Virus record (IMG/VR): IMGVR_UViG_3300025030_000204
Location: 1 to 42,879 of that record
Length of the DNA stretch: 42,879 nucleotides
Reading direction: 5' to 3' (one strand)
Origin: a virus
The notes under the pieces are model-generated. The model did not search any database. It saw only the letters and a list, made by a program, of their open reading frames with translations, and had not been told where the DNA came from. Below, in pieces: positions 1 to 42,879 of the stretch. Positions within the stretch are counted from its first letter, which is position 1, and each line of letters begins with the position of its first letter. The translations under genes and the position numbers were made by a program.

Positions 1-150
1 GCCTGGGTAGATTATAATAGAATATGGAAAATTTTTTCATCCAAATATCATTGTAATTCTCAGGAAATCAAGAAGATAACAACTGACCTGTTGGAAGAAC
101 ATTTAAAATTGAAGGGAGTAACAACTATGGGCTTTGTCCATATTTTCTGA
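1..150 (+). CDS. C-terminal end of a small unknown protein (5' end outside window)
   Basis: Frame 1 is open from base 1 to TGA at 148-150. It contains DYNRIW, IF.SKY.C, then EIKKITTDLLEEHLKLKGVTT. The same string, with few changes, is in the 98-residue protein on the minus strand at 30712-31008 (DYNRIWSIFLSKYKC, EIKKITTDLVEEHLKLMGVTT), so the two are paralogues. The last residues (MGFVHIF) differ from the paralogue's end, so the tail has diverged or been replaced. The start lies outside the window, so full length and promoter are unknown. The function is unknown. Confidence 0.6.
   Translation, partial: AWVDYNRIWKIFSSKYHCNSQEIKKITTDLLEEHLKLKGVTTMGFVHIF
91..112 (+). repeat. 22-bp direct repeat, copy 1
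   Basis: A 22-base string starting TTGGAAGAACATTT and ending AAAATTGA occurs here, inside the paralogue fragment, and again at 157-178 just before the gp46-like gene. The copies are identical by eye. The first encodes the conserved EEHLKL piece; the second is non-coding, so it is probably a leftover of recombination between paralogue copies. Confidence 0.85.
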
Positions 151-156
151 CTGCCG

Positions 157-178
157 TTGGAAGAACATTTAAAATTGA
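157..178 (+). repeat. 22-bp direct repeat, copy 2
   Basis: Identical to 91-112. It ends five bases before the ATG of the gp46-like gene and leaves no room for a recognisable promoter between the upstream stop codon and that gene. Confidence 0.85.
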
Positions 179-182
179 TAAG

Positions 183-2339
183 ATGATAAAAACAATAACA
201 TATAAAAAATACAAAGATTTATTAAAACAGAATCTTAATGGGTCCCCAGTAAATATAATAGAACATAGCAATTTTGTAAAAAATTTATTTAAATTAGACA
301 AAAAAGTTAATGACCAATTACAAAATAAAAAATATTCAAATAGTTCATGGTCAATTAGAAAACTTGAAATTGATAATTTTTTAAGTTATGGAAAAAATAA
401 TGTTATTGAGTTTGATAAATTAAATGGATTAGTAGGAATTTTTTCTAAAAATTTTATGGGGAAAACGGTGCTGTGTATCGATTCTTTATTGTTTTTATTT
501 TTCAATACAACAACCAGAACATCAAAAAGTGAAGAAATTTTTAATTTATATACAAAGGATGATATTGTAAAAGTAAAAGGTTATATAAAAATTGATAATT
601 CAAATTATATTATTGAAAGAGAAATAATAAGAAAATGGAAAAAAGATGGGACACCAAATTGTAGTACTGAATTAAATTTTTATAAGGAATTAGATAATGA
701 TATAATAGAAAATTTGGAGGGGGAACAAAGACAAGAAACTGATAAAATAATCAAAAGTAAAATTGGAGATATGGAAGATTTTATTATGACTATTTTTACC
801 ACTGGTGATAATCTTATGAATTTTATTGAAACAAAACCCACAGAAAGAGGATTATTGTTGTGTAAATTCCTTGGTTTAAATATATTCAAAGAGAAAGAAG
901 AAATATGTAAAACAATATTTAATGATTGGAAAACAACATTAAAATCAAATTTATATAATATTCCGACTTTAAAAAGTGAAATAGAAGAATTACAATCAGA
1001 AATAAAACAAAAAGAAACTCAGTTAAAAGAAAATAAAGATAAGTTAGTTATTGTTGAAAAAAACATAAAAGATACAAAAGAAACAAAGGATTCTTTATTA
1101 TCTTCATTACATCAGGATATTGATGACAAATTATTAAAATCAGATCCTTTATTAATTGAAAATAAAATAAGTGCAATAGAAAAAGATGTAACTAATAAAA
1201 AAAATGAATTAAAAGAAATTAAATTTAAAATTGATAATATTAAAGTAACATATAGTAAAATAGAACATGAAAAATTAATACAAAAAGAAAGAGAACTATC
1301 CTCAAACGTAACAATATTAAAAAATGATATTGAAAGATTAGAAAAAGATATAAAAGAATTAAAAGAAGGAGAAATTTGTTCCAAATGTGGTCAATCATTA
1401 AAAGGTATTGATCATTCAAAAGAAATAAAAGAATTAAAAATTAAATTAGAATCAAATAATTTATCATATAAAAAATATAAAGAAGATTTGAATGGTACAG
1501 GACAACAATTAAAAGAATATAATGAAAATAAAGATAAAATAGAACAAAGAGATAAACTCCAACTTAAATTTGATAGAACCGAAATTGAAATAGATTTATC
1601 AAATATAAATTTACAAAAAGAAAATGATAATTTAAAAAACTATCATAAAAATATTGATAAAATTAATCAAAATAATAAAACAAATGAGAAGATAAGAGAT
1701 ATTAATTTTAAGGTTCATCAACAAGAAACAGATGAAAAAGAATTAATATCAATAATTAGAGAATTTGAAAATATTATTTTAAATAATAATAAGGATATTG
1801 AAGATAAAATAAAAATAGGAAAAGAAATAAGAGAAGAAGAAAAAATTTATAAAGTTTTTACTATCTATTTAAGTTTGATGGGAAAAAATGGAATTTCCAA
1901 ATCAATTTTACGTGATATGATTCCAAAATTAAATAATGAACTATCCAAATTATTGGAAGGAGTTGCAGAATTCACAGTTGAAGTATCAATCAATGAAAAC
2001 AACCAGGAAATGGTATTGGATATGAAAGACAATAAAACTGGACTGATTAAATCATTAAAAACGGGTTCTGGATATGAAAGAACCATTGCCTCACTTGCAT
2101 TAAGAGTAGTTTTAAATAAAATAAATTCTCTACCAAAACCAAATTTTATTATTTTTGATGAGCCGTTTGAAAAAGTATCAGAAGAGAATTTACAGGAGAT
2201 GAGTTATTTTCTGGATAGAATAAAAAAGTATTATGATTTAATATTTTTGGTAACATTTAATTCTTTGGTAAAAGATTGGGTATCAAATGTTATAACAATA
2301 GAAAAAATAAATAATATTTCTACAATTAATTTGAATTAA
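183..2339 (+). CDS. Rad50/SbcC-type recombination ATPase, T4 gp46-like
   Basis: A 718-residue SMC-like ATPase, probably the ATPase subunit of the phage gp46/gp47 recombination nuclease that processes DNA ends for recombination-dependent replication. Residues about 56-70 (WSIRKLEIDNFLSYG) are the usual N-terminal strand. A Walker A loop follows at about 85-96 (FSKNFMGKT; the usual first glycine is Ser). Long coiled coils flank a zinc-hook CxxC at residues 399-402 (CSKCGQ). A signature-like KTGSGYERT at about 630 and Walker B (FIIFDEP) near 660 close the ATPase head. The first 55 residues are an unusual extension, so the true start could be later. The partner nuclease gp47 is not in the window. 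Confidence 0.85.
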   Translation: MIKTITYKKYKDLLKQNLNGSPVNIIEHSNFVKNLFKLDKKVNDQLQNKKYSNSSWSIRKLEIDNFLSYGKNNVIEFDKLNGLVGIFSKNFMGKTVLCIDSLLFLFFNTTTRTSKSEEIFNLYTKDDIVKVKGYIKIDNSNYIIEREIIRKWKKDGTPNCSTELNFYKELDNDIIENLEGEQRQETDKIIKSKIGDMEDFIMTIFTTGDNLMNFIETKPTERGLLLCKFLGLNIFKEKEEICKTIFNDWKTTLKSNLYNIPTLKSEIEELQSEIKQKETQLKENKDKLVIVEKNIKDTKETKDSLLSSLHQDIDDKLLKSDPLLIENKISAIEKDVTNKKNELKEIKFKIDNIKVTYSKIEHEKLIQKERELSSNVTILKNDIERLEKDIKELKEGEICSKCGQSLKGIDHSKEIKELKIKLESNNLSYKKYKEDLNGTGQQLKEYNENKDKIEQRDKLQLKFDRTEIEIDLSNINLQKENDNLKNYHKNIDKINQNNKTNEKIRDINFKVHQQETDEKELISIIREFENIILNNNKDIEDKIKIGKEIREEEKIYKVFTIYLSLMGKNGISKSILRDMIPKLNNELSKLLEGVAEFTVEVSINENNQEMVLDMKDNKTGLIKSLKTGSGYERTIASLALRVVLNKINSLPKPNFIIFDEPFEKVSEENLQEMSYFLDRIKKYYDLIFLVTFNSLVKDWVSNVITIEKINNISTINLN

Positions 2340-2349
2340 AAATAAACTA

Positions 2350-2380
2350 TTGACTTTTTAATTTATTTTATTTATATTTG
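2350..2380 (+). promoter_or_regulatory. Host-type promoter for the tmRNA
   Basis: TTGAC at 2350-2354 and TATATTTG at 2373-2380 match the Bacteroidetes -33/-7 pattern. The only candidate product is the structured leader and tmRNA downstream. Confidence 0.7.
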
Positions 2381-2488
2381 TAATTTAGATTATATTTATA
2401 AACAAGTTCTTTGAAATTAAAAGATATTATTTATTTAAGTGTTGGTCTTGGAATAATCCAGAAGTAATATAATAGGAGAAACTTAATT

Positions 2489-2545
2489 GTGTTATCCCTT
2501 CCCATCAACCGTAGTACGTAGTATTACAACGAAGGATAAAAACAC
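2489..2545 (+). ncRNA. Structured leader RNA upstream of the tmRNA
   Basis: GTGTT at 2489 pairs with AACAC at 2541-2545, followed inward by ATCC with GGAT and TTC with GAA. A second hairpin lies inside at 2511-2527 (GTAGTAC, loop GTA, GTATTAC). No ORF of note spans it. It lies between the promoter at 2350 and the tmRNA 5' end, so it is probably a 5' leader removed on processing. The identity of the fold is unknown. Confidence 0.45.
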
Positions 2546-2571
2546 AGCTAAAATAAATAATTATATCATAT

Positions 2572-2982
2572 GGGGATGACAGGCATTGACGTGATCAAAG
2601 TAGTCATAAAATATGTGTTTGGCATTCTGGAAAAGACAGAAGAATCGCTTAAATGGCGAATCAAACAAAGGACTCTCAAATGAGATTGCAAGGTTCTTGG
2701 TGTCAGATGAAAATCTGATTTTCAAAAATCAAGAAATTGAATTTGAAATTGCTTAACAAGGTTAAGTCAATTATATTGGAAACAGGATAGAGTTAAACTG
2801 AATAATCGGGAACAGATTTTAACTGAACATGTTTGTATAATCCAAACAATAAAATAAATCCTGATTAGTTTAGGGTAAAAGTTTGGGAACGATTCTTTAA
2901 AAATTGAACAAAAAATAACACTAAAAAAATATTTTATGTTGAAAGATTAACGGACCCGGTTTTCGAATTACCGGCATCTCCA
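2572..2982 (+). ncRNA. ssrA: tmRNA (SsrA) encoded by the phage
   Basis: The 5' end reads GGGGATGACAGGCATTGACG, the tmRNA signature. The 3' end has the T arm (CCGGT, TTCGAAT, ACCGG) and CATCTCC (2975-2981), which pairs over seven bases with GGGGATG, giving the tRNA-like domain. A is the discriminator, followed by CT, so CCA must be added. Role: rescue of stalled ribosomes by adding a tag. The tag frame probably resumes at GGC-GAA (2655), the start used in Bacteroides tags. It then stays open for 33 codons to TAA at 2754, beginning GESNKGLSNEIA and ending EIEFEIA. Usual tags are about 9-15 residues ending in ALAA-like sequence. A perfect hairpin with a GAAA loop lies in the frame at 2703-2718. 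Length (about 411 nt) is a little above normal. Confidence 0.87.
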
Positions 2983-2991
2983 CTTTTTAAT

Positions 2992-3021
2992 CCTTAACGA
3001 TTAGGCTTGTTAGAGGTTTTT
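2992..3021 (+). terminator. Terminator after the tmRNA
   Basis: CCTTAAC (2992-2998) pairs with GTTAGAGG (3009-3016, one bulged G), followed by a run of T. It closes the tmRNA transcription unit. Confidence 0.6.
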
Positions 3022-3051
3022 ATTTAAAATAATTCACTTTTTATTGATAAT

Positions 3052-3639
3052 ATGAAAGTAGAACCAATATTAAATCAAATACTTGCAGAATCATCATTAT
3101 CAAGAGTATGGAATCATACAAATAATGATGATACTTTTGGTATTATTTCTGCATTCAAATTAGATAATTATTGGGTTGAAAATATAATTTTACATAGTAA
3201 TTTAAAAAAAGAAATTAAAAGTAAAGGATATGGTTTCATAGAGTTAGATAGTGGATATAGTTATCTTGATAATACTAATGAGGAAATATCGGTTAGAGAA
3301 AGATCATATTTTATTCCAAAAATTACATTTAAAGATATTACTGAATTAGGTAAAAAATATGAACAAGAAACTATTATATTTAAAGATAATGAATTTTTTA
3401 TTTTAGTTAAACCAGATGGTACTATAGAAAAAACATTTTTAAAAGGAAACGGTTATAATTTTAAACCAGAGAATTTAAAAAACGCATGGAGTCAATTTAT
3501 TAGAAGTAAAAACAAAAATGCAATTAAAAAATTTACTTTTAATGTCCAAGAAAGAATTATACCATCAAGAACCGATTCTTATAAAATGTTAGGAGAAAAT
3601 AAAGGTTTAGCAAAAGTAAAATATATTAATTTATTTTAA
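3052..3639 (+). CDS. Unknown phage protein (weak DUF3293-like pattern)
   Basis: A 195-residue soluble protein without signal peptide or membrane segment. The first half has SRVWNHTNNDDTFGIISAF and an LKKEIKSKGYGFIELDSGY segment, then RERSYFIPK and a KKYEQETIIFKDNEFF segment. This order (short helix with a G-rich turn, an E-S/Y strand, then a Q-x-(S/T/A)-I strand) recalls DUF3293-type proteins, but the match is from memory and weak. The C-terminal half is basic. The ATG lies six bases before a shared-strand neighbour region with a 6-base gap to the next gene, suggesting co-transcription. No convincing promoter is seen directly upstream; it may be read through from the tmRNA unit. Confidence 0.65.
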   Translation: MKVEPILNQILAESSLSRVWNHTNNDDTFGIISAFKLDNYWVENIILHSNLKKEIKSKGYGFIELDSGYSYLDNTNEEISVRERSYFIPKITFKDITELGKKYEQETIIFKDNEFFILVKPDGTIEKTFLKGNGYNFKPENLKNAWSQFIRSKNKNAIKKFTFNVQERIIPSRTDSYKMLGENKGLAKVKYINLF

Positions 3640-3645
3640 AATTTT

Positions 3646-4263
3646 ATGAATAATTTTTTAAAAAATTTTAGAAGATTATCTGGAATTAAAGAACTTTCAT
3701 TAACTGAAGAATTTACTGGTTTCAAAAGAATTCATGTTTTAGAAACCGTTGGCAGAGGAATATCCTCTTTACAGCTTAACGGTATTTCTATTAACAGAGA
3801 TAATTCAAAAGATAATGTAATAAATTATCAAATAAAAGAAGGAATATTAACAGAAGAAAAAGAATTTGTTTTCCCGGAAAATCAAAAAGGTGGAATTATT
3901 GTTTTTTCTATTGATGTTAATAAAAAGTTTGAATATAAAAATTTAATTGATAAAATTAAAGAATGGTTTAAACAAAAATATCAATCATTATTAAACAGAA
4001 TATTTAAAGATAAAAAATTATCAAAAATTATAAGTAAACATGAAGAAATAACTGGATTTAGCATCGGTAAATTTTTTAAAGGAAGATATAAATCTCCTAA
4101 TGGAAAACATTATGATGAAACAAGTACATCAATTGAAATAATTGGTATTGGTTCTGAATTATTGGAAATTGTTGCATCAAAAATTGCTAGTGAATTTAAT
4201 CAGGAAAGTGTATTAGTAAAAGATTATATAAAAAATGAAATATATTTAGCAAATAAAAAATAA
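3646..4263 (+). CDS. Unknown protein with N-terminal RLSGI tag
   Basis: A 205-residue protein starting six bases after the previous stop. The N-terminus (NFRRLSGIKELSLTEE) shares the RxLSGI...EE pattern with the N-terminus of the unrelated 402-residue protein at 12823 (RLRVLSGIPLKEE). This suggests a transplanted targeting or cleavage peptide. The rest has no recognised domain; a basic stretch (KEWFKQKYQSLLNRIFKDK) in the middle and a GFSIGKFFKGRY segment are visible. No membrane helix is convincing. I infer a possible packaged head-interior protein from the tag only. Confidence 0.65.
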   Translation: MNNFLKNFRRLSGIKELSLTEEFTGFKRIHVLETVGRGISSLQLNGISINRDNSKDNVINYQIKEGILTEEKEFVFPENQKGGIIVFSIDVNKKFEYKNLIDKIKEWFKQKYQSLLNRIFKDKKLSKIISKHEEITGFSIGKFFKGRYKSPNGKHYDETSTSIEIIGIGSELLEIVASKIASEFNQESVLVKDYIKNEIYLANKK

Positions 4264-4275
4264 TTGATAAATAAT

Positions 4276-4306
4276 TTGGATATGTCATTTATTTTACTTA
4301 CCTTTG
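4276..4306 (+). promoter_or_regulatory. Host-type promoter
   Basis: TTG at 4276-4278 and TACCTTTG at 4299-4306, with the extended context GGATATGTCATTTATTTTAC between them that recurs at the minus-strand promoters near 14608, 16276, 28568 and 28866. It drives the 66-residue gene at 4338. Confidence 0.75.
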
Positions 4307-4337
4307 TATTTTAAAATTAAAATTAACTATTATTTTT

Positions 4338-4538
4338 ATGGATACAAATATAAAAGAACAAATTGATAATATGGATTATGAATCAATGTTAAGATTATGG
4401 AGATTTAGTCCTGCTGGCCATTCATTATTTCAAGGAGAATCTGGTGAATATTTCAGTAAAAATATGAAAGAAAAACGTGATAAATTACCAAATGAAGAAC
4501 ATCCAATCATATCAAAAAGAATAGGTTGGGAAAAATAA
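4338..4538 (+). CDS. Small unknown protein
   Basis: A 66-residue ORF (MDTNIKEQIDNMDYESMLRL...) with its own host-type promoter about 30 bases upstream. The N-terminal half looks helical and acidic, with a WRFSPAGHSLFQGESGEYF core and a basic C-terminus. This resembles small phage proteins of the form 'YESMLRLWRFAPVGHPLFQG', seen beside metabolic genes, but I cannot name a function. Host-type control and small size suggest early expression. Confidence 0.6.
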   Translation: MDTNIKEQIDNMDYESMLRLWRFSPAGHSLFQGESGEYFSKNMKEKRDKLPNEEHPIISKRIGWEK

Positions 4539-4550
4539 TTCATTTTATAC

Positions 4551-4581
4551 TTGTTTATTTTAATTATTTTACTTACTTTTG
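4551..4581 (+). promoter_or_regulatory. Host-type promoter of mini-ORF cassette A
   Basis: TTG at 4551-4553 and TACTTTTG at 4574-4581. A TATTTATAATAA string also lies at about 4592, directly before the mini-ORF ATG. Confidence 0.65.
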
Positions 4582-4605
4582 TATCTTGAAAGTATTTATA
4601 ATAAA

Positions 4606-4677
4606 ATGAAAAACATAAATTTACATAATCTCCCACAGCTACCCAGTAATAAACATTGGGGTGGAAAACTTATGTAA
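4606..4677 (+). CDS. 23-codon leader-type peptide, cassette A
   Basis: ATG at 4606 to TAA at 4675 encodes 23 residues: MKNINLHNLPQLPSNKHW then GGKLM. It sits between a host-type promoter (4551-4581) and a strong terminator (4705-4745), just before tRNA genes. The same arrangement occurs at 6026 and 39047 with different peptides. The context resembles an attenuation leader, but there is no run of one amino acid. Whether it is translated is untested. Confidence 0.45.
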   Translation: MKNINLHNLPQLPSNKHWGGKLM

Positions 4678-4704
4678 AAAAATTAAAAAAATACAATAGA
4701 TTAT

Positions 4705-4745
4705 AAACCCTGATGTTCAATAAAAAAGTCATCAGGGTTTTTTTA
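4705..4745 (+). terminator. Terminator of cassette A
   Basis: AAACCCTGATG (4705-4715) pairs perfectly with CATCAGGGTTT (4730-4740), followed by Ts. The tRNA-Pro gene starts about 20 bases later. Confidence 0.85.
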
Positions 4746-4763
4746 TTGATAAAAAATTAAAAT

Positions 4764-4835
4764 ATGGTGTTAGTTCAGAGGCAGAACGCTACATTTGGGA
4801 TGTAGAGGTCGAGATATCATAATTCTCACACCATA
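4764..4835 (+). tRNA. tRNA-Pro (anticodon TGG)
   Basis: Acceptor ATGGTGT pairs with ACACCAT. The anticodon stem is CTACA/TGTAG and the loop TTTGGGA gives TGG. The T arm is GAGA...TCTC around a loop containing ATCATAA in place of the normal TTCRA. The same odd ATCATA loop occurs in the tRNA-Gly at 40718. Confidence 0.8.
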
Positions 4836-4852
4836 CAAAAAAATTAAAAAAT

Positions 4853-4926
4853 ATTCCAGTATCCCAATTGGTAGAGGATATAGTATTAGAAACTATAAAG
4901 TGAGAGTTCGAATCTCTCCTGGAGTA
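4853..4926 (+). tRNA. tRNA, anticodon reads TAG (Leu codon CUA), short variable loop
   Basis: Acceptor ATTCCAG pairs with CTGGAGT. The anticodon stem is ATAGT/ACTAT with loop ATTAGAA, so the anticodon is TAG. The T arm is GAGAG-TTCGAAT-CTCTC. A Leu tRNA should have a long variable arm, but this one is short. Either the identity differs from the anticodon or the body is atypical. Confidence 0.65.
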
Positions 4927-4928
4927 CT

Positions 4929-5000
4929 ACCGGATCTTCTAATTTTGGCAGGAAAGCACCCTTTGAAGGTGATAATATAGGTTAGATCCCTACTCTGGTA
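4929..5000 (+). tRNA. tRNA-Gln (anticodon TTG)
   Basis: Acceptor ACCGGA pairs with TCTGGT. The anticodon stem is CACC/GGTG and the loop CTTTGAA gives TTG. The T arm is TAGG-TTAGATC-CCTA, in which the usual C56 is A. It starts two bases after the preceding tRNA. Confidence 0.75.
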
Positions 5001-5032
5001 ACTACAAAAATTAAAAAAATATTAGATAATAC

Positions 5033-5063
5033 TTGTTTATTTCAATTATTTTACTTACCTTTG
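5033..5063 (+). promoter_or_regulatory. Host-type promoter of the small-gene cluster
   Basis: TTG at 5033-5035 and TACCTTTG at 5056-5063. The leader (AACTTAAAAACCTAAAAAA) before the ATG at 5106 resembles those of the small minus-strand genes near 14564 and 28823. Confidence 0.75.
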
Positions 5064-5105
5064 TATTCTAAATATCTGAATTAATAACTTAAAAACCTAA
5101 AAAAA

Positions 5106-5312
5106 ATGAAAGATAAACCACAAAAGCCGAAATTGAATACTACTGTTGTTGGCGGTAGTTTTTATTGGGTTAGACCATTTCAAGGAGATGAATTTGAACC
5201 TGCAAAGGCTAGAGATAGATATGAGAATGGAGAGCTATATTTCTGCTTTACAAACGGTAGTGTGTTGGAAGTAGAGCGCGCTTGGGAGGTTGAGCCATTA
5301 AATTTCAGCTAA
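5106..5312 (+). CDS. Small unknown protein
   Basis: A 68-residue protein rich in aromatic residues (GGSFYWVRPFQGDEFEPAKA, ELYFCFTNGSVLEVERAWEV). The arrangement suggests a small beta-barrel of a kind common in Bacteroidetes mobile elements; I cannot name the family. It has a host-type promoter and is the first of three small genes (5106, 5368, 5690). Their codon use is less AT-biased than that of the virion genes, and their spacers carry chromosome-like GCTAACG strings, hinting at recent transfer from a bacterial genome. Confidence 0.65.
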   Translation: MKDKPQKPKLNTTVVGGSFYWVRPFQGDEFEPAKARDRYENGELYFCFTNGSVLEVERAWEVEPLNFS

Positions 5313-5367
5313 CGGTTTTGGGATTGCTGTCAGGTTTCTTACGGATTAACAACTAAAATATAATTAT

Positions 5368-5607
5368 ATGAACGAAGAATTAAGAGTGATATCACAAAGC
5401 TATTGCGGAATGACACCGAAAGATAAAGGATGCAAAACTTGGGCTGAGATGCAACAGAAAATGGCAGATGAATTGGAATGTGTAGTAAAAAATTATATTG
5501 TCCAAGCAAATGTTAGCGGACACTTGTGCCAATGTGGAAATCCGATTGCCAGAACGGAGTGCGATGATTGTTTAGACAATAGAATTAGATGCAAGTTAGA
5601 AAATTAG
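5368..5607 (+). CDS. Small protein with a CxC...CxxC zinc-binding end
   Basis: A 79-residue protein. The N-terminal part (SYCGMTPKDKGCKTWAEMQQ) is followed by a helix. The C-terminal third has CQCGNP and CDDC, a likely four-cysteine zinc ribbon. No membrane segment is seen. It follows the 68-residue gene by 55 bases and is probably on the same transcript. Function is not recognised; a small DNA- or protein-binding regulator would fit, as an inference from the zinc motif only. Confidence 0.65.
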   Translation: MNEELRVISQSYCGMTPKDKGCKTWAEMQQKMADELECVVKNYIVQANVSGHLCQCGNPIARTECDDCLDNRIRCKLEN

Positions 5608-5689
5608 GTACAATTTCCGCTAACGCATCGGAGATTTATGAAGGATTTTTTACGACTTAAACTACAAATTTAAAAATATAAAAAACACA

Positions 5690-5932
5690 ATGACAAAAGA
5701 AGAATTGATTACAAAGCAACAACTGGAAATAGAGCAGTATCAAATTGCAATAGAAGAAAACAAAAAACTGCTGAAAAAGATAAAACTAAATTTCATTGCG
5801 ATAGGGATGCCGTTAAATGATAACCTATTGCAATTTGATAAGAAGCAGATAAAATGGTGCTTGGAAACATTAGAAATGATTGAACAAATTAACTGTACTG
5901 TGCTTGACTATGAGGGTGTGTGGGCGGGTTAA
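5690..5932 (+). CDS. Small coiled-coil unknown protein
   Basis: An 80-residue protein. Residues 1-32 form a clear coiled coil (KEELITKQQLEIEQYQIAIE...), followed by a short globular end with GMPLNDNLLQFDKKQ and a final YEGVWAG. This layout is common in small phage or mobile-element proteins of Bacteroidetes. It is the last of the 5106-5932 cluster and is followed by the promoter of cassette B. Function is unknown. Confidence 0.6.
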   Translation: MTKEELITKQQLEIEQYQIAIEENKKLLKKIKLNFIAIGMPLNDNLLQFDKKQIKWCLETLEMIEQINCTVLDYEGVWAG

Positions 5933-5969
5933 AAAGTTTGCGTATAAGTAGGGGATTGTCGCAATATTA

Positions 5970-6000
5970 TTGATTTTTTAAAATATTTTACTTATATTTG
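5970..6000 (+). promoter_or_regulatory. Host-type promoter of mini-ORF cassette B
   Basis: TTG at 5970-5972 (context TTGATTTTTTA) and TATATTTG at 5993-6000. Confidence 0.7.
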
Positions 6001-6025
6001 TACTTTGAAACTATTTATTAAGAAA

Positions 6026-6106
6026 ATGAAAAACTGGTTAAACATATCAATTCATAGTAATAGTCGTAATATTATACGACCTGGAAGGGGTATGTTTATA
6101 CAATAA
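6026..6106 (+). CDS. 26-codon leader-type peptide, cassette B
   Basis: ATG at 6026 to TAA at 6104 encodes MKNWLNISIHSNSRNIIR then PGRGMFIQ. It lies between the promoter at 5970-6000 and the terminator at 6126-6165, before seven tRNA genes. The arrangement matches cassettes A (4606) and C (39047), although the peptides share little beyond M-K at the start and a glycine-rich piece. A leader-peptide role is inference. Confidence 0.45.
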   Translation: MKNWLNISIHSNSRNIIRPGRGMFIQ

Positions 6107-6125
6107 TCATTTTTAAAAGATATAT

Positions 6126-6165
6126 AAAAAACCCCTTGGATTAAGTTTTTAAGGGGTTTTTTAAT
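6126..6165 (+). terminator. Terminator of cassette B
   Basis: AAAAAACCCCTT (6126-6137) pairs with AAGGGGTTTTTT (6151-6162). The tRNA-Asn gene starts seven bases later. Confidence 0.85.
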
Positions 6166-6168
6166 TTT

Positions 6169-6240
6169 GGTCTGTAACTCAGAAGTTTAGAGTGCCAAGC
6201 CGTTAACTTGGAAGCCGGGATGGCAGAATTCCCCAGACCA
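6169..6240 (+). tRNA. tRNA-Asn (anticodon GTT)
   Basis: Acceptor GGTCTG pairs with CAGACC. The anticodon stem is CCAAG/CTTGG and the loop CCGTTAA gives GTT. The T arm is GGGA...TCCC around TGGCAGAAT, which lacks the TTC of a normal T loop. Confidence 0.8.
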
Positions 6241-6257
6241 GCTGGAAATATAAAAAA

Positions 6258-6341
6258 GGAAAAGGACTGGCATGGACGAAGAGATAGTCTTGAAAACTAT
6301 TGTGTGTAAAAACATCGTGAGTTCGATTCTCACCTTTTCCG
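6258..6341 (+). tRNA. tRNA-Ser (anticodon TGA)
   Basis: Acceptor GGAAAAG/CTTTTCC; anticodon stem ATAGT/ACTAT with loop CTTGAAA gives TGA. It has the long variable arm of a Ser tRNA and a normal T arm, GTGAG-TTCGATT-CTCAC. Confidence 0.9.
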
Positions 6342-6354
6342 CTTTTTTAAAAAA

Positions 6355-6427
6355 CAGGTTCTTGGTGTAATGGCAGCATCTGAAATTCCAAACTTCAGGG
6401 TATGGGTTCGAATCCTATAAAACTTGC
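6355..6427 (+). tRNA. tRNA-Trp (anticodon CCA)
   Basis: Acceptor CAGGTT/AACTTG; anticodon loop TTCCAAA between TGAA and TTCA (closing A/C mismatch) gives CCA. T arm ATGGG-TTCGAAT-CCTAT. Its last bases overlap the first bases of the next tRNA (6426). Confidence 0.8.
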
Positions 6428-6515
6428 GGAAAATAAACCAATCAGGGTATTGGGCCTATTTGCTAAATAGTGCGTTCTGTAAAAAGAATGTGTTTCAAAT
6501 ACTCTGTCCTCCGCA
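6426..6515 (+). tRNA. tRNA-Ser (anticodon GCT)
   Basis: Acceptor GCGGA/TCCGC; anticodon stem CTAT/ATAG with loop TTGCTAA gives GCT. A long variable arm follows. It overlaps the preceding tRNA-Trp by one or two bases, so the two cannot both mature from one transcript without loss or repair of end bases. Confidence 0.75.
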
Positions 6516-6524
6516 AAATTATAT

Positions 6525-6597
6525 TGACCAGTAGCTCAATTGGTGGAGCAACATTCTGATGAAATGAAGGTCGAAGGTTCAAATCCTTCCTGGTCAA
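6525..6597 (+). tRNA. tRNA-Ile (anticodon GAT)
   Basis: Acceptor TGACCAG/CTGGTCA; anticodon loop CTGATGA between CATT and AATG gives GAT; T arm GAAGG-TTCAAAT-CCTTC. Confidence 0.9.
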
Positions 6598-6606
6598 CAA
6601 AAAACT

Positions 6607-6679
6607 ATTTTCTTAGTTTAACTGGATAAAATATTTGGCTACGAACCAAAAGATGAGAGTTCGAATCTTTCAGAAAATA
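6607..6679 (+). tRNA. tRNA-Arg (anticodon ACG)
   Basis: Acceptor ATTTTCT/AGAAAAT; anticodon stem TTTGG/CCAAA with loop CTACGAA gives ACG; T arm GAGAG-TTCGAAT-CTTTC. Confidence 0.88.
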
Positions 6680-6694
6680 CATTATAATTAATAT

Positions 6695-6770
6695 GGTGCT
6701 ATTGTTGTAAATTGGTGAGCATAGAAAACTGTGAATTTTCAGGTAAAGGTTCAATTCCTTTATGGCACCC
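6695..6770 (+). tRNA. tRNA-His (anticodon GTG)
   Basis: Acceptor GGTGCTA/TGGCACC, with the C discriminator typical of His; anticodon stem GAAAA/TTTTC with loop CTGTGAA gives GTG; T arm AAAGG-TTCAATT-CCTTT. Confidence 0.9.
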
Positions 6771-6777
6771 AATAATC

Positions 6778-7470
6778 TTAATTTAATAATTCAAAAACTT
6801 CTTTTATTCCTTCACTAGCTTTTTTATTAATATAAGTAATTTCCATTCCAATTTTACTTAAACTTTTAACTGGGTTTGGATCAATAAAAAATACTTCACA
6901 AGATAATTTTATATAAGTTAACATTTGAAAACAATAATGGATAAATAAAGAAGTTCCAATTATTATTAAATAATCACATTTTTCAATTGTTTTATATGAT
7001 TCTTCAATATTACAAGGATATTCCCCAAACCAAACAACATGAGGTCTTAATTGTGAGCCATTTTCACATTTATCACCCAACTTTATATCATTATAACCAC
7101 AATCATATATTAAATCTTCATCTGATGAGCTTTGAGATTTTGTAAGTTCCCCATGAATGTGAATAACATTTGAAGAGCCACCCCTTTCATGTAAATTATC
7201 AACATTTTGAGTTATCACGGTAACATCAAAATTATTTTCAAGTTCTGCAATTAATTTATGCGCCAGATTTGGTTTTACATTTTCCAGTTGCCTTCTTCTT
7301 TCGTTATAAAAATCTAAAACTTTTTGTTTATCTTTGTGCCATGCACTTATTGTTGCAACATCATCTATTTTATGGTTTAACCATAAACCATTTTTTCCTG
7401 TCCTGAATGTTGGGATGCCAGATTCCTCACTTACGCCCGCACCAGTAAAAACAACTATTTTCTTTTTCAT
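6778..7470 (-). CDS. Sir2-family NAD-dependent protein deacylase
   Basis: A 230-residue sirtuin that would remove acyl groups from lysine using NAD. The NAD site is GAGVSEESGIPTFR (residues 10-23), then TQNVDNLHERGGS, the catalytic His in HIHGEL, RPHVVWFGE, and IIIGTSL near the C-terminus. FYNERRRQL carries the Tyr and Arg that in E. coli CobB and SIRT5 read succinyl or malonyl lysine. The structural zinc cysteines are mostly missing (only YDCGYND and DKCENG), as in a zinc-less subgroup. It is the only complete minus-strand gene in its neighbourhood and is divergent from 7532, with a palindromic TATTTATAAATA at 7491-7502 between them. It may modify host proteins or NAD metabolism; that is inference. 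Confidence 0.9.
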   Translation of the reverse strand: MKKKIVVFTGAGVSEESGIPTFRTGKNGLWLNHKIDDVATISAWHKDKQKVLDFYNERRRQLENVKPNLAHKLIAELENNFDVTVITQNVDNLHERGGSSNVIHIHGELTKSQSSSDEDLIYDCGYNDIKLGDKCENGSQLRPHVVWFGEYPCNIEESYKTIEKCDYLIIIGTSLFIHYCFQMLTYIKLSCEVFFIDPNPVKSLSKIGMEITYINKKASEGIKEVFELLN

Positions 7471-7490
7471 TTATTTGTTTTTTTAATAAA

Positions 7491-7516
7491 TATTTATAAA
7501 TAAGAATATATTTATA
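7491..7516. promoter_or_regulatory. Palindromic late-type promoter between divergent genes
   Basis: TATTTATAAATA at 7491-7502 reads the same on both strands, so it can serve the sirtuin (minus) and the gene at 7532 (plus). A second TATTTATA lies at 7509-7516 for the plus strand. Confidence 0.6.
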
Positions 7517-7531
7517 TAATGATATAATAAC

Positions 7532-8230
7532 ATGAAAGATCAAATATCCAGAATGAAAGAATTGATTAATTATAATATTAATTATGGTTATATTAATGAA
7601 GAAATGGAAACTTCTGATAATTTTATAAATAATACATTTCAAGAATATAAAGAAAAAAATGCAATTGCAGTTGAGGTTAGCATTGATTCAGAAAATGATG
7701 TTGATTACAGATTAGCACTTATATTAAGATTTACAAATGTTAGTGGATATGATGAATTAGTATTTTATTTTTCATTAATAGATAAAAATAATCAGTTTGT
7801 AAAAGGAAAAGAAAGTATTTATAATAGAGAAGAAGCAAATAAATATTTACCAAAAAAATTACAAGGTAGTATTTCTTTTTTTACTAAACTAAAAGAAATG
7901 TTTAAAAAATTAATAAATATGGAAACACCAGATATATTTTTTATGGAAACATATGAAGATTTTATAAGTGAAAGATTATTAAATCCTTATAGAAATTTAA
8001 TTCCATTAATATTGGAAAATGGATATCTTTTGGAAAAAGAAGGAATATCCCATGATAAAAAGAAATATTATTGGAAATTTGTAAAAAAAACAAATCAACA
8101 AATAAAAGAAGATAAGGAATTTGAATATTTTATAAATAATTTTAAAAAAGATGATGAATATTGGGAAAAATTTAATAAAGAATCAAGAATAATTATTGAG
8201 AAAATGTATGGAAATAAAAAAATTATTTAA
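7532..8230 (+). CDS. Unknown protein with N-terminal QIxRMKxL tag
   Basis: A 232-residue protein. Its N-terminus, MKDQISRMKELINYNINYGY, matches the C-terminus of the scaffold-like protein at 33269 (NQIKRMKDLMNY), so it carries one of the shared peptide tags of this phage. The rest is alpha/beta with basic patches and no known domain. Three bases separate it from the nucleotidyltransferase gene at 8234, so the two probably form one late transcript from TATTTATA boxes at 7491 and 7509. A head-interior protein would fit, by inference from the tag and late-type promoter. Confidence 0.7.
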   Translation: MKDQISRMKELINYNINYGYINEEMETSDNFINNTFQEYKEKNAIAVEVSIDSENDVDYRLALILRFTNVSGYDELVFYFSLIDKNNQFVKGKESIYNREEANKYLPKKLQGSISFFTKLKEMFKKLINMETPDIFFMETYEDFISERLLNPYRNLIPLILENGYLLEKEGISHDKKKYYWKFVKKTNQQIKEDKEFEYFINNFKKDDEYWEKFNKESRIIIEKMYGNKKII

Positions 8231-8233
8231 AAA

Positions 8234-9211
8234 ATGAAAACTTTAAAATCCGTTGGTGAGTTCCCAAATATAAGAAAAGGAGAAATCAAAAAAGGAAATA
8301 ATAATATCTTGTCTTCCCTCAAAATTAAAAATGATTTAAACAGAGATATTTGGGATGAAAATGATCAACTAAAAGAAAATATAAAAAAAAATCTTTTGGA
8401 AGTTGGAAAAGATTTCTTTGATTATCTTGAATTAACCACAGAAATTAAAGATATAATAATAACAGGTTCTCTTTCAAATTATAATTGGTCCAAATATTCG
8501 GATATTGATTTACATGTTATTTTTGATTTTAATGATGTCAAAGAATCTGATGATATAGAATTTATAAAAGAATACAGCAATGCAAAAAAATCAATTTGGA
8601 ATGATACCCACAATATAAAAATAAAAGGATTCGAGGTAGAAATATATGGGCAAGATAAAAATGAGGTTCATAAATCTAATGGTATTTATTCTGTTTTAAA
8701 TAATAAATGGATAATAAAACCAATAAAAAAAGAATTTAAAGTTGACTATGAATTAATTAAAAATAAAGCAAATCAATTAATGAAAGAAATTGATAATTTA
8801 TCTTCTGATAATAATTTAATAAAAAAAATTGATAAGATTAAAGATAAAATAAAACGTATGAGAGAATGTGGTCTTGAACAGGGTGGGGAATATTCCATTG
8901 AAAATTTAACTTTTAAAATGTTAAAAAGAAGTGGTTATTTAAAAAAACTAAATGATATTAAAAATAAATCTTATGATAATGAACTCTCAATTAAAGAAAA
9001 GTTAAATACAGAAGAATCTGATATGGGTCCAACTATTGGAGAACCAAAGGATAAACATGGATATGATGATTCTGGGAATGAAAATGCAATGGGTTGGTGG
9101 GGATTGGAAGGTGGTGGAAGTTCCGATTATTCCTCATCTTCCTTTGATTCAAGTTCCGATATTTTTGATTTAAAAGAATCATTAAAAAAAGAATTAAGAA
9201 AATATTTATAA
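8234..9211 (+). CDS. Nucleotidyltransferase-fold phage protein
   Basis: A 325-residue protein. Residues about 75-97 carry the polymerase-beta-type nucleotidyltransferase signature IITGSLSNYNWSKYSDIDLH (G-S, then S-D-x-D-L). A third carboxylate is likely in EVEIYGQD. So a nucleotide transfer activity onto protein or RNA is expected, target unknown. The C-terminal third is low complexity: a Gly/Trp stretch (NAMGWWGLEGGGSSDYSSSS) and a final helix (ESLKKELRKYL) like the terminal helices of other late proteins here. Similar proteins occur in other Bacteroidetes T4-like phages among structural genes, so it may be packaged; that is inference. Confidence 0.75.
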   Translation: MKTLKSVGEFPNIRKGEIKKGNNNILSSLKIKNDLNRDIWDENDQLKENIKKNLLEVGKDFFDYLELTTEIKDIIITGSLSNYNWSKYSDIDLHVIFDFNDVKESDDIEFIKEYSNAKKSIWNDTHNIKIKGFEVEIYGQDKNEVHKSNGIYSVLNNKWIIKPIKKEFKVDYELIKNKANQLMKEIDNLSSDNNLIKKIDKIKDKIKRMRECGLEQGGEYSIENLTFKMLKRSGYLKKLNDIKNKSYDNELSIKEKLNTEESDMGPTIGEPKDKHGYDDSGNENAMGWWGLEGGGSSDYSSSSFDSSSDIFDLKESLKKELRKYL

Positions 9212-9228
9212 CTTTTCTTTTTATGTAA

Positions 9229-9236
9229 TATTTATA
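9229..9236 (+). promoter_or_regulatory. Late-type promoter
   Basis: TATTTATA in context GTAATATTTATATAATG, just before the pseudoknot-like structure at 9242. Confidence 0.55.
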
Positions 9237-9241
9237 TAATG

Positions 9242-9360
9242 AAGTTTGTTTAAATTGGTTAATAAAATAATCAATAAAATATTAAAAACCCAATACCATT
9301 CATTTTTTTCCAATATTAATCAATTGGCAAACTTCAAAATGGGTGTGAGGGTTTTATATT
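9242..9360 (+). ncRNA. Pseudoknot-like RNA structure ending in a T run
   Basis: AAGTTTG (9242-9248) pairs with CAAACTT (9328-9334), and AATTGGTTAAT (9253-9263) with ATTAATCAATT (9315-9325). From the loop of this hairpin, AAAACCC (9285-9291) and CCATT (9296-9300) pair with GGGTTTT (9349-9355) and AATGG (9338-9342) beyond it. The crossing helices make a pseudoknot, followed by TATATTTTTTT as in a terminator. No real gene fits here; the only ATG at the promoter gives MKFV then stop. It may be a structured leader or terminator of the downstream HNH gene, or a fragment of a self-splicing element. Confidence 0.5.
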
Positions 9361-9381
9361 TTTTTAAAAAAATAAACTTAT

Positions 9382-10395
9382 ATGATAATAACAAAATTTA
9401 TAAAAATAAAAATTGGGGGTGGAAATATAAAACATTTTAAAAATTTAGGATATAAAATAAAGCGATTGGATATTATTACAATACCTATTGAACACCTACA
9501 AAAAGGAAGTCATCAAAAGATTAAAGTAAAATGTGATGTTTGTAATATAGAAAAAGAAATAGAACATAGATTATATTTAAAAAATACTAAAAATTATACT
9601 ATTGAATATTCTTGTTCTCAAAAATGTGCTTATAATATAGGTAAAAATCAAAAAACTTGTTTAAAAAAATATGGAGTGGAATTTACATCTCAAATAAAAG
9701 AACATAAGGAATTAGTAATAGAAACATGGAATAACAAATCAGAAAAAGAGTTAGAAGAAATAAATAATAAACGTAATAATACTAAAAAAGAACTTTATGG
9801 AGATAAGTATTATAATAATATGGATAAAAATAAACAAACAAAATTAAAAAACCATGGAGATGAAAATTATAATAACAGAAATAAATTTATAAAAACTTGT
9901 TTAAAAAAATATGGAGTAGAAAATGTTTTTCAAGTGGAAGAAATTAAAGAAATATCTAACCAAACTATATTAAACACTTATGGTGTTAAACATGTCATGC
10001 ATTCAGATAAAATTAAAAATAAAGCATTTGAAACTAGATATGGAATAACTCATGAAAAATTTATTGAAAGATTATCTGATTTCTTAAAATATAGAAAAAA
10101 AATTTTAAAAATAACAAATCAGCAATTATTATTTTTATTAAAAAATTATAATAAAAGAGGAAATACTAAAATAAAAGGATCTTATCATATTGATCATAAA
10201 TTTTCAATTTTTGAGGGGTTTGTACAAAACATATCTCCACACATTATCGGTAATATAGTTAATCTTGAAATGTTAACTTGGGAAGATAATTGTAGTAAAC
10301 ATACTAAGTGTTCATTAACAAAAAAAGAATTGTTTAATTTATATGACAATAAAAATAAAATATTGAAACAACTAGAAAAAGAATATAAAAAATAA
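9382..10395 (+). CDS. Free-standing HNH-type (homing-like) endonuclease
   Basis: A 337-residue mobile endonuclease. The N-terminus has a zinc-finger-like pair (VKCDVCNIEKEIE and YSCSQKC). The middle carries repeated DNA-binding modules of the form T-C-L-K-K-Y-G-V-E-(N/F)-x-x-(S/F)-Q, at about residues 92, 172 and 197 (last copy TILNTYGVKHVMHSDKIK). The C-terminus has an HNH-like core: SYHIDHKFSIFEGF, then NIVNLEMLTWEDNCSKH. Such proteins spread by cutting alleles that lack them. Flanking genes look intact, so it is free-standing. It has no late promoter of its own except the one before the RNA structure at 9242. Start ATG 9382 is the only early one in frame. Confidence 0.75.
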   Translation: MIITKFIKIKIGGGNIKHFKNLGYKIKRLDIITIPIEHLQKGSHQKIKVKCDVCNIEKEIEHRLYLKNTKNYTIEYSCSQKCAYNIGKNQKTCLKKYGVEFTSQIKEHKELVIETWNNKSEKELEEINNKRNNTKKELYGDKYYNNMDKNKQTKLKNHGDENYNNRNKFIKTCLKKYGVENVFQVEEIKEISNQTILNTYGVKHVMHSDKIKNKAFETRYGITHEKFIERLSDFLKYRKKILKITNQQLLFLLKNYNKRGNTKIKGSYHIDHKFSIFEGFVQNISPHIIGNIVNLEMLTWEDNCSKHTKCSLTKKELFNLYDNKNKILKQLEKEYKK

Positions 10396-10425
10396 TAAAA
10401 TATAAATTTTTTTCTATTTAACTAA

Positions 10426-10433
10426 TATTTATA
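10426..10433 (+). promoter_or_regulatory. Late-type promoter
   Basis: TATTTATA followed by ATAAAAA, 18 bases before the ATG at 10452; preceded by AACTAA as at several other late boxes. Confidence 0.6.
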
Positions 10434-10451
10434 ATAAAAATATAAAAAATT

Positions 10452-11345
10452 ATGCCAAATTATTCAGAACAATATTTTAATCAAGATGCAGGGCAACCTG
10501 CAGGTTTTTCTGATCAGGACAGAACAATTATAAAAGAAATTGAAGTTAGTGGGGATTCCACCAATAAAAAGTACATGGCCCAGCTTGTTGTTGTAAGGGG
10601 TGCTGGGGTTTCTCTTTCTACAGGAGATATTAATGTGGAATTATCACATTCAACCGATAGTGTTAGATTGGGAGATGCAACCACATTAACAAAAGTTGCT
10701 ACTGGTGGATTTCTACTTGTTTCTGGGCAAACGGAAATAAAAAATGTTTCAACTGCTGCTGGCGGATTTTTACTTGTTTCTGGGCAAACATCAATAAAAG
10801 ATGTTGCAGTTTCTGGCAGTAGTTTACAGGTAATTTTGACTGATAATGAAGGTATGATCGGTTCTGTTGTGGGAAAATCTAAAAAACCACAAATTTCCAT
10901 AACTCGCCCATCCAATACTACTACCTATTCGATTTTGGATACAATTAATTCTGGAACTACCGTTATGGAAAGATTTAATATTGCCAGATCAAATAACAAA
11001 CTAGTGTGGTGTTTGGGGGGACATATGTCAAGTTCCGTTTCCGCAGCAACTTCTTTAAATTGTGATCTTCATATATTTTCATCTGGATTAACCGTAACAT
11101 CAGATAATACTTTATGGCAACCAAATGTTAATGAATTAACACATCATTTAGGTGTTGTATCATTTTCAAGTTGGAAAGTTTTAGGAAATAGATCTGTTTC
11201 TGAAGGTAGTATTGAACAACCTTTTCTTTTAACTCCAGACCCAGATAATCCCTCTTCCGTTTGGAGTGAACTTATTGCCAGAAATGCTTATGTTCCTTCA
11301 AGTGCCGAAATATTAACTGCCAGTTTGGATATTTCACAAGATTAA
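10452..11345 (+). CDS. Probable virion surface/fibre-type structural protein
   Basis: A 297-residue beta-rich protein, Ser/Thr/Gly/Val-heavy with few charged residues, typical of head decoration or fibre proteins. Two tandem copies of GGFLLVSGQT(E/S)IK lie at about residues 85-115, each encoded by near-identical DNA (around 10690-10730 and 10760-10800), an internal duplication. The second half (ARSNNKLVWCLGGHMSSSVS, TPDPDNPSSVWSELIARNAY) may be a separate beta-sandwich. No signal peptide is seen. It has its own late-type promoter. Exact virion position is unknown. Confidence 0.65.
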   Translation: MPNYSEQYFNQDAGQPAGFSDQDRTIIKEIEVSGDSTNKKYMAQLVVVRGAGVSLSTGDINVELSHSTDSVRLGDATTLTKVATGGFLLVSGQTEIKNVSTAAGGFLLVSGQTSIKDVAVSGSSLQVILTDNEGMIGSVVGKSKKPQISITRPSNTTTYSILDTINSGTTVMERFNIARSNNKLVWCLGGHMSSSVSAATSLNCDLHIFSSGLTVTSDNTLWQPNVNELTHHLGVVSFSSWKVLGNRSVSEGSIEQPFLLTPDPDNPSSVWSELIARNAYVPSSAEILTASLDISQD

Positions 11346-11384
11346 TCGGAAAAATTATTTGAATTTAAATTAAATATTTAAAAT

Positions 11385-11639
11385 GTGAAAAATAAAATAA
11401 TTAGATTAACAGAATCAGAACTTAAACAAATTATTGAACACCAGGTTTATTCAAATGTTTGGAAAAAGGATTTTTATGGATATATTAAAAGATTGAAGGG
11501 TTTAATTGATGGAATTAATAAATCATTTGATTCAATGGATGATATTTCTTTTGATGATGAGATTAAGGAAAACTTTATTGAGGATTTAAAAAATGTTGGA
11601 AAAATGGTTAAGATTTCTGTGGATAAATTGGAAAAATAA
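11385..11639 (+). CDS. Small protein with LTESELK.II N-terminal tag
   Basis: An 84-residue protein starting at GTG 11385 (ATGTGAAAAATAAA; the ATG two bases earlier is out of frame). Residues 5-18, IIRLTESELKQIIE, form the phage-wide tag shared with 18034, 21846, 28941 and 42085. The remainder is a helical, acidic segment (DSMDDISFDDEIKENFIEDL) ending in a short helix. I infer a small internal head protein or targeting peptide carrier. A weak AAATATTTAAAATG string, not a full late box, precedes it; it may be read from the upstream promoter. Confidence 0.6.
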   Translation: MKNKIIRLTESELKQIIEHQVYSNVWKKDFYGYIKRLKGLIDGINKSFDSMDDISFDDEIKENFIEDLKNVGKMVKISVDKLEK

Positions 11640-11661
11640 TTTTTAAAAATATAATTAACTA

Positions 11662-12390
11662 ATGAACCCCAGACTAAGAAAAACTCTTTTATTCAATACT
11701 AAGAAATTTAAGAATCAATATAGCTTTCTCTTTGATGGAATTAATGAATATATTGAAAGAAATAATGCAATAATCAATGGAACTCCTGCAACTTTTAGTG
11801 CGTGGATAAAGTTAAGTAGTTTAAATTTAGTTCAAAGAATAACCACAATAAATCAAAAATCTACTACTACTAATGTATTATCAATCTTTATTGATGCAAA
11901 TAATAAGGCCAATGCACAGCATTTTGATGTGGATGGTGTAGCGGCATTAAGTACAACTGTTTTGACAACCAATACTTGGTATCATATAGTCGGGGTTTTT
12001 ACAAGTGATTCTTCAAGAACTATTTACGTAAATGGGGTTTCGGAAAATACAAATACAACAGTTCAATCCGCAATGACTGGATTAGATTACACATCTTTTG
12101 GTTATATTGCTTGGACCACTAATATTCAGTTTTTTAATGGAAATATTGATGAAGTAGGTTTTTTTAACACCAATTTAACCGCAGCACAAATAACTGAAAT
12201 ATATAATAATGGCAAGCCCAAAGACTTAAAAAAACATAGTATGGTAAATAATCTTGTTAGCTATTTTAGAATGGGAGATAAATCAACATGGGATGGAACA
12301 AATTGGACATTAGTGGATCAAAAAGGAACTAATAATGGAACAAGTGTGAACATGGAATATAATGACAGGAGTCTTGATGTAAAATTATAA
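11662..12390 (+). CDS. LamG-like (concanavalin A-fold) virion protein
   Basis: A 242-residue protein. After a short basic start, residues about 17-190 follow the LamG/laminin-G-like jelly-roll pattern: FDGINEYIE, then FSAWIKLSS, NTWYHIVGVF, IYVNG, a Y-x-x-F-G-Y strand and GNIDEVGFFNTNLTAAQI. This last motif is diagnostic for the Laminin_G_3 type. Such domains bind glycans and occur on phage fibres and head decorations. There is no signal peptide, which fits a virion component rather than a secreted protein. A C-terminal YFRMGDKSTWDG..W segment, also frequent in phage LamG proteins, is present. Confidence 0.8.
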   Translation: MNPRLRKTLLFNTKKFKNQYSFLFDGINEYIERNNAIINGTPATFSAWIKLSSLNLVQRITTINQKSTTTNVLSIFIDANNKANAQHFDVDGVAALSTTVLTTNTWYHIVGVFTSDSSRTIYVNGVSENTNTTVQSAMTGLDYTSFGYIAWTTNIQFFNGNIDEVGFFNTNLTAAQITEIYNNGKPKDLKKHSMVNNLVSYFRMGDKSTWDGTNWTLVDQKGTNNGTSVNMEYNDRSLDVKL

Positions 12391-12416
12391 TGATAAAAAA
12401 TAAATTTTTAACTTAA

Positions 12417-12428
12417 TATTTATAAATA
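12417..12428 (+). promoter_or_regulatory. Late-type promoter
   Basis: TATTTATAAATA (palindromic form) 11 bases before the ATG at 12439. Confidence 0.6.
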
Positions 12429-12438
12429 AAATAATAAC

Positions 12439-12705
12439 ATGGTAGAAAATCTATATAAAATATTACCAATAACATCTGTTAGGCCAGAATGGTTTGGTGT
12501 TGCTACTGTTGAAAAATCATTAGAAAATTGTAGAAAAAATAATGATGGAACCAAGGTTATATTGAAAATCCCAGTTGGAGTCAAAGATATTAATGATGTT
12601 CCTGACAAATGGAAACAAGATTTTATAAACAGTTCACCTTTTATGAATCATTCTCAAATTTTAATTGAAATGAGTAAACCTGAATGGGTCTCTAATATGA
12701 TTTAA
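12439..12705 (+). CDS. Small unknown protein
   Basis: An 88-residue acidic/neutral protein (MVENLYKILPITSVRPEWFG...) with its own late-type promoter. No known motif, signal peptide or membrane helix is visible; the middle (GTKVILKIPVGVKDINDVPD) looks like two beta strands. Its place among virion genes suggests a minor structural or assembly role, by position only. Confidence 0.6.
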   Translation: MVENLYKILPITSVRPEWFGVATVEKSLENCRKNNDGTKVILKIPVGVKDINDVPDKWKQDFINSSPFMNHSQILIEMSKPEWVSNMI

Positions 12706-12730
12706 TTAATTTTTAAAAAAAATAAACATA

Positions 12731-12776
12731 TATTTATAATAAAATATAAACTTTTTTAAACTTACGTATATTTATA
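12731..12776 (+). promoter_or_regulatory. Tandem late-type promoters
   Basis: Two boxes, TATTTATA at 12731-12738 and 12769-12776, each followed by ATAAAA and preceded by AAACATA or CTTACGTA. They lead the gene at 12823, suggesting strong late expression. Confidence 0.6.
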
Positions 12777-12822
12777 ATAAAAAAATAAGAAATAAAAAAT
12801 AATAATATTTAAATAAAAAATT

Positions 12823-14031
12823 ATGAACGACAAATCACAAAATTCAGAAAAAATAGTAGGAAAAGAATACTATGACAGATTAAGGGTTTTATCTGGAATA
12901 CCACTGAAAGAAGAAAAAGAAAATAAAGATAATACAAAAACTGTTATAAAAGAAGGTATTATTAGTTCTCCAGAACTTATAAAAGATTCTATTAAAAAAG
13001 CATGGGGTAAAAATTATTCAATACTTCGTGAGAATCATAAATATTTTATCAAGACAGCCACTGGAACTAAAAAACCTGAACAATTAGACGAATCAGATTT
13101 TACATATATTGGTGGACTTGGAAATAAACTTAAATATAGATATGATTCATTGGCTGAGGCACAAAAACAACTTAACTTTATAATGAAATCTCTTAATGAA
13201 GCATATAATTGGGTTAGCCCAGACACAATGGTAAAAGAACAAGTAATTGGTGGTGAAGAAGAAAAACCAGATGAAGAAGAACCTATTGCTGAACCAGAAA
13301 CAGAAGTATCGCCAGAAGCATCTGCAGGGGTGGAAGAACCTGTTGGTGATAATATTCCATCAGCAGAACCAGAAGGTGGAGTTGCTCCAGATGCTGGTTT
13401 GGATGAACCATTAGCAGAACCAGAAGTGTCAGCAGAACCAGAAGTTTCTGATGATTTGGGTGATGATTTAGGTGATGATTTAGAAGATGATCCAGTTCAA
13501 TTAATTCAATCATTAAAAGGAAAATTGGCACAAAAAATAAGGATGACCGAATTAACACCAGAAGCAACCAAGGACGTTTTAAATACTATTATATCCGCTC
13601 TTGATTTACAACAAGTGGATCCAGATGATAGATTATCAATAGCAAAAAAAGTTAGAAAGGGTGGTTCTGTAGAAAAAGAAGTAGAACTCCAAGAAGATTT
13701 TGGTGATAAATCAAAAGGAACACAAACTGTTGGGAAAGGAAAAGTTACAAGTACGGCTGGTGGTGGAACTACAGAAAAGAAAAAAGGTGAATTTGGTAAA
13801 TCTGCCAAAGGAACTCAGTCAATGGGTAAGGGTAGATTAAAAGCAGAAAGTGTTGAACTTATTGAAAAATTGGTAAAGGAATCATTGCTCAAATATAGAA
13901 AACCTGTTGTTAATCAACAACCTGTTAAAAAAGTAGTTTCTGAAAATAAAAATAGAACTTTTACTTCAGAAAGGTCAGATTTAAAAAGGATTGAAAATCT
14001 TATTGAATCTGTTCTTAAAAAAAAAGCCTAG
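12823..14031 (+). CDS. Acidic Pro/Glu-rich head protein with RLSGI tag
   Basis: A 402-residue protein. Near the N-terminus DRLRVLSGIPLKEE resembles the tag on the 3646 protein and could be a protease-cleavage site. Residues about 140-225 are a low-complexity run of E, P, A and D (for example AEPEVSAEPEVSDDLGDDLG). Two copies of K(S/A)KGTQ(T/S)(V/M)GKG(K/R) follow at about 302 and 331. Helical segments ending in Lys (ESVELIEKLVKESLLKY and RIENLIESVLKKK) close the chain. Tandem late promoters suggest abundance. I infer a scaffold, prohead-core or internal head protein; no family is recognised. It ends at a nine-A run overlapping the next frame. Confidence 0.65.
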   Translation: MNDKSQNSEKIVGKEYYDRLRVLSGIPLKEEKENKDNTKTVIKEGIISSPELIKDSIKKAWGKNYSILRENHKYFIKTATGTKKPEQLDESDFTYIGGLGNKLKYRYDSLAEAQKQLNFIMKSLNEAYNWVSPDTMVKEQVIGGEEEKPDEEEPIAEPETEVSPEASAGVEEPVGDNIPSAEPEGGVAPDAGLDEPLAEPEVSAEPEVSDDLGDDLGDDLEDDPVQLIQSLKGKLAQKIRMTELTPEATKDVLNTIISALDLQQVDPDDRLSIAKKVRKGGSVEKEVELQEDFGDKSKGTQTVGKGKVTSTAGGGTTEKKKGEFGKSAKGTQSMGKGRLKAESVELIEKLVKESLLKYRKPVVNQQPVKKVVSENKNRTFTSERSDLKRIENLIESVLKKKA

Positions 14032-14287
14032 CGCTAAGCAACAAATAAAGGAAAGTATTGCCCCAAACGAAATTCTTACAATGTTTGAATTTGCAATGGC
14101 AATGCTTGGAGTTGGTGGGTTAGCATTTGCTGCATTTTTAACATCTGGAGGTTGGGGGGCCACAAAACGAATAGCTGTTAATTTATTTAAAAAATTAGGA
14201 AAAATAGATAGTGCTCGTAAACTAGAGACTGCTGATGATTCGGCTATACAACAAGCCATTACCCAAATAAAACAAAAAACAAAATAA
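13991..14287 (+). CDS. Small membrane-type protein overlapping the previous gene
   Basis: A frame of 98 residues that opens at TTG 13991 inside the previous gene, or starts at ATG 14081 (MFEFAMAMLGVGGLAFAAF). It carries one hydrophobic, glycine-rich segment followed by a basic helix (KRIAVNLFKKLGK) and a C-terminal QQAITQIKQKTK. The two frames overlap at nine A residues (14017-14025 region), the kind of site at which polymerase or ribosome slippage could fuse this domain to the acidic protein. Separate initiation at 14081 is equally possible. A membrane-active or head-vertex role cannot be judged. Confidence 0.5.
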   Translation: MKILLNLFLKKKPSAKQQIKESIAPNEILTMFEFAMAMLGVGGLAFAAFLTSGGWGATKRIAVNLFKKLGKIDSARKLETADDSAIQQAITQIKQKTK

Positions 14288-14564
14288 CCCTAAATCCAAT
14301 ATAAGATATAAAACTGAAAAATATAAATTTTATTAAATTTATATTACCTTTCATCTTTATTTTTTTTGATGTTACCCACTCTTCATTTGGTGTTACCCAC
14401 AATATTAAATTATACATTAAAAAAAACAATAAACAAAAAATTCCCAAATATATGTGATTTAAATAAAATGAAAGGAACATTAAAAAAAACATTATTATTG
14501 CCATTCCCTGTACATTAGATTTTACTTTATTTAATGATACAAGAAATAAATGAATATTTTTCAT
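14259..14564 (-). CDS. Small membrane protein under host-type promoter
   Basis: A 101-residue protein with three to four hydrophobic segments (MAIIMFFLMFLSFYL, IYLGIFCLLFFLMYN, FIFFSFISYIGFRVILFFV), so it is integral to the membrane. It runs against the neighbouring virion genes and has its own host-type promoter at 14608-14638, with a leader ending AACTTAAAGACA as in the other small minus-strand genes. It overlaps the 3' end of the plus-strand gene at 13991 by about 29 bases. The control suggests early expression; superinfection exclusion or another host-membrane effect is possible but unproven. Confidence 0.65.
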   Translation of the reverse strand: MKNIHLFLVSLNKVKSNVQGMAIIMFFLMFLSFYLNHIYLGIFCLLFFLMYNLILWVTPNEEWVTSKKIKMKGNINLIKFIFFSFISYIGFRVILFFVLFG

Positions 14565-14607
14565 TGTCTTTAAGTTTTAATTATTAAATAAATACCATTT
14601 CATAATA

Positions 14608-14678
14608 CAAAGGTAAGTAAAATAAATGACATTTTCAAGTAAAAAATGAATTATTTTTAAAATAAATAGATATTTATA
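14608..14678. promoter_or_regulatory. Bidirectional block: host-type (-) and late-type (+) promoters
   Basis: Minus strand: TTG at 14638-14636 and TACCTTTG at 14615-14608, for the membrane protein. Plus strand: TATTTATA at 14671-14678, five bases before the ATG at 14683. The sequence between is shared with the blocks at 16276-16346 and 28866-28933. Confidence 0.7.
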
Positions 14679-14682
14679 ATAA

Positions 14683-15711
14683 ATGAGTGAAACATTAACA
14701 AAAAATTATTTAAAGAAATTTTATAATTTATCAAATTATGACCTTTCAGGTGAAATTATAAAAGAAGAAAAAGAATTGCTTGAAGAGGGTTGGCTGGGAA
14801 GAATTGCTGGTCTTTTGGGTATTACCGTTGCCTCATTTAGTTCAGCACTTTCTCAAAAAGTGGATATACAACAATCATCAAATAAGGTTGATTATGAAAC
14901 GTTAAATAAAATTGAAATGGCAATGAAAGATCCATCAGTTGAACAAAAACTCAATCAACTTGGAATTCCTGATAATAATATTCAAAGAACAATAAATAGG
15001 TTGGAAAAAACAAAAAAAGTTAGTGGGATTAAGGAAAAACAAGTTTTAAACGATGAACAATTAGTAAATTTATTAAAACAAGGATGGAATTTAACAGGAG
15101 TACAAACTGACACAATAATTAATACCTTTCAAACAATTACTCCAGAAAGTGATATAATACAATACACACATACCTTAAGCGATAATGCATTTTTTGCTAG
15201 CGGGGGGCACGCATTAAATAATCAAGAAATTCAAAAATTAACAAATACCATAGATTCATTACAACAACAGGGAAATGTTTTATTAAATATTTCAATAGAA
15301 TCCTCAACTGATAAACAAGGACTTTCAATTAATCTTCAGAATAAATTAGAAGATTTGAGATATTCAAAAGATAATAATGGGTTATCCAAAATAAGAAATG
15401 ATCAAATAAAACAAATATTAATTAGTAAAGGAATTGATGATAGTTTAATAGGTCAAGTAATATTATCAGAACAAGGAACACAAATAATTGATAAAAATGC
15501 AAGGTATGTTAAAATTAGATTTAATATATCTTATCTTCCAGAAACCCCCCCACCAGGACCAAAAATAGATACTACATATAAACAAACATATAATTTAATA
15601 TATTTATATTCTAAACAAAAATCACCAAAATCACCAAAAATTAAAATACCTTCTTGTAAAATTAAAATAAAATTATTTAATAAAAAATCTATTTGTCCTG
15701 CTTACCAATAG
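14683..15711 (+). CDS. Virion-type protein with OmpA-like C-terminal domain
   Basis: A 342-residue protein. The N-terminus (ELLEEGWLGRIAGLLGITVA) has an L-x-E-E step of the type used for prohead cleavage, then a hydrophobic helix. Residues about 160-300 follow an OmpA-like peptidoglycan-binding pattern: FFASGGHALNNQEIQKLTNT, then an I-S-I-E-S-S-T-D strand and turn, an N-x-x-L-x-x-L-R-Y helix with a longer insertion, and ARYVKIRFNI. The match is by pattern only. The C-terminus (PPPGPK, then a basic Cys-containing end) is unusual. Late-type promoter five bases before the ATG would give an almost leaderless message. Confidence 0.6.
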   Translation: MSETLTKNYLKKFYNLSNYDLSGEIIKEEKELLEEGWLGRIAGLLGITVASFSSALSQKVDIQQSSNKVDYETLNKIEMAMKDPSVEQKLNQLGIPDNNIQRTINRLEKTKKVSGIKEKQVLNDEQLVNLLKQGWNLTGVQTDTIINTFQTITPESDIIQYTHTLSDNAFFASGGHALNNQEIQKLTNTIDSLQQQGNVLLNISIESSTDKQGLSINLQNKLEDLRYSKDNNGLSKIRNDQIKQILISKGIDDSLIGQVILSEQGTQIIDKNARYVKIRFNISYLPETPPPGPKIDTTYKQTYNLIYLYSKQKSPKSPKIKIPSCKIKIKLFNKKSICPAYQ

Positions 15712-16271
15712 CCATTGAAAGTAACGTATATATTTATATTATCTATATCTGTTACTAGAGTATTAAAACTATTAACATAATAATATTCATATTCAATAAT
15801 TGAATTTGAACCATATTTAATATTTTCATTCAATAAAAATTCATTGTGAAGTTTTGAACTAATCCAATTTTTCAATATTTGATCTACAATAAATTCATTC
15901 ATTTTTAAGATTGATGCAAAAAAAACATTTTCACCCACAAAAACATCCCCTTTTAAATAATATTTAGTTCTATCTGTGGGAGATTTTAATTTTTTAATTC
16001 CCCTAACATTTTTATTTTCGGCATGACCCAATAGTATCCACATATCATTATTTTCATAAACCGTATCATTTGGAATTTTATTCAAATTAACTAAATAATT
16101 TGAATGATGTTCAGATGCTTTAAATAAATCATTATCCCAAATAAGTTCATTTAATCCTTTTGATACTCTGTATTCATTAATTTTTTCAAATAATAAGGAA
16201 TCATATTTGGTTTGTGAGAATAGATTAAACCAAATAAAAGTTAAAAATAATATCATTATAAGTTTTTTCAT
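15702..16271 (-). CDS. Secreted CAP/SCP-domain protein
   Basis: A 189-residue protein. The first 19 residues are a signal peptide (MKKLIMILFLTFIWFNLFSQ). The CAP (PR-1/SCP) fold follows: LLFEKINEYRVSKGLNEL, then DLFKASEHHSNYL with the fold's His, GENVFFA, and ILKNWISSKLHNEFLLN. Such proteins act outside the cytoplasm; in bacteria the role is rarely known. Its host-type promoter (TATCTTTG at 16283-16276) ends five bases before the ATG, so the message may be leaderless. It runs against the virion genes and overlaps the 3' end of 14683 by ten bases, so it looks like a cargo gene brought in with its own promoter. Confidence 0.8.
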   Translation of the reverse strand: MKKLIMILFLTFIWFNLFSQTKYDSLLFEKINEYRVSKGLNELIWDNDLFKASEHHSNYLVNLNKIPNDTVYENNDMWILLGHAENKNVRGIKKLKSPTDRTKYYLKGDVFVGENVFFASILKMNEFIVDQILKNWISSKLHNEFLLNENIKYGSNSIIEYEYYYVNSFNTLVTDIDNINIYVTFNGYW

Positions 16272-16275
16272 AATA

Positions 16276-16346
16276 CAAAGATAAGTAAAATATTTGACAT
16301 TTCCAAGTAAAAAGTGAATTATTTTTAAAATAAATAGATATTTATA
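16276..16346. promoter_or_regulatory. Bidirectional block: host-type (-) and late-type (+) promoters
   Basis: Minus: TTG at 16306-16304 and TATCTTTG at 16283-16276 for the CAP protein. Plus: TATTTATA at 16339-16346, leading into the tnpB gene at 16390. The block is nearly identical to that at 14608-14678. Confidence 0.7.
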
Positions 16347-16389
16347 ATAAAATAAATATTATATAACATGGAACTATTGGTTAATAAAA

Positions 16390-17505
16390 ATGTTAAAAGC
16401 ATATAAATATAGAATTTATCCAACAAAAGAACAAAAAATTCTGATAGAAAAACATTTTGGATGCTGCCGGCTCGTTTTTAATCTTGCATTGGAAATAAAG
16501 CAATATGCTTATAAAACACAGCATAAATATTTATCTTCTTTTGATTTATGTTATCAACTTCCTGATTTGAAAAAAGAATTCACATGGATTAATGAAATTG
16601 ATAGTCAGGCATTACAGTCAAGCATTAAAAAACTTGATATCGCCTTTAAGAATTTTTTAAAACACGGAGCAGGCTTTCCAAAGTATAAATCAAAGGACAA
16701 TAAACAAAGTTTTCAATGCCCCAATAATACACGCAGGATAAACTGGAAGGAAAATACTTTGGATTTGCCTAAAATAAAAGGGATTCCTATTGTATTATCA
16801 AGAACATTTAAGGGAAAAATAAAAACAATTACTATAAGCCGGACACCAACATATAAGTATTTTGCTTCCATTTTGGTAGATACAAATATTGTTATTCCAG
16901 AGAAACCACAAATAACAGAAAACAAAACATTAGGTATTGATTTAGGTTTGAAAGATTTTGCAATATTGAGCAATGGGGAGAAATTTGCTAACCCTAAATT
17001 TTTGAAAAACAATATTGAACGATTAAAAGTTTTACAAAGAAGAGCAAGCAAGAAAATGAAGGGAAGTCAAAACAAGAAGAAAGCAAATTTAAGAGTTGCT
17101 ATTAAACATGAAAATATAAAAAATAAACGGGATGACTTTCTGCACAAATTGTCTTCACGACTAATCTGCGAGAGCCAAGCAGATACATTTGTGTTTGAAA
17201 ATTTGTCATCTCAAAATATGATGGCTAATCATAATCTGGCACAAGCAATCAGCGATGTGAGTTGGGCCAAACTCGTTGAGATGATGAAATATAAAGGGGA
17301 ATGGTATGGAAAAAATATTTTATTCATTGACCGATTTGCGCCAAGCAGCAAGACTTGTTCTAATTGCAATTTTGTTAATGATAAATTAACATTATCAGAT
17401 AGAGATTGGCAATGTATTGTATGTGGCGTAACCCATGACCGGGACATCAATGCAGCAAAAAATATAAAGTTCATGGGATTAAAGAAAGTAAAGATATGGG
17501 ATTAA
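16390..17505 (+). CDS. tnpB: TnpB RNA-guided nuclease (IS200/IS605-type element)
   Basis: A 371-residue TnpB with intact active site: GIDLGLKDF (Asp about 184), VFENLS (Glu 270), a four-cysteine zinc ribbon (CSNC about 323-326, CIVC about 347-350) and HDRDINAAKNI. The N-terminus (KAYKYRIYPTKEQKILIEKH) is also typical. TnpB uses an RNA made from its own 3' end to cut DNA lacking the element. No TnpA is nearby. It sits just downstream of a late-type promoter. Its C-terminal frame ends early; the usual family tail (ELPTLAGTMKQE) is found in the next frame, so a frameshift or recombination removed it. A perfect 12-base palindrome GCCAACATTGGC (17546-17557) could be part of the right end. Confidence 0.9.
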   Translation: MLKAYKYRIYPTKEQKILIEKHFGCCRLVFNLALEIKQYAYKTQHKYLSSFDLCYQLPDLKKEFTWINEIDSQALQSSIKKLDIAFKNFLKHGAGFPKYKSKDNKQSFQCPNNTRRINWKENTLDLPKIKGIPIVLSRTFKGKIKTITISRTPTYKYFASILVDTNIVIPEKPQITENKTLGIDLGLKDFAILSNGEKFANPKFLKNNIERLKVLQRRASKKMKGSQNKKKANLRVAIKHENIKNKRDDFLHKLSSRLICESQADTFVFENLSSQNMMANHNLAQAISDVSWAKLVEMMKYKGEWYGKNILFIDRFAPSSKTCSNCNFVNDKLTLSDRDWQCIVCGVTHDRDINAAKNIKFMGLKKVKIWD

Positions 17506-18023
17506 AAAAAGCAGGGATGCGGATGCCCGAAGTGCCTGTGGAGTTGCCAACATTGGCTGGAACTATGAAGCAGGAAATTGGTTTTTCAATTAAACCAATA
17601 ATTTCGAAAGAACAATTACGTCTTGTTTTTGTAAATAAAATAGGATTGGATGTTTATGGTAAAACAATATATGAGTTTGTTTTTTCAAATAATGATATAA
17701 CTAAAGTAACGGGGGAAGATTGGAATAATTATCCTGCCAATGGAGAACCCCAACCGCCTAATAAAAAATATATTGAGGATGTTGGTTCAATTAAAACAGA
17801 CAAATTTGAATTGGATGTAATTCAAGATTCTGGGTTCTTTGGAATGTGTGATGCACAAGATGGAATAATTGCATTGGCATGGGAAATAAATAAAAGTGAT
17901 AATGAAGATGATATCAATGAAACAGATAAAAGATTAATATTTCATTACGGAGAATTGGAATCATCAGTAAATGATAAATTATATTCAAAGGACATTCAAT
18001 TGGAAAGTATTAATAACAAATAA
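17496..18023 (+). CDS. Unknown phage protein, N-terminus replaced by the TnpB element's tail
   Basis: A 175-residue ORF overlapping the end of tnpB. Residues 1-28 (GLKKAGMRMPEVPVELPTLA...) are the out-of-frame tail of the TnpB element, so they are not native. From about 17578 (FSIKPIISKEQLRLVFVNKI) the sequence looks like the body of a phage protein with VYGKTIYEFVFSNND, a PPNKKYIEDVGSIKT segment and SGFFGMCDAQDGIIALAWE. I infer that the element inserted near the 5' end of this gene; the upstream late promoter at 16339 was probably its own. Whether translation restarts at ATG 17496 is unknown. Function is not recognised. Confidence 0.6.
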   Translation: MGLKKAGMRMPEVPVELPTLAGTMKQEIGFSIKPIISKEQLRLVFVNKIGLDVYGKTIYEFVFSNNDITKVTGEDWNNYPANGEPQPPNKKYIEDVGSIKTDKFELDVIQDSGFFGMCDAQDGIIALAWEINKSDNEDDINETDKRLIFHYGELESSVNDKLYSKDIQLESINNK

Positions 18024-18033
18024 AATTAAAAAT

Positions 18034-18306
18034 ATGGAAAAAACAATTAAATTAACAGAAAAAGAAGTAAAAAATATTCTTGAAAAAGAATTAAATAAAA
18101 ATAATAATGAAAATATTGATGAGATTGTATCAATTGATTCAGAAACAGCAGAAAAAGACCCAGATTTAGTTAAAAAATTACAAGATAAAATAGGTAATGA
18201 AGATATTATTCAAATAAAAGAAGAACAAATAATAAAATTAATTAAAAATCATCAAAATCCAAAAATATCAAAAAATAAATTATTGGAAACTTTAAATTTA
18301 AAATAA
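18034..18306 (+). CDS. Small acidic protein with LTEKEVKNIL tag
   Basis: A 90-residue protein from ATG 18034, eleven bases after the previous stop. Residues 4-17 (TIKLTEKEVKNILEKE) match the tag of 11385, 21846 and 42085. A second similar helix, IKEEQIIKLIKN, occurs near the C-terminus. The middle is Asn/Glu/Asp-rich. The stop directly abuts the next ATG (18307). I infer an internal head or assembly protein from the tag; no domain is recognised. Confidence 0.6.
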   Translation: MEKTIKLTEKEVKNILEKELNKNNNENIDEIVSIDSETAEKDPDLVKKLQDKIGNEDIIQIKEEQIIKLIKNHQNPKISKNKLLETLNLK

Positions 18307-18888
18307 ATGAATAATAATAATAATAATAATAATAGTAAGATACAATTGGAGGTGTTGGGACTATCATATAATCAAAACATGGGAAATAGTTACACATTAA
18401 TATTACAAGAATCAAAAGGTAATAGAAAAATACCAATTGTTATAGGAGAATCAGAGACACAATCAATTATAATGGTTCTTGAGGGTGTTATGACTCAAAG
18501 ACCGATGACTCATGATTTATTTGTTAAATTATGTTTGGAACATAATATTGAAATGGATGAGATTCTAATTTATAAATTAGAGGAAGGTGTATTTTATTCC
18601 AAATTAATATGTAAAGATATTATGAACAATGTTAAAGAAATTGATTCAAGAACATCTGATGCTATTGCATTAGCACTACGATTTGAATGTCCAATATATA
18701 TAAATGAAGATATTATGGATATTTCAAGTATTGATATTGGTGATGATAATAAAAAAATTGAGATATCTGATTTACCAGAATATAATAAAAAAGAATTAGA
18801 AAAAAAATTAGAGGAGGCAATTAGAATAGAGGACTATGAAAGTGCCAGCACTATAAGAGATATTATAAATAAAAAAAGAAAAAATTAA
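18307..18888 (+). CDS. Bifunctional nuclease-domain (DUF151) protein with UVR motif
   Basis: A 193-residue protein of a kind normally chromosomal in Bacteroidetes. Residues about 10-135 are the BFN/DUF151 domain: LEVLGLSYNQNMGNSYTLIL, RKIPIVIGESETQSI, MTHDLF, and the diagnostic IDSRTSDAIALALRFECPIY. The C-terminal 35 residues are a UvrB/UvrC (UVR) helix pair, KLEEAIRIEDYESASTIRD. The family has reported RNase/DNase activity; a phage role is unknown. The N-terminus is a run of eight Asn codons from an (AAT)n tract. It is the gene directly before the terminase, whose GTG follows this stop codon without a gap, so they are co-translated. Confidence 0.85.
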   Translation: MNNNNNNNNSKIQLEVLGLSYNQNMGNSYTLILQESKGNRKIPIVIGESETQSIIMVLEGVMTQRPMTHDLFVKLCLEHNIEMDEILIYKLEEGVFYSKLICKDIMNNVKEIDSRTSDAIALALRFECPIYINEDIMDISSIDIGDDNKKIEISDLPEYNKKELEKKLEEAIRIEDYESASTIRDIINKKRKN

Positions 18889-21837
18889 GTGGGTAGGACA
18901 TCAAAAGAAAATAGAATTGTTGAATTTGCAAAATGTATAAAAGACCCATCATATTATGCTGAAACTTTTTGTCAGACATTTGATATGACAAAAGATAAAA
19001 ATGTCCCATTTAAAATGTTTAGAAGACAAAGGGAATTAGTACAAAATTGTATTAATAATAGATATAATATTATTAAAAAACCAAGGCAAGCTGGGGTTAC
19101 AACATCCATTTCTTTATTTGCTGCATGTTATATGATGTTTCAAGAGAAAAGAAAAGTTATGATTGTTGCCAACAAACAGGACATGGCATTTGAAATGTTA
19201 AAAAAAATAAAAGAATTCATACATTTTGCTCCTAGTTGGATGGGAATTAATTTAACAAGAATTGCTCAGGGTATATTAGAATTAAATAATGGTAGTCTTG
19301 TTAAGGCATTTGCAACTTCAGAAGATGCTTTGAGGGGATTTACTCCAACTTTACTAATTATTGATGAGGCAAGTAATATTAGAGATGGTGCTGAATTTTG
19401 GGGTGCTGCACACCCTTCACTTGCAAGCGGGGGGAAATGTATTATATGCAGTACTCCAAGGGGAATGGACGAATTTTATTGGGCAATATATGATGCAGCT
19501 TTAAATAATAAAAGTAATTTTTATATAAATGAATTTAAGTGGTATGAAGATCCAAGATATAATGATAAATTAAAATGGACAAAGGGTGATTTAATTATTG
19601 ATACGTGGTTAAAAACAAAAGTAAAAGATGAAGATTACGAAGTATTTGAAAGATTAGAAGAAAAAGGATTTGAGCCAACTTCTCCCTGGTTTGAAGATCA
19701 ATGCAGGGAATTAAATTATGATAAAAGACGAATTTCACAAGAATTGTTGGGAAAATTTATTGGTTCTGGCGATAATGTTATTGATGAAAAAGATATTAAT
19801 TTTCAAGAAAAAGAAAATGTAATGCCACCGATAAGAAGTGAGGGATTTGATGGAAATGTATGGATTTGGAAAGATCCAATTCCAGATCATCAGTATATTT
19901 TGGGATGCTTACCACCTGGAGAAAAAGTATTGACAAACGAAGGATTAAAAAATATAGAGGATATAAAAATTGATAATTTACTTATAGATGAAAATGGAAA
20001 TTTTACTAAAATAAAAAATATTCAAACAACAAAAAATATAAATGATGAATTATATGAATTTAAATTAAGTAATGTTTGTAGAAAAACAATTTTTACTAGA
20101 AATCATCCAATATTATCAAGTATAAATACCGAACTAAAAAGAAATTGGAAAAGGAAGCATCCAGAACATAAATTTGGAAAACGATATTGGGATTTTAATT
20201 TCAATTTTATTAATTCAGAAAATTTAAAAATTAATGATTGGATCAAATATCCTAATTTATATTATAATAAGGATTTAACTGATAATGAAATATTATCAAA
20301 ATGGGATAAATATAAAAATATTGGTAGAACTGATTTTAAAATTAAAAACCCATTATTAGAAAAAGACTTTTGGTGGTATGTTGGGATATGGTTGGCCGAG
20401 GGGTGGTATTTAAAATCTAAAGCAGTTGAAAAAAGTAAAGGTTTATCAACTTGTCATAATATAAATGAAAAAATATTTGCATATAAAATAAAATTTTTGT
20501 GTGAAAAAATATTTAATAGAAAAGTAAATATAAGAGATAGAGAATCTGTAGTATATACACAATTTAACTCATTACAATTATATAGTTTTTTTCTTGATAA
20601 TTTTAGTGAATACGCCCATAATAAAAAATTACCTGAATGGGTAAAATATTTACCTAAAAAATATAAAATAGAAATTTTAAAAGGATATTTTGATGGTGAT
20701 GGGTGTTGGTCAAAAACATATAAAAACAATAAAGGTTTTTCTTTTATAGCATTTGTCAGTGTTTCTTTAGAATTATTAGAGGGAATTCAAGATCTATTAT
20801 TTTCATTAGGAATTATTTCCGCATTAAAAATATTGAGAAAGGGGGGGTTTTGTATTATTGAAAATAGAAAATTTAAAACTAAAATAACATACGACTTAAC
20901 TTTAGCACATTATGATAGTTTACAATTAGTTAATATGTTTAATATTAAAAAATATAATCATGTAAATATTAATGATTTTGAAATTAGAAATGAAAGAATT
21001 ATTTCTGGTACTTTAATCAGTAAAGATAATAAATGGATTTATCACAAAATAAAAGAAATAAATAAAATACCTTATAATGGAGATGTTTATAATTTTGAAA
21101 CAGAATCTCACACTTTTTTATGTAAAAATATAACAACACATAATTGTGATGTATCAAGGGGTGATAGTAGTGATTTTAGTACAATTTGTATAATAGATTT
21201 ACATGCTGGAGAACAGGTAGTGGAATATCAGGGAAAAATAACACCTGATTTTTTTGGGGAACTTATATATGATTATGCAAATAAGTATCAAGCATATACA
21301 ATAATTGATGTAACTGGTGGAATGGGGGTTGCCCCAATTCTAAAATTAATAGATATGGGATTTGATAAAAAATTACTTCATTATGATAATCCCAAATCCA
21401 GATTAATACAAGAAAAGTTGGGCAGATTTAAAAAAGGAGATAAATTACCAGGATTTAATATAGGAGCAAATAGAAATATGACCATAATGGAATTTGAAAG
21501 ACAAGTTAGAATGGGTGAGATAAAAATTAGATCAAAAAGATTAATAAATGAAATGAAAACTTTTATTTGGAAAAATGTTGGACCAAATGTCAGCAGACCA
21601 GATCATATTTCTGGAAAAAATGATGACCTTATTTGGAGTATATCAATGCCACTTTTTATTTCTCAAACAACATTTAAAAATCTTAAAAGATATAATGAAC
21701 AAACAAAAGCAATGTTGAGTAGCATGACATCTGATTCAAATCAATATAAGGATACAATAACACCACAAACAGGATATATGGGGAGAAATGATACAAAATG
21801 GGCATATCAAGAATATGGGTGGTTATTTAAAAAATAA
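18889..21837 (+). CDS. Terminase large subunit (T4 gp17-like) with an intein
   Basis: A 982-residue precursor starting at GTG directly after the previous stop. The extein is about 569 residues, close to T4 gp17. The ATPase half has Walker A at 64-72 (KKPRQAGVTT), Walker B near 157-164 (LLIIDEAS) and a CSTPRGMDEFYW coupling motif. The nuclease half has the RNase H-like CDVSRGDSSDFS, IIDVTGGMG and a DHISGKNDDLIW C-terminal motif with late Asp residues. It packages DNA into proheads by ATP hydrolysis and cuts concatemers. Residues 340-752 are an intein placed one residue before the first catalytic Asp of the nuclease, so the precursor should be inactive until splicing. Confidence 0.93.
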   Translation: MGRTSKENRIVEFAKCIKDPSYYAETFCQTFDMTKDKNVPFKMFRRQRELVQNCINNRYNIIKKPRQAGVTTSISLFAACYMMFQEKRKVMIVANKQDMAFEMLKKIKEFIHFAPSWMGINLTRIAQGILELNNGSLVKAFATSEDALRGFTPTLLIIDEASNIRDGAEFWGAAHPSLASGGKCIICSTPRGMDEFYWAIYDAALNNKSNFYINEFKWYEDPRYNDKLKWTKGDLIIDTWLKTKVKDEDYEVFERLEEKGFEPTSPWFEDQCRELNYDKRRISQELLGKFIGSGDNVIDEKDINFQEKENVMPPIRSEGFDGNVWIWKDPIPDHQYILGCLPPGEKVLTNEGLKNIEDIKIDNLLIDENGNFTKIKNIQTTKNINDELYEFKLSNVCRKTIFTRNHPILSSINTELKRNWKRKHPEHKFGKRYWDFNFNFINSENLKINDWIKYPNLYYNKDLTDNEILSKWDKYKNIGRTDFKIKNPLLEKDFWWYVGIWLAEGWYLKSKAVEKSKGLSTCHNINEKIFAYKIKFLCEKIFNRKVNIRDRESVVYTQFNSLQLYSFFLDNFSEYAHNKKLPEWVKYLPKKYKIEILKGYFDGDGCWSKTYKNNKGFSFIAFVSVSLELLEGIQDLLFSLGIISALKILRKGGFCIIENRKFKTKITYDLTLAHYDSLQLVNMFNIKKYNHVNINDFEIRNERIISGTLISKDNKWIYHKIKEINKIPYNGDVYNFETESHTFLCKNITTHNCDVSRGDSSDFSTICIIDLHAGEQVVEYQGKITPDFFGELIYDYANKYQAYTIIDVTGGMGVAPILKLIDMGFDKKLLHYDNPKSRLIQEKLGRFKKGDKLPGFNIGANRNMTIMEFERQVRMGEIKIRSKRLINEMKTFIWKNVGPNVSRPDHISGKNDDLIWSISMPLFISQTTFKNLKRYNEQTKAMLSSMTSDSNQYKDTITPQTGYMGRNDTKWAYQEYGWLFKK
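19906..21144 (+). other. Intein in terminase with LAGLIDADG endonuclease
   Basis: A 413-residue insert. It starts with Cys (CLPPGEKVLTNEGLKNIEDI), has block B TRNHPIL and ends THN followed by Cys (the +1 residue). Both LAGLIDADG motifs of a homing endonuclease are present: VGIWLAEGW and LKGYFDGDG. The tail (VYNFETESHTFLCKNITTHN) is a normal block F/G. It splits the nuclease active-site motif CDVSRGD of terminase. Confidence 0.93.
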
Positions 21838-21845
21838 AATAATTT

Positions 21846-22373
21846 ATGAATATATTAATAACAGAAAGTCAATTTAAAAGATTAATTGAAAACATTATTG
21901 ATGAAAGTAATAATGATATTAAAACACAAGAATTCATTGATATATTAAATCAGGAAAATATTCCTTATGAAATAAAAAATAATAAAATTATTATTGGTGG
22001 TGATAATAATATAAATTCTGAATTAATAACATATATTCCAGATAATGTTGAATTTAATAATGGTGATGATGTAGATTTAGATTATCTTAAAGAGATGGGA
22101 AATAATATTAAATTTAATAATAAAGGTTATGTAAATATAGATTCCCTTGATAGGGTAGGAAATAATATTCTATTTAATAATAAAGGTTATGTGGCTTTAG
22201 ATTCAATTATATGGTTTAGCATTAATTCCGTTAATTTTACAAATAATGTTAAAGATGTATATTTTGGAAAAGAATTATTCTGGGGAAATGAATTCCCTTA
22301 TCAGATATATAATATTAAAGGAAATTTTAAAATGTGGGATGATAAAAAAGGTGATTATAAAATAATAAAATAA
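21846..22373 (+). CDS. Unknown protein with TESQFKRLIE tag and short internal repeats
   Basis: A 175-residue protein. The N-terminus MNILITESQFKRLIENIIDE is one of the shared tags and almost identical to the start of the pseudogene at 28941. The body has repeating units of about 22 residues with the pattern (V/N)x(F)NN(K/G)G(Y/D)V(N/D)(I/L)D, for instance NNIKFNNKGYVNIDSLDRVG and NNILFNNKGYVALDS; these resemble beta-solenoid repeats. It lies between terminase and portal and has no late box directly upstream, so it is probably co-transcribed with terminase. Head-interior location is inferred from the tag. Confidence 0.65.
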   Translation: MNILITESQFKRLIENIIDESNNDIKTQEFIDILNQENIPYEIKNNKIIIGGDNNINSELITYIPDNVEFNNGDDVDLDYLKEMGNNIKFNNKGYVNIDSLDRVGNNILFNNKGYVALDSIIWFSINSVNFTNNVKDVYFGKELFWGNEFPYQIYNIKGNFKMWDDKKGDYKIIK

Positions 22374-22408
22374 TTTATGAAAAATTGGGCTTTTCTCAAA
22401 CTAACATA

Positions 22409-22416
22409 TATTTATA
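22409..22416 (+). promoter_or_regulatory. Late-type promoter
   Basis: TATTTATA with ATAC following and the extended upstream CTAACATA, 39 bases before the ATG at 22455. Confidence 0.55.
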
Positions 22417-22454
22417 ATACATAACATATATATAAAAACATAAAATAAATAACC

Positions 22455-22655
22455 ATGGGACAAACAATCTTTAATGAAATTAATAATATAGATTTTGATT
22501 TAAAAAAAATCAAATTACAAGTTCTTATTACGGATAATCTTGAAAAAAAAATGAATAAAAGAATATCTGAATTGTCATTGGAAAAGGGAACAAAACCTAA
22601 ACCAGTATCTACCTATGTGAGAGAATTAATTGAAAATGATTGTGAAAATAAATAA
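22455..22655 (+). CDS. Small protein, possible ribbon-helix-helix fold
   Basis: A 66-residue protein. The segment LQVLITDNLEKKMNKRISEL followed by STYVRELIEND matches the beta strand, helix, helix pattern of Arc/CopG-type DNA-binding proteins, with the second helix near the end. That is a pattern call only. It has a late-type promoter and precedes portal by 33 bases. It might be a late regulator or a small structural protein. Confidence 0.55.
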   Translation: MGQTIFNEINNIDFDLKKIKLQVLITDNLEKKMNKRISELSLEKGTKPKPVSTYVRELIENDCENK

Positions 22656-22674
22656 GTTTTTTAAATAATATAAA

Positions 22675-22682
22675 TATTTATA
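22675..22682 (+). promoter_or_regulatory. Late-type promoter for portal
   Basis: TATTTATA in AAATATTTATATAAAATATG, six bases before the portal ATG at 22689. Confidence 0.6.
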
Positions 22683-22688
22683 TAAAAT

Positions 22689-25600
22689 ATGGCAGAACAA
22701 CAAAAAACTACTTTATATCAACGACTTACAAAACTCTTTGGAACAGGTGGCCAACCTGTAATTGATAAAAAACCTTCAATATCAGCAAAAGAATTATTGA
22801 CAGCGACTTCTGCCGAAGAACTGATGTTAAAAAAATTAGCAGCCCAGCAATCACAATATTTGGGAAATCAATTTGAGAAAATAACATCCAATTTATATCA
22901 ACAATCAGTTTATTATGAAACAACAAGACTTGCAAGTTATGCGGATTTTACGGCCATGGAACATACCCCAGAAATTGCGGCCACTTTAGATCTTGTATCT
23001 GAAGAAAGCTGTCTAGCTGGGAATAGTACTATAAGATTATTAGATGGAACTAACCCAACAATAAAAAAATTATATAAAGAAAATAAAAAAAATTTTTGGA
23101 TATATTCTTATGATACTAATAATAATAAATTTATTCCATCTAAAGCAGAGAAAGTAATTTATAAAGGCATTCAAGATATATATTTGATTAAATTAGACGA
23201 TGATACAAAAATAAAATGTACTGGTAATCATAAATGGTTAGGGAAAGATAATAAGTGGATAGAAACACATGATTTATATAAAGGATATTTTTTCATTAAT
23301 CATAAGGTTATTTCTATAAAATATATGGGAAAAGAGAAAGTATATGATGTTGTTAATTCTGGTAAATTTAATAATTTTGGGGTTAAGTGTAATAGTGGGA
23401 TGATTATAAGTCATAATTGTACGCTCTCAGAATTTGGTAAAATGTTACAAGTATTCTCTGATAGTAAAAGAGTTAAAACAATTCTTGAAAATTTATTTTA
23501 TAAAACTTTAGATATTAACATTAATTTACCAGCATGGACAAGAAATACATGTTTATATGGCGATAATTTTATTTATCTTAAATCAGAAATTGGAAAGGGA
23601 ATTGTTGGGGTTAAACAACTTCCAAATATTGAAATAAGAAGAGAAGAGAGTTCGATTACTGATCAGAAAAATATGATTAGATTTATTTGGCAAGGAAAAA
23701 GTATGGAATTCACGGCCTGGCAAATTGCTCATTTTAGATTATTGGGGGACGATAGAAAATTACCTTACGGAAATTCTTTTTTAGAAAAAGTAAGGAAGAT
23801 ATGGAAAATGTTGATATTAGCAGAAGATGCAATGCTTGTCTATAGAATAACAAGAGCACCTGAAAGGCGTGTATTTAAAATTGATGTTGGAAACTTAGAT
23901 GATAAAGATGTTGAGCCGTATATTCAAAGAGTTGCTCAAAAATTTAAAAGACAGCCGCAAGCTGAAAATACTGGTAATTTTACAGGACAAGTAGATATGA
24001 GATATCGAACACTTCCAGTATGGAAAAATACTCCAATCCCATTATTGGATGGTAGAACAATAACAATAGAAGAATTATCAAAGGAATATGAAGAAGGAAA
24101 ATATAATGAGGTCTATTCTATAAAAGATAATACACATGAAATTGTTCCTGGAAAAGTTATTTGGTGTGGTAGGAATTATAAAGCAAATAAATTAATTAAA
24201 ATTTGGTTGGATAACAAAACATGGATAATGTCTGCACCAGAACATCCATTTATTTTAAGAGATGGTTCACATAGTAGAGCAGATAAATTATGTTCTGGTG
24301 ATAAATTAATGCCATTTAGACATGTTAAAATTAAAATAAAATATACAGAAGAAATTTATGAACCAGATGATGTATATTGTATGACTGTTGTTGGACCAAA
24401 TGGAGAAAATAATAGACATAATTTTGCTGTTTGCTCTCTTAATAAAGATGAAAACTATACGAGAAAGGGTGTATTTGTTAAGAATAGCACGGATGAAGAT
24501 TTTTTCTTACCAACAAGACAAGGTGGAGGAGATACAGAAATTGATACATTACCTGGTGCAAGCAATTTATGTCTTTCATTAGATACAAAAATTCCTCTAT
24601 TAGATGGTAGAACATTAAAATTAAAAGAAATTATCGAAGAGTATAAAAATAATAAAGATTTATGGGTTTATAGTTGTAATCCAAATACTGGTGAAATTAT
24701 TCCAGGGATCATTTCATGGGCGGGAATTACAAGAAAAAATGCTCATGTTTTAAAAATTACGTTAGACAACGGAAAAGAGATTATATCAACACCGGATCAT
24801 AAATTTTTAACAAGGGATGGACTAAAAAAAGAAGCAAAAGATTTAGAAATAAATGAATCTTTGATGCCGTTTCATAGAAAAAAAGAAAAAATAAGTAAAA
24901 ATTCTAGTGACTATGAAATGATTTGGGATAATTCAAAACAAAAATGGATTTTTATTCATAGAATGGTTGGTAGTTATATGAAAGATAAAAATTTACATAA
25001 TGAATTAATACATAATAATAAATTTATAAATGAAAATAAAAATATTATTCATCATAACAATATGAACCGATTTTGCAATAATCCTAGCAATTTATATTTT
25101 ATGAGTAGAAATGATCATATAGATCTTCACTGTGATTTTAATAATAATTTATTAGAGTGGAATAAAAATCCAATTAATTTAAAACAAAAAGGAAAATTAA
25201 TAAGTAAAACAAAATCAGATCCAGAACGTAAAAAAATATATTCAAAAAACGCTAAAAAATTATGGGAAAATAAAGAATATAAAAATAAAGTATTTAGCAA
25301 ACCACAAAAAATTATATTTACTGATAAGTTATATTCAATATTTTTTGATACTTTTAAATTATATGGCAGAAGTGATTTAACTCTTGAAAAATTAAATTCT
25401 AATAAAATCTTTATGCATGAATTTATATTGTCAAATTCAAATATTCGTAGCTCGATGACCAATTTATCAGAATTTACTCATAATCATGTAGATAAAATGG
25501 TTAAAGAAAAAGGATATAAAAATTATCGAGAATGGGTTAAAAAAACTTCTGATAATTTGGGATATAAAAATGTTAATTCTTGGAGATATTATATTGCTAA

Positions 25601-26636
25601 AGAAAATAAAACAGGAAAATATACTACTCATAGATTTTTAGAACAAGATTACTATAATCATAAAATTACTAAAATTGAATGGTTGGAAGAAAAAATTGAT
25701 ACTGGAACAATTACCGTAGATGGAGAACATAAATATCATAATTTTCATACTTTTGCAGTAGAATCTGGGGTGTTTATATATAATTCTGAAATTGCAGATA
25801 TAGAATATATCCAGCGTAAATTATTCACAGCAATGAGAGTTCCAAAGGCATTTCTTGGTTTTGAGGAAGCAATTGGTGAAGGAAAAAACTTGGCACTTCA
25901 AGATATAAGATTTGCTCGTACAATTAATCGTATTCAACAATCAATGATTCAGGAATTAAATAAAATCGCCATTATCCATTTATATATGTTAGGATTTGAA
26001 GAGGAACTTGACAATTTTACTTTAACACTAAATTCCCCATCAACACAGGCAGAGATGTTAAAGATTGAACAGTGGAAAGAAAAAGTATTATTATATAAGG
26101 ATTTGGTATCATTAAATGATACAGGATTTGCTGCAACGTCAATGACATGGGCCAAAAAGAATATTCTTGGTTTCTCTGATGATGAAATTATATTGGATCT
26201 TAAACAACAAAGAGTGGAAAAGGCTGCAGGAAAAGAAAATGAAGCGCCAGAACAAATTATTCATACAGGATTATTTGATGCTTTGGATAAACGTTATCAA
26301 CAAAAACCAGGGGAAGAAGCACCAGAAGGTGGTGAAGGTGGCGCACCTGGCGAATTACCAGGTGTTGGTGGAATGGGTGGGGGTGAAGAATTACAACCAC
26401 CAGGTGGAGGGCCAGGAGGTGGTGGAATGCCAGAACTTCCTGAATTAACTGAAGAAAATAAAATTAATATATTGGAAAGTGAAGATAAGGAACAAGATTC
26501 AAAATATAAAATATTGAATGATGATTCTAAAGTATTAAATGAAGATTTAAAAACAATGTTTGAATCTTTGGATGAAACGTTAAGTGAAAATAAAGAGATT
26601 ATTATAAAAAAAATTGAAGATGATGAAAAAGAGTAA
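22689..26636 (+). CDS. Portal protein (T4 gp20-like) with three inteins
   Basis: A 1315-residue precursor; removing the inteins leaves about 619 residues. The extein shows T4 portal features: YYETTRLASYADFTAMEHTP, DLVSEES/CTLSEFGKMLQVFSD, APERRVFKIDVGNL, STDEDFFLPTRQGGGDTEID, TLPGASNL/SEIADIEYIQRK, LFTAMRVPKAFLGFEEAIGE and KNLALQDIRFARTINRIQQS. It forms the dodecameric DNA channel at one capsid vertex and docks the terminase and neck. The C-terminal part has a Gly/Pro-rich tract (GGGPGGGGMPELPE) and an acidic helix, longer than in T4. Three separate inteins sit at residues 108-243, about 445-599, and 628-1032; at least two of the sites are in well-conserved motifs. Missing splicing of any one should block head assembly. 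Confidence 0.93.
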   Translation: MAEQQKTTLYQRLTKLFGTGGQPVIDKKPSISAKELLTATSAEELMLKKLAAQQSQYLGNQFEKITSNLYQQSVYYETTRLASYADFTAMEHTPEIAATLDLVSEESCLAGNSTIRLLDGTNPTIKKLYKENKKNFWIYSYDTNNNKFIPSKAEKVIYKGIQDIYLIKLDDDTKIKCTGNHKWLGKDNKWIETHDLYKGYFFINHKVISIKYMGKEKVYDVVNSGKFNNFGVKCNSGMIISHNCTLSEFGKMLQVFSDSKRVKTILENLFYKTLDININLPAWTRNTCLYGDNFIYLKSEIGKGIVGVKQLPNIEIRREESSITDQKNMIRFIWQGKSMEFTAWQIAHFRLLGDDRKLPYGNSFLEKVRKIWKMLILAEDAMLVYRITRAPERRVFKIDVGNLDDKDVEPYIQRVAQKFKRQPQAENTGNFTGQVDMRYRTLPVWKNTPIPLLDGRTITIEELSKEYEEGKYNEVYSIKDNTHEIVPGKVIWCGRNYKANKLIKIWLDNKTWIMSAPEHPFILRDGSHSRADKLCSGDKLMPFRHVKIKIKYTEEIYEPDDVYCMTVVGPNGENNRHNFAVCSLNKDENYTRKGVFVKNSTDEDFFLPTRQGGGDTEIDTLPGASNLCLSLDTKIPLLDGRTLKLKEIIEEYKNNKDLWVYSCNPNTGEIIPGIISWAGITRKNAHVLKITLDNGKEIISTPDHKFLTRDGLKKEAKDLEINESLMPFHRKKEKISKNSSDYEMIWDNSKQKWIFIHRMVGSYMKDKNLHNELIHNNKFINENKNIIHHNNMNRFCNNPSNLYFMSRNDHIDLHCDFNNNLLEWNKNPINLKQKGKLISKTKSDPERKKIYSKNAKKLWENKEYKNKVFSKPQKIIFTDKLYSIFFDTFKLYGRSDLTLEKLNSNKIFMHEFILSNSNIRSSMTNLSEFTHNHVDKMVKEKGYKNYREWVKKTSDNLGYKNVNSWRYYIAKENKTGKYTTHRFLEQDYYNHKITKIEWLEEKIDTGTITVDGEHKYHNFHTFAVESGVFIYNSEIADIEYIQRKLFTAMRVPKAFLGFEEAIGEGKNLALQDIRFARTINRIQQSMIQELNKIAIIHLYMLGFEEELDNFTLTLNSPSTQAEMLKIEQWKEKVLLYKDLVSLNDTGFAATSMTWAKKNILGFSDDEIILDLKQQRVEKAAGKENEAPEQIIHTGLFDALDKRYQQKPGEEAPEGGEGGAPGELPGVGGMGGGEELQPPGGGPGGGGMPELPELTEENKINILESEDKEQDSKYKILNDDSKVLNEDLKTMFESLDETLSENKEIIIKKIEDDEKE
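23010..23417 (+). other. Portal intein 1 (mini-intein, 136 residues)
   Basis: Starts with Cys (CLAGNSTIRLLDGTNPTIKK), block B KCTGNHKWLG, block F VYDVVNSGKFNNFGV, ends IISHN before Cys. No endonuclease domain is present, so it is a splicing-only mini-intein with a class 1 arrangement. Confidence 0.93.
24021..24485 (+). other. Portal intein 2, lacking a canonical first residue (about 155 residues)
   Basis: Hint-type blocks are clear: TPIPLLDGRTITIEELSKEY, SAPEHPFILRDG (block B, Ala in place of Thr before xxH), DDVYCMTVVGPNGENNRHNF (block F) and KGVFVKN before Ser. No Cys, Ser or Thr lies at the expected start; the sequence there is LPVWKNTPI. Block F has Cys at the usual Asp position (VYCMTV), as in class 3 inteins that use that Cys as nucleophile. 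The N-terminal junction is uncertain by a few residues (start set at Trp). The penultimate residue is Lys, not His. Confidence 0.8.
24570..25784 (+). other. Portal intein 3 with HNH endonuclease (405 residues)
   Basis: Starts with Cys (CLSLDTKIPLLDGRTLKLKE), block B STPDHKFLTRDG, ends GVFIYN before Ser. The middle has an HNH-type core, IIHHNNMNRFCNNPSNLYFM then SRNDHIDLH, and a DNA-binding segment. The penultimate residue is Tyr rather than His. It interrupts the conserved LPGxxN loop of portal. Confidence 0.92.
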
Positions 26637-26641
26637 ATAAT

Positions 26642-26848
26642 TTAAGGTAATTTAGATTTAAGTTTTTCAGCAAGTTCATAATCTTCATTTTCAACTGCTT
26701 TTCTAATTTGCTCTTCAATGGTTGATTTATCAATAATTATTTCACTACCATTAAATAAAGTGCTGGGTTCAATATAATGTTCCCATCCCTCATCCCACAA
26801 ATCAACTGGTAATTTAATTAAGTAATTTTCACCAAATATTTTTAACTT
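26642..26848 (-). pseudogene. UVR-motif ORF without a usual start codon
   Basis: On the minus strand 68 codons are open to TAA, encoding KIFGENYLIKLPVDLWDEGW, a P-S-T-L-F-N-G segment and a C-terminal UVR helix pair, EEQIRKAVENEDYELAEKLK. The UVR end resembles that of the BFN protein at 18307. There is no in-frame ATG, GTG or TTG after the upstream stop at 26849-26851. A late-type box TATTTATAAATA lies directly upstream (26850-26861). Either the start was lost by mutation or translation begins at a non-standard codon. Confidence 0.5.
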
Positions 26849-26849
26849 T

Positions 26850-26861
26850 TATTTATAAATA
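26850..26861. promoter_or_regulatory. Palindromic late-type box
   Basis: TATTTATAAATA, identical on both strands, as at 7491 and 12417. It abuts the start-less UVR ORF on the minus strand. Confidence 0.45.
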
Positions 26862-26905
26862 TATAATTTATTTTCCATAAAGTCAAACTTTTCAATGTAT
26901 CAGCA

Positions 26906-26913
26906 TATTTATA
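26906..26913 (+). promoter_or_regulatory. Late-type box before TnpB-2
   Basis: TATTTATA in CAGCATATTTATATATGTC, 23 bases before the ATG at 26937. Confidence 0.4.
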
Positions 26914-26936
26914 TATGTCTATGAGACAAAAATATT

Positions 26937-28154
26937 ATGCAACTTGTTGAACAACATTTAATCAAAAATACATCAGAATCATTTAAGGAATGTGAAGATG
27001 TTTGTTTTAAAACAAAAAACTTATACAATTATTCTTTATATCTAATCAGATAAGCATATATTAAAGAAAATAAAAATATTATTTTTGATTTATATCATCA
27101 TATAAAGAAACATGAATCTTATAGCGCCTTACCAAGGAAAGTTTCATCCAATGTTTTGTTAATGGTACAGAAGAATTTTAAATCATTTTTCAAAGCATTA
27201 ACATTATATCAAAAAAACCCAAATAAATTTAAAGGAAGACCTGGTTTACCAAAATATTTGGATAAACAAAAGGGAAGATACATTGCTTGGTTTACAAATC
27301 AAGCCGTATCAAAAAAAGTATTTAAAAAAACAGGAAAAATTAAACTTTCACAATGTAATATAGAATTTAAAACAAAATTAAAATCTTTTGAGGAAATTGA
27401 TTGTGTCAGAATTGTCCCAAAAAATAATCACCATGTAATTGAGGTGGTTTATACAATAGTAACACCAGAAAAATTAACGGATAATAACAAATATGCAGCA
27501 ATTGATTTGGGTGTGAATAATTTAGCAACGATTGTATCAAATGTTAAAAAATTTAAACCATTAATTATAAATGGAAAACCATTAAAATCCATTAATCAGT
27601 TTTACAATAAAAAGAAAGCACATTTGCAATCTGTTAATGAAATAAGACATAAAATAAAAACAAGCAGACAAGTACAGAAACTTGATTTAAAAAGACAAAA
27701 TAAAATCAATCATTATCTTCATGTTTCCAGCAAATTAATTGTTAACATTCTCAAAGAAAATAATATTAATACTTTGATTATAGGGAAAAATGATAATTGG
27801 AAACAAGAGGTGAATATTGGAACAAAAAATAATCAGAATTTTGTCAGCATACCACACAGTAGATTTATAAATTTTATCAATTATAAATGCGAAAAAGAAG
27901 GTATAAATGTTATAACTAAAAATGAAAATTATACATCTAAATGTTCCTTTTTGGATTTGGAAACGATCCGAAAGCATAAAATGTATAAAGGAAAAAGAAT
28001 CAAAAGGGGTTTATTTATTTCTTCAGAAGGAAGAAAAATAAATGCTGATGTGAATGGTAGTTATAATATGTTAATAAAAGTAATTCCAAACGTCTTTGAC
28101 AATGGAATAGAGGGTGTCGGAATTCATCCAAGGGTCATAAAAATCCTGAAGTGA
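26937..28154 (+). pseudogene. TnpB-family gene with an in-frame stop codon
   Basis: From ATG 26937 the frame reads MQLVEQHLIKNTSESFKECE through LYLIR, then TAA, then AYIKENKNI and on to 28154. The N-terminus resembles the intact paralogue at 39370-40599 (MQLVERHIRINDKAIED), so the stop (CAA to TAA would restore Gln) breaks a real gene; ORF from ATG 27156 is only a 332-residue remnant. The RuvC Asp (AAIDLGVNNLATI) and NADVNGSYN are present. The usual second acidic residue is replaced (LIIGKNDNWKQE), and the zinc ribbon is reduced to TSKCSF, as in the 39370 protein. Confidence 0.75.
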
Positions 28155-28175
28155 AAAATATTTATATATTTTCAC
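28151..28175. terminator. Palindromic hairpin at the end of TnpB-2
   Basis: GTGAAAA and TTTTCAC enclose ATATTTATATA; a perfect outer stem of seven pairs. It overlaps the TnpB-2 stop and ends just before the opposing small gene at 28176, so it could terminate both, or form the element's right end. Confidence 0.45.
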
Positions 28176-28310
28176 CTATTCTTTCAATATTCTTCCAATG
28201 CAACTTGTTGTGGATATATTGTTATCAATTTTTCTTGCCAGTTCATTTCTTAAATTTTGAAGGGATTTCTGTGTGTATCCCATCGAATCATAATAAATTT
28301 TTGTTTTCAT
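28176..28310 (-). CDS. Small unknown protein
   Basis: A 44-residue ORF: MKTKIYYDSMGYTQKSLQNL, then a basic helix RNELARKIDNNIS and ISTTSCIGRILKE. Its leader (AAAACTTAAAAACA before ATG) matches those of 28823 and 14564, which supports it as a real gene. It follows 28347 on the same strand by 37 bases and probably shares the host-type promoter at 28568. Function is unknown. Confidence 0.5.
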   Translation of the reverse strand: MKTKIYYDSMGYTQKSLQNLRNELARKIDNNISTTSCIGRILKE

Positions 28311-28346
28311 TGTTTTTAAGTTTTGAATATTAATTAATAAATTTTA

Positions 28347-28547
28347 TTATTCTATCGTAATAAATTCAGGACTTTGAAATTTAGACCATTGGCACACATC
28401 TTTGTAAAATTCAAAATAGTTATCTTCAATAAACCATTTTGCCTGTTGTAAAGTCCTGAATTGACCAAGCACTTTCAATATAACGTTTCCGCTTCTTAAT
28501 AAGATTATTTTGTTTTTCATAACATTTTTATTGAAGTTTAATTTCAT
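28347..28547 (-). CDS. Small unknown protein
   Basis: A 66-residue protein (MKLNFNKNVMKNKIILLRSG...), possibly starting at the internal Met10. The middle GQFRTLQQAKWFIEDNYFEF looks like a strand and helix; it ends SKFQSPEFITIE. A host-type promoter lies at 28568-28598, twenty bases upstream. No family is recognised. It is one of three small minus-strand genes under promoters of the same extended type, which suggests early host-interaction functions as a group. Confidence 0.55.
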   Translation of the reverse strand: MKLNFNKNVMKNKIILLRSGNVILKVLGQFRTLQQAKWFIEDNYFEFYKDVCQWSKFQSPEFITIE

Positions 28548-28567
28548 GGTATTTTAATTTCACAGTA

Positions 28568-28598
28568 CAAAAATAAGTAAAATAAATGACATTTCCAA
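28568..28598 (-). promoter_or_regulatory. Host-type promoter
   Basis: On the minus strand TTG (28598-28596), then GAAATGTCATTTATTTTACT, then TATTTTTG (28575-28568). Same extended core as at 4276, 14608, 16276 and 28866. Confidence 0.7.
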
Positions 28599-28616
28599 AT
28601 AAAAAATTAATTATTT

Positions 28617-28823
28617 TTAATCTACTGGTGAGAAAAAATCTGCATTATCAGATGCTTCACTTCTTAATAGATCAACATATTTTCTATCTTCATCAGATAA
28701 ATTGTTATACCATTTTACTATTTTTAATTGGGTTAGTTCATCTAATTTTGATTTAAAGAAAAATAGACCACTACCATTTATTAAAAATTTATCTTTTTTT
28801 GTTACTTCCATTTTTGTTTTCAT
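28617..28823 (-). CDS. Small unknown protein
   Basis: A 68-residue protein: basic start (MKTKMEVTKKDKFLINGSGL), then FFFKSKLDELTQ, and an acidic end (SDEDRKYVDLLRSEASDNAD). No membrane helix or motif is recognised. Leader AACTTAAAAACA precedes the ATG; host-type promoter at 28866-28896. It is transcribed away from the pseudogene at 28941. Confidence 0.55.
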   Translation of the reverse strand: MKTKMEVTKKDKFLINGSGLFFFKSKLDELTQLKIVKWYNNLSDEDRKYVDLLRSEASDNADFFSPVD

Positions 28824-28865
28824 TGTTTTTAAGTTTTAAGTTAATAAATTAAGTTAATTAGAACA

Positions 28866-28933
28866 CAAAGGTAAGTAAAATAATTGACATATCCAAATAA
28901 AAAGTGAATTATTTTTAATTATAAATATTTATA
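28866..28933. promoter_or_regulatory. Bidirectional block: host-type (-) and late-type (+) promoters
   Basis: Minus: TTG at 28896-28894 and TACCTTTG at 28873-28866. Plus: TATTTATA at 28926-28933, seven bases before the ATG at 28941. Third copy of the block seen at 14608-14678 and 16276-16346. Confidence 0.7.
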
Positions 28934-28940
28934 TAAGAAT

Positions 28941-29315
28941 ATGAAAATAATAATAACATAAAGTCAATTTAAGAGATTAATAGAGAATATAATTAAAGAA
29001 CGAGGGATAGATATTATTGATTCTGATAATTATGATGTTTTCAATGATGAGAAAGCAATAGCATTAATTATGTTTTTAAATAAAAATATGGAGGGGGATT
29101 ATGGTTTGTGGGAGTTAAAACCCATTAAAACTTATTGGTCTGGCACAAATGTATATACACTTAATAATGATAGATATTATGTTGGAACTAAAGAAGAAAT
29201 GATAAAATATGATGATTGGTACAGAAGAAGAGATGCAGGCAATATACCAGACCCATTAAATCAATTTTATCTTGGGAGTGAGAATCAATATGATATTTGT
29301 AAACCTTTTAATTAA
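28941..29315 (+). pseudogene. Tagged small protein broken by a stop codon at codon 7
   Basis: ATG 28941 encodes MKIIIT, then TAA, then SQFKRLIENIIKERG and an open frame to 29315. The intact paralogous tag at 21846 reads LITESQFKRLIENIIDE, so the TAA stands where GAA (Glu) is expected: a single-base change. The rest has GDYGLWELKPIKTYWSGTNV, a YYVGTKEEMIKYDDWYRRRD segment and DPLNQFYLG. The late-type promoter is intact, so the loss is probably recent, a sequencing error, or the stop is read through. Confidence 0.65.
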
Positions 29316-29337
29316 TAATTTTTTTCCTTTTAACTGA

Positions 29338-29345
29338 TATTTATT
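29338..29345 (+). promoter_or_regulatory. Late-type promoter (variant)
   Basis: TATTTATT after AACTGA, 16 bases before the ATG at 29362. One base differs from the main TATTTATA motif. Confidence 0.4.
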
Positions 29346-29361
29346 AATAAATAAAATTATT

Positions 29362-30456
29362 ATGGAAAATTTTGGTATAATTAAAGAATATGTAACTAAA
29401 CAATTAACACAGTCATTATTAAATGAAAATGTGGAAAGTAATATTTTTAACAATTTTATAAAAGAAATTAAAAAGTCAGATATTTTAAAAACTCAATATG
29501 TGGTATATAGTAATCTTGAGAATAAATATATAAAAGATGAAAATAAAGCAACCAGATATATTAATGAAAATATAAATTTATTTAAAAAATTTAATTATAA
29601 AGATTTATTAAATGAAAATAAAAAATTATCTGATAAGTTTAGTAAATTATTAAAAGAAGCATATATTGATTCATCTGGTAAACTAAAGGATTTTGAATTT
29701 GATGGGTCTGATGACTCATCAAAATATTTTAAAAATCCAAATCCAGATATAATTAAAAAAGCAGAATATTATGGTTTAGTGGATATTGAAAATGAGAATT
29801 TAACACCTGAAGGTTTAATACAAAAAATGATTGAATGGGATGAGGGGGAACATGGCGTTGAAGAATATATTTATGATATGACAAAAAAAGATTTGGAAAG
29901 ACAGGGATATAAAATGCCAGATTATATAAGAAGAGGAAACGTATTGGATGAAAATAAAAATAATAATCAATGTCCTTGTACTAAAAAATTATATGAAAAT
30001 CTTGATATTCTAATTAAAGAATCATTAAAAGATGTTCCAGATCCAGAAAAAAAATATAATAGTTATAACAACGTTTTAGAATACGTTATGACAGAGGATA
30101 CTTCAAAACAAGAAGAAGATAAATATAAACTTAAAAATGAAACTTATTTTCCTGATAAAAAAATAATTGAAATGGCAATAAATAAATTTAATGATAAATA
30201 TTCATTTTTAAATGAAAATGAAAGGGAAATTTTTACTGTATTATTTAATAACGATAATAACGGAAAACAAAAGGTTTTTGAAAAAATAAAAAAGAATAAT
30301 ATCAATCAGATAAAAAGAAAACTAATTGAATCTTCTGATGAAAAATTATCTGATAAACTTAAACTTGTGGAAGAAAAATTATCTTCAATGGCTTATAATA
30401 AAGATAATTATATTGATGATATGGTCAAACTTAATAAACTGAGTTTGGGGTTTTAA
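29362..30456 (+). CDS. Unknown helical late protein
   Basis: A 364-residue protein, highly charged and mostly helical. The N-terminus (GIIKEYVTKQLTQSLLNENV) is tag-like: an amphipathic helix ending L-N-E, a plausible prohead-protease step. Mid-region pieces such as NPDIIKKAEYYGLVDIENEN and EWDEGEHGVEEYIYDMTKKD suggest an acidic globular domain. NNNQCPCTKKLYENLDILIK precedes a coiled-coil second half. It overlaps the opposite-strand gene at 30453 by four bases. No family is recognised; I would guess a virion-associated role from its promoter and neighbours. Confidence 0.65.
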   Translation: MENFGIIKEYVTKQLTQSLLNENVESNIFNNFIKEIKKSDILKTQYVVYSNLENKYIKDENKATRYINENINLFKKFNYKDLLNENKKLSDKFSKLLKEAYIDSSGKLKDFEFDGSDDSSKYFKNPNPDIIKKAEYYGLVDIENENLTPEGLIQKMIEWDEGEHGVEEYIYDMTKKDLERQGYKMPDYIRRGNVLDENKNNNQCPCTKKLYENLDILIKESLKDVPDPEKKYNSYNNVLEYVMTEDTSKQEEDKYKLKNETYFPDKKIIEMAINKFNDKYSFLNENEREIFTVLFNNDNNGKQKVFEKIKKNNINQIKRKLIESSDEKLSDKLKLVEEKLSSMAYNKDNYIDDMVKLNKLSLGF

Positions 30457-30680
30457 TATTTTTTAATATTAAATTTAATAAATTTTAATTTTTCATCAAC
30501 ACATTTTTCGCATATATGTGCTGTCCATTCTTCTAAATCTTTATTTGAACCAAACCCCCAATTTGCATGCAATTCCATACATTCAAAACCATAACCAGCT
30601 TCGCATGATTTTCCACATAAATCACATTCAATATCTTTAATTTCTTCAATTTCCTTTTTAATTTTTTTATTTATAATCAT
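30453..30680 (-). CDS. Small zinc-finger protein
   Basis: A 75-residue protein. ECDLCGKSCEAGYGFECMEL in the first half and ICEKCVDEKL at the end give CxxC pairs for one zinc site, with a Trp-rich linker (HANWGFGSNKDLEEWTAH). This is the layout of small treble-clef or rubredoxin-like phage proteins. It is the distal gene of a four-gene minus-strand operon (31755 to 30453). Role is unknown; nucleic-acid or protein binding is possible. Confidence 0.65.
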   Translation of the reverse strand: MIINKKIKKEIEEIKDIECDLCGKSCEAGYGFECMELHANWGFGSNKDLEEWTAHICEKCVDEKLKFIKFNIKKY

Positions 30681-30711
30681 TTTTTTTAATTTTAAAATTT
30701 CTTTTAATAAT

Positions 30712-31008
30712 TCAATTAAAATACTCTATATCTAATAAGAATGCGGTTGTTACCCCCATTAATTTTAAATGTTCTTCTACCAGATCAGTTGTTATCTTTT
30801 TGATTTCCATATAATCACACTTATATTTGGATAAAAAAATTGACCATATTCTATTATAATCTAACGCTGCATAGTTATTTTTTTTATTATATTTAATATA
30901 AAATTTATCTTTATAAATATAAAATATATAATCTGGATAGTTATTAATAGTTTCTGGTTTTAAAACTTTTAACAGTTCAACAAAATATTCTTCTTTCGAC
31001 TTTTCCAT
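30712..31008 (-). CDS. Small unknown protein, paralogue of the gene at window start
   Basis: A 98-residue protein. DYNRIWSIFLSKYKC and EIKKITTDLVEEHLKLMGVT match the fragment at 1-150 almost residue for residue. The N-terminal half (EEYFVELLKVLKPETINNYP) is a helix then a beta-rich aromatic piece. The pattern NRIW followed by a helix ending in a V-T-T strand recurs in small phage proteins of Bacteroidetes, but I know no function. It lies three bases after 31012 in the same operon. Confidence 0.65.
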   Translation of the reverse strand: MEKSKEEYFVELLKVLKPETINNYPDYIFYIYKDKFYIKYNKKNNYAALDYNRIWSIFLSKYKCDYMEIKKITTDLVEEHLKLMGVTTAFLLDIEYFN

Positions 31009-31011
31009 AAA

Positions 31012-31494
31012 TTATTTTAAATCCTTTTTTGTTAAACAAAACTCAAACCATTCATTATTTATAAACAAATCAGATATTGTTAAATCATTTACAAACTTAT
31101 CAATAAAAAATGACAAATCTTTTTTATTATCTTTTGATACCAGTGGTAAATAATTATTTTCTGAACCTCTTTGATATAAGTTAAACTCCAGAGACATAAA
31201 ACTTTTTTTATCTAATTTTATTCCAGAAGACCTTATATCAAGATCCAAAATATAAAAATCATTCCATATTTCTTTGTTAATAAGATTATTCTCTCTTATT
31301 ATTTTTCTTATGTTTCTTTTAAAAGAAAAAATAACTTTATTATAATCATTATTTATTTTCTTTGGTTTAACCCATGTTGAAATAATGATATAAACACTAT
31401 CTGGTGATTTATTATTTTTTACTGTCCCACTTAAACATTTTAAGTTTTCATTTAAGCATGAGATTTCTATCTCTTTTCCAGTTTTTTGGCCCAT
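31012..31494 (-). CDS. Unknown protein
   Basis: A 160-residue protein (MGQKTGKEIEISCLNENLKC...), with no signal peptide or membrane helix. SPDSVYIIISTWVKPKKINN is a beta hairpin, and FSFKRNIRKIIRENNLINKE is a basic helix that could bind nucleic acid. DFYILDLDIRSSGIKLDKKS and SFMSLEFNLYQRG follow as strands. It is the second gene of the 31755-30453 operon. No family is recognised. An early, host-type promoter places it outside virion building. Confidence 0.6.
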   Translation of the reverse strand: MGQKTGKEIEISCLNENLKCLSGTVKNNKSPDSVYIIISTWVKPKKINNDYNKVIFSFKRNIRKIIRENNLINKEIWNDFYILDLDIRSSGIKLDKKSFMSLEFNLYQRGSENNYLPLVSKDNKKDLSFFIDKFVNDLTISDLFINNEWFEFCLTKKDLK

Positions 31495-31500
31495 TTATCA

Positions 31501-31755
31501 TTATTCCTTAGCTTCTTTCTTTTCTTCTTCTTCTTTTTTGATGGCCAATTTCCCAATAACTGCCTCAATTTTACTTTCTGAAACGCTTGATACTTCAAAA
31601 TTGTGAGCACCCTTCAAATGTTCATGAATTTTTAATTCTGCATCAGAAACAGATTCAGCAGCAACCAAAAATTGAGATGTTGTTATTTTTTCCGTAACTC
31701 CTTTTGATTTTGAAAAAACGTCTTCTGTGAATTTAACTTTTACAAGATAATACAT
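31501..31755 (-). CDS. DUF4494-family protein
   Basis: An 84-residue protein. MYYLVKVKFTEDVFSKSKGV, then EKITTSQFLVAAESVSDAEL and NFEVSSVSESKIEAVIG match the DUF4494 family, known mainly from Bacteroidetes and their phages. A Lys/Glu-rich tail (KKEEEEKKEAKE) follows. Function of the family is unknown. It is the first gene of the minus-strand operon, about 33 bases from the host-type promoter at 31788-31818, and one of the better clues to a Bacteroidetes host. Confidence 0.85.
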   Translation of the reverse strand: MYYLVKVKFTEDVFSKSKGVTEKITTSQFLVAAESVSDAELKIHEHLKGAHNFEVSSVSESKIEAVIGKLAIKKEEEEKKEAKE

Positions 31756-31787
31756 AATTTTTTAATTTTAATTGTTTTTTAATAATA

Positions 31788-31818
31788 CAAAAATAGATAT
31801 AATAATTTTAAAAGTCAA
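31788..31818 (-). promoter_or_regulatory. Host-type promoter of the DUF4494 operon
   Basis: Minus strand: TTGAC at 31818-31814 and TATTTTTG at 31795-31788, spacing as in the other boxes. Confidence 0.65.
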
Positions 31819-31851
31819 TAGCCATCAAATGATTTTTTTTAATTTAACATA

Positions 31852-31859
31852 TATTTATA
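31852..31859 (+). promoter_or_regulatory. Late-type promoter of the head block
   Basis: TATTTATA followed by ATAAAATA, with TTAACATA upstream; about 36 bases before the ATG at 31895. Confidence 0.6.
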
Positions 31860-31894
31860 ATAAAATATAATATAAAAATAAAAAATTTTTCATT

Positions 31895-32107
31895 ATGCCA
31901 ACACTAACCAAACAAAAATCCAAAGTAGTTATTTTAAATAACAGTAATGGTACAACTAATATTTATCATAAACTGTCAAAAACAGAATTAATAAAAGAAA
32001 TAATTAGTCTTAAAACAAAAATTACTTATTATGAGAGTACGGAAAAAGAAAGAAAATTAAAACAAAATAATTGTTTAAGTGAGTTGGAAAATATTTTAAA
32101 AAAATAA
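31895..32107 (+). CDS. Small coiled-coil protein
   Basis: A 70-residue protein: short Thr/Lys-rich start (MPTLTKQKSKVVILNNSNGT), then a helix of about 45 residues (KTELIKEIISLKTKITYYES and on) likely to form a coiled coil. Position before prohead protease resembles the small head genes 67/68 of T4, but there is no sequence evidence for homology. Late-type promoter. First of five adjacent head genes. Confidence 0.6.
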   Translation: MPTLTKQKSKVVILNNSNGTTNIYHKLSKTELIKEIISLKTKITYYESTEKERKLKQNNCLSELENILKK

Positions 32108-32113
32108 TTGAGT

Positions 32114-32425
32114 ATGAATTTGGATTGGCAATCGGTTTCACTTATTTTGGGAATTTTAGTAATAATTACTGGAGCATTAATAAAAATATTTAAAAAAAAT
32201 GGTAAAAATATTACACCAGAATTAAAATTACCAAAAGAATTTTATGATGTTAAAACACAGGTTGGAGAACAACAAATAAGATTTGAAGAGTATGAAAAAT
32301 TAATAAATGAAAAATTATCTGGATTATCAGATGATATTAAAGAATTAAAAGAAAATATTAAAGAAAGAAATGAAAAAATAGATAAATTAACTGAGACTAT
32401 AATCAAATACATTTCAAAAAATTAA
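32114..32425 (+). CDS. Small single-pass membrane protein with coiled coil
   Basis: A protein of about 103 residues (ATG 32114; TTG 32108 is an alternative start adding two residues). Residues about 6-26 (QSVSLILGILVIITGALIKI) form one membrane helix, then a basic KKNGKN and a coiled coil (EYEKLINEKLSGLSDDIKEL). A spanin- or holin-like role, or a phage membrane anchor for head assembly, are both possible; T4 proheads assemble on the membrane. Starts six bases after the previous stop. Confidence 0.6.
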   Translation: MNLDWQSVSLILGILVIITGALIKIFKKNGKNITPELKLPKEFYDVKTQVGEQQIRFEEYEKLINEKLSGLSDDIKELKENIKERNEKIDKLTETIIKYISKN

Positions 32426-32432
32426 AAATTAA

Positions 32433-33179
32433 ATGATTAACCCCTTTCCAAAATATATTAATGGACAACTTCAATTTGATGATGGTAGATTTTTATTAAG
32501 AGAATTTTACTCCATCCCCACAAAAGATATTGATAAAATAAAAGAACAATCCAAAATAATAACAGAATCATTTGATAAAAATAAATTATCAACTGATAGT
32601 TCCATATTTATGAATTGTATTTTACAAAAATGTGAAACAGAAAATAGAAATGGAAGATATTATCCTCGTCATATATTAGAAAGAGAAAATAATAATTATC
32701 AGGAATTAATTAAAGAAAAAAGAGCTCTTTCGCATAGTTCACATCCAGATCATAGTCTAGTTGAATTTAAAGATTCTTCTCATAGAGTGATTAAAACTTG
32801 GTGGGATGATAATACATTAATGGGCACTATTGAAATTCTTGGTTCTCCTGGATATTTTAAATTTGGAATAATAAGTTGTCCTGGAGATACAATTATTAAT
32901 CTTCTTAATAAAGAAGTTAAAATGGGAATATCTTCAAGAGGTGTTGGTTCATTAGAACAACAAAATGGTAAAAATGTGGTACAAGATGATTTTGAACTTA
33001 TTGCATTTGATTTGGTTAGTTCTCCTTCAACTCCAGGTGCATTCTTATATGCTGAAAATAGTGAAATGCAAGAAAATATTACAGAAGATATAAAATATAA
33101 GCCATCATTTTTAAGAATAAATAAAAAAATTAATGTTGATCCATTTTTAGAAAATTTAAATAATTTTTTAGAAAAATAA
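32433..33179 (+). CDS. Prohead core protease (T4 gp21-like)
   Basis: A 248-residue serine protease that trims scaffold and capsid proteins during head maturation. Family motifs: MNCILQKCETENRNGRYYP, then ALSHSSHPDHS with the catalytic His, and VKMGISSRGVGS with the catalytic Ser, followed by FDLVSSPSTPGAF. These follow the order in T4-type proteases. It precedes the scaffold-like (33269) and capsid (34567) genes as in T4 (21, 22, 23). Cleavage in T4 is after (L/I)-x-E; matching steps are seen at the start of the capsid protein here (YMLNE at about residue 56) and in several tagged proteins. Confidence 0.9.
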   Translation: MINPFPKYINGQLQFDDGRFLLREFYSIPTKDIDKIKEQSKIITESFDKNKLSTDSSIFMNCILQKCETENRNGRYYPRHILERENNNYQELIKEKRALSHSSHPDHSLVEFKDSSHRVIKTWWDDNTLMGTIEILGSPGYFKFGIISCPGDTIINLLNKEVKMGISSRGVGSLEQQNGKNVVQDDFELIAFDLVSSPSTPGAFLYAENSEMQENITEDIKYKPSFLRINKKINVDPFLENLNNFLEK

Positions 33180-33219
33180 AAAAAATATACAAAAAACTGA
33201 ACTTTTTTAAACTAACGTA

Positions 33220-33264
33220 TATTTATTAAAAAATAAAGATAATATTTTACATACAATATTTATA
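33220..33264 (+). promoter_or_regulatory. Tandem late-type promoters of the scaffold gene
   Basis: TATTTATT at 33220-33227 (with CTAACGTA upstream) and TATTTATA at 33257-33264, the second only four bases before the ATG at 33269. Confidence 0.55.
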
Positions 33265-33268
33265 ATTT

Positions 33269-34537
33269 ATGGCAGAAAATAAAGAAAAAAAACAGTCCAT
33301 TCTTGAACAAGCCTTGTTAGAAGCAAGCGAGATTCAAAAAACGGCTGAAAGCAATGCAAAAGAAATACTGGCAAAACAAATGAGACCAGAAATTGAACGC
33401 ATAGTTAAAGAATCAATAGAAAAAGAAGATTCTGTTGATGAAACAAAAATGGAAGAAAGTCATGATCAACAACCAGTTGATGAAGAAAAAAATAAAGTCA
33501 AGGAAAATGAGGACGAAGACAATGATTTAGAAGATATTGATTCTGAAAAGGTGGAAACCGATTTAGAAGATGATATTGATTCTGAAAAAATAGAGGATAA
33601 AGAACCTGAAGAAATTTCTGATGATGAAGAAGGTATAGAACAAGTTGATCTTACCAGTACTCCTGATGAAGATGTTGTCAAAGTTTTCAAAAAAATGACA
33701 AAAGATGATCAAATTGAAATTGAAAAAGATGGAGATTCGATCAAAATAAAAGATGAGGACAAAGAATATCGTATTGAATTAAGTGAATCTAAAAATAAAG
33801 GAAAACTTAATGAAGATGGTGTTTGTGAAGAATGTCCTGATAACGATTTGACAGATGATGATAGTGAAATGATTTATGAAATTGAAATAGAAGGAAAAGA
33901 TAATGTTTCTGAAACTGATGGGGTATCAGAAAAAGTGACTAAAGATGAAGAATTGGAAGAAACTTTTAATGTTACTCATGCAGAAGGAAGAAATGTAACA
34001 TCAAAACCCCAAAATTTCAATGTTAGAAGTAGACCAGGAGATACCAGATATAAAAAACTTTATCAGGAAGCTGCTGGAAAAAATAAGCAACTTGTTGAGA
34101 AATTTAATTCTCTAAGAGGCAAAGCAGTAAAAATTCTTAATGAAAATAAAGAATTAAAAGAGTTTCAGACAAAACTCAAAAATGCTGTTGTTGATATGAG
34201 AGGAAAACTTAATGAGGTTGCATTATTCAATTCTAATTTGGCTTATGCCAATAGAATAATGGCAGAAGAAACAACCACTAGGAAAGAAAAAATTGATATG
34301 ATTCAAAGATTTGATAAAGTCAAATCTATTAAAGAATCAAAACAACTTTATAAAACACTTCTTAGTGAATTGAAAAAAGAGCCAATTAAAGAATCTGTTG
34401 AAAAGAAAATAACAAAAACTTCAGAGTCAAGCTCATCCAAACAAATAAATGAATCAAAAGTTTATTCTGATCCTCAATTAGAGAATCAAATAAAAAGGAT
34501 GAAAGACTTAATGAACTATTCCACGAATGGAAAATAA
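33269..34537 (+). CDS. Acidic scaffold/prohead core protein (T4 gp22 position)
   Basis: A 422-residue, strongly acidic protein. It starts with helices (SILEQALLEASEIQKTAESN), then a long Asp/Glu run (about residues 60-145), an ISDDEEG..., DKEYRIELSES region, and a C-terminal third of coiled-coil helices (KNKQLVEKFNSLRGKAVKIL; KELKEFQTKLKNAVVDMRGK). The end (NQIKRMKDLMNY) is the same peptide as the N-terminus of 7532, so it may bind the core or carry a cleavage signal. Placement between protease and capsid supports the scaffold role; sequence alone does not prove it. Confidence 0.75.
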   Translation: MAENKEKKQSILEQALLEASEIQKTAESNAKEILAKQMRPEIERIVKESIEKEDSVDETKMEESHDQQPVDEEKNKVKENEDEDNDLEDIDSEKVETDLEDDIDSEKIEDKEPEEISDDEEGIEQVDLTSTPDEDVVKVFKKMTKDDQIEIEKDGDSIKIKDEDKEYRIELSESKNKGKLNEDGVCEECPDNDLTDDDSEMIYEIEIEGKDNVSETDGVSEKVTKDEELEETFNVTHAEGRNVTSKPQNFNVRSRPGDTRYKKLYQEAAGKNKQLVEKFNSLRGKAVKILNENKELKEFQTKLKNAVVDMRGKLNEVALFNSNLAYANRIMAEETTTRKEKIDMIQRFDKVKSIKESKQLYKTLLSELKKEPIKESVEKKITKTSESSSSKQINESKVYSDPQLENQIKRMKDLMNYSTNGK

Positions 34538-34566
34538 TTAATAATAAAACTTAAAAAATAATAACT

Positions 34567-36261
34567 ATGGGACAAATTTTAAATTCAGGAGAAGTTGGAA
34601 ATATTGGGTTGAGGCAACTCAAAGAACAACGAGAACTGATAACACAAAAATGGACTAAATTAGGTCTTTTAGAAGATCTAAAAGGTCATATAAAAGATAA
34701 TATTGCTCAGTTGTTTGAAAATCAAGCATCTTACATGTTGAATGAATCAACAACCGCATCTAATTCAGGTGCGTTTGAAACTGTTGCGTTTCCTATTATA
34801 CGTAGGGTCTTTTCAAAATTGCTTGCTAATGAGATTGTATCAGTACAAGCTCTTAATTTACCAATTGGTAAACTGTTCTATTTGAATCCAAAAGTATCAA
34901 CGAGAGTAGATACTGGTTCAACAGGACACACATCACCGGATGGTGCTTATTCTAATGCAGCCGATTTAACAGCTGGTTCAGGAACTCAATTTGAAACTAA
35001 ATCATTGTACGATAGTTTCTATGCAACCGCAAATAATGATGAGGGTACTTCTTTATTTGATAGAAGTAAAGGGGCATTCACATCAACAAATGCAGTTCTT
35101 ACTGGTTCTACACCGCAATCTGGGGTAACTAAATTCAAAACATTTCAATTAACAGGATTTACAACTACAAGTGATGGTAAGTTGATTGGTCCTGCTGGTG
35201 TTCCTATGGACACTGAAGAATTTTTAGCTAGTCTAAAAGTTACGGCAGACCAAAATTTATCAGGCGGATCTGGTTTCCAAGGTTCAAGTATTACCGCAGG
35301 AGACCCAATTCCTTTCAGAGTTAAAACTCAACAATACGGAAGAGAAATTGTAAGTTCTAATGGTGTAATTGATGTTGAGATTGATTTAACATATCCAGCA
35401 GCTAATGGTTATTCGGCATTTACATCATATGTTGATCAGGCTGGTACACCTTCAGCAACTAATAAAATTTTATTTACAGCTAACTACAGAACTTATTCTG
35501 ATTTAGAACAAGATTCTGAAATGGCCGAAGTAACATTTAGTCTTGATGAAGTTACGGTATCTGTAACAACTCGTAAAATGAGAGCACAATGGACACCTGA
35601 ACTTGCACAAGACGTATCAGCATTCCATAATATAGATGCAGAGGCTGAACTTACTGCATTGTTGTCAGAACAAATGGCAGCTGAAATTGACAGGGAAATC
35701 CTTAGAGATCTTAGAAGAGGTGCAGCTTGGACATTACGTTGGGATTATAATGGTTTGAGAAACCAAACTACTCAGTATCACGGTACTCAGAAAGATTGGA
35801 ATCAAACATTGTTAACCAAAATAAATCAAATTTCAGCTCAAATTCATAAAGCAACACTGAGAGGTGGAGCTTCTTGGATAGTTATATCACCTGAAATTTC
35901 AGCAGTATTAGATGATTTGGAATATTTCCACGTATCAAATGCTGATCCTGAACAGGACAAATATAACATGGGTATTGAAAGAGTTGGATCTCTTGGTGGA
36001 AGATATCAAGTATATCGTGATCCTTACGCTCCAGCTAACACAATGTTAATTGGACATAAAGGAAATTCGATATTGGAAGCTGGATATATATATGCTCCAT
36101 ATGTTCCAATGCAATTGACACCTACAATGTATAATCCATTTGACTTTAAACCAATTAAGGGGGTAATGACAAGATATGCCAAGAAAATGATAAATAACAG
36201 GTTCTATGGCAAGGTCTTCTGTGATGGATTAACAACTTTTGACCCAACTGAACTTAGATAA
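34567..36261 (+). CDS. Major capsid protein (T4 gp23-like)
   Basis: A 564-residue HK97-fold capsid protein. Residues 1-57 look like a propeptide ending QASYMLNE, a step matching T4 prohead cleavage (x-x-E), before STTASNSGAFETVAFPIIRR. The pattern VFSKLLANEIVSVQALNLPI, GKLFYLNPKVS and the late motifs SAFHNIDAEAELTALLSEQM, REILRDLRRGA, PYVPMQLTPTMYNPF and KPIKGVMTRYAKKM are typical of gp23 homologues. The middle region has a large insertion (about residues 110-240) that should project on the capsid surface. It follows the protease and scaffold genes in T4 order. Codon use is richer in GC-ending codons than in neighbours, as for a highly expressed gene. Confidence 0.93.
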   Translation: MGQILNSGEVGNIGLRQLKEQRELITQKWTKLGLLEDLKGHIKDNIAQLFENQASYMLNESTTASNSGAFETVAFPIIRRVFSKLLANEIVSVQALNLPIGKLFYLNPKVSTRVDTGSTGHTSPDGAYSNAADLTAGSGTQFETKSLYDSFYATANNDEGTSLFDRSKGAFTSTNAVLTGSTPQSGVTKFKTFQLTGFTTTSDGKLIGPAGVPMDTEEFLASLKVTADQNLSGGSGFQGSSITAGDPIPFRVKTQQYGREIVSSNGVIDVEIDLTYPAANGYSAFTSYVDQAGTPSATNKILFTANYRTYSDLEQDSEMAEVTFSLDEVTVSVTTRKMRAQWTPELAQDVSAFHNIDAEAELTALLSEQMAAEIDREILRDLRRGAAWTLRWDYNGLRNQTTQYHGTQKDWNQTLLTKINQISAQIHKATLRGGASWIVISPEISAVLDDLEYFHVSNADPEQDKYNMGIERVGSLGGRYQVYRDPYAPANTMLIGHKGNSILEAGYIYAPYVPMQLTPTMYNPFDFKPIKGVMTRYAKKMINNRFYGKVFCDGLTTFDPTELR

Positions 36262-36295
36262 TAAGTAAAGTAGTTCAAATTTAAACCATAAAGGG

Positions 36296-36329
36296 GGGTC
36301 TGGATAATAAAAATTCAGATCCTTTTTTA
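36296..36329 (+). terminator. Terminator after the capsid gene
   Basis: GGGTCTG (36296-36302) pairs with CAGATCC (36316-36322; one G-T pair), followed by six Ts. Confidence 0.75.
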
Positions 36330-36348
36330 TGTTTATTCTAATTTAAGA

Positions 36349-36379
36349 TTGACTTTAAACGGATTATATATTATATTTG
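36349..36379 (+). promoter_or_regulatory. Host-type promoter of the methyltransferase fusion
   Basis: TTGAC at 36349-36353 and TATATTTG at 36372-36379, between the capsid terminator and the gene at 36406. Confidence 0.7.
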
Positions 36380-36405
36380 TAATATAATTTAAAAATATTA
36401 TAAAA

Positions 36406-38529
36406 ATGAAAAAAACAACAATAACGAAAGAACAGGAAAAAGAAATTGTTGCCATTTATTCTTTAACAAATATTGGAACAGAACCATTATCATTAAGGTT
36501 TAGAATTAGTAAAAAAAGAATTAATCAAATATTTAAAAACTATAATATATCAAAAAAGAAAAAAGGTAATCAAATAACAAATAATATTATAGAAATAAAA
36601 GAAAATTATAAAAAAATAAGAAGTATTTCAAGTAATAATTTTATAGTTAAGTGTAAAAAAACAAACAAAGAATTTAATGATTATAATAATAAGTCGGGAA
36701 TATTAACAATTCATTTAAAAAAAATATTTCCAAACATAAAAATACCTTCAAATTATAATAAAAAATTATTTTTAAAAGAAAATGGATTTCAATGGCATGA
36801 ACAATATTTTAACATTTTATTAAAAAAAGAAAAACAAACAAGAAAATGTAAATATTGTGATTGGGAGACAACAGATATCAAAAATAAAACTGGGTGTTAT
36901 GAAATTCATTTAAAAAATACTCATAATAAAACCATAAATGAATTTATAAAACAATTTCCAGAAGAAATAAAATATCACCCCAACTTCAAAAAAATTAAGA
37001 AAAGAAATGAATCATTCAAAGATACAGATAGTTATATTATTTGTAAAATATGTAACAAAAAACTTAAAAAATTAACAAATACTCATTTTATTCAACATGG
37101 AGTAACTGTAAAAGAATATAAAGAAAAATATTCTATATTATCAACAAATTCTTTAAATAGTACAAAAAATCAATCAAAAATAACAACAGAATATAATTTA
37201 AAACATGGGACGACATTTCCCAATAAAAAATCTTCATATGAAATTGATTTTGAAACAAAATTAAAAAAAATAAATATTAAATATATAACACCATTTATAT
37301 ATAAAGGAAAGAAATTTGATTTTTATTTGCCAAAAATAGATACGGTTATTGAGATTGATGGGGAAGTATTTCATAAAAATTATTTAGAGAACTTAACAAT
37401 AAAAACAATTCAAAACTCAATAAATGACTATAAAAAATCTAATTTAATCGGATATGATTTTAAATTTTATAGGATAAGATATAATAAAAATGAAATTTTT
37501 AATTCAGAAAATGAATTAATCAATTTAATTATAAATAATTCTTATACTCCAAATTATTCAATTTCCTATAACCAAAAAATAATATTAAAAGAATATTTCA
37601 AAAATTATATTGAAACAAAGGGAAAATCAAAATTGGAAAAATATATTCCTCTTTTATTGAAATTTATAAGAACATTTCATTCAGAGTTTCCATATCCAGA
37701 AAATAATGATAATTTAAATGATATTATTAACACTATTAAGAATTATGATTTGTCCAGGGTATATGATGAAAACACCAACACTTTTAGTAATATTTGTTAT
37801 TCAATAGGAAATACATACTTAAAATCATTATTTAAATCATACTGGGATTGTAACTATAAAGGAAATGAATCACCAATTCATGCATGGAACAACGATACCA
37901 CAATGAAAAGAATTATAAAATATAGAATTGGATGTAATGATTCTAATGAAATATTTGATTTTTCACTAAAAAACCTAATAAAGGGTTTATCTGCCAACAG
38001 AAATACAATATCATTTTTTAAACCTATATTAGCAGCTTCAATATATAATCATTATTTGCCAAAAAACATTGAAAACCCTATAGTTTTTGATCCTTGTTGT
38101 GGATTTGGTGGAAGAATATTGGGGTTTAAATCTTTGTTCCCACATGGAAAATATATTGGATTAGAACCAAATAAAAAGATATATGGCGAATTATCAATAC
38201 TATCTTCAAAATTTGAAGATAATAATGAGTTATATAATTGTAAATTAGAAGATTTTAATAAAAATATAAAATATGATATTTGTTTTACAAGCATTCCTTA
38301 TTTTGATTTAGAGAATTATAATAATTATTTTGATTATAATTCATATAGTCAATGGAAAAAAGAATTTATTGATAAGTTACTAACCTATAATAAGTTAATT
38401 ATTAATATGTCAGAAGAATTATGTAATAAATTGAATTTAAATAAATATATTGATTCTTATATAATAAAATCTCAATCTCATTTTGGAAATAAGGAAAAAG
38501 AAGTTATGATAAAATTAAACTTTTCATAA
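36406..38529 (+). CDS. Zinc-finger / VSR-like nuclease / DNA methyltransferase fusion
   Basis: A 707-residue multi-domain protein. Residues about 1-55 look like a helix-turn-helix start. Zinc-finger-like units follow at about 147-172 (CKYCDWETT..., HLKNTH) and 213-233 (CKICNKKLKK..., HFIQHG). A VSR/DUF559-like nuclease core is at about 285-345: SSYEIDFETKLKK, KFDFYLPKID and VIEIDGEVFH. The last 160 residues are a methyltransferase: FDPCCGFGGRILGF (cofactor loop), YIGLEPNKK, and SIPYFDLENY in place of the usual (N/D/S)PP(Y/F) motif. So one chain may both cut and methylate, like a type IIG-like enzyme, or be a homing-like mobile gene. It has its own host-type promoter and sits between head genes under late control. 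Confidence 0.8.
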   Translation: MKKTTITKEQEKEIVAIYSLTNIGTEPLSLRFRISKKRINQIFKNYNISKKKKGNQITNNIIEIKENYKKIRSISSNNFIVKCKKTNKEFNDYNNKSGILTIHLKKIFPNIKIPSNYNKKLFLKENGFQWHEQYFNILLKKEKQTRKCKYCDWETTDIKNKTGCYEIHLKNTHNKTINEFIKQFPEEIKYHPNFKKIKKRNESFKDTDSYIICKICNKKLKKLTNTHFIQHGVTVKEYKEKYSILSTNSLNSTKNQSKITTEYNLKHGTTFPNKKSSYEIDFETKLKKINIKYITPFIYKGKKFDFYLPKIDTVIEIDGEVFHKNYLENLTIKTIQNSINDYKKSNLIGYDFKFYRIRYNKNEIFNSENELINLIINNSYTPNYSISYNQKIILKEYFKNYIETKGKSKLEKYIPLLLKFIRTFHSEFPYPENNDNLNDIINTIKNYDLSRVYDENTNTFSNICYSIGNTYLKSLFKSYWDCNYKGNESPIHAWNNDTTMKRIIKYRIGCNDSNEIFDFSLKNLIKGLSANRNTISFFKPILAASIYNHYLPKNIENPIVFDPCCGFGGRILGFKSLFPHGKYIGLEPNKKIYGELSILSSKFEDNNELYNCKLEDFNKNIKYDICFTSIPYFDLENYNNYFDYNSYSQWKKEFIDKLLTYNKLIINMSEELCNKLNLNKYIDSYIIKSQSHFGNKEKEVMIKLNFS

Positions 38530-38537
38530 CTAACAAC

Positions 38538-38545
38538 TATTTATA
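38538..38545 (+). promoter_or_regulatory. Late-type promoter
   Basis: TATTTATA in CTAACAACTATTTATATAAA, 27 bases before the ATG at 38573. Confidence 0.6.
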
Positions 38546-38572
38546 TAAAAAAATAATTAAACTTAATAAATT

Positions 38573-38974
38573 ATGCCACTATTTACAGATATTTGTGGGG
38601 CGGTAGATCAATTTGAAAGTACGATTGCTAATGAAATTGCCACAATGACTACTCATGCCCAATTTTTAACAGCTGCTGACAATATGTCAAGTGGGAAAAC
38701 TGATATGAATCTTCAATTATCAGGTACACTTGGTACTCATGTGACTAGATTATTAATTGACAGACTAACACTGGTTGAAGCAGATATGAGAAGGTTTTCT
38801 ACAATGAAGGGTCTTGCTCAAAATATTAATCAAGTTCATGAAGTTTTAAGAGAGCATGCCAAAATTACGGCAGCAATTATCAGGGGTGGAACAAGATGTG
38901 CAAATGGAAGTGGGACTTCTGCTGCTGATCAAAGATTTTATAAAGATACCATATTTAAAGAATTTGGCAGGTAA
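38573..38974 (+). CDS. Small virion-type protein
   Basis: A 133-residue mostly helical protein with balanced charge (DICGAVDQFESTIANEIATM, GTLGTHVTRLLIDRLTLVEA, KGLAQNINQVHEVLREHAKI). No known domain or membrane segment is visible. Its late-type promoter, good codon use and place downstream of the capsid gene suggest a structural protein. Name and position cannot be given. Confidence 0.65.
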   Translation: MPLFTDICGAVDQFESTIANEIATMTTHAQFLTAADNMSSGKTDMNLQLSGTLGTHVTRLLIDRLTLVEADMRRFSTMKGLAQNINQVHEVLREHAKITAAIIRGGTRCANGSGTSAADQRFYKDTIFKEFGR

Positions 38975-38999
38975 TTAAATAATTTTTTTAATTAATCTA

Positions 39000-39030
39000 T
39001 TGACTTTTTAGAATATTTTATTTATCTTTG
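39000..39030 (+). promoter_or_regulatory. Host-type promoter of mini-ORF cassette C
   Basis: TTGAC at 39000-39004 and TATCTTTG at 39023-39030. A TATTTATA box also lies at 39031-39038. Confidence 0.7.
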
Positions 39031-39046
39031 TATTTATAATAATATA

Positions 39047-39127
39047 ATGAAACAGATAACGACATATTTTGGTGGAAATGGTGATGGCACAACTGATGCG
39101 ATAACCATAATGGCCAGATTATGTTAA
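39047..39127 (+). CDS. 26-codon leader-type peptide, cassette C
   Basis: ATG 39047 to TAA 39125 encodes MKQITTYFGGNGDGTTDAIT then IMARLC. It is enclosed by a host-type promoter and the terminator at 39150-39182, directly before tRNA-Asp and tRNA-Phe. Thr and Ile are frequent, as in thrL-type leaders (E. coli thrL begins MKRISTTITTTI), but a link to Thr or Ile supply is inference. Confidence 0.45.
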   Translation: MKQITTYFGGNGDGTTDAITIMARLC

Positions 39128-39149
39128 AAATATAAATAACAACTATATA

Positions 39150-39182
39150 AAAACCCTGGCTAATAAAAAGTCAGGGTTTTTT
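39150..39182 (+). terminator. Terminator of cassette C
   Basis: AAAACCCTG (39150-39158) pairs with CAGGGTTTT (39172-39180), followed by T. tRNA-Asp begins 17 bases later. Confidence 0.85.
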
Positions 39183-39198
39183 TGTTTATATGATAAAT

Positions 39199-39272
39199 GG
39201 TGATACAGCATATTGGTGCATGTTGCTTCCCTGTCACGGAAGAGATTGTCGGTTCAAATCCGTCTATCACCG
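39199..39272 (+). tRNA. tRNA-Asp (anticodon GTC)
   Basis: Acceptor GGTGATA/TATCACC; anticodon stem CTTCC/GGAAG with loop CTGTCAC gives GTC; T loop TTCAAAT; G discriminator as expected for Asp. Confidence 0.9.
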
Positions 39273-39276
39273 CCAA

Positions 39277-39349
39277 GGAACTTTGGTGTAGGTGGTCTGC
39301 ACAACTGTTTGAAGCACAGTGGGTCTTTGTTCGATTCAAAGAGGTTCCA
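39277..39349 (+). tRNA. tRNA-Phe (anticodon GAA)
   Basis: Acceptor GGAACTT/AGGTTCC; anticodon stem ACTGT/ACAGT with loop TTGAAGC gives GAA; T arm CTTTG-TTCGATT-CAAAG. Confidence 0.9.
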
Positions 39350-39369
39350 CAAGGTTATTCATTTTTACA

Positions 39370-40599
39370 TCAAACATTACATTTGAGTTCAAATGATTTT
39401 ACAAATTCAACTTTGTATGGGTTAAACCCTAACCCTATATTCCTTATGTTACTTATGAATTTTTCACATTCAGGAATTACTTTTGATTTTAACATTATTC
39501 CAATTGCACCATTAACATCAGCATTTATTGTTTTGCCAATACTACTTAAAAATAAACCACGCTTTATTCTTTTGCCAAGATAAATTGCTTGTTTTTGTAT
39601 CGGTTCAAATGCCAAATGGTCGCATTTACTGGTATAACTTTCTTCCTGCTCAACAAGTTTTATGCTGTTGAGTTCTAACTTATATTTTATTTTATCTATA
39701 AGTTTGGCATGAGGGATAGAAACAAAATTCTGGTTATTACGGCTACCAATATTTATTTTCTTCTTCCAATGTTCATTTTTACCGATAACAACTGTCCCAA
39801 TATTATACTTTAAACAGTATTTAAGAATGAAATCGCCTACCTGGTGCATTGCATTTTCTATCTTGTTATTCCTGTCAAAAGTTAATTTATTTATTCTGTT
39901 TGACGTCCCTTTATTACCAACATAACTCATTAACTTGGCTCGCTTTTTATTAAAATACGCATTGATGGATTTTAATCCTCTACCGTTGATAATGAAAGGC
40001 TTATTACCGACATTATCTATTGCTGTGATAAGATTGTTTAATCCCAAATCAATGCTTAATACATTTTCTTCTTTTATTTTTTCATGTTTTACCTCCTTTT
40101 TTTCATAGACAACTTCTATTACAAAACAAGTTGCTTGTGGAATTATTCTCACTTGTGATATATTATCTACTTTTGTTTTTAATGGTTGAATATTTGCTTG
40201 TTTTGGAAAATGTATAAGTCCCCCTTTTAAATTAACTTGCTGATTAGTGAAAATGCAAATAGAATATCCAGCCTTATCTTTGTATTTTGGTTGCTTAGGG
40301 TTTCCTTTAAATTTGCTTGGGCATTTTTTATATTCTTTTAATGCTTTGAAATATGACTTCCAGTTCTTAAAAAGTAATTTTATTATTTGCTGCGATGTTT
40401 GTGCCGGCAATGCCCTATAATCTTCCTGGTTAAATTCAGCAAGCAATTTAGATAATTCATATTCCTCAAATTTCTGTATATTACCAAAAAATGCTTGCCG
40501 TTTGTGATAATTACAAAAATTATACAATCTGGCTGATTTAAAACAAATATCCTCTATTGCTTTATCGTTTATCCTAATATGTCGCTCTACGAGTTGCAT
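39370..40599 (-). CDS. TnpB-family protein with altered active site
   Basis: A 409-residue relative of TnpB. The first RuvC Asp is present (LSIDLGLNNLI) and so is the last (NADVNGAIGI). The usual RuvC-II Glu motif (V/F-E-N/D-L) reads TVVIGKNEHWKKKINIG. The zinc ribbon is reduced to TSKCDHLAF and LFLSSIGKT, without the second Cys pair. So it is either a TnpB with a rearranged catalytic site or a nuclease-dead form. The pseudogene at 26937 is a close paralogue. Its 3' end lies 20 bases from the 3' end of tRNA-Phe. On the minus strand a TATTTATA (40636-40629) lies about 30 bases upstream. No tnpA is visible. Confidence 0.85.
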   Translation of the reverse strand: MQLVERHIRINDKAIEDICFKSARLYNFCNYHKRQAFFGNIQKFEEYELSKLLAEFNQEDYRALPAQTSQQIIKLLFKNWKSYFKALKEYKKCPSKFKGNPKQPKYKDKAGYSICIFTNQQVNLKGGLIHFPKQANIQPLKTKVDNISQVRIIPQATCFVIEVVYEKKEVKHEKIKEENVLSIDLGLNNLITAIDNVGNKPFIINGRGLKSINAYFNKKRAKLMSYVGNKGTSNRINKLTFDRNNKIENAMHQVGDFILKYCLKYNIGTVVIGKNEHWKKKINIGSRNNQNFVSIPHAKLIDKIKYKLELNSIKLVEQEESYTSKCDHLAFEPIQKQAIYLGKRIKRGLFLSSIGKTINADVNGAIGIMLKSKVIPECEKFISNIRNIGLGFNPYKVEFVKSFELKCNV

Positions 40600-40698
40600 T
40601 ATTTATATAAAACTTAAAGTTTTACACTTATAAATATCTTTCTAAAATAAAAAACTCAATAAAATGAATACATAAGAAATAAATAATATCAAAAATTA

Positions 40699-40706
40699 CT
40701 ATTTAT
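40699..40706 (+). promoter_or_regulatory. Late-type promoter before tRNA-Gly
   Basis: TATTTATA 12 bases before the mature tRNA-Gly 5' end at 40718, so these two tRNAs may be made late. Confidence 0.55.
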
Positions 40707-40717
40707 ATAAGATAATG

Positions 40718-40791
40718 TGCATCAGTAGCTCAATTGGTAGAGCGCCGGTCTTCCAAATCGGAGGTTGTGGGATCATAGCCCATCTGATGCT
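40718..40791 (+). tRNA. tRNA-Gly (anticodon TCC)
   Basis: Acceptor GCATCAG/CTGATGC; anticodon stem CCGGT/ATCGG with loop CTTCCAA gives TCC. The T arm TGGG-ATCATAG-CCCA has the ATCATA loop also seen in tRNA-Pro at 4764. Confidence 0.88.
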
Positions 40792-40809
40792 CCAGATTAA
40801 ATAAAATAT

Positions 40810-40882
40810 GGGGGTACATGTACCAAGGCTGGCGAAGAGCATTTGCAATGCTTTTGGGTGGATTGGATTTCCACTATCTCCA
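40810..40882 (+). tRNA. tRNA-Ala (anticodon TGC)
   Basis: Acceptor GGGGGTA pairs with TATCTCC, including G3-T70, the alanine identity pair. Anticodon stem GAGCA/TGCTT with loop TTTGCAA gives TGC. T arm GTGGA-TTGGATT-TCCAC has G where C56 is usual. The D arm is weak. Confidence 0.72.
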
Positions 40883-40919
40883 CTAAATATATAAATGATT
40901 TCTTTTTCAATCATCAAAC

Positions 40920-40927
40920 TATTTATA
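40920..40927 (+). promoter_or_regulatory. Late-type promoter
   Basis: TATTTATA in AAACTATTTATATAAAA, 15 bases before the ATG at 40943. Confidence 0.6.
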
Positions 40928-40942
40928 TAAAAATATATTCTT

Positions 40943-42058
40943 ATGGCAGATATCACAACAAGTGAAAAAGACAAATTATTTACAAGAATAAAACATCAAC
41001 TTGGTGCCCCATTAAGACAAATTGAAATTGATAATTCTCAACTGGAAACATTTCTTGAAATATCAATTGAAGATTATTCATCTTATGTTAATAATTGGCT
41101 AATTGATCAGCAGTGGGATAGTTTAATAGGTTTAGATACAAATTCAACAGATTTATCCTTTGCATTTACTACACGTTCTTTAGATTTCACAAGGTCATTT
41201 AGTTTTGCATATTCAAAACAAGTTGGCCTTGGAACAAATAGTCCCTGGGAACTTAAAAAAGATTTTGTTGTTATTACTGCCGGAACACAAGTTTATACAA
41301 TACCAAAAAACAGGGAAGTTAATGAAGTTTTATGGGTAACTCCCCCATTAATAGATAGAGGTTTAATAGATCCATTTTCAAGGTCTAATTGGTCAGCAGA
41401 ACAATTTGGATGGAGTTATATTGGTCGTGCTGCGGAATATGTTCAACCTGTGTTTAATATTTTATTATCCGCTCAGGATAGAGGTCTTAAAGATAGAATA
41501 AGAAGAAGTGAGTTAACTTATAGAATTGTTGGTGGACCAAATGGAACAAAATTATTATATTTATATCCTGTTCCAGGTGGAAAATATCAACCTGGAGGAG
41601 GAATGGGTGGAGGATTAGCTAATCCAGCATGGAATGGTGCAAAAATTTGGTATTGGTATTATGATACTAATTCAACCAGTATAGATCAATGTAAAAATGA
41701 AAATAAAGATATTGTAAGATTACCAAGTGATGTTGATATTGATAATATTCAGTGGTCAGAATTAAATAAACCAGCCCAAACATGGGTTAGAAGATATTTA
41801 TTGGCAACAACTAAACAAACTCTTGGAAAAGTGAGGGGTAAATTTGGTGGTGTTGTTGGTGTTGGTGAAGCAGAGAGAATAATGGATTATGCTGATTTAT
41901 TATCTGAAGGTATTGCAGAACAAGAAAAACTTATTGAAGAATTAAAAGAAAGATTAGAAGAATTAACTTATGTAAACATTTTAGAAAAGAAAGCAAGAGA
42001 ATCAAAAGCATTAAATGATACAATGTCCAATATTCCTTTAGGGATATACGTAATATAA
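40943..42058 (+). CDS. Probable neck / head-completion structural protein
   Basis: A 371-residue protein. It opens with a helix (SEKDKLFTRIKHQLGAPLRQ), then IEIDNSQLETFLEISIEDYS, a layout often seen in phage neck and head-to-tail connector proteins. A beta-rich middle (KKDFVVITAGTQVYTIPKN) is followed by a GG-rich turn (GKYQPGGGMGGGLANPAWNG) and a Trp-rich strand (KIWYWYYDT). The C-terminus is a coiled coil (QEKLIEELKERLEELTYVNI). T4 gp13/gp14 are candidates, but I cannot show homology by eye. Late-type promoter and position downstream of the head genes fit. Confidence 0.6.
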   Translation: MADITTSEKDKLFTRIKHQLGAPLRQIEIDNSQLETFLEISIEDYSSYVNNWLIDQQWDSLIGLDTNSTDLSFAFTTRSLDFTRSFSFAYSKQVGLGTNSPWELKKDFVVITAGTQVYTIPKNREVNEVLWVTPPLIDRGLIDPFSRSNWSAEQFGWSYIGRAAEYVQPVFNILLSAQDRGLKDRIRRSELTYRIVGGPNGTKLLYLYPVPGGKYQPGGGMGGGLANPAWNGAKIWYWYYDTNSTSIDQCKNENKDIVRLPSDVDIDNIQWSELNKPAQTWVRRYLLATTKQTLGKVRGKFGGVVGVGEAERIMDYADLLSEGIAEQEKLIEELKERLEELTYVNILEKKARESKALNDTMSNIPLGIYVI

Positions 42059-42084
42059 TAAATAATAAATAATTAAAAATACTT

Positions 42085-42342
42085 ATGAAAAAAATAATTA
42101 AAATAAAAGAATCGGAATTAATAAAATTAATTGAATTATCAATTTTAAAAGAACAATTACAACCAAAACCAGAACATGATGATCCAGATATTGAAACTAT
42201 GGACCCTGAAGTAGAGCCAGACATTCAAATTGATAATCCAATATCACCAAAGAAAGAACCTTGGGAAGATCCATTTACTCCAAGGAGAATTCAACCAGGA
42301 AGTGAACCTCAACCACGAGCAAGATTCAGAGAAAAAAGATAA
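42085..42342 (+). CDS. Small Pro/Glu-rich protein with KESELIKLIE tag
   Basis: An 85-residue protein. Residues 1-21 (MKKIIKIKESELIKLIELSI) are the shared tag, followed by KEQLQ. The rest is a disordered Pro/Glu/Asp tract (DPDIETMDPEVEPDIQIDNP) with a basic C-terminus (PRARFREKR). An internal head peptide cleaved from its tag would look like this, as T4 internal peptides II and VII do; inference only. It follows 40943 by 26 bases, without a box of its own. Confidence 0.6.
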   Translation: MKKIIKIKESELIKLIELSILKEQLQPKPEHDDPDIETMDPEVEPDIQIDNPISPKKEPWEDPFTPRRIQPGSEPQPRARFREKR

Positions 42343-42381
42343 AAATTGTATATAACTTGTTGTTATTTTAGTTTTTCAAAC

Positions 42382-42389
42382 TATTTATA
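42382..42389 (+). promoter_or_regulatory. Late-type promoter
   Basis: TATTTATA in AAACTATTTATATAAAAATA, 18 bases before the ATG at 42408. Confidence 0.6.
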
Positions 42390-42407
42390 TAAAAATATTT
42401 ACTTTAT

Positions 42408-42879
42408 ATGAATTTAAAAAAAGAATTGCATAAATTATTATTAAAAGAAGAGGATTTTGGTGATTATGGTCATTGGATACCATCTGAAAACAAAACCCCA
42501 GATGAAACATATTCTGACAAGTTTATTCAACAACTTGGTTCTGAGCGATTTAAAGATGTTGTTGAAAAAGTAAAAAAATATACACAAAGGGAAGATGTCG
42601 ATGAAAGACAACTCATATCATTAGCAATTAGTGCTTTTAATAAAATAAAAGATATTGAGGAAGAACACATATCTCAACTGGAACAACTTGCGATTGATAT
42701 TGTTAAATATGATTTCAATATTCCAGAAGGAAAAATTGAATTTGATGCAAAAATTAGTGATAATCTTGATGTTGGTCGTAAAATTAAATATTTTGAAAAA
42801 CCAGAAGAAATAAGTCCAGAAATACTATCAACTTTTAAAAATAAAGAATCTTTTGATTCAAGAGTTAATAAAAGAAGAT
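42408..42879 (+). CDS. Unknown late protein, 3' end outside window
   Basis: At least 157 codons from ATG 42408, still open at the window end. The N-terminus MNLKKELHKLLLKEEDFGDY is an amphipathic helix ending K-E-E, similar in form to the other tags. FIQQLGSERFKDVVEKVKKY and an acidic helical region (DIEEEHISQLEQLAIDIVKY) follow. FDAKISDNLDVGRKIKYFEK could be a beta segment. No family is recognised from this part. Its late-type promoter suggests a virion protein. Confidence 0.65.
   Translation, partial: MNLKKELHKLLLKEEDFGDYGHWIPSENKTPDETYSDKFIQQLGSERFKDVVEKVKKYTQREDVDERQLISLAISAFNKIKDIEEEHISQLEQLAIDIVKYDFNIPEGKIEFDAKISDNLDVGRKIKYFEKPEEISPEILSTFKNKESFDSRVNKRR

Follow-up and report, generated by a model that had tools for sequence, protein, structure and literature searches.

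General features of the phage and the tmRNA locus

The window, i.e. the whole analyzed stretch of viral DNA (an IMG/VR record of 42,879 bases), contains a candidate tmRNA gene at positions 2572-2982 (plus strand), with a tag reading frame of 33 codons inside it. The gene set of the window is T4-like and includes genes for an SbcC-like subunit, a T4-type portal, terminase and a major head protein; the phage is a T4-like jumbo phage. The portal gene (22689-26636) contains three intein splicing-domain stretches, and the gene for the terminase large subunit (18889-21837) contains a LAGLIDADG intein. The phage also encodes a Sir2-family protein (6778-7470, minus strand) and has three TnpB/OrfB_IS605-type genes (16390-17505, 27156-28154 and 39370-40599) with no obvious adjoining TnpA.

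The host of the phage probably belongs to the Bacteroidota, as suggested by the enrichment of promoter-like sites of the form TTG-N19-21-TAnnTTTG, of which 17 were found in the window versus 6.6 expected (maximum among 100 shuffles – 13). One Bacteroidota-type site of this kind, TTG-N20-TATATTTG (2350-2380, plus strand), identified by its match to the consensus, is the probable promoter of the tmRNA gene, and the tRNA cluster at 39000 is preceded by a site of the same shape. A putative boxA-like element, GTTCTTTGA (2406-2414), is the sole GTTCTTT[GA]A on the plus strand of the window. Similar GTTCTTTAAAA sites lie closely upstream of many tmRNA genes of related phages. A second promoter-like motif, of the form TTGGAAATGTCATTTATTTTACTTACCTTTG, differs from the TTGACTTTTT form preceding the tmRNA and the tRNA cluster, and is repeated at positions 4276, 4551 and 5033 (plus strand) and 14638, 16306, 28598 and 28896 (minus strand). 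A scan for intrinsic terminators 3′ of the tmRNA found none. The same tmRNA sequence occurs in two further contigs, which otherwise show 1 and 26 SNPs relative to the window, so it is not an error of a single assembly.

Structure of the tmRNA

The gene is of full length up to the discriminator A73, the CCA end is not encoded, and the two halves of the RNA stand in the standard 5′ to 3′ order, i.e. they are not permuted (two-piece). Both ends of the tRNA-like domain lie where the initial annotation had placed them: the acceptor stem strand GGGGATG (2572-2578) forms 7/7 pairs with CATCTCC (2975-2981), which is followed by the discriminator A (2982). These pairs include G3-U70, the alanine identity pair. 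The T arm (CCGGT/ACCGG; 2956-2974) has a stem with 5/5 bp paired, and the TTCGAAT that had been read as its loop is present, but it lies inside a loop of 9 nt, TTTCGAATT, and not the usual 7 nt. Helix H2 is perfect, with all 9 nt of ATAAAATAT (2606-2614) complementary to ATATTTTAT (2929-2937). A candidate hairpin at the PK1 position, TTCTG-gaaaaga-CAGAA (2625-2641), was distinguished on the basis of sequence and folding. The whole RNA outfolds all 100 shuffled sequences (z = -4.2).

In a covariance search (cmscan, permissive filters), Rfam model RF00023 matched over positions 1-374 with an E value of 4.8e-5, though the score of 17.7 bits does not reach the gathering score of 47. ARAGORN did not call the gene. 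The 5′ motif GGGGATGACNGGNATTGAC was found in 21 IMG/VR stretches, and all 21 are tmRNA 5′ ends, several of them permuted, as judged by eye and with ARAGORN (by eye alone for L100 and L092). Searches for a nearer relative, with blastn and tblastn in INPHARED and pattern scans of IMG/VR, returned only identical copies or members of other families. On these sequence data, we take the candidate at 2572-2982 to be a real tmRNA gene.

The 9-nt T loop makes it possible that the RNA is decaying, i.e. that a former short tag of the GESN... type lost its stop codon and degron and the molecule is drifting toward a pseudogene; the score below the gathering threshold and the failure of ARAGORN to detect the gene are in keeping with this. 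Against decay stand the acceptor stem, T stem and H2, all without a mismatch, the fold z-score, the retained promoter-like site, and the identity of the tmRNA across contigs with up to 26 SNPs between them in other places. We consider decay unlikely.

The tag reading frame

The resume codon of RF00023 (GCa) aligned to GGC at positions 2655-2657, the codon chosen in the initial annotation, and the surrounding TGGCGAA is indeed common to Bacteroidota tmRNAs. The predicted frame (2655-2756, plus strand; GGC GAA TCA AAC ... GAA ATT GCT TAA) comprises 33 codons and a TAA stop at 2754, and encodes GESNKGLSNEIARFLVSDENLIFKNQEIEFEIA, with the C terminus EIEFEIA. The ALAA-type ending is therefore missing, as had been noticed earlier. 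The C-terminal LAA (or xAA) of the ClpX-type ssrA degron is replaced by EIA, and neither the model alignment nor a search of all three frames of the tmRNA produced a short tag ending in AA elsewhere. In first-order Markov simulations of this tmRNA, a frame stayed open over 33 codons or longer with a probability of 0.10 (9.9%), so the frame by itself is weak evidence, and this chance is a further point in favor of decay.

Three small hairpins are predicted in or at the end of the frame: TCTC-AAAT-GAGA (2674-2685), TCAGAT-GAAA-ATCTGA with a GNRA loop (2703-2718), and CTTAAC-AAG-GTTAAG (2752-2766), which contains the tag stop codon and occupies an H5-like position. The second of these had been singled out in the initial annotation; it is real, but ordinary in kind, as related long-tag frames hold small hairpins too. 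These hairpins would fit a different explanation, in which the extra frame is kept as RNA structure and not as a peptide, the insert replacing helix 5 and pseudoknots.

Comparison with host tags

For comparison, 60 Bacteroidota tmRNA loci were used as a host control; these were the best-scoring loci, so the sample is not random. Among the 59 tags called by ARAGORN, 57 have 8-10 residues and all 57 of these end in AA, while the two longer calls resemble miscalls. GESNYALAA was seen twice, and the GESN start of the window tag therefore looks host-like. The window tmRNA shares with the standard one-piece Bacteroidota tmRNA (RF00023; GENNYALAA, GESNYALAA and other tags) the tRNA-like domain, H2, the TGGCGAA resume context, the GESN start and the lack of an anticodon arm. 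It differs in its tag of 33 codons (versus 8-10), which ends in EIA (versus LAA or MAA), in the 9-nt T loop and in its low covariance score.

No SmpB gene was identified in 30 phage records, so the use of host SmpB was assumed. A phage-encoded ClpP was considered as a general explanation and rejected: it is present in only 3 of the 30 records and absent from the two other contigs of the window phage. ClpX reads the LAA end of the tag. The loss of this end need not mean that degradation is lost, since the ssrA tag of Mesoplasma florum (AANKNEENTNEVPTFMLNAGQANYAFA; 27 aa, ending in YAFA) has no LAA and is still a target of Lon (PMC9097571). The M. florum and window tags are both long and without the LAA end, but the former is bacterial and the sequences are unrelated. 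Proteases acting on tmRNA tags, and tag lengths of 8-35 residues, have been documented (PMC8012679).

Long tags in phages related by the capsid protein

At least 80 relatives of the major head protein of the window phage were found in IMG/VR; identity is approximately 70% for most of them, and many come from jumbo genomes. When 49 records with a relative of this protein were searched with Rfam, 14 proved to carry a full-length tmRNA. Eleven of the 14 tags have 27-32 codons, two are short (GEALAMAA), and one, of 28 codons (L118), is divergent and ends in FAIVV. The motif EDxMSxxT is common to 11 of these 14 tags, which were chosen without any search pattern. The long tags of this type, designated class A, have the form AEDIMSIPTSLTRG...SVFA... 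and 27-32 codons (e.g. AEDIMSIPTSLTRGKSVFARNTELAFAA); further tmRNAs of this type were added by a pattern scan. Several class A tags have no AA at the end and terminate in AIA (L114 and identical contigs), SIA, FAAS, FVA, LVA, FAV or AFA. The tmRNAs of L114, L115 and L135 combine tags ending in AIA or SIA with an 8-nt T loop, AATCGATG, in parallel to the window. Long tags are thus the rule in related phages, which further argues against decay.

In a capsid tree the phages with class A tags fall within one clade, with the window and the short-tag phages outside it; the exact place of the window is unsure because its branch is long. No gene neighborhood common to the tmRNA of the window and those of its relatives was found. 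The tag EDIMSIPTS had no exact-pattern match among the genomes of 84,980 bacterial species, so there is no sign of a host origin.

Codon variation indicates that class A tags are peptides under purifying selection. In 12 tags of equal length pN/pS was 0.27, and the variable columns fell mostly on third codon positions (8, 10 and 23 for the first, second and third positions, respectively). Codons 1-14 had a ratio of 0.08 versus 0.43 for codons 15-28, the former value being inflated because the search pattern covered part of that interval. Small hairpins occur in the tag regions too, and some of the changes within them are paired (A-U to G-C; C-G to U-A). The alifold energy of these regions, -10.2 versus -4.0 ± 1.8 for synonymous shuffles (of which 1 in 200 was equally low), suggests that RNA structure is a second constraint. 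As the sole reason for keeping the frame, RNA structure appears rather improbable, given that class A variation is concentrated at third codon positions and that the frames stay open though tag lengths differ.

The window and the class A tmRNAs found in related jumbo phages (L105-L115, among others) are alike in capsid kinship, long frame, small hairpins and some endings without AA. They differ in that class A tags have the EDIMSIPTSLTRG core and another resume context, both missing from the window. The window tag was tried as a relative of class A and rejected, since it has no EDxMSxPTS core and its profile score of 0.5 was equalled by 406 of 5000 shuffles. By eye its end resembles SVFARNTELAFAA; homology to class A or to the second family of long tags, described below, is not significant.

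Long tags in cultured phages

The IMG/VR scan with the 5′ motif revealed a second family, class B, with tags of 30-38 codons around ANMNKVFSL (e.g. GKNNSRVVALGANAQIEANMNKVFSLLREEVAVAA, among the matches listed). At least 36 unique long tags have the common ANM core; their resume codons were read from the sequence context and not from the model. Among the matches listed, other long tags end in TVA, LVA, VLA or AVA, and MVA likewise belongs to the non-AA ends of long phage tags (besides AIA, FAV, VGV and EIA).

Searches of INPHARED (tblastn and blastn) identified class B tmRNAs in the cultured phages Fpv2, phi38:1, Calle_1 and phi14:2. The Flavobacterium psychrophilum phage Fpv2 and its kin have the tag GNTNNSVVSLEDNAQVEANMNMAFSLIREDVAVAA, the Cellulophaga phages phi38:1 and Calle_1 have GNNTNAVNAQIEANMEAVNAILNLEVAVGV, with a non-AA end (AVGV in phi38:1), and the crAss-like Cellulophaga phage phi14:2 has GNDTDNTQLKANMTVVHNILNGSDALIGSSVQKLAMVA. 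Rfam confirmed the tmRNAs of Fpv2 (58.2 bits) and Calle_1 (86.6 bits). The tmRNA is annotated in Calle_1 but not in phi38:1 (L295) or Fpv2 (L293); the annotation of phi38:1 places an antisense ORF (gp041) across the long-tag tmRNA. By sequence, then, long tags, some of them without AA, recur in related and cultured phages of Bacteroidota.

Class B tmRNAs share with the window the resume context TTTAAAnGG, long tags (30-38 versus 33 codons), an end without AA (in phi38:1) and, where known, Bacteroidota hosts, whereas the ANM core is confined to class B, which also has higher Rfam scores. The window tag was rejected as a class B member: an ANMxxVF-type core is missing, and its score of -0.6 was equalled by 2583 of 5000 shuffles. 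Placed outside both long-tag families, it would have followed the same trend independently; its being unlike any other tag also speaks for decay.

Two other forms of tmRNA were seen on phage contigs. The T loop is interrupted in L098, L168 and L297; Rfam detects a group I intron in both L168 and L297, and the interruption in L098 is similar. L297 is the crAss-like phage cr128_1. Permuted (two-piece) tmRNAs are present in L088, L090 and L093 (confirmed with RF04321), as well as in L085/L101, L092 and L096, and some of their tags end in AVA.

Phage tmRNAs, including two-piece ones, have been reported before (PMC9004378), and a tmRNA database holds 79 phage sequences, with a modal tag length of 10 aa (PMC11915505). 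Like that of the window, the tmRNAs of mycobacteriophages, Bacillus phage G and Melnitz are phage-encoded (PMC4131195, PMC9004378, PMC11915505). In the part of the literature on phage tmRNAs covered here, long tags conserved among phages were not found to be described. A long tag ascribed to mycobacteriophage Bxz1 had no match in INPHARED and was left out of the comparison. The mycobacteriophage DS6A has a tmRNA consisting of the TLD only, for which a decoy role has been proposed (PMC4131195); by this precedent, the phage RNA would titrate SmpB or block host tmRNA, with the tag being irrelevant. DS6A has no tag frame, however, whereas the window keeps an open frame with its stop in a hairpin and the tags of relatives are under selection at the peptide level, which makes a decoy very unlikely here.

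Proposed function of the extended tag

We hypothesize, with a probability of about two in three, that the window encodes a working phage tmRNA, which uses host SmpB for ribosome rescue and adds a rewritten tag whose carriers are most likely degraded by another route. For a working tmRNA we counted the whole-length Rfam match, the intact stems, the fold z-score, the promoter-like site and the long tags in relatives; counted against it were the fact that only identical copies are known, the 9-nt T loop, the score below the gathering threshold, the 10% chance of the frame and the lack of family kinship of the tag. The RNA would be transcribed from its own promoter, charged with alanine, bound by host SmpB and would enter stalled ribosomes during infection. 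Translation would resume at GGC (2655), add Ala and 33 residues ending in EIEFEIA, and terminate at the TAA at 2754. The host-like GESN start would be followed by a phage extension that replaces the host YALAA degron. Tagged proteins would most likely still be degraded, with the hydrophobic interior or the C terminus seen by another protease instead of C-terminal LAA being seen by ClpX; Lon in Mesoplasma is a precedent for such a route. By sequence comparison, two further families of phage tmRNAs, whose long tags are conserved, show the same kind of change.

In our analysis degradation by another route is favored, followed by a stabilizing or re-routing role, in which rescue occurs without degradation, the interior of the tag binds a phage or host factor, and a degradation ending is no longer selected. 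That role is a tentative alternative. It would account for long tags ending in AIA, SIA, FAV, FAAS, FVA, IVV, VGV, MVA, LVA or TVA, and for the interior being the most conserved part of the tag (see the class A ratios and EDxMSxxT above). The conservation of the interior is, however, inflated by the search pattern, no binding partner is known, and the majority of long tags keep AA after a hydrophobic residue, which suggests a role for proteolysis in most cases.

Descriptions of the tmRNA tag generally present it as a short and almost universal signal for degradation, with a length of 8-35 residues, mostly 10. A broader interpretation, which we regard as speculative, is that Bacteroidota phages repeatedly turned tags into peptides of 28-38 residues in which the conserved interior, and not an AA end, is the signal; the host quality tag would thereby be overwritten, and stalled proteins moved away from ClpXP or the tag given a job of its own. 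Cultured phages (phi38:1 and Fpv2) carry long-tag tmRNAs and the proteomes of phi38:1 infection are public (MassIVE MSV000098485/PXD066074; PMC13288928), so the added tag can be tested now. Across several phage lineages long tags are conserved, in some cases with no AA at the end, which suggests that phages rewrite the protein-rescue signal of their hosts.

Follow-up and report, generated by a model that had tools for sequence, protein, structure and literature searches.

Intein insertions in the terminase and portal genes

The window, as we call the whole stretch of 42,879 bases analysed here, is a T4-like phage record, on which the genes for the terminase large subunit (TerL), a gp20-like portal protein, the prohead protease (PF03420) and the gp23 major capsid protein (PF07068) are arranged in this order. 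TerL (18889-21837) and portal (22689-26636) are each encoded by a single long open frame, and the following features were predicted within the two frames.

18889-21837, + strand: TerL (T4 gp17-like) precursor, 982 aa (PF03237, E=1.7e-18; profile of relatives against T4 gp17 structures, E=5.5e-47)
19906-21144, + strand: TerL intein, 413 aa, Cys1, block B TRNH, ends HN, Cys+1 (PF14528, PF14890; empty site in about 60 homologues; alleles in L088 and crAss-like phages)
22689-26636, + strand: portal protein (T4 gp20-like) precursor, 1315 aa (PF07230, E=5.5e-53; relatives match PDB gp20)
23010-23417, + strand: portal intein P1, mini-intein of 136 aa without endonuclease, Cys1, TGNH, Asp F:4, ends HN, Cys+1 (PF14890; empty site; same-site allele in L144)
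24015-24485, + strand: portal intein P2, 157 aa, non-canonical (empty sites in homologues, family comparison; AlphaFold2 Hint fold)
24378-24380, + strand: codon of Cys122 (F:4), a residue invariant in the P2 family and the putative first nucleophile (family alignment)
24570-25784, + strand: portal intein P3, 405 aa, Cys1, TPDH, Thr F:4, HNH-type endonuclease, ends YN, Ser+1 (PF14890, TIGR01445; HNH phrog_21964, E=5.6e-4; empty site)

Four matches to the Intein_splicing family PF14890 were obtained in the window, one in the TerL frame and three in the portal frame, the TerL match falling under the family cut-off when taken singly. The TerL segment aligned end to end with same-site inteins of locus L088 (45% over 420 aa) and of the crAss-like phage cr118_1 (34%), and the Hint fold and splicing blocks are present in the inteins (PF14890, TIGR01445). 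Among 78 IMG/VR loci with related portals, the insertion site of each portal intein is empty in about 75, and these portals read SEES-xT (SEES-TT), RYNQM-AVDQDYF and AQNL-xEIAD (GAQNL-GEIAD), where the hyphen marks the insertion site; likewise, about 60 TerL homologues without insert read YIMG-(V/I/L)DVSRGD. Since the intein-free homologues run straight through the sites, all four intein boundaries are fixed without gaps. As judged from these comparisons, the four segments are almost certainly inteins, i.e. in-frame mobile elements that would cut themselves out of both precursor proteins and ligate the flanking exteins. One intein in TerL and three in portal had been proposed from the letters of this DNA alone (hereafter, the sequence-only reading), and this number was confirmed by the PF14890 matches together with the boundaries; its assignment of a LAGLIDADG type to TerL, a mini-intein to P1 and an HNH type to P3 agrees with the domain matches. 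The alignment of exteins with intein-free homologues, which it had suggested as a check, gave uninterrupted sequence at all four sites, and removal of the inserts left exteins of 569 aa for TerL and 617 aa for portal, against its estimates of about 569 and 619.

Because a 100% identical portal is carried by two further IMG/VR contigs of 76.8 and 91.4 kb, the portal arrangement is not an assembly error. A search of the window for group I introns with Rfam returned tRNAs only.

Class 1 features (Cys1, TxxH in block B, terminal Asn, and Cys or Ser at +1) were found in the TerL intein, P1 and P3. By these residues all three look like ordinary class 1 inteins, which would most likely splice by an acyl shift at Cys1, transfer to the +1 residue and Asn cyclization. 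In P3, for which alleles were found in L095, L101, L108 and L109, the penultimate His is replaced by Tyr. Its insertion directly after LPGASNL bears out the earlier placement in the LPGxxN loop, and the portal profile matches T4 gp20 (3ja7) through both the P2 and P3 sites. The TerL intein carries the LAGLIDADG endonuclease motifs VGIWLAEGW and LKGYFDGDG. It is inserted one residue ahead of the Asp of DVSRGD, which was aligned, by using a profile of intein-free TerL relatives, with residue 401 of T4 gp17 chain 3ezk; as we take this residue to be the catalytic Asp401 of T4 gp17, the location just before the nuclease catalytic Asp given by the sequence-only reading holds.

A homologous LAGLIDADG intein is present at the same TerL nuclease site in the crAss-like phages cr118_1, cr131_1 and cr7_1, whereas the window phage is T4-like, and the cr131_1 and cr7_1 alleles are interrupted by stops under the standard code. 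TerL inteins have been reported in crAss Delta-group phages (PMC7886860). As in the window, TerL and portal genes are where the inteins of mycobacteriophages are concentrated (PMC5050341), but their TerL inteins are located in the ATPase domain instead of the nuclease domain.

Two other arrangements of TerL were noted in the loci examined. In L007 (2080-5650), TerL is split, the first frame ending with ELECLAYDTEITIRNKETGDIEKIMIGDLYNKIY and a stop and the next one starting with MFKSNTKYEILTPNGF and leading to ISHN-CDFLGSG; this atypically split intein, with an N part of about 35 aa, resembles AceL-TerL, and a second intein of LAGLIDADG type, ending HQ-T, lies in the ATPase domain. In L078 (4560-7900), TerL is encoded in two frames about 1.3 kb apart with overlapping matches, possibly representing a self-splicing intron or a split gene.

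The portal intein P2 and its family

P2 starts with Pro1 and carries APEH (AxEH) in block B, with His77 at B:10, VYCMTV in block F, with Cys122 at F:4, and a KN end, with Asn157 followed by Ser+1. It lacks the class 3 residues Trp B:12 and Thr G:5, the class 1 residue Thr B:7 and the penultimate His (G:6). The HNH domain of its relatives in L007 and L085, which are inteins of 392 and 397 aa, has been lost in P2, leaving a mini-intein of 157 aa. The description of P2 in the sequence-only reading as a variant without known endonuclease was correct as to an intein without endonuclease, but the Pro1 start was missed and the junction peptide was not given; the spliced junction is predicted to be YRTLSTDEDFF (YRTL-STDEDFF). 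Starts elsewhere, such as Asn5 (VWK-NTPI), were rejected, as the extein would then keep extra residues relative to intein-free portals. Residue 1 is Cys, Ser or Thr in class 1 inteins and Pro in P2, with the boundary set by the empty sites; on this residue pattern P2 cannot use the class 1 route.

An AlphaFold2 model of P2, built with the family alignment, gave the Hint fold with pLDDT of 92.7 and pTM of 0.88. Foldseek with this model returned many class 1 and class 3 inteins at probability 1.00, and the class 3 structures 6rix, 6riy and 6bs8 ranked under several class 1 ones; the fold alone does not tell the intein class of P2. When P2 profiles were used to look for class 3 structures in the PDB by sequence, the matches were class 1 inteins and unrelated proteins, and no class 3 structure was among them.

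Relatives were collected by two scans. The first used an alignment of three P2 sequences and the words PVWK[ND]TP or WCG[KR]NY[TK], neither of which includes block F, and yielded 51 viral-contig loci plus a single locus from genome contigs; removal of copies left 38 distinct readable inteins. Pro1, Cys F:4 and His B:10 were found in all 38, including Pro1 in the members caught solely by WCG[KR]NY[TK], which does not contain residue 1. Trp B:12 was present in none (the position being Phe, Leu, Ile, Val, Met or Tyr), nor was His G:6, and G:5 was Val, Leu, Ile, Met or Cys but never the Thr of class 3. The last residue was Asn (Gln once), and the +1 residue Ser, Cys or Thr. The second scan of viral contigs, for DNA encoding VYCMxVVG (block F as sole key), gave Pro1 in 50 of the 53 machine-parsed inteins, with the reservation that both scans recover only relatives carrying the search words; the intein of L169 was also Pro1 when its block A was read by eye. 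Rows with automatically misread block F or splice ends were likewise read by eye.

The dN/dS ratio of the splicing domain was 0.05-0.19 for estimable pairs and mostly lower than that of the endonuclease region, with approximate domain borders, and by this measure the splicing domains of the P2 family are under purifying selection. As far as the scans reached, P2-family inteins were found in T4-like portal genes only. The single P2-like match in cellular genomes was L144 (NVTD01000053.1), on a contig binned as Candidatus Wolfebacteria; its portal is T4-like and has four inteins, and the DNA is probably that of a phage which ended up in a metagenome bin. No published report of a Pro1-Cys F:4 portal intein family was found in searches of open-licence papers. 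The P2 family is apparently a new intein family, without the usual first catalytic residue and with an internal Cys instead.

Splicing chemistry and origin of the P2 family

In the class 3 route, splicing starts with an attack of Cys F:4 on the N-terminal junction, from where the acyl group is passed on to the +1 residue (PMC5222942, PMC7891396). For P2 we infer a similar order of steps, in which Cys122 (F:4), aided by His77 (B:10), would attack the Leu(-1)-Pro1 peptide bond, the acyl group would be transferred to Ser+1, and Asn157 would cyclize without a penultimate His, joining the exteins. Such a class-3-like path is the best reading for P2 because Cys F:4, His B:10, Asn and +1 Ser are all present. 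Against it, P2 has only the Cys of the Trp-Cys-Thr signature of class 3 and no penultimate His, and C51, invariant together with W50, could have a role. The missing Trp B:12 and His G:6 are no bar to this path, however, since AceL NrdHF, a split class 3 intein of the MCT variant that also lacks both, splices well, in minutes, using an internal Cys (Cys124) that is required (PMC7891396). In the same intein, replacement of Thr G:5 by Ala made splicing only about tenfold slower, and the A1G mutant was dead (PMC7891396). By analogy, Pro1 could keep the Leu-Pro junction bond of P2 strained, as AceL NrdHF seems to need. AceL NrdHF differs from P2 in being split, in its Thr G:5 and Ala1, and in its location in a ribonucleotide reductase gene; P2 is unsplit and lacks Thr G:5.

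The known class 3 (WCT) inteins, such as Msm DnaBi1, MchDnaB1 and mycobacteriophage Bethlehem DnaB, resemble P2 in sequence in their non-nucleophilic residue 1, Cys at F:4, His at B:10 and block B without Thr. The P2 family differs from them by the absence of Trp B:12, Thr G:5 and His G:6, by Pro1, by an HNH instead of a LAGLIDADG endonuclease and by its location in portal instead of DnaB; in addition, its basal members have Cys1, and its +1 residue can be Cys. The closest sequence relatives of P2 are class 1 portal HNH inteins, e.g. P3 (44% over 112 aa), which share the gene and the endonuclease type but have Cys1, TxxH, and Thr, Asp or Asn at F:4.

Two inteins from the second scan, in L163 and L175, combine Cys1, Cys F:4 and TPDH; both are inserted at the portal site WTRNT-CKYGD, and many Pro1 inteins share this WTRNT site. 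A tree was constructed for 83 inteins from the first 100 residues minus residue 1 (99 columns, with block F outside the stretch), in which these two Cys1 plus Cys F:4 sequences were included. The root was placed between the class 1 and Cys F:4 clades, in agreement with the midpoint and the natural outgroup, and is an assumption. The Cys F:4 inteins formed one side of a branch (100/97), opposite to the other portal inteins used. Within the Cys F:4 clade, L175 was basal and L163 branched next (100/93, 99/84), followed by Pro1 inteins at the WTRNT site, most of them with TxxH. A later clade (100/99), with AxEH predominating, contained some WTRNT-site inteins and all P2-site inteins, the latter forming a clade of their own (99/93). 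In an earlier, smaller tree, the Pro1 family likewise came out as a single clade (99/90), next to class 1 portal inteins. The F:4 residue of readable class 1 outgroup inteins was Asp, Thr or Asn, and Cys in none.

Along this branching order, F:4 would have changed from Asp, Thr or Asn to Cys in a class 1 portal intein, giving a doubly armed stage with Cys1 and Cys F:4 as in L163 and L175, after which Cys1 would have become dispensable and been replaced by Pro. Loss of the block B Thr (TxxH to AxEH) would have followed, and finally a move of the intein to a second site in the same portal gene. The block B Thr serves Cys1 in class 1 inteins.

Other readings of P2 were weighed against the class-3-like path. 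P2 could be an intein-like domain that is dead or performs cleavage alone, with the portal being cut or left unspliced; several standard catalytic residues are absent, and related portal inteins are densely packed. The portal is essential for tailed-phage heads, however, the boundaries are exact, and Pro1, Cys F:4, Asn (Gln once) and a +1 nucleophile are kept in many divergent phages under purifying selection, so that a dead P2 is very improbable. Class 2 chemistry would agree with the non-nucleophilic position 1 (by the definition in PMC5222942) and with the +1 residue, which is always Ser, Cys or Thr in the P2 family. This reading is improbable, as class 1 and class 2 inteins conserve Asp where class 3 has Cys (PMC6195587), and F:4 is invariably Cys in the family, including P2, against Asp, Thr or Asn in its class 1 sisters; in the tree, moreover, Cys F:4 arises before the loss of Cys1.

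With respect to ancestry, the P2 family might descend from the known WCT class 3 inteins, with secondary loss of Trp and Thr. Cys F:4 and a non-nucleophilic residue 1 are common to both, rare deviations at Trp and Thr are known in class 3 (PMC7891396), and the tree contained no class 3 sequence. We nevertheless consider this descent unlikely, as the family nests beside class 1 portal HNH inteins in both trees as well as by its similarity to P3, its basal members retain Cys1 and TxxH, its profile finds class 1 but no class 3 structures in the PDB, and its endonuclease is HNH whereas most class 3 inteins are LAGLIDADG (PMC7891396). The sequences favour instead, with some reserve, a second and independent origin of class-3-type splicing from class 1 in the Pro1-Cys F:4 portal inteins; the reserve is due to the shortness of the tree (99 columns), the two transitional sequences on which it depends, the absence of class 3 references and the chance that P2 chemistry is of class 2.

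Class 3 has been described as monophyletic, all members going back to a single progenitor in a phage in which Cys1 and the ability to splice were lost first (PMC3196547), and as unable to evolve directly from class 1 or 2 (PMC7664689). If the independent origin is true, the P2 family is a natural counter-example to both the monophyly view (PMC3196547) and the no-direct-route view (PMC7664689). A problem in intein evolution is how a self-splicing element that is essential could exchange its first nucleophile while staying active throughout. The P2 family and its relatives are living candidates for every step within one gene, and the path is therefore testable with about five constructs. The family also suggests that the Trp-Cys-Thr signature may miss class-3-like inteins, and includes inteins of small size (157-173 aa) in which the two nucleophiles are both located near the C-terminal half.

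Homing and the portal gene as intein hot spot

Taken as a whole, the sequences make it probable that, of the four inteins in the window, the TerL intein, P1 and P3 are of class 1 and P2 is class-3-like through Cys122 and of a family derived from class 1 portal inteins, and that they are homing elements rather than regulators. The sequence-only reading had offered two explanations of their presence, invasion by several homing elements and a timing or redox control of packaging. Invasion is well supported by homologous same-site inteins in distant phages, abundant empty sites, and endonucleases kept in some inteins and lost in others; empty sites in most relatives and gain and loss of endonucleases are what homing predicts. 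Control of packaging found no direct support, and an essential regulatory role is argued against because most relatives are without inteins.

That the four inteins together form a timing or redox switch of head filling is a most improbable reading. In its favour, the insertion sites lie at conserved motifs, and the invariant C51 and C122 of P2 recall the redox trap formed by Cys48 and Cys118 in Msm DnaBi1, an intein of class 3 (PMC6195587). W50 and C51 are likewise invariant in the P2 family (37-row alignment; Trp-Cys codons at 24162-24167 of the window), and Trp-Cys is already present in L163 and L175, where class 1 sisters have W-A or W-V. C51 is a possible redox partner of Cys122; its equation with Cys48 of Msm DnaBi1 was not supported, as C51 lies 26 residues from His B:10, against 17 for Cys48. 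Against the switch, most homologues lack inteins, the intein sets vary among relatives, and homing alone predicts insertion at conserved motifs. The four inteins, of which P1 and P2 have lost their endonucleases, are better described as homing elements than as regulators.

Portal genes of T4-like phages are a hot spot for inteins, with as many as five in a single gene among the loci examined. Five were found in the portal of L149, a record of 244.7 kb, in a single 2,366-aa frame (from 3772 on the reverse strand), at the sites SRY-S, PYGH-S, WRQL-T, IVR-S and YGAM-S; to our knowledge, this is more per gene than has been reported. Four inteins were found in the 2,319-aa portal of L085/L150, as in that of L144, and three in LR756508.1.

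Some portal inteins deviate at their ends. In L085 (509-1828), an intein with Cys1 ends ARQ-S, with Gln in place of the last Asn and without a penultimate His. At the MEF-T site, inteins starting with Ser were observed in L009 (6053, SVDGGTK), L100 (1727, SIHGDTK) and L144 (917, SIVGNTK), and Cys1 alleles occur beside them.

Elsewhere in the window, three genes of OrfB/TnpB type (IS605, Cas12f1-like) were noted at 16390-17505, 27156-28154 and 39370-40599, with no TnpA partner noticed. A gene with a bifunctional nuclease (BFN) domain and UVR motif (18307-18888) lies directly upstream of TerL in the head-gene cluster, and a Sir2-family protein (PF02146, E=5e-41) is encoded at 6778-7470 on the opposite strand, adjoining the tRNA cluster.
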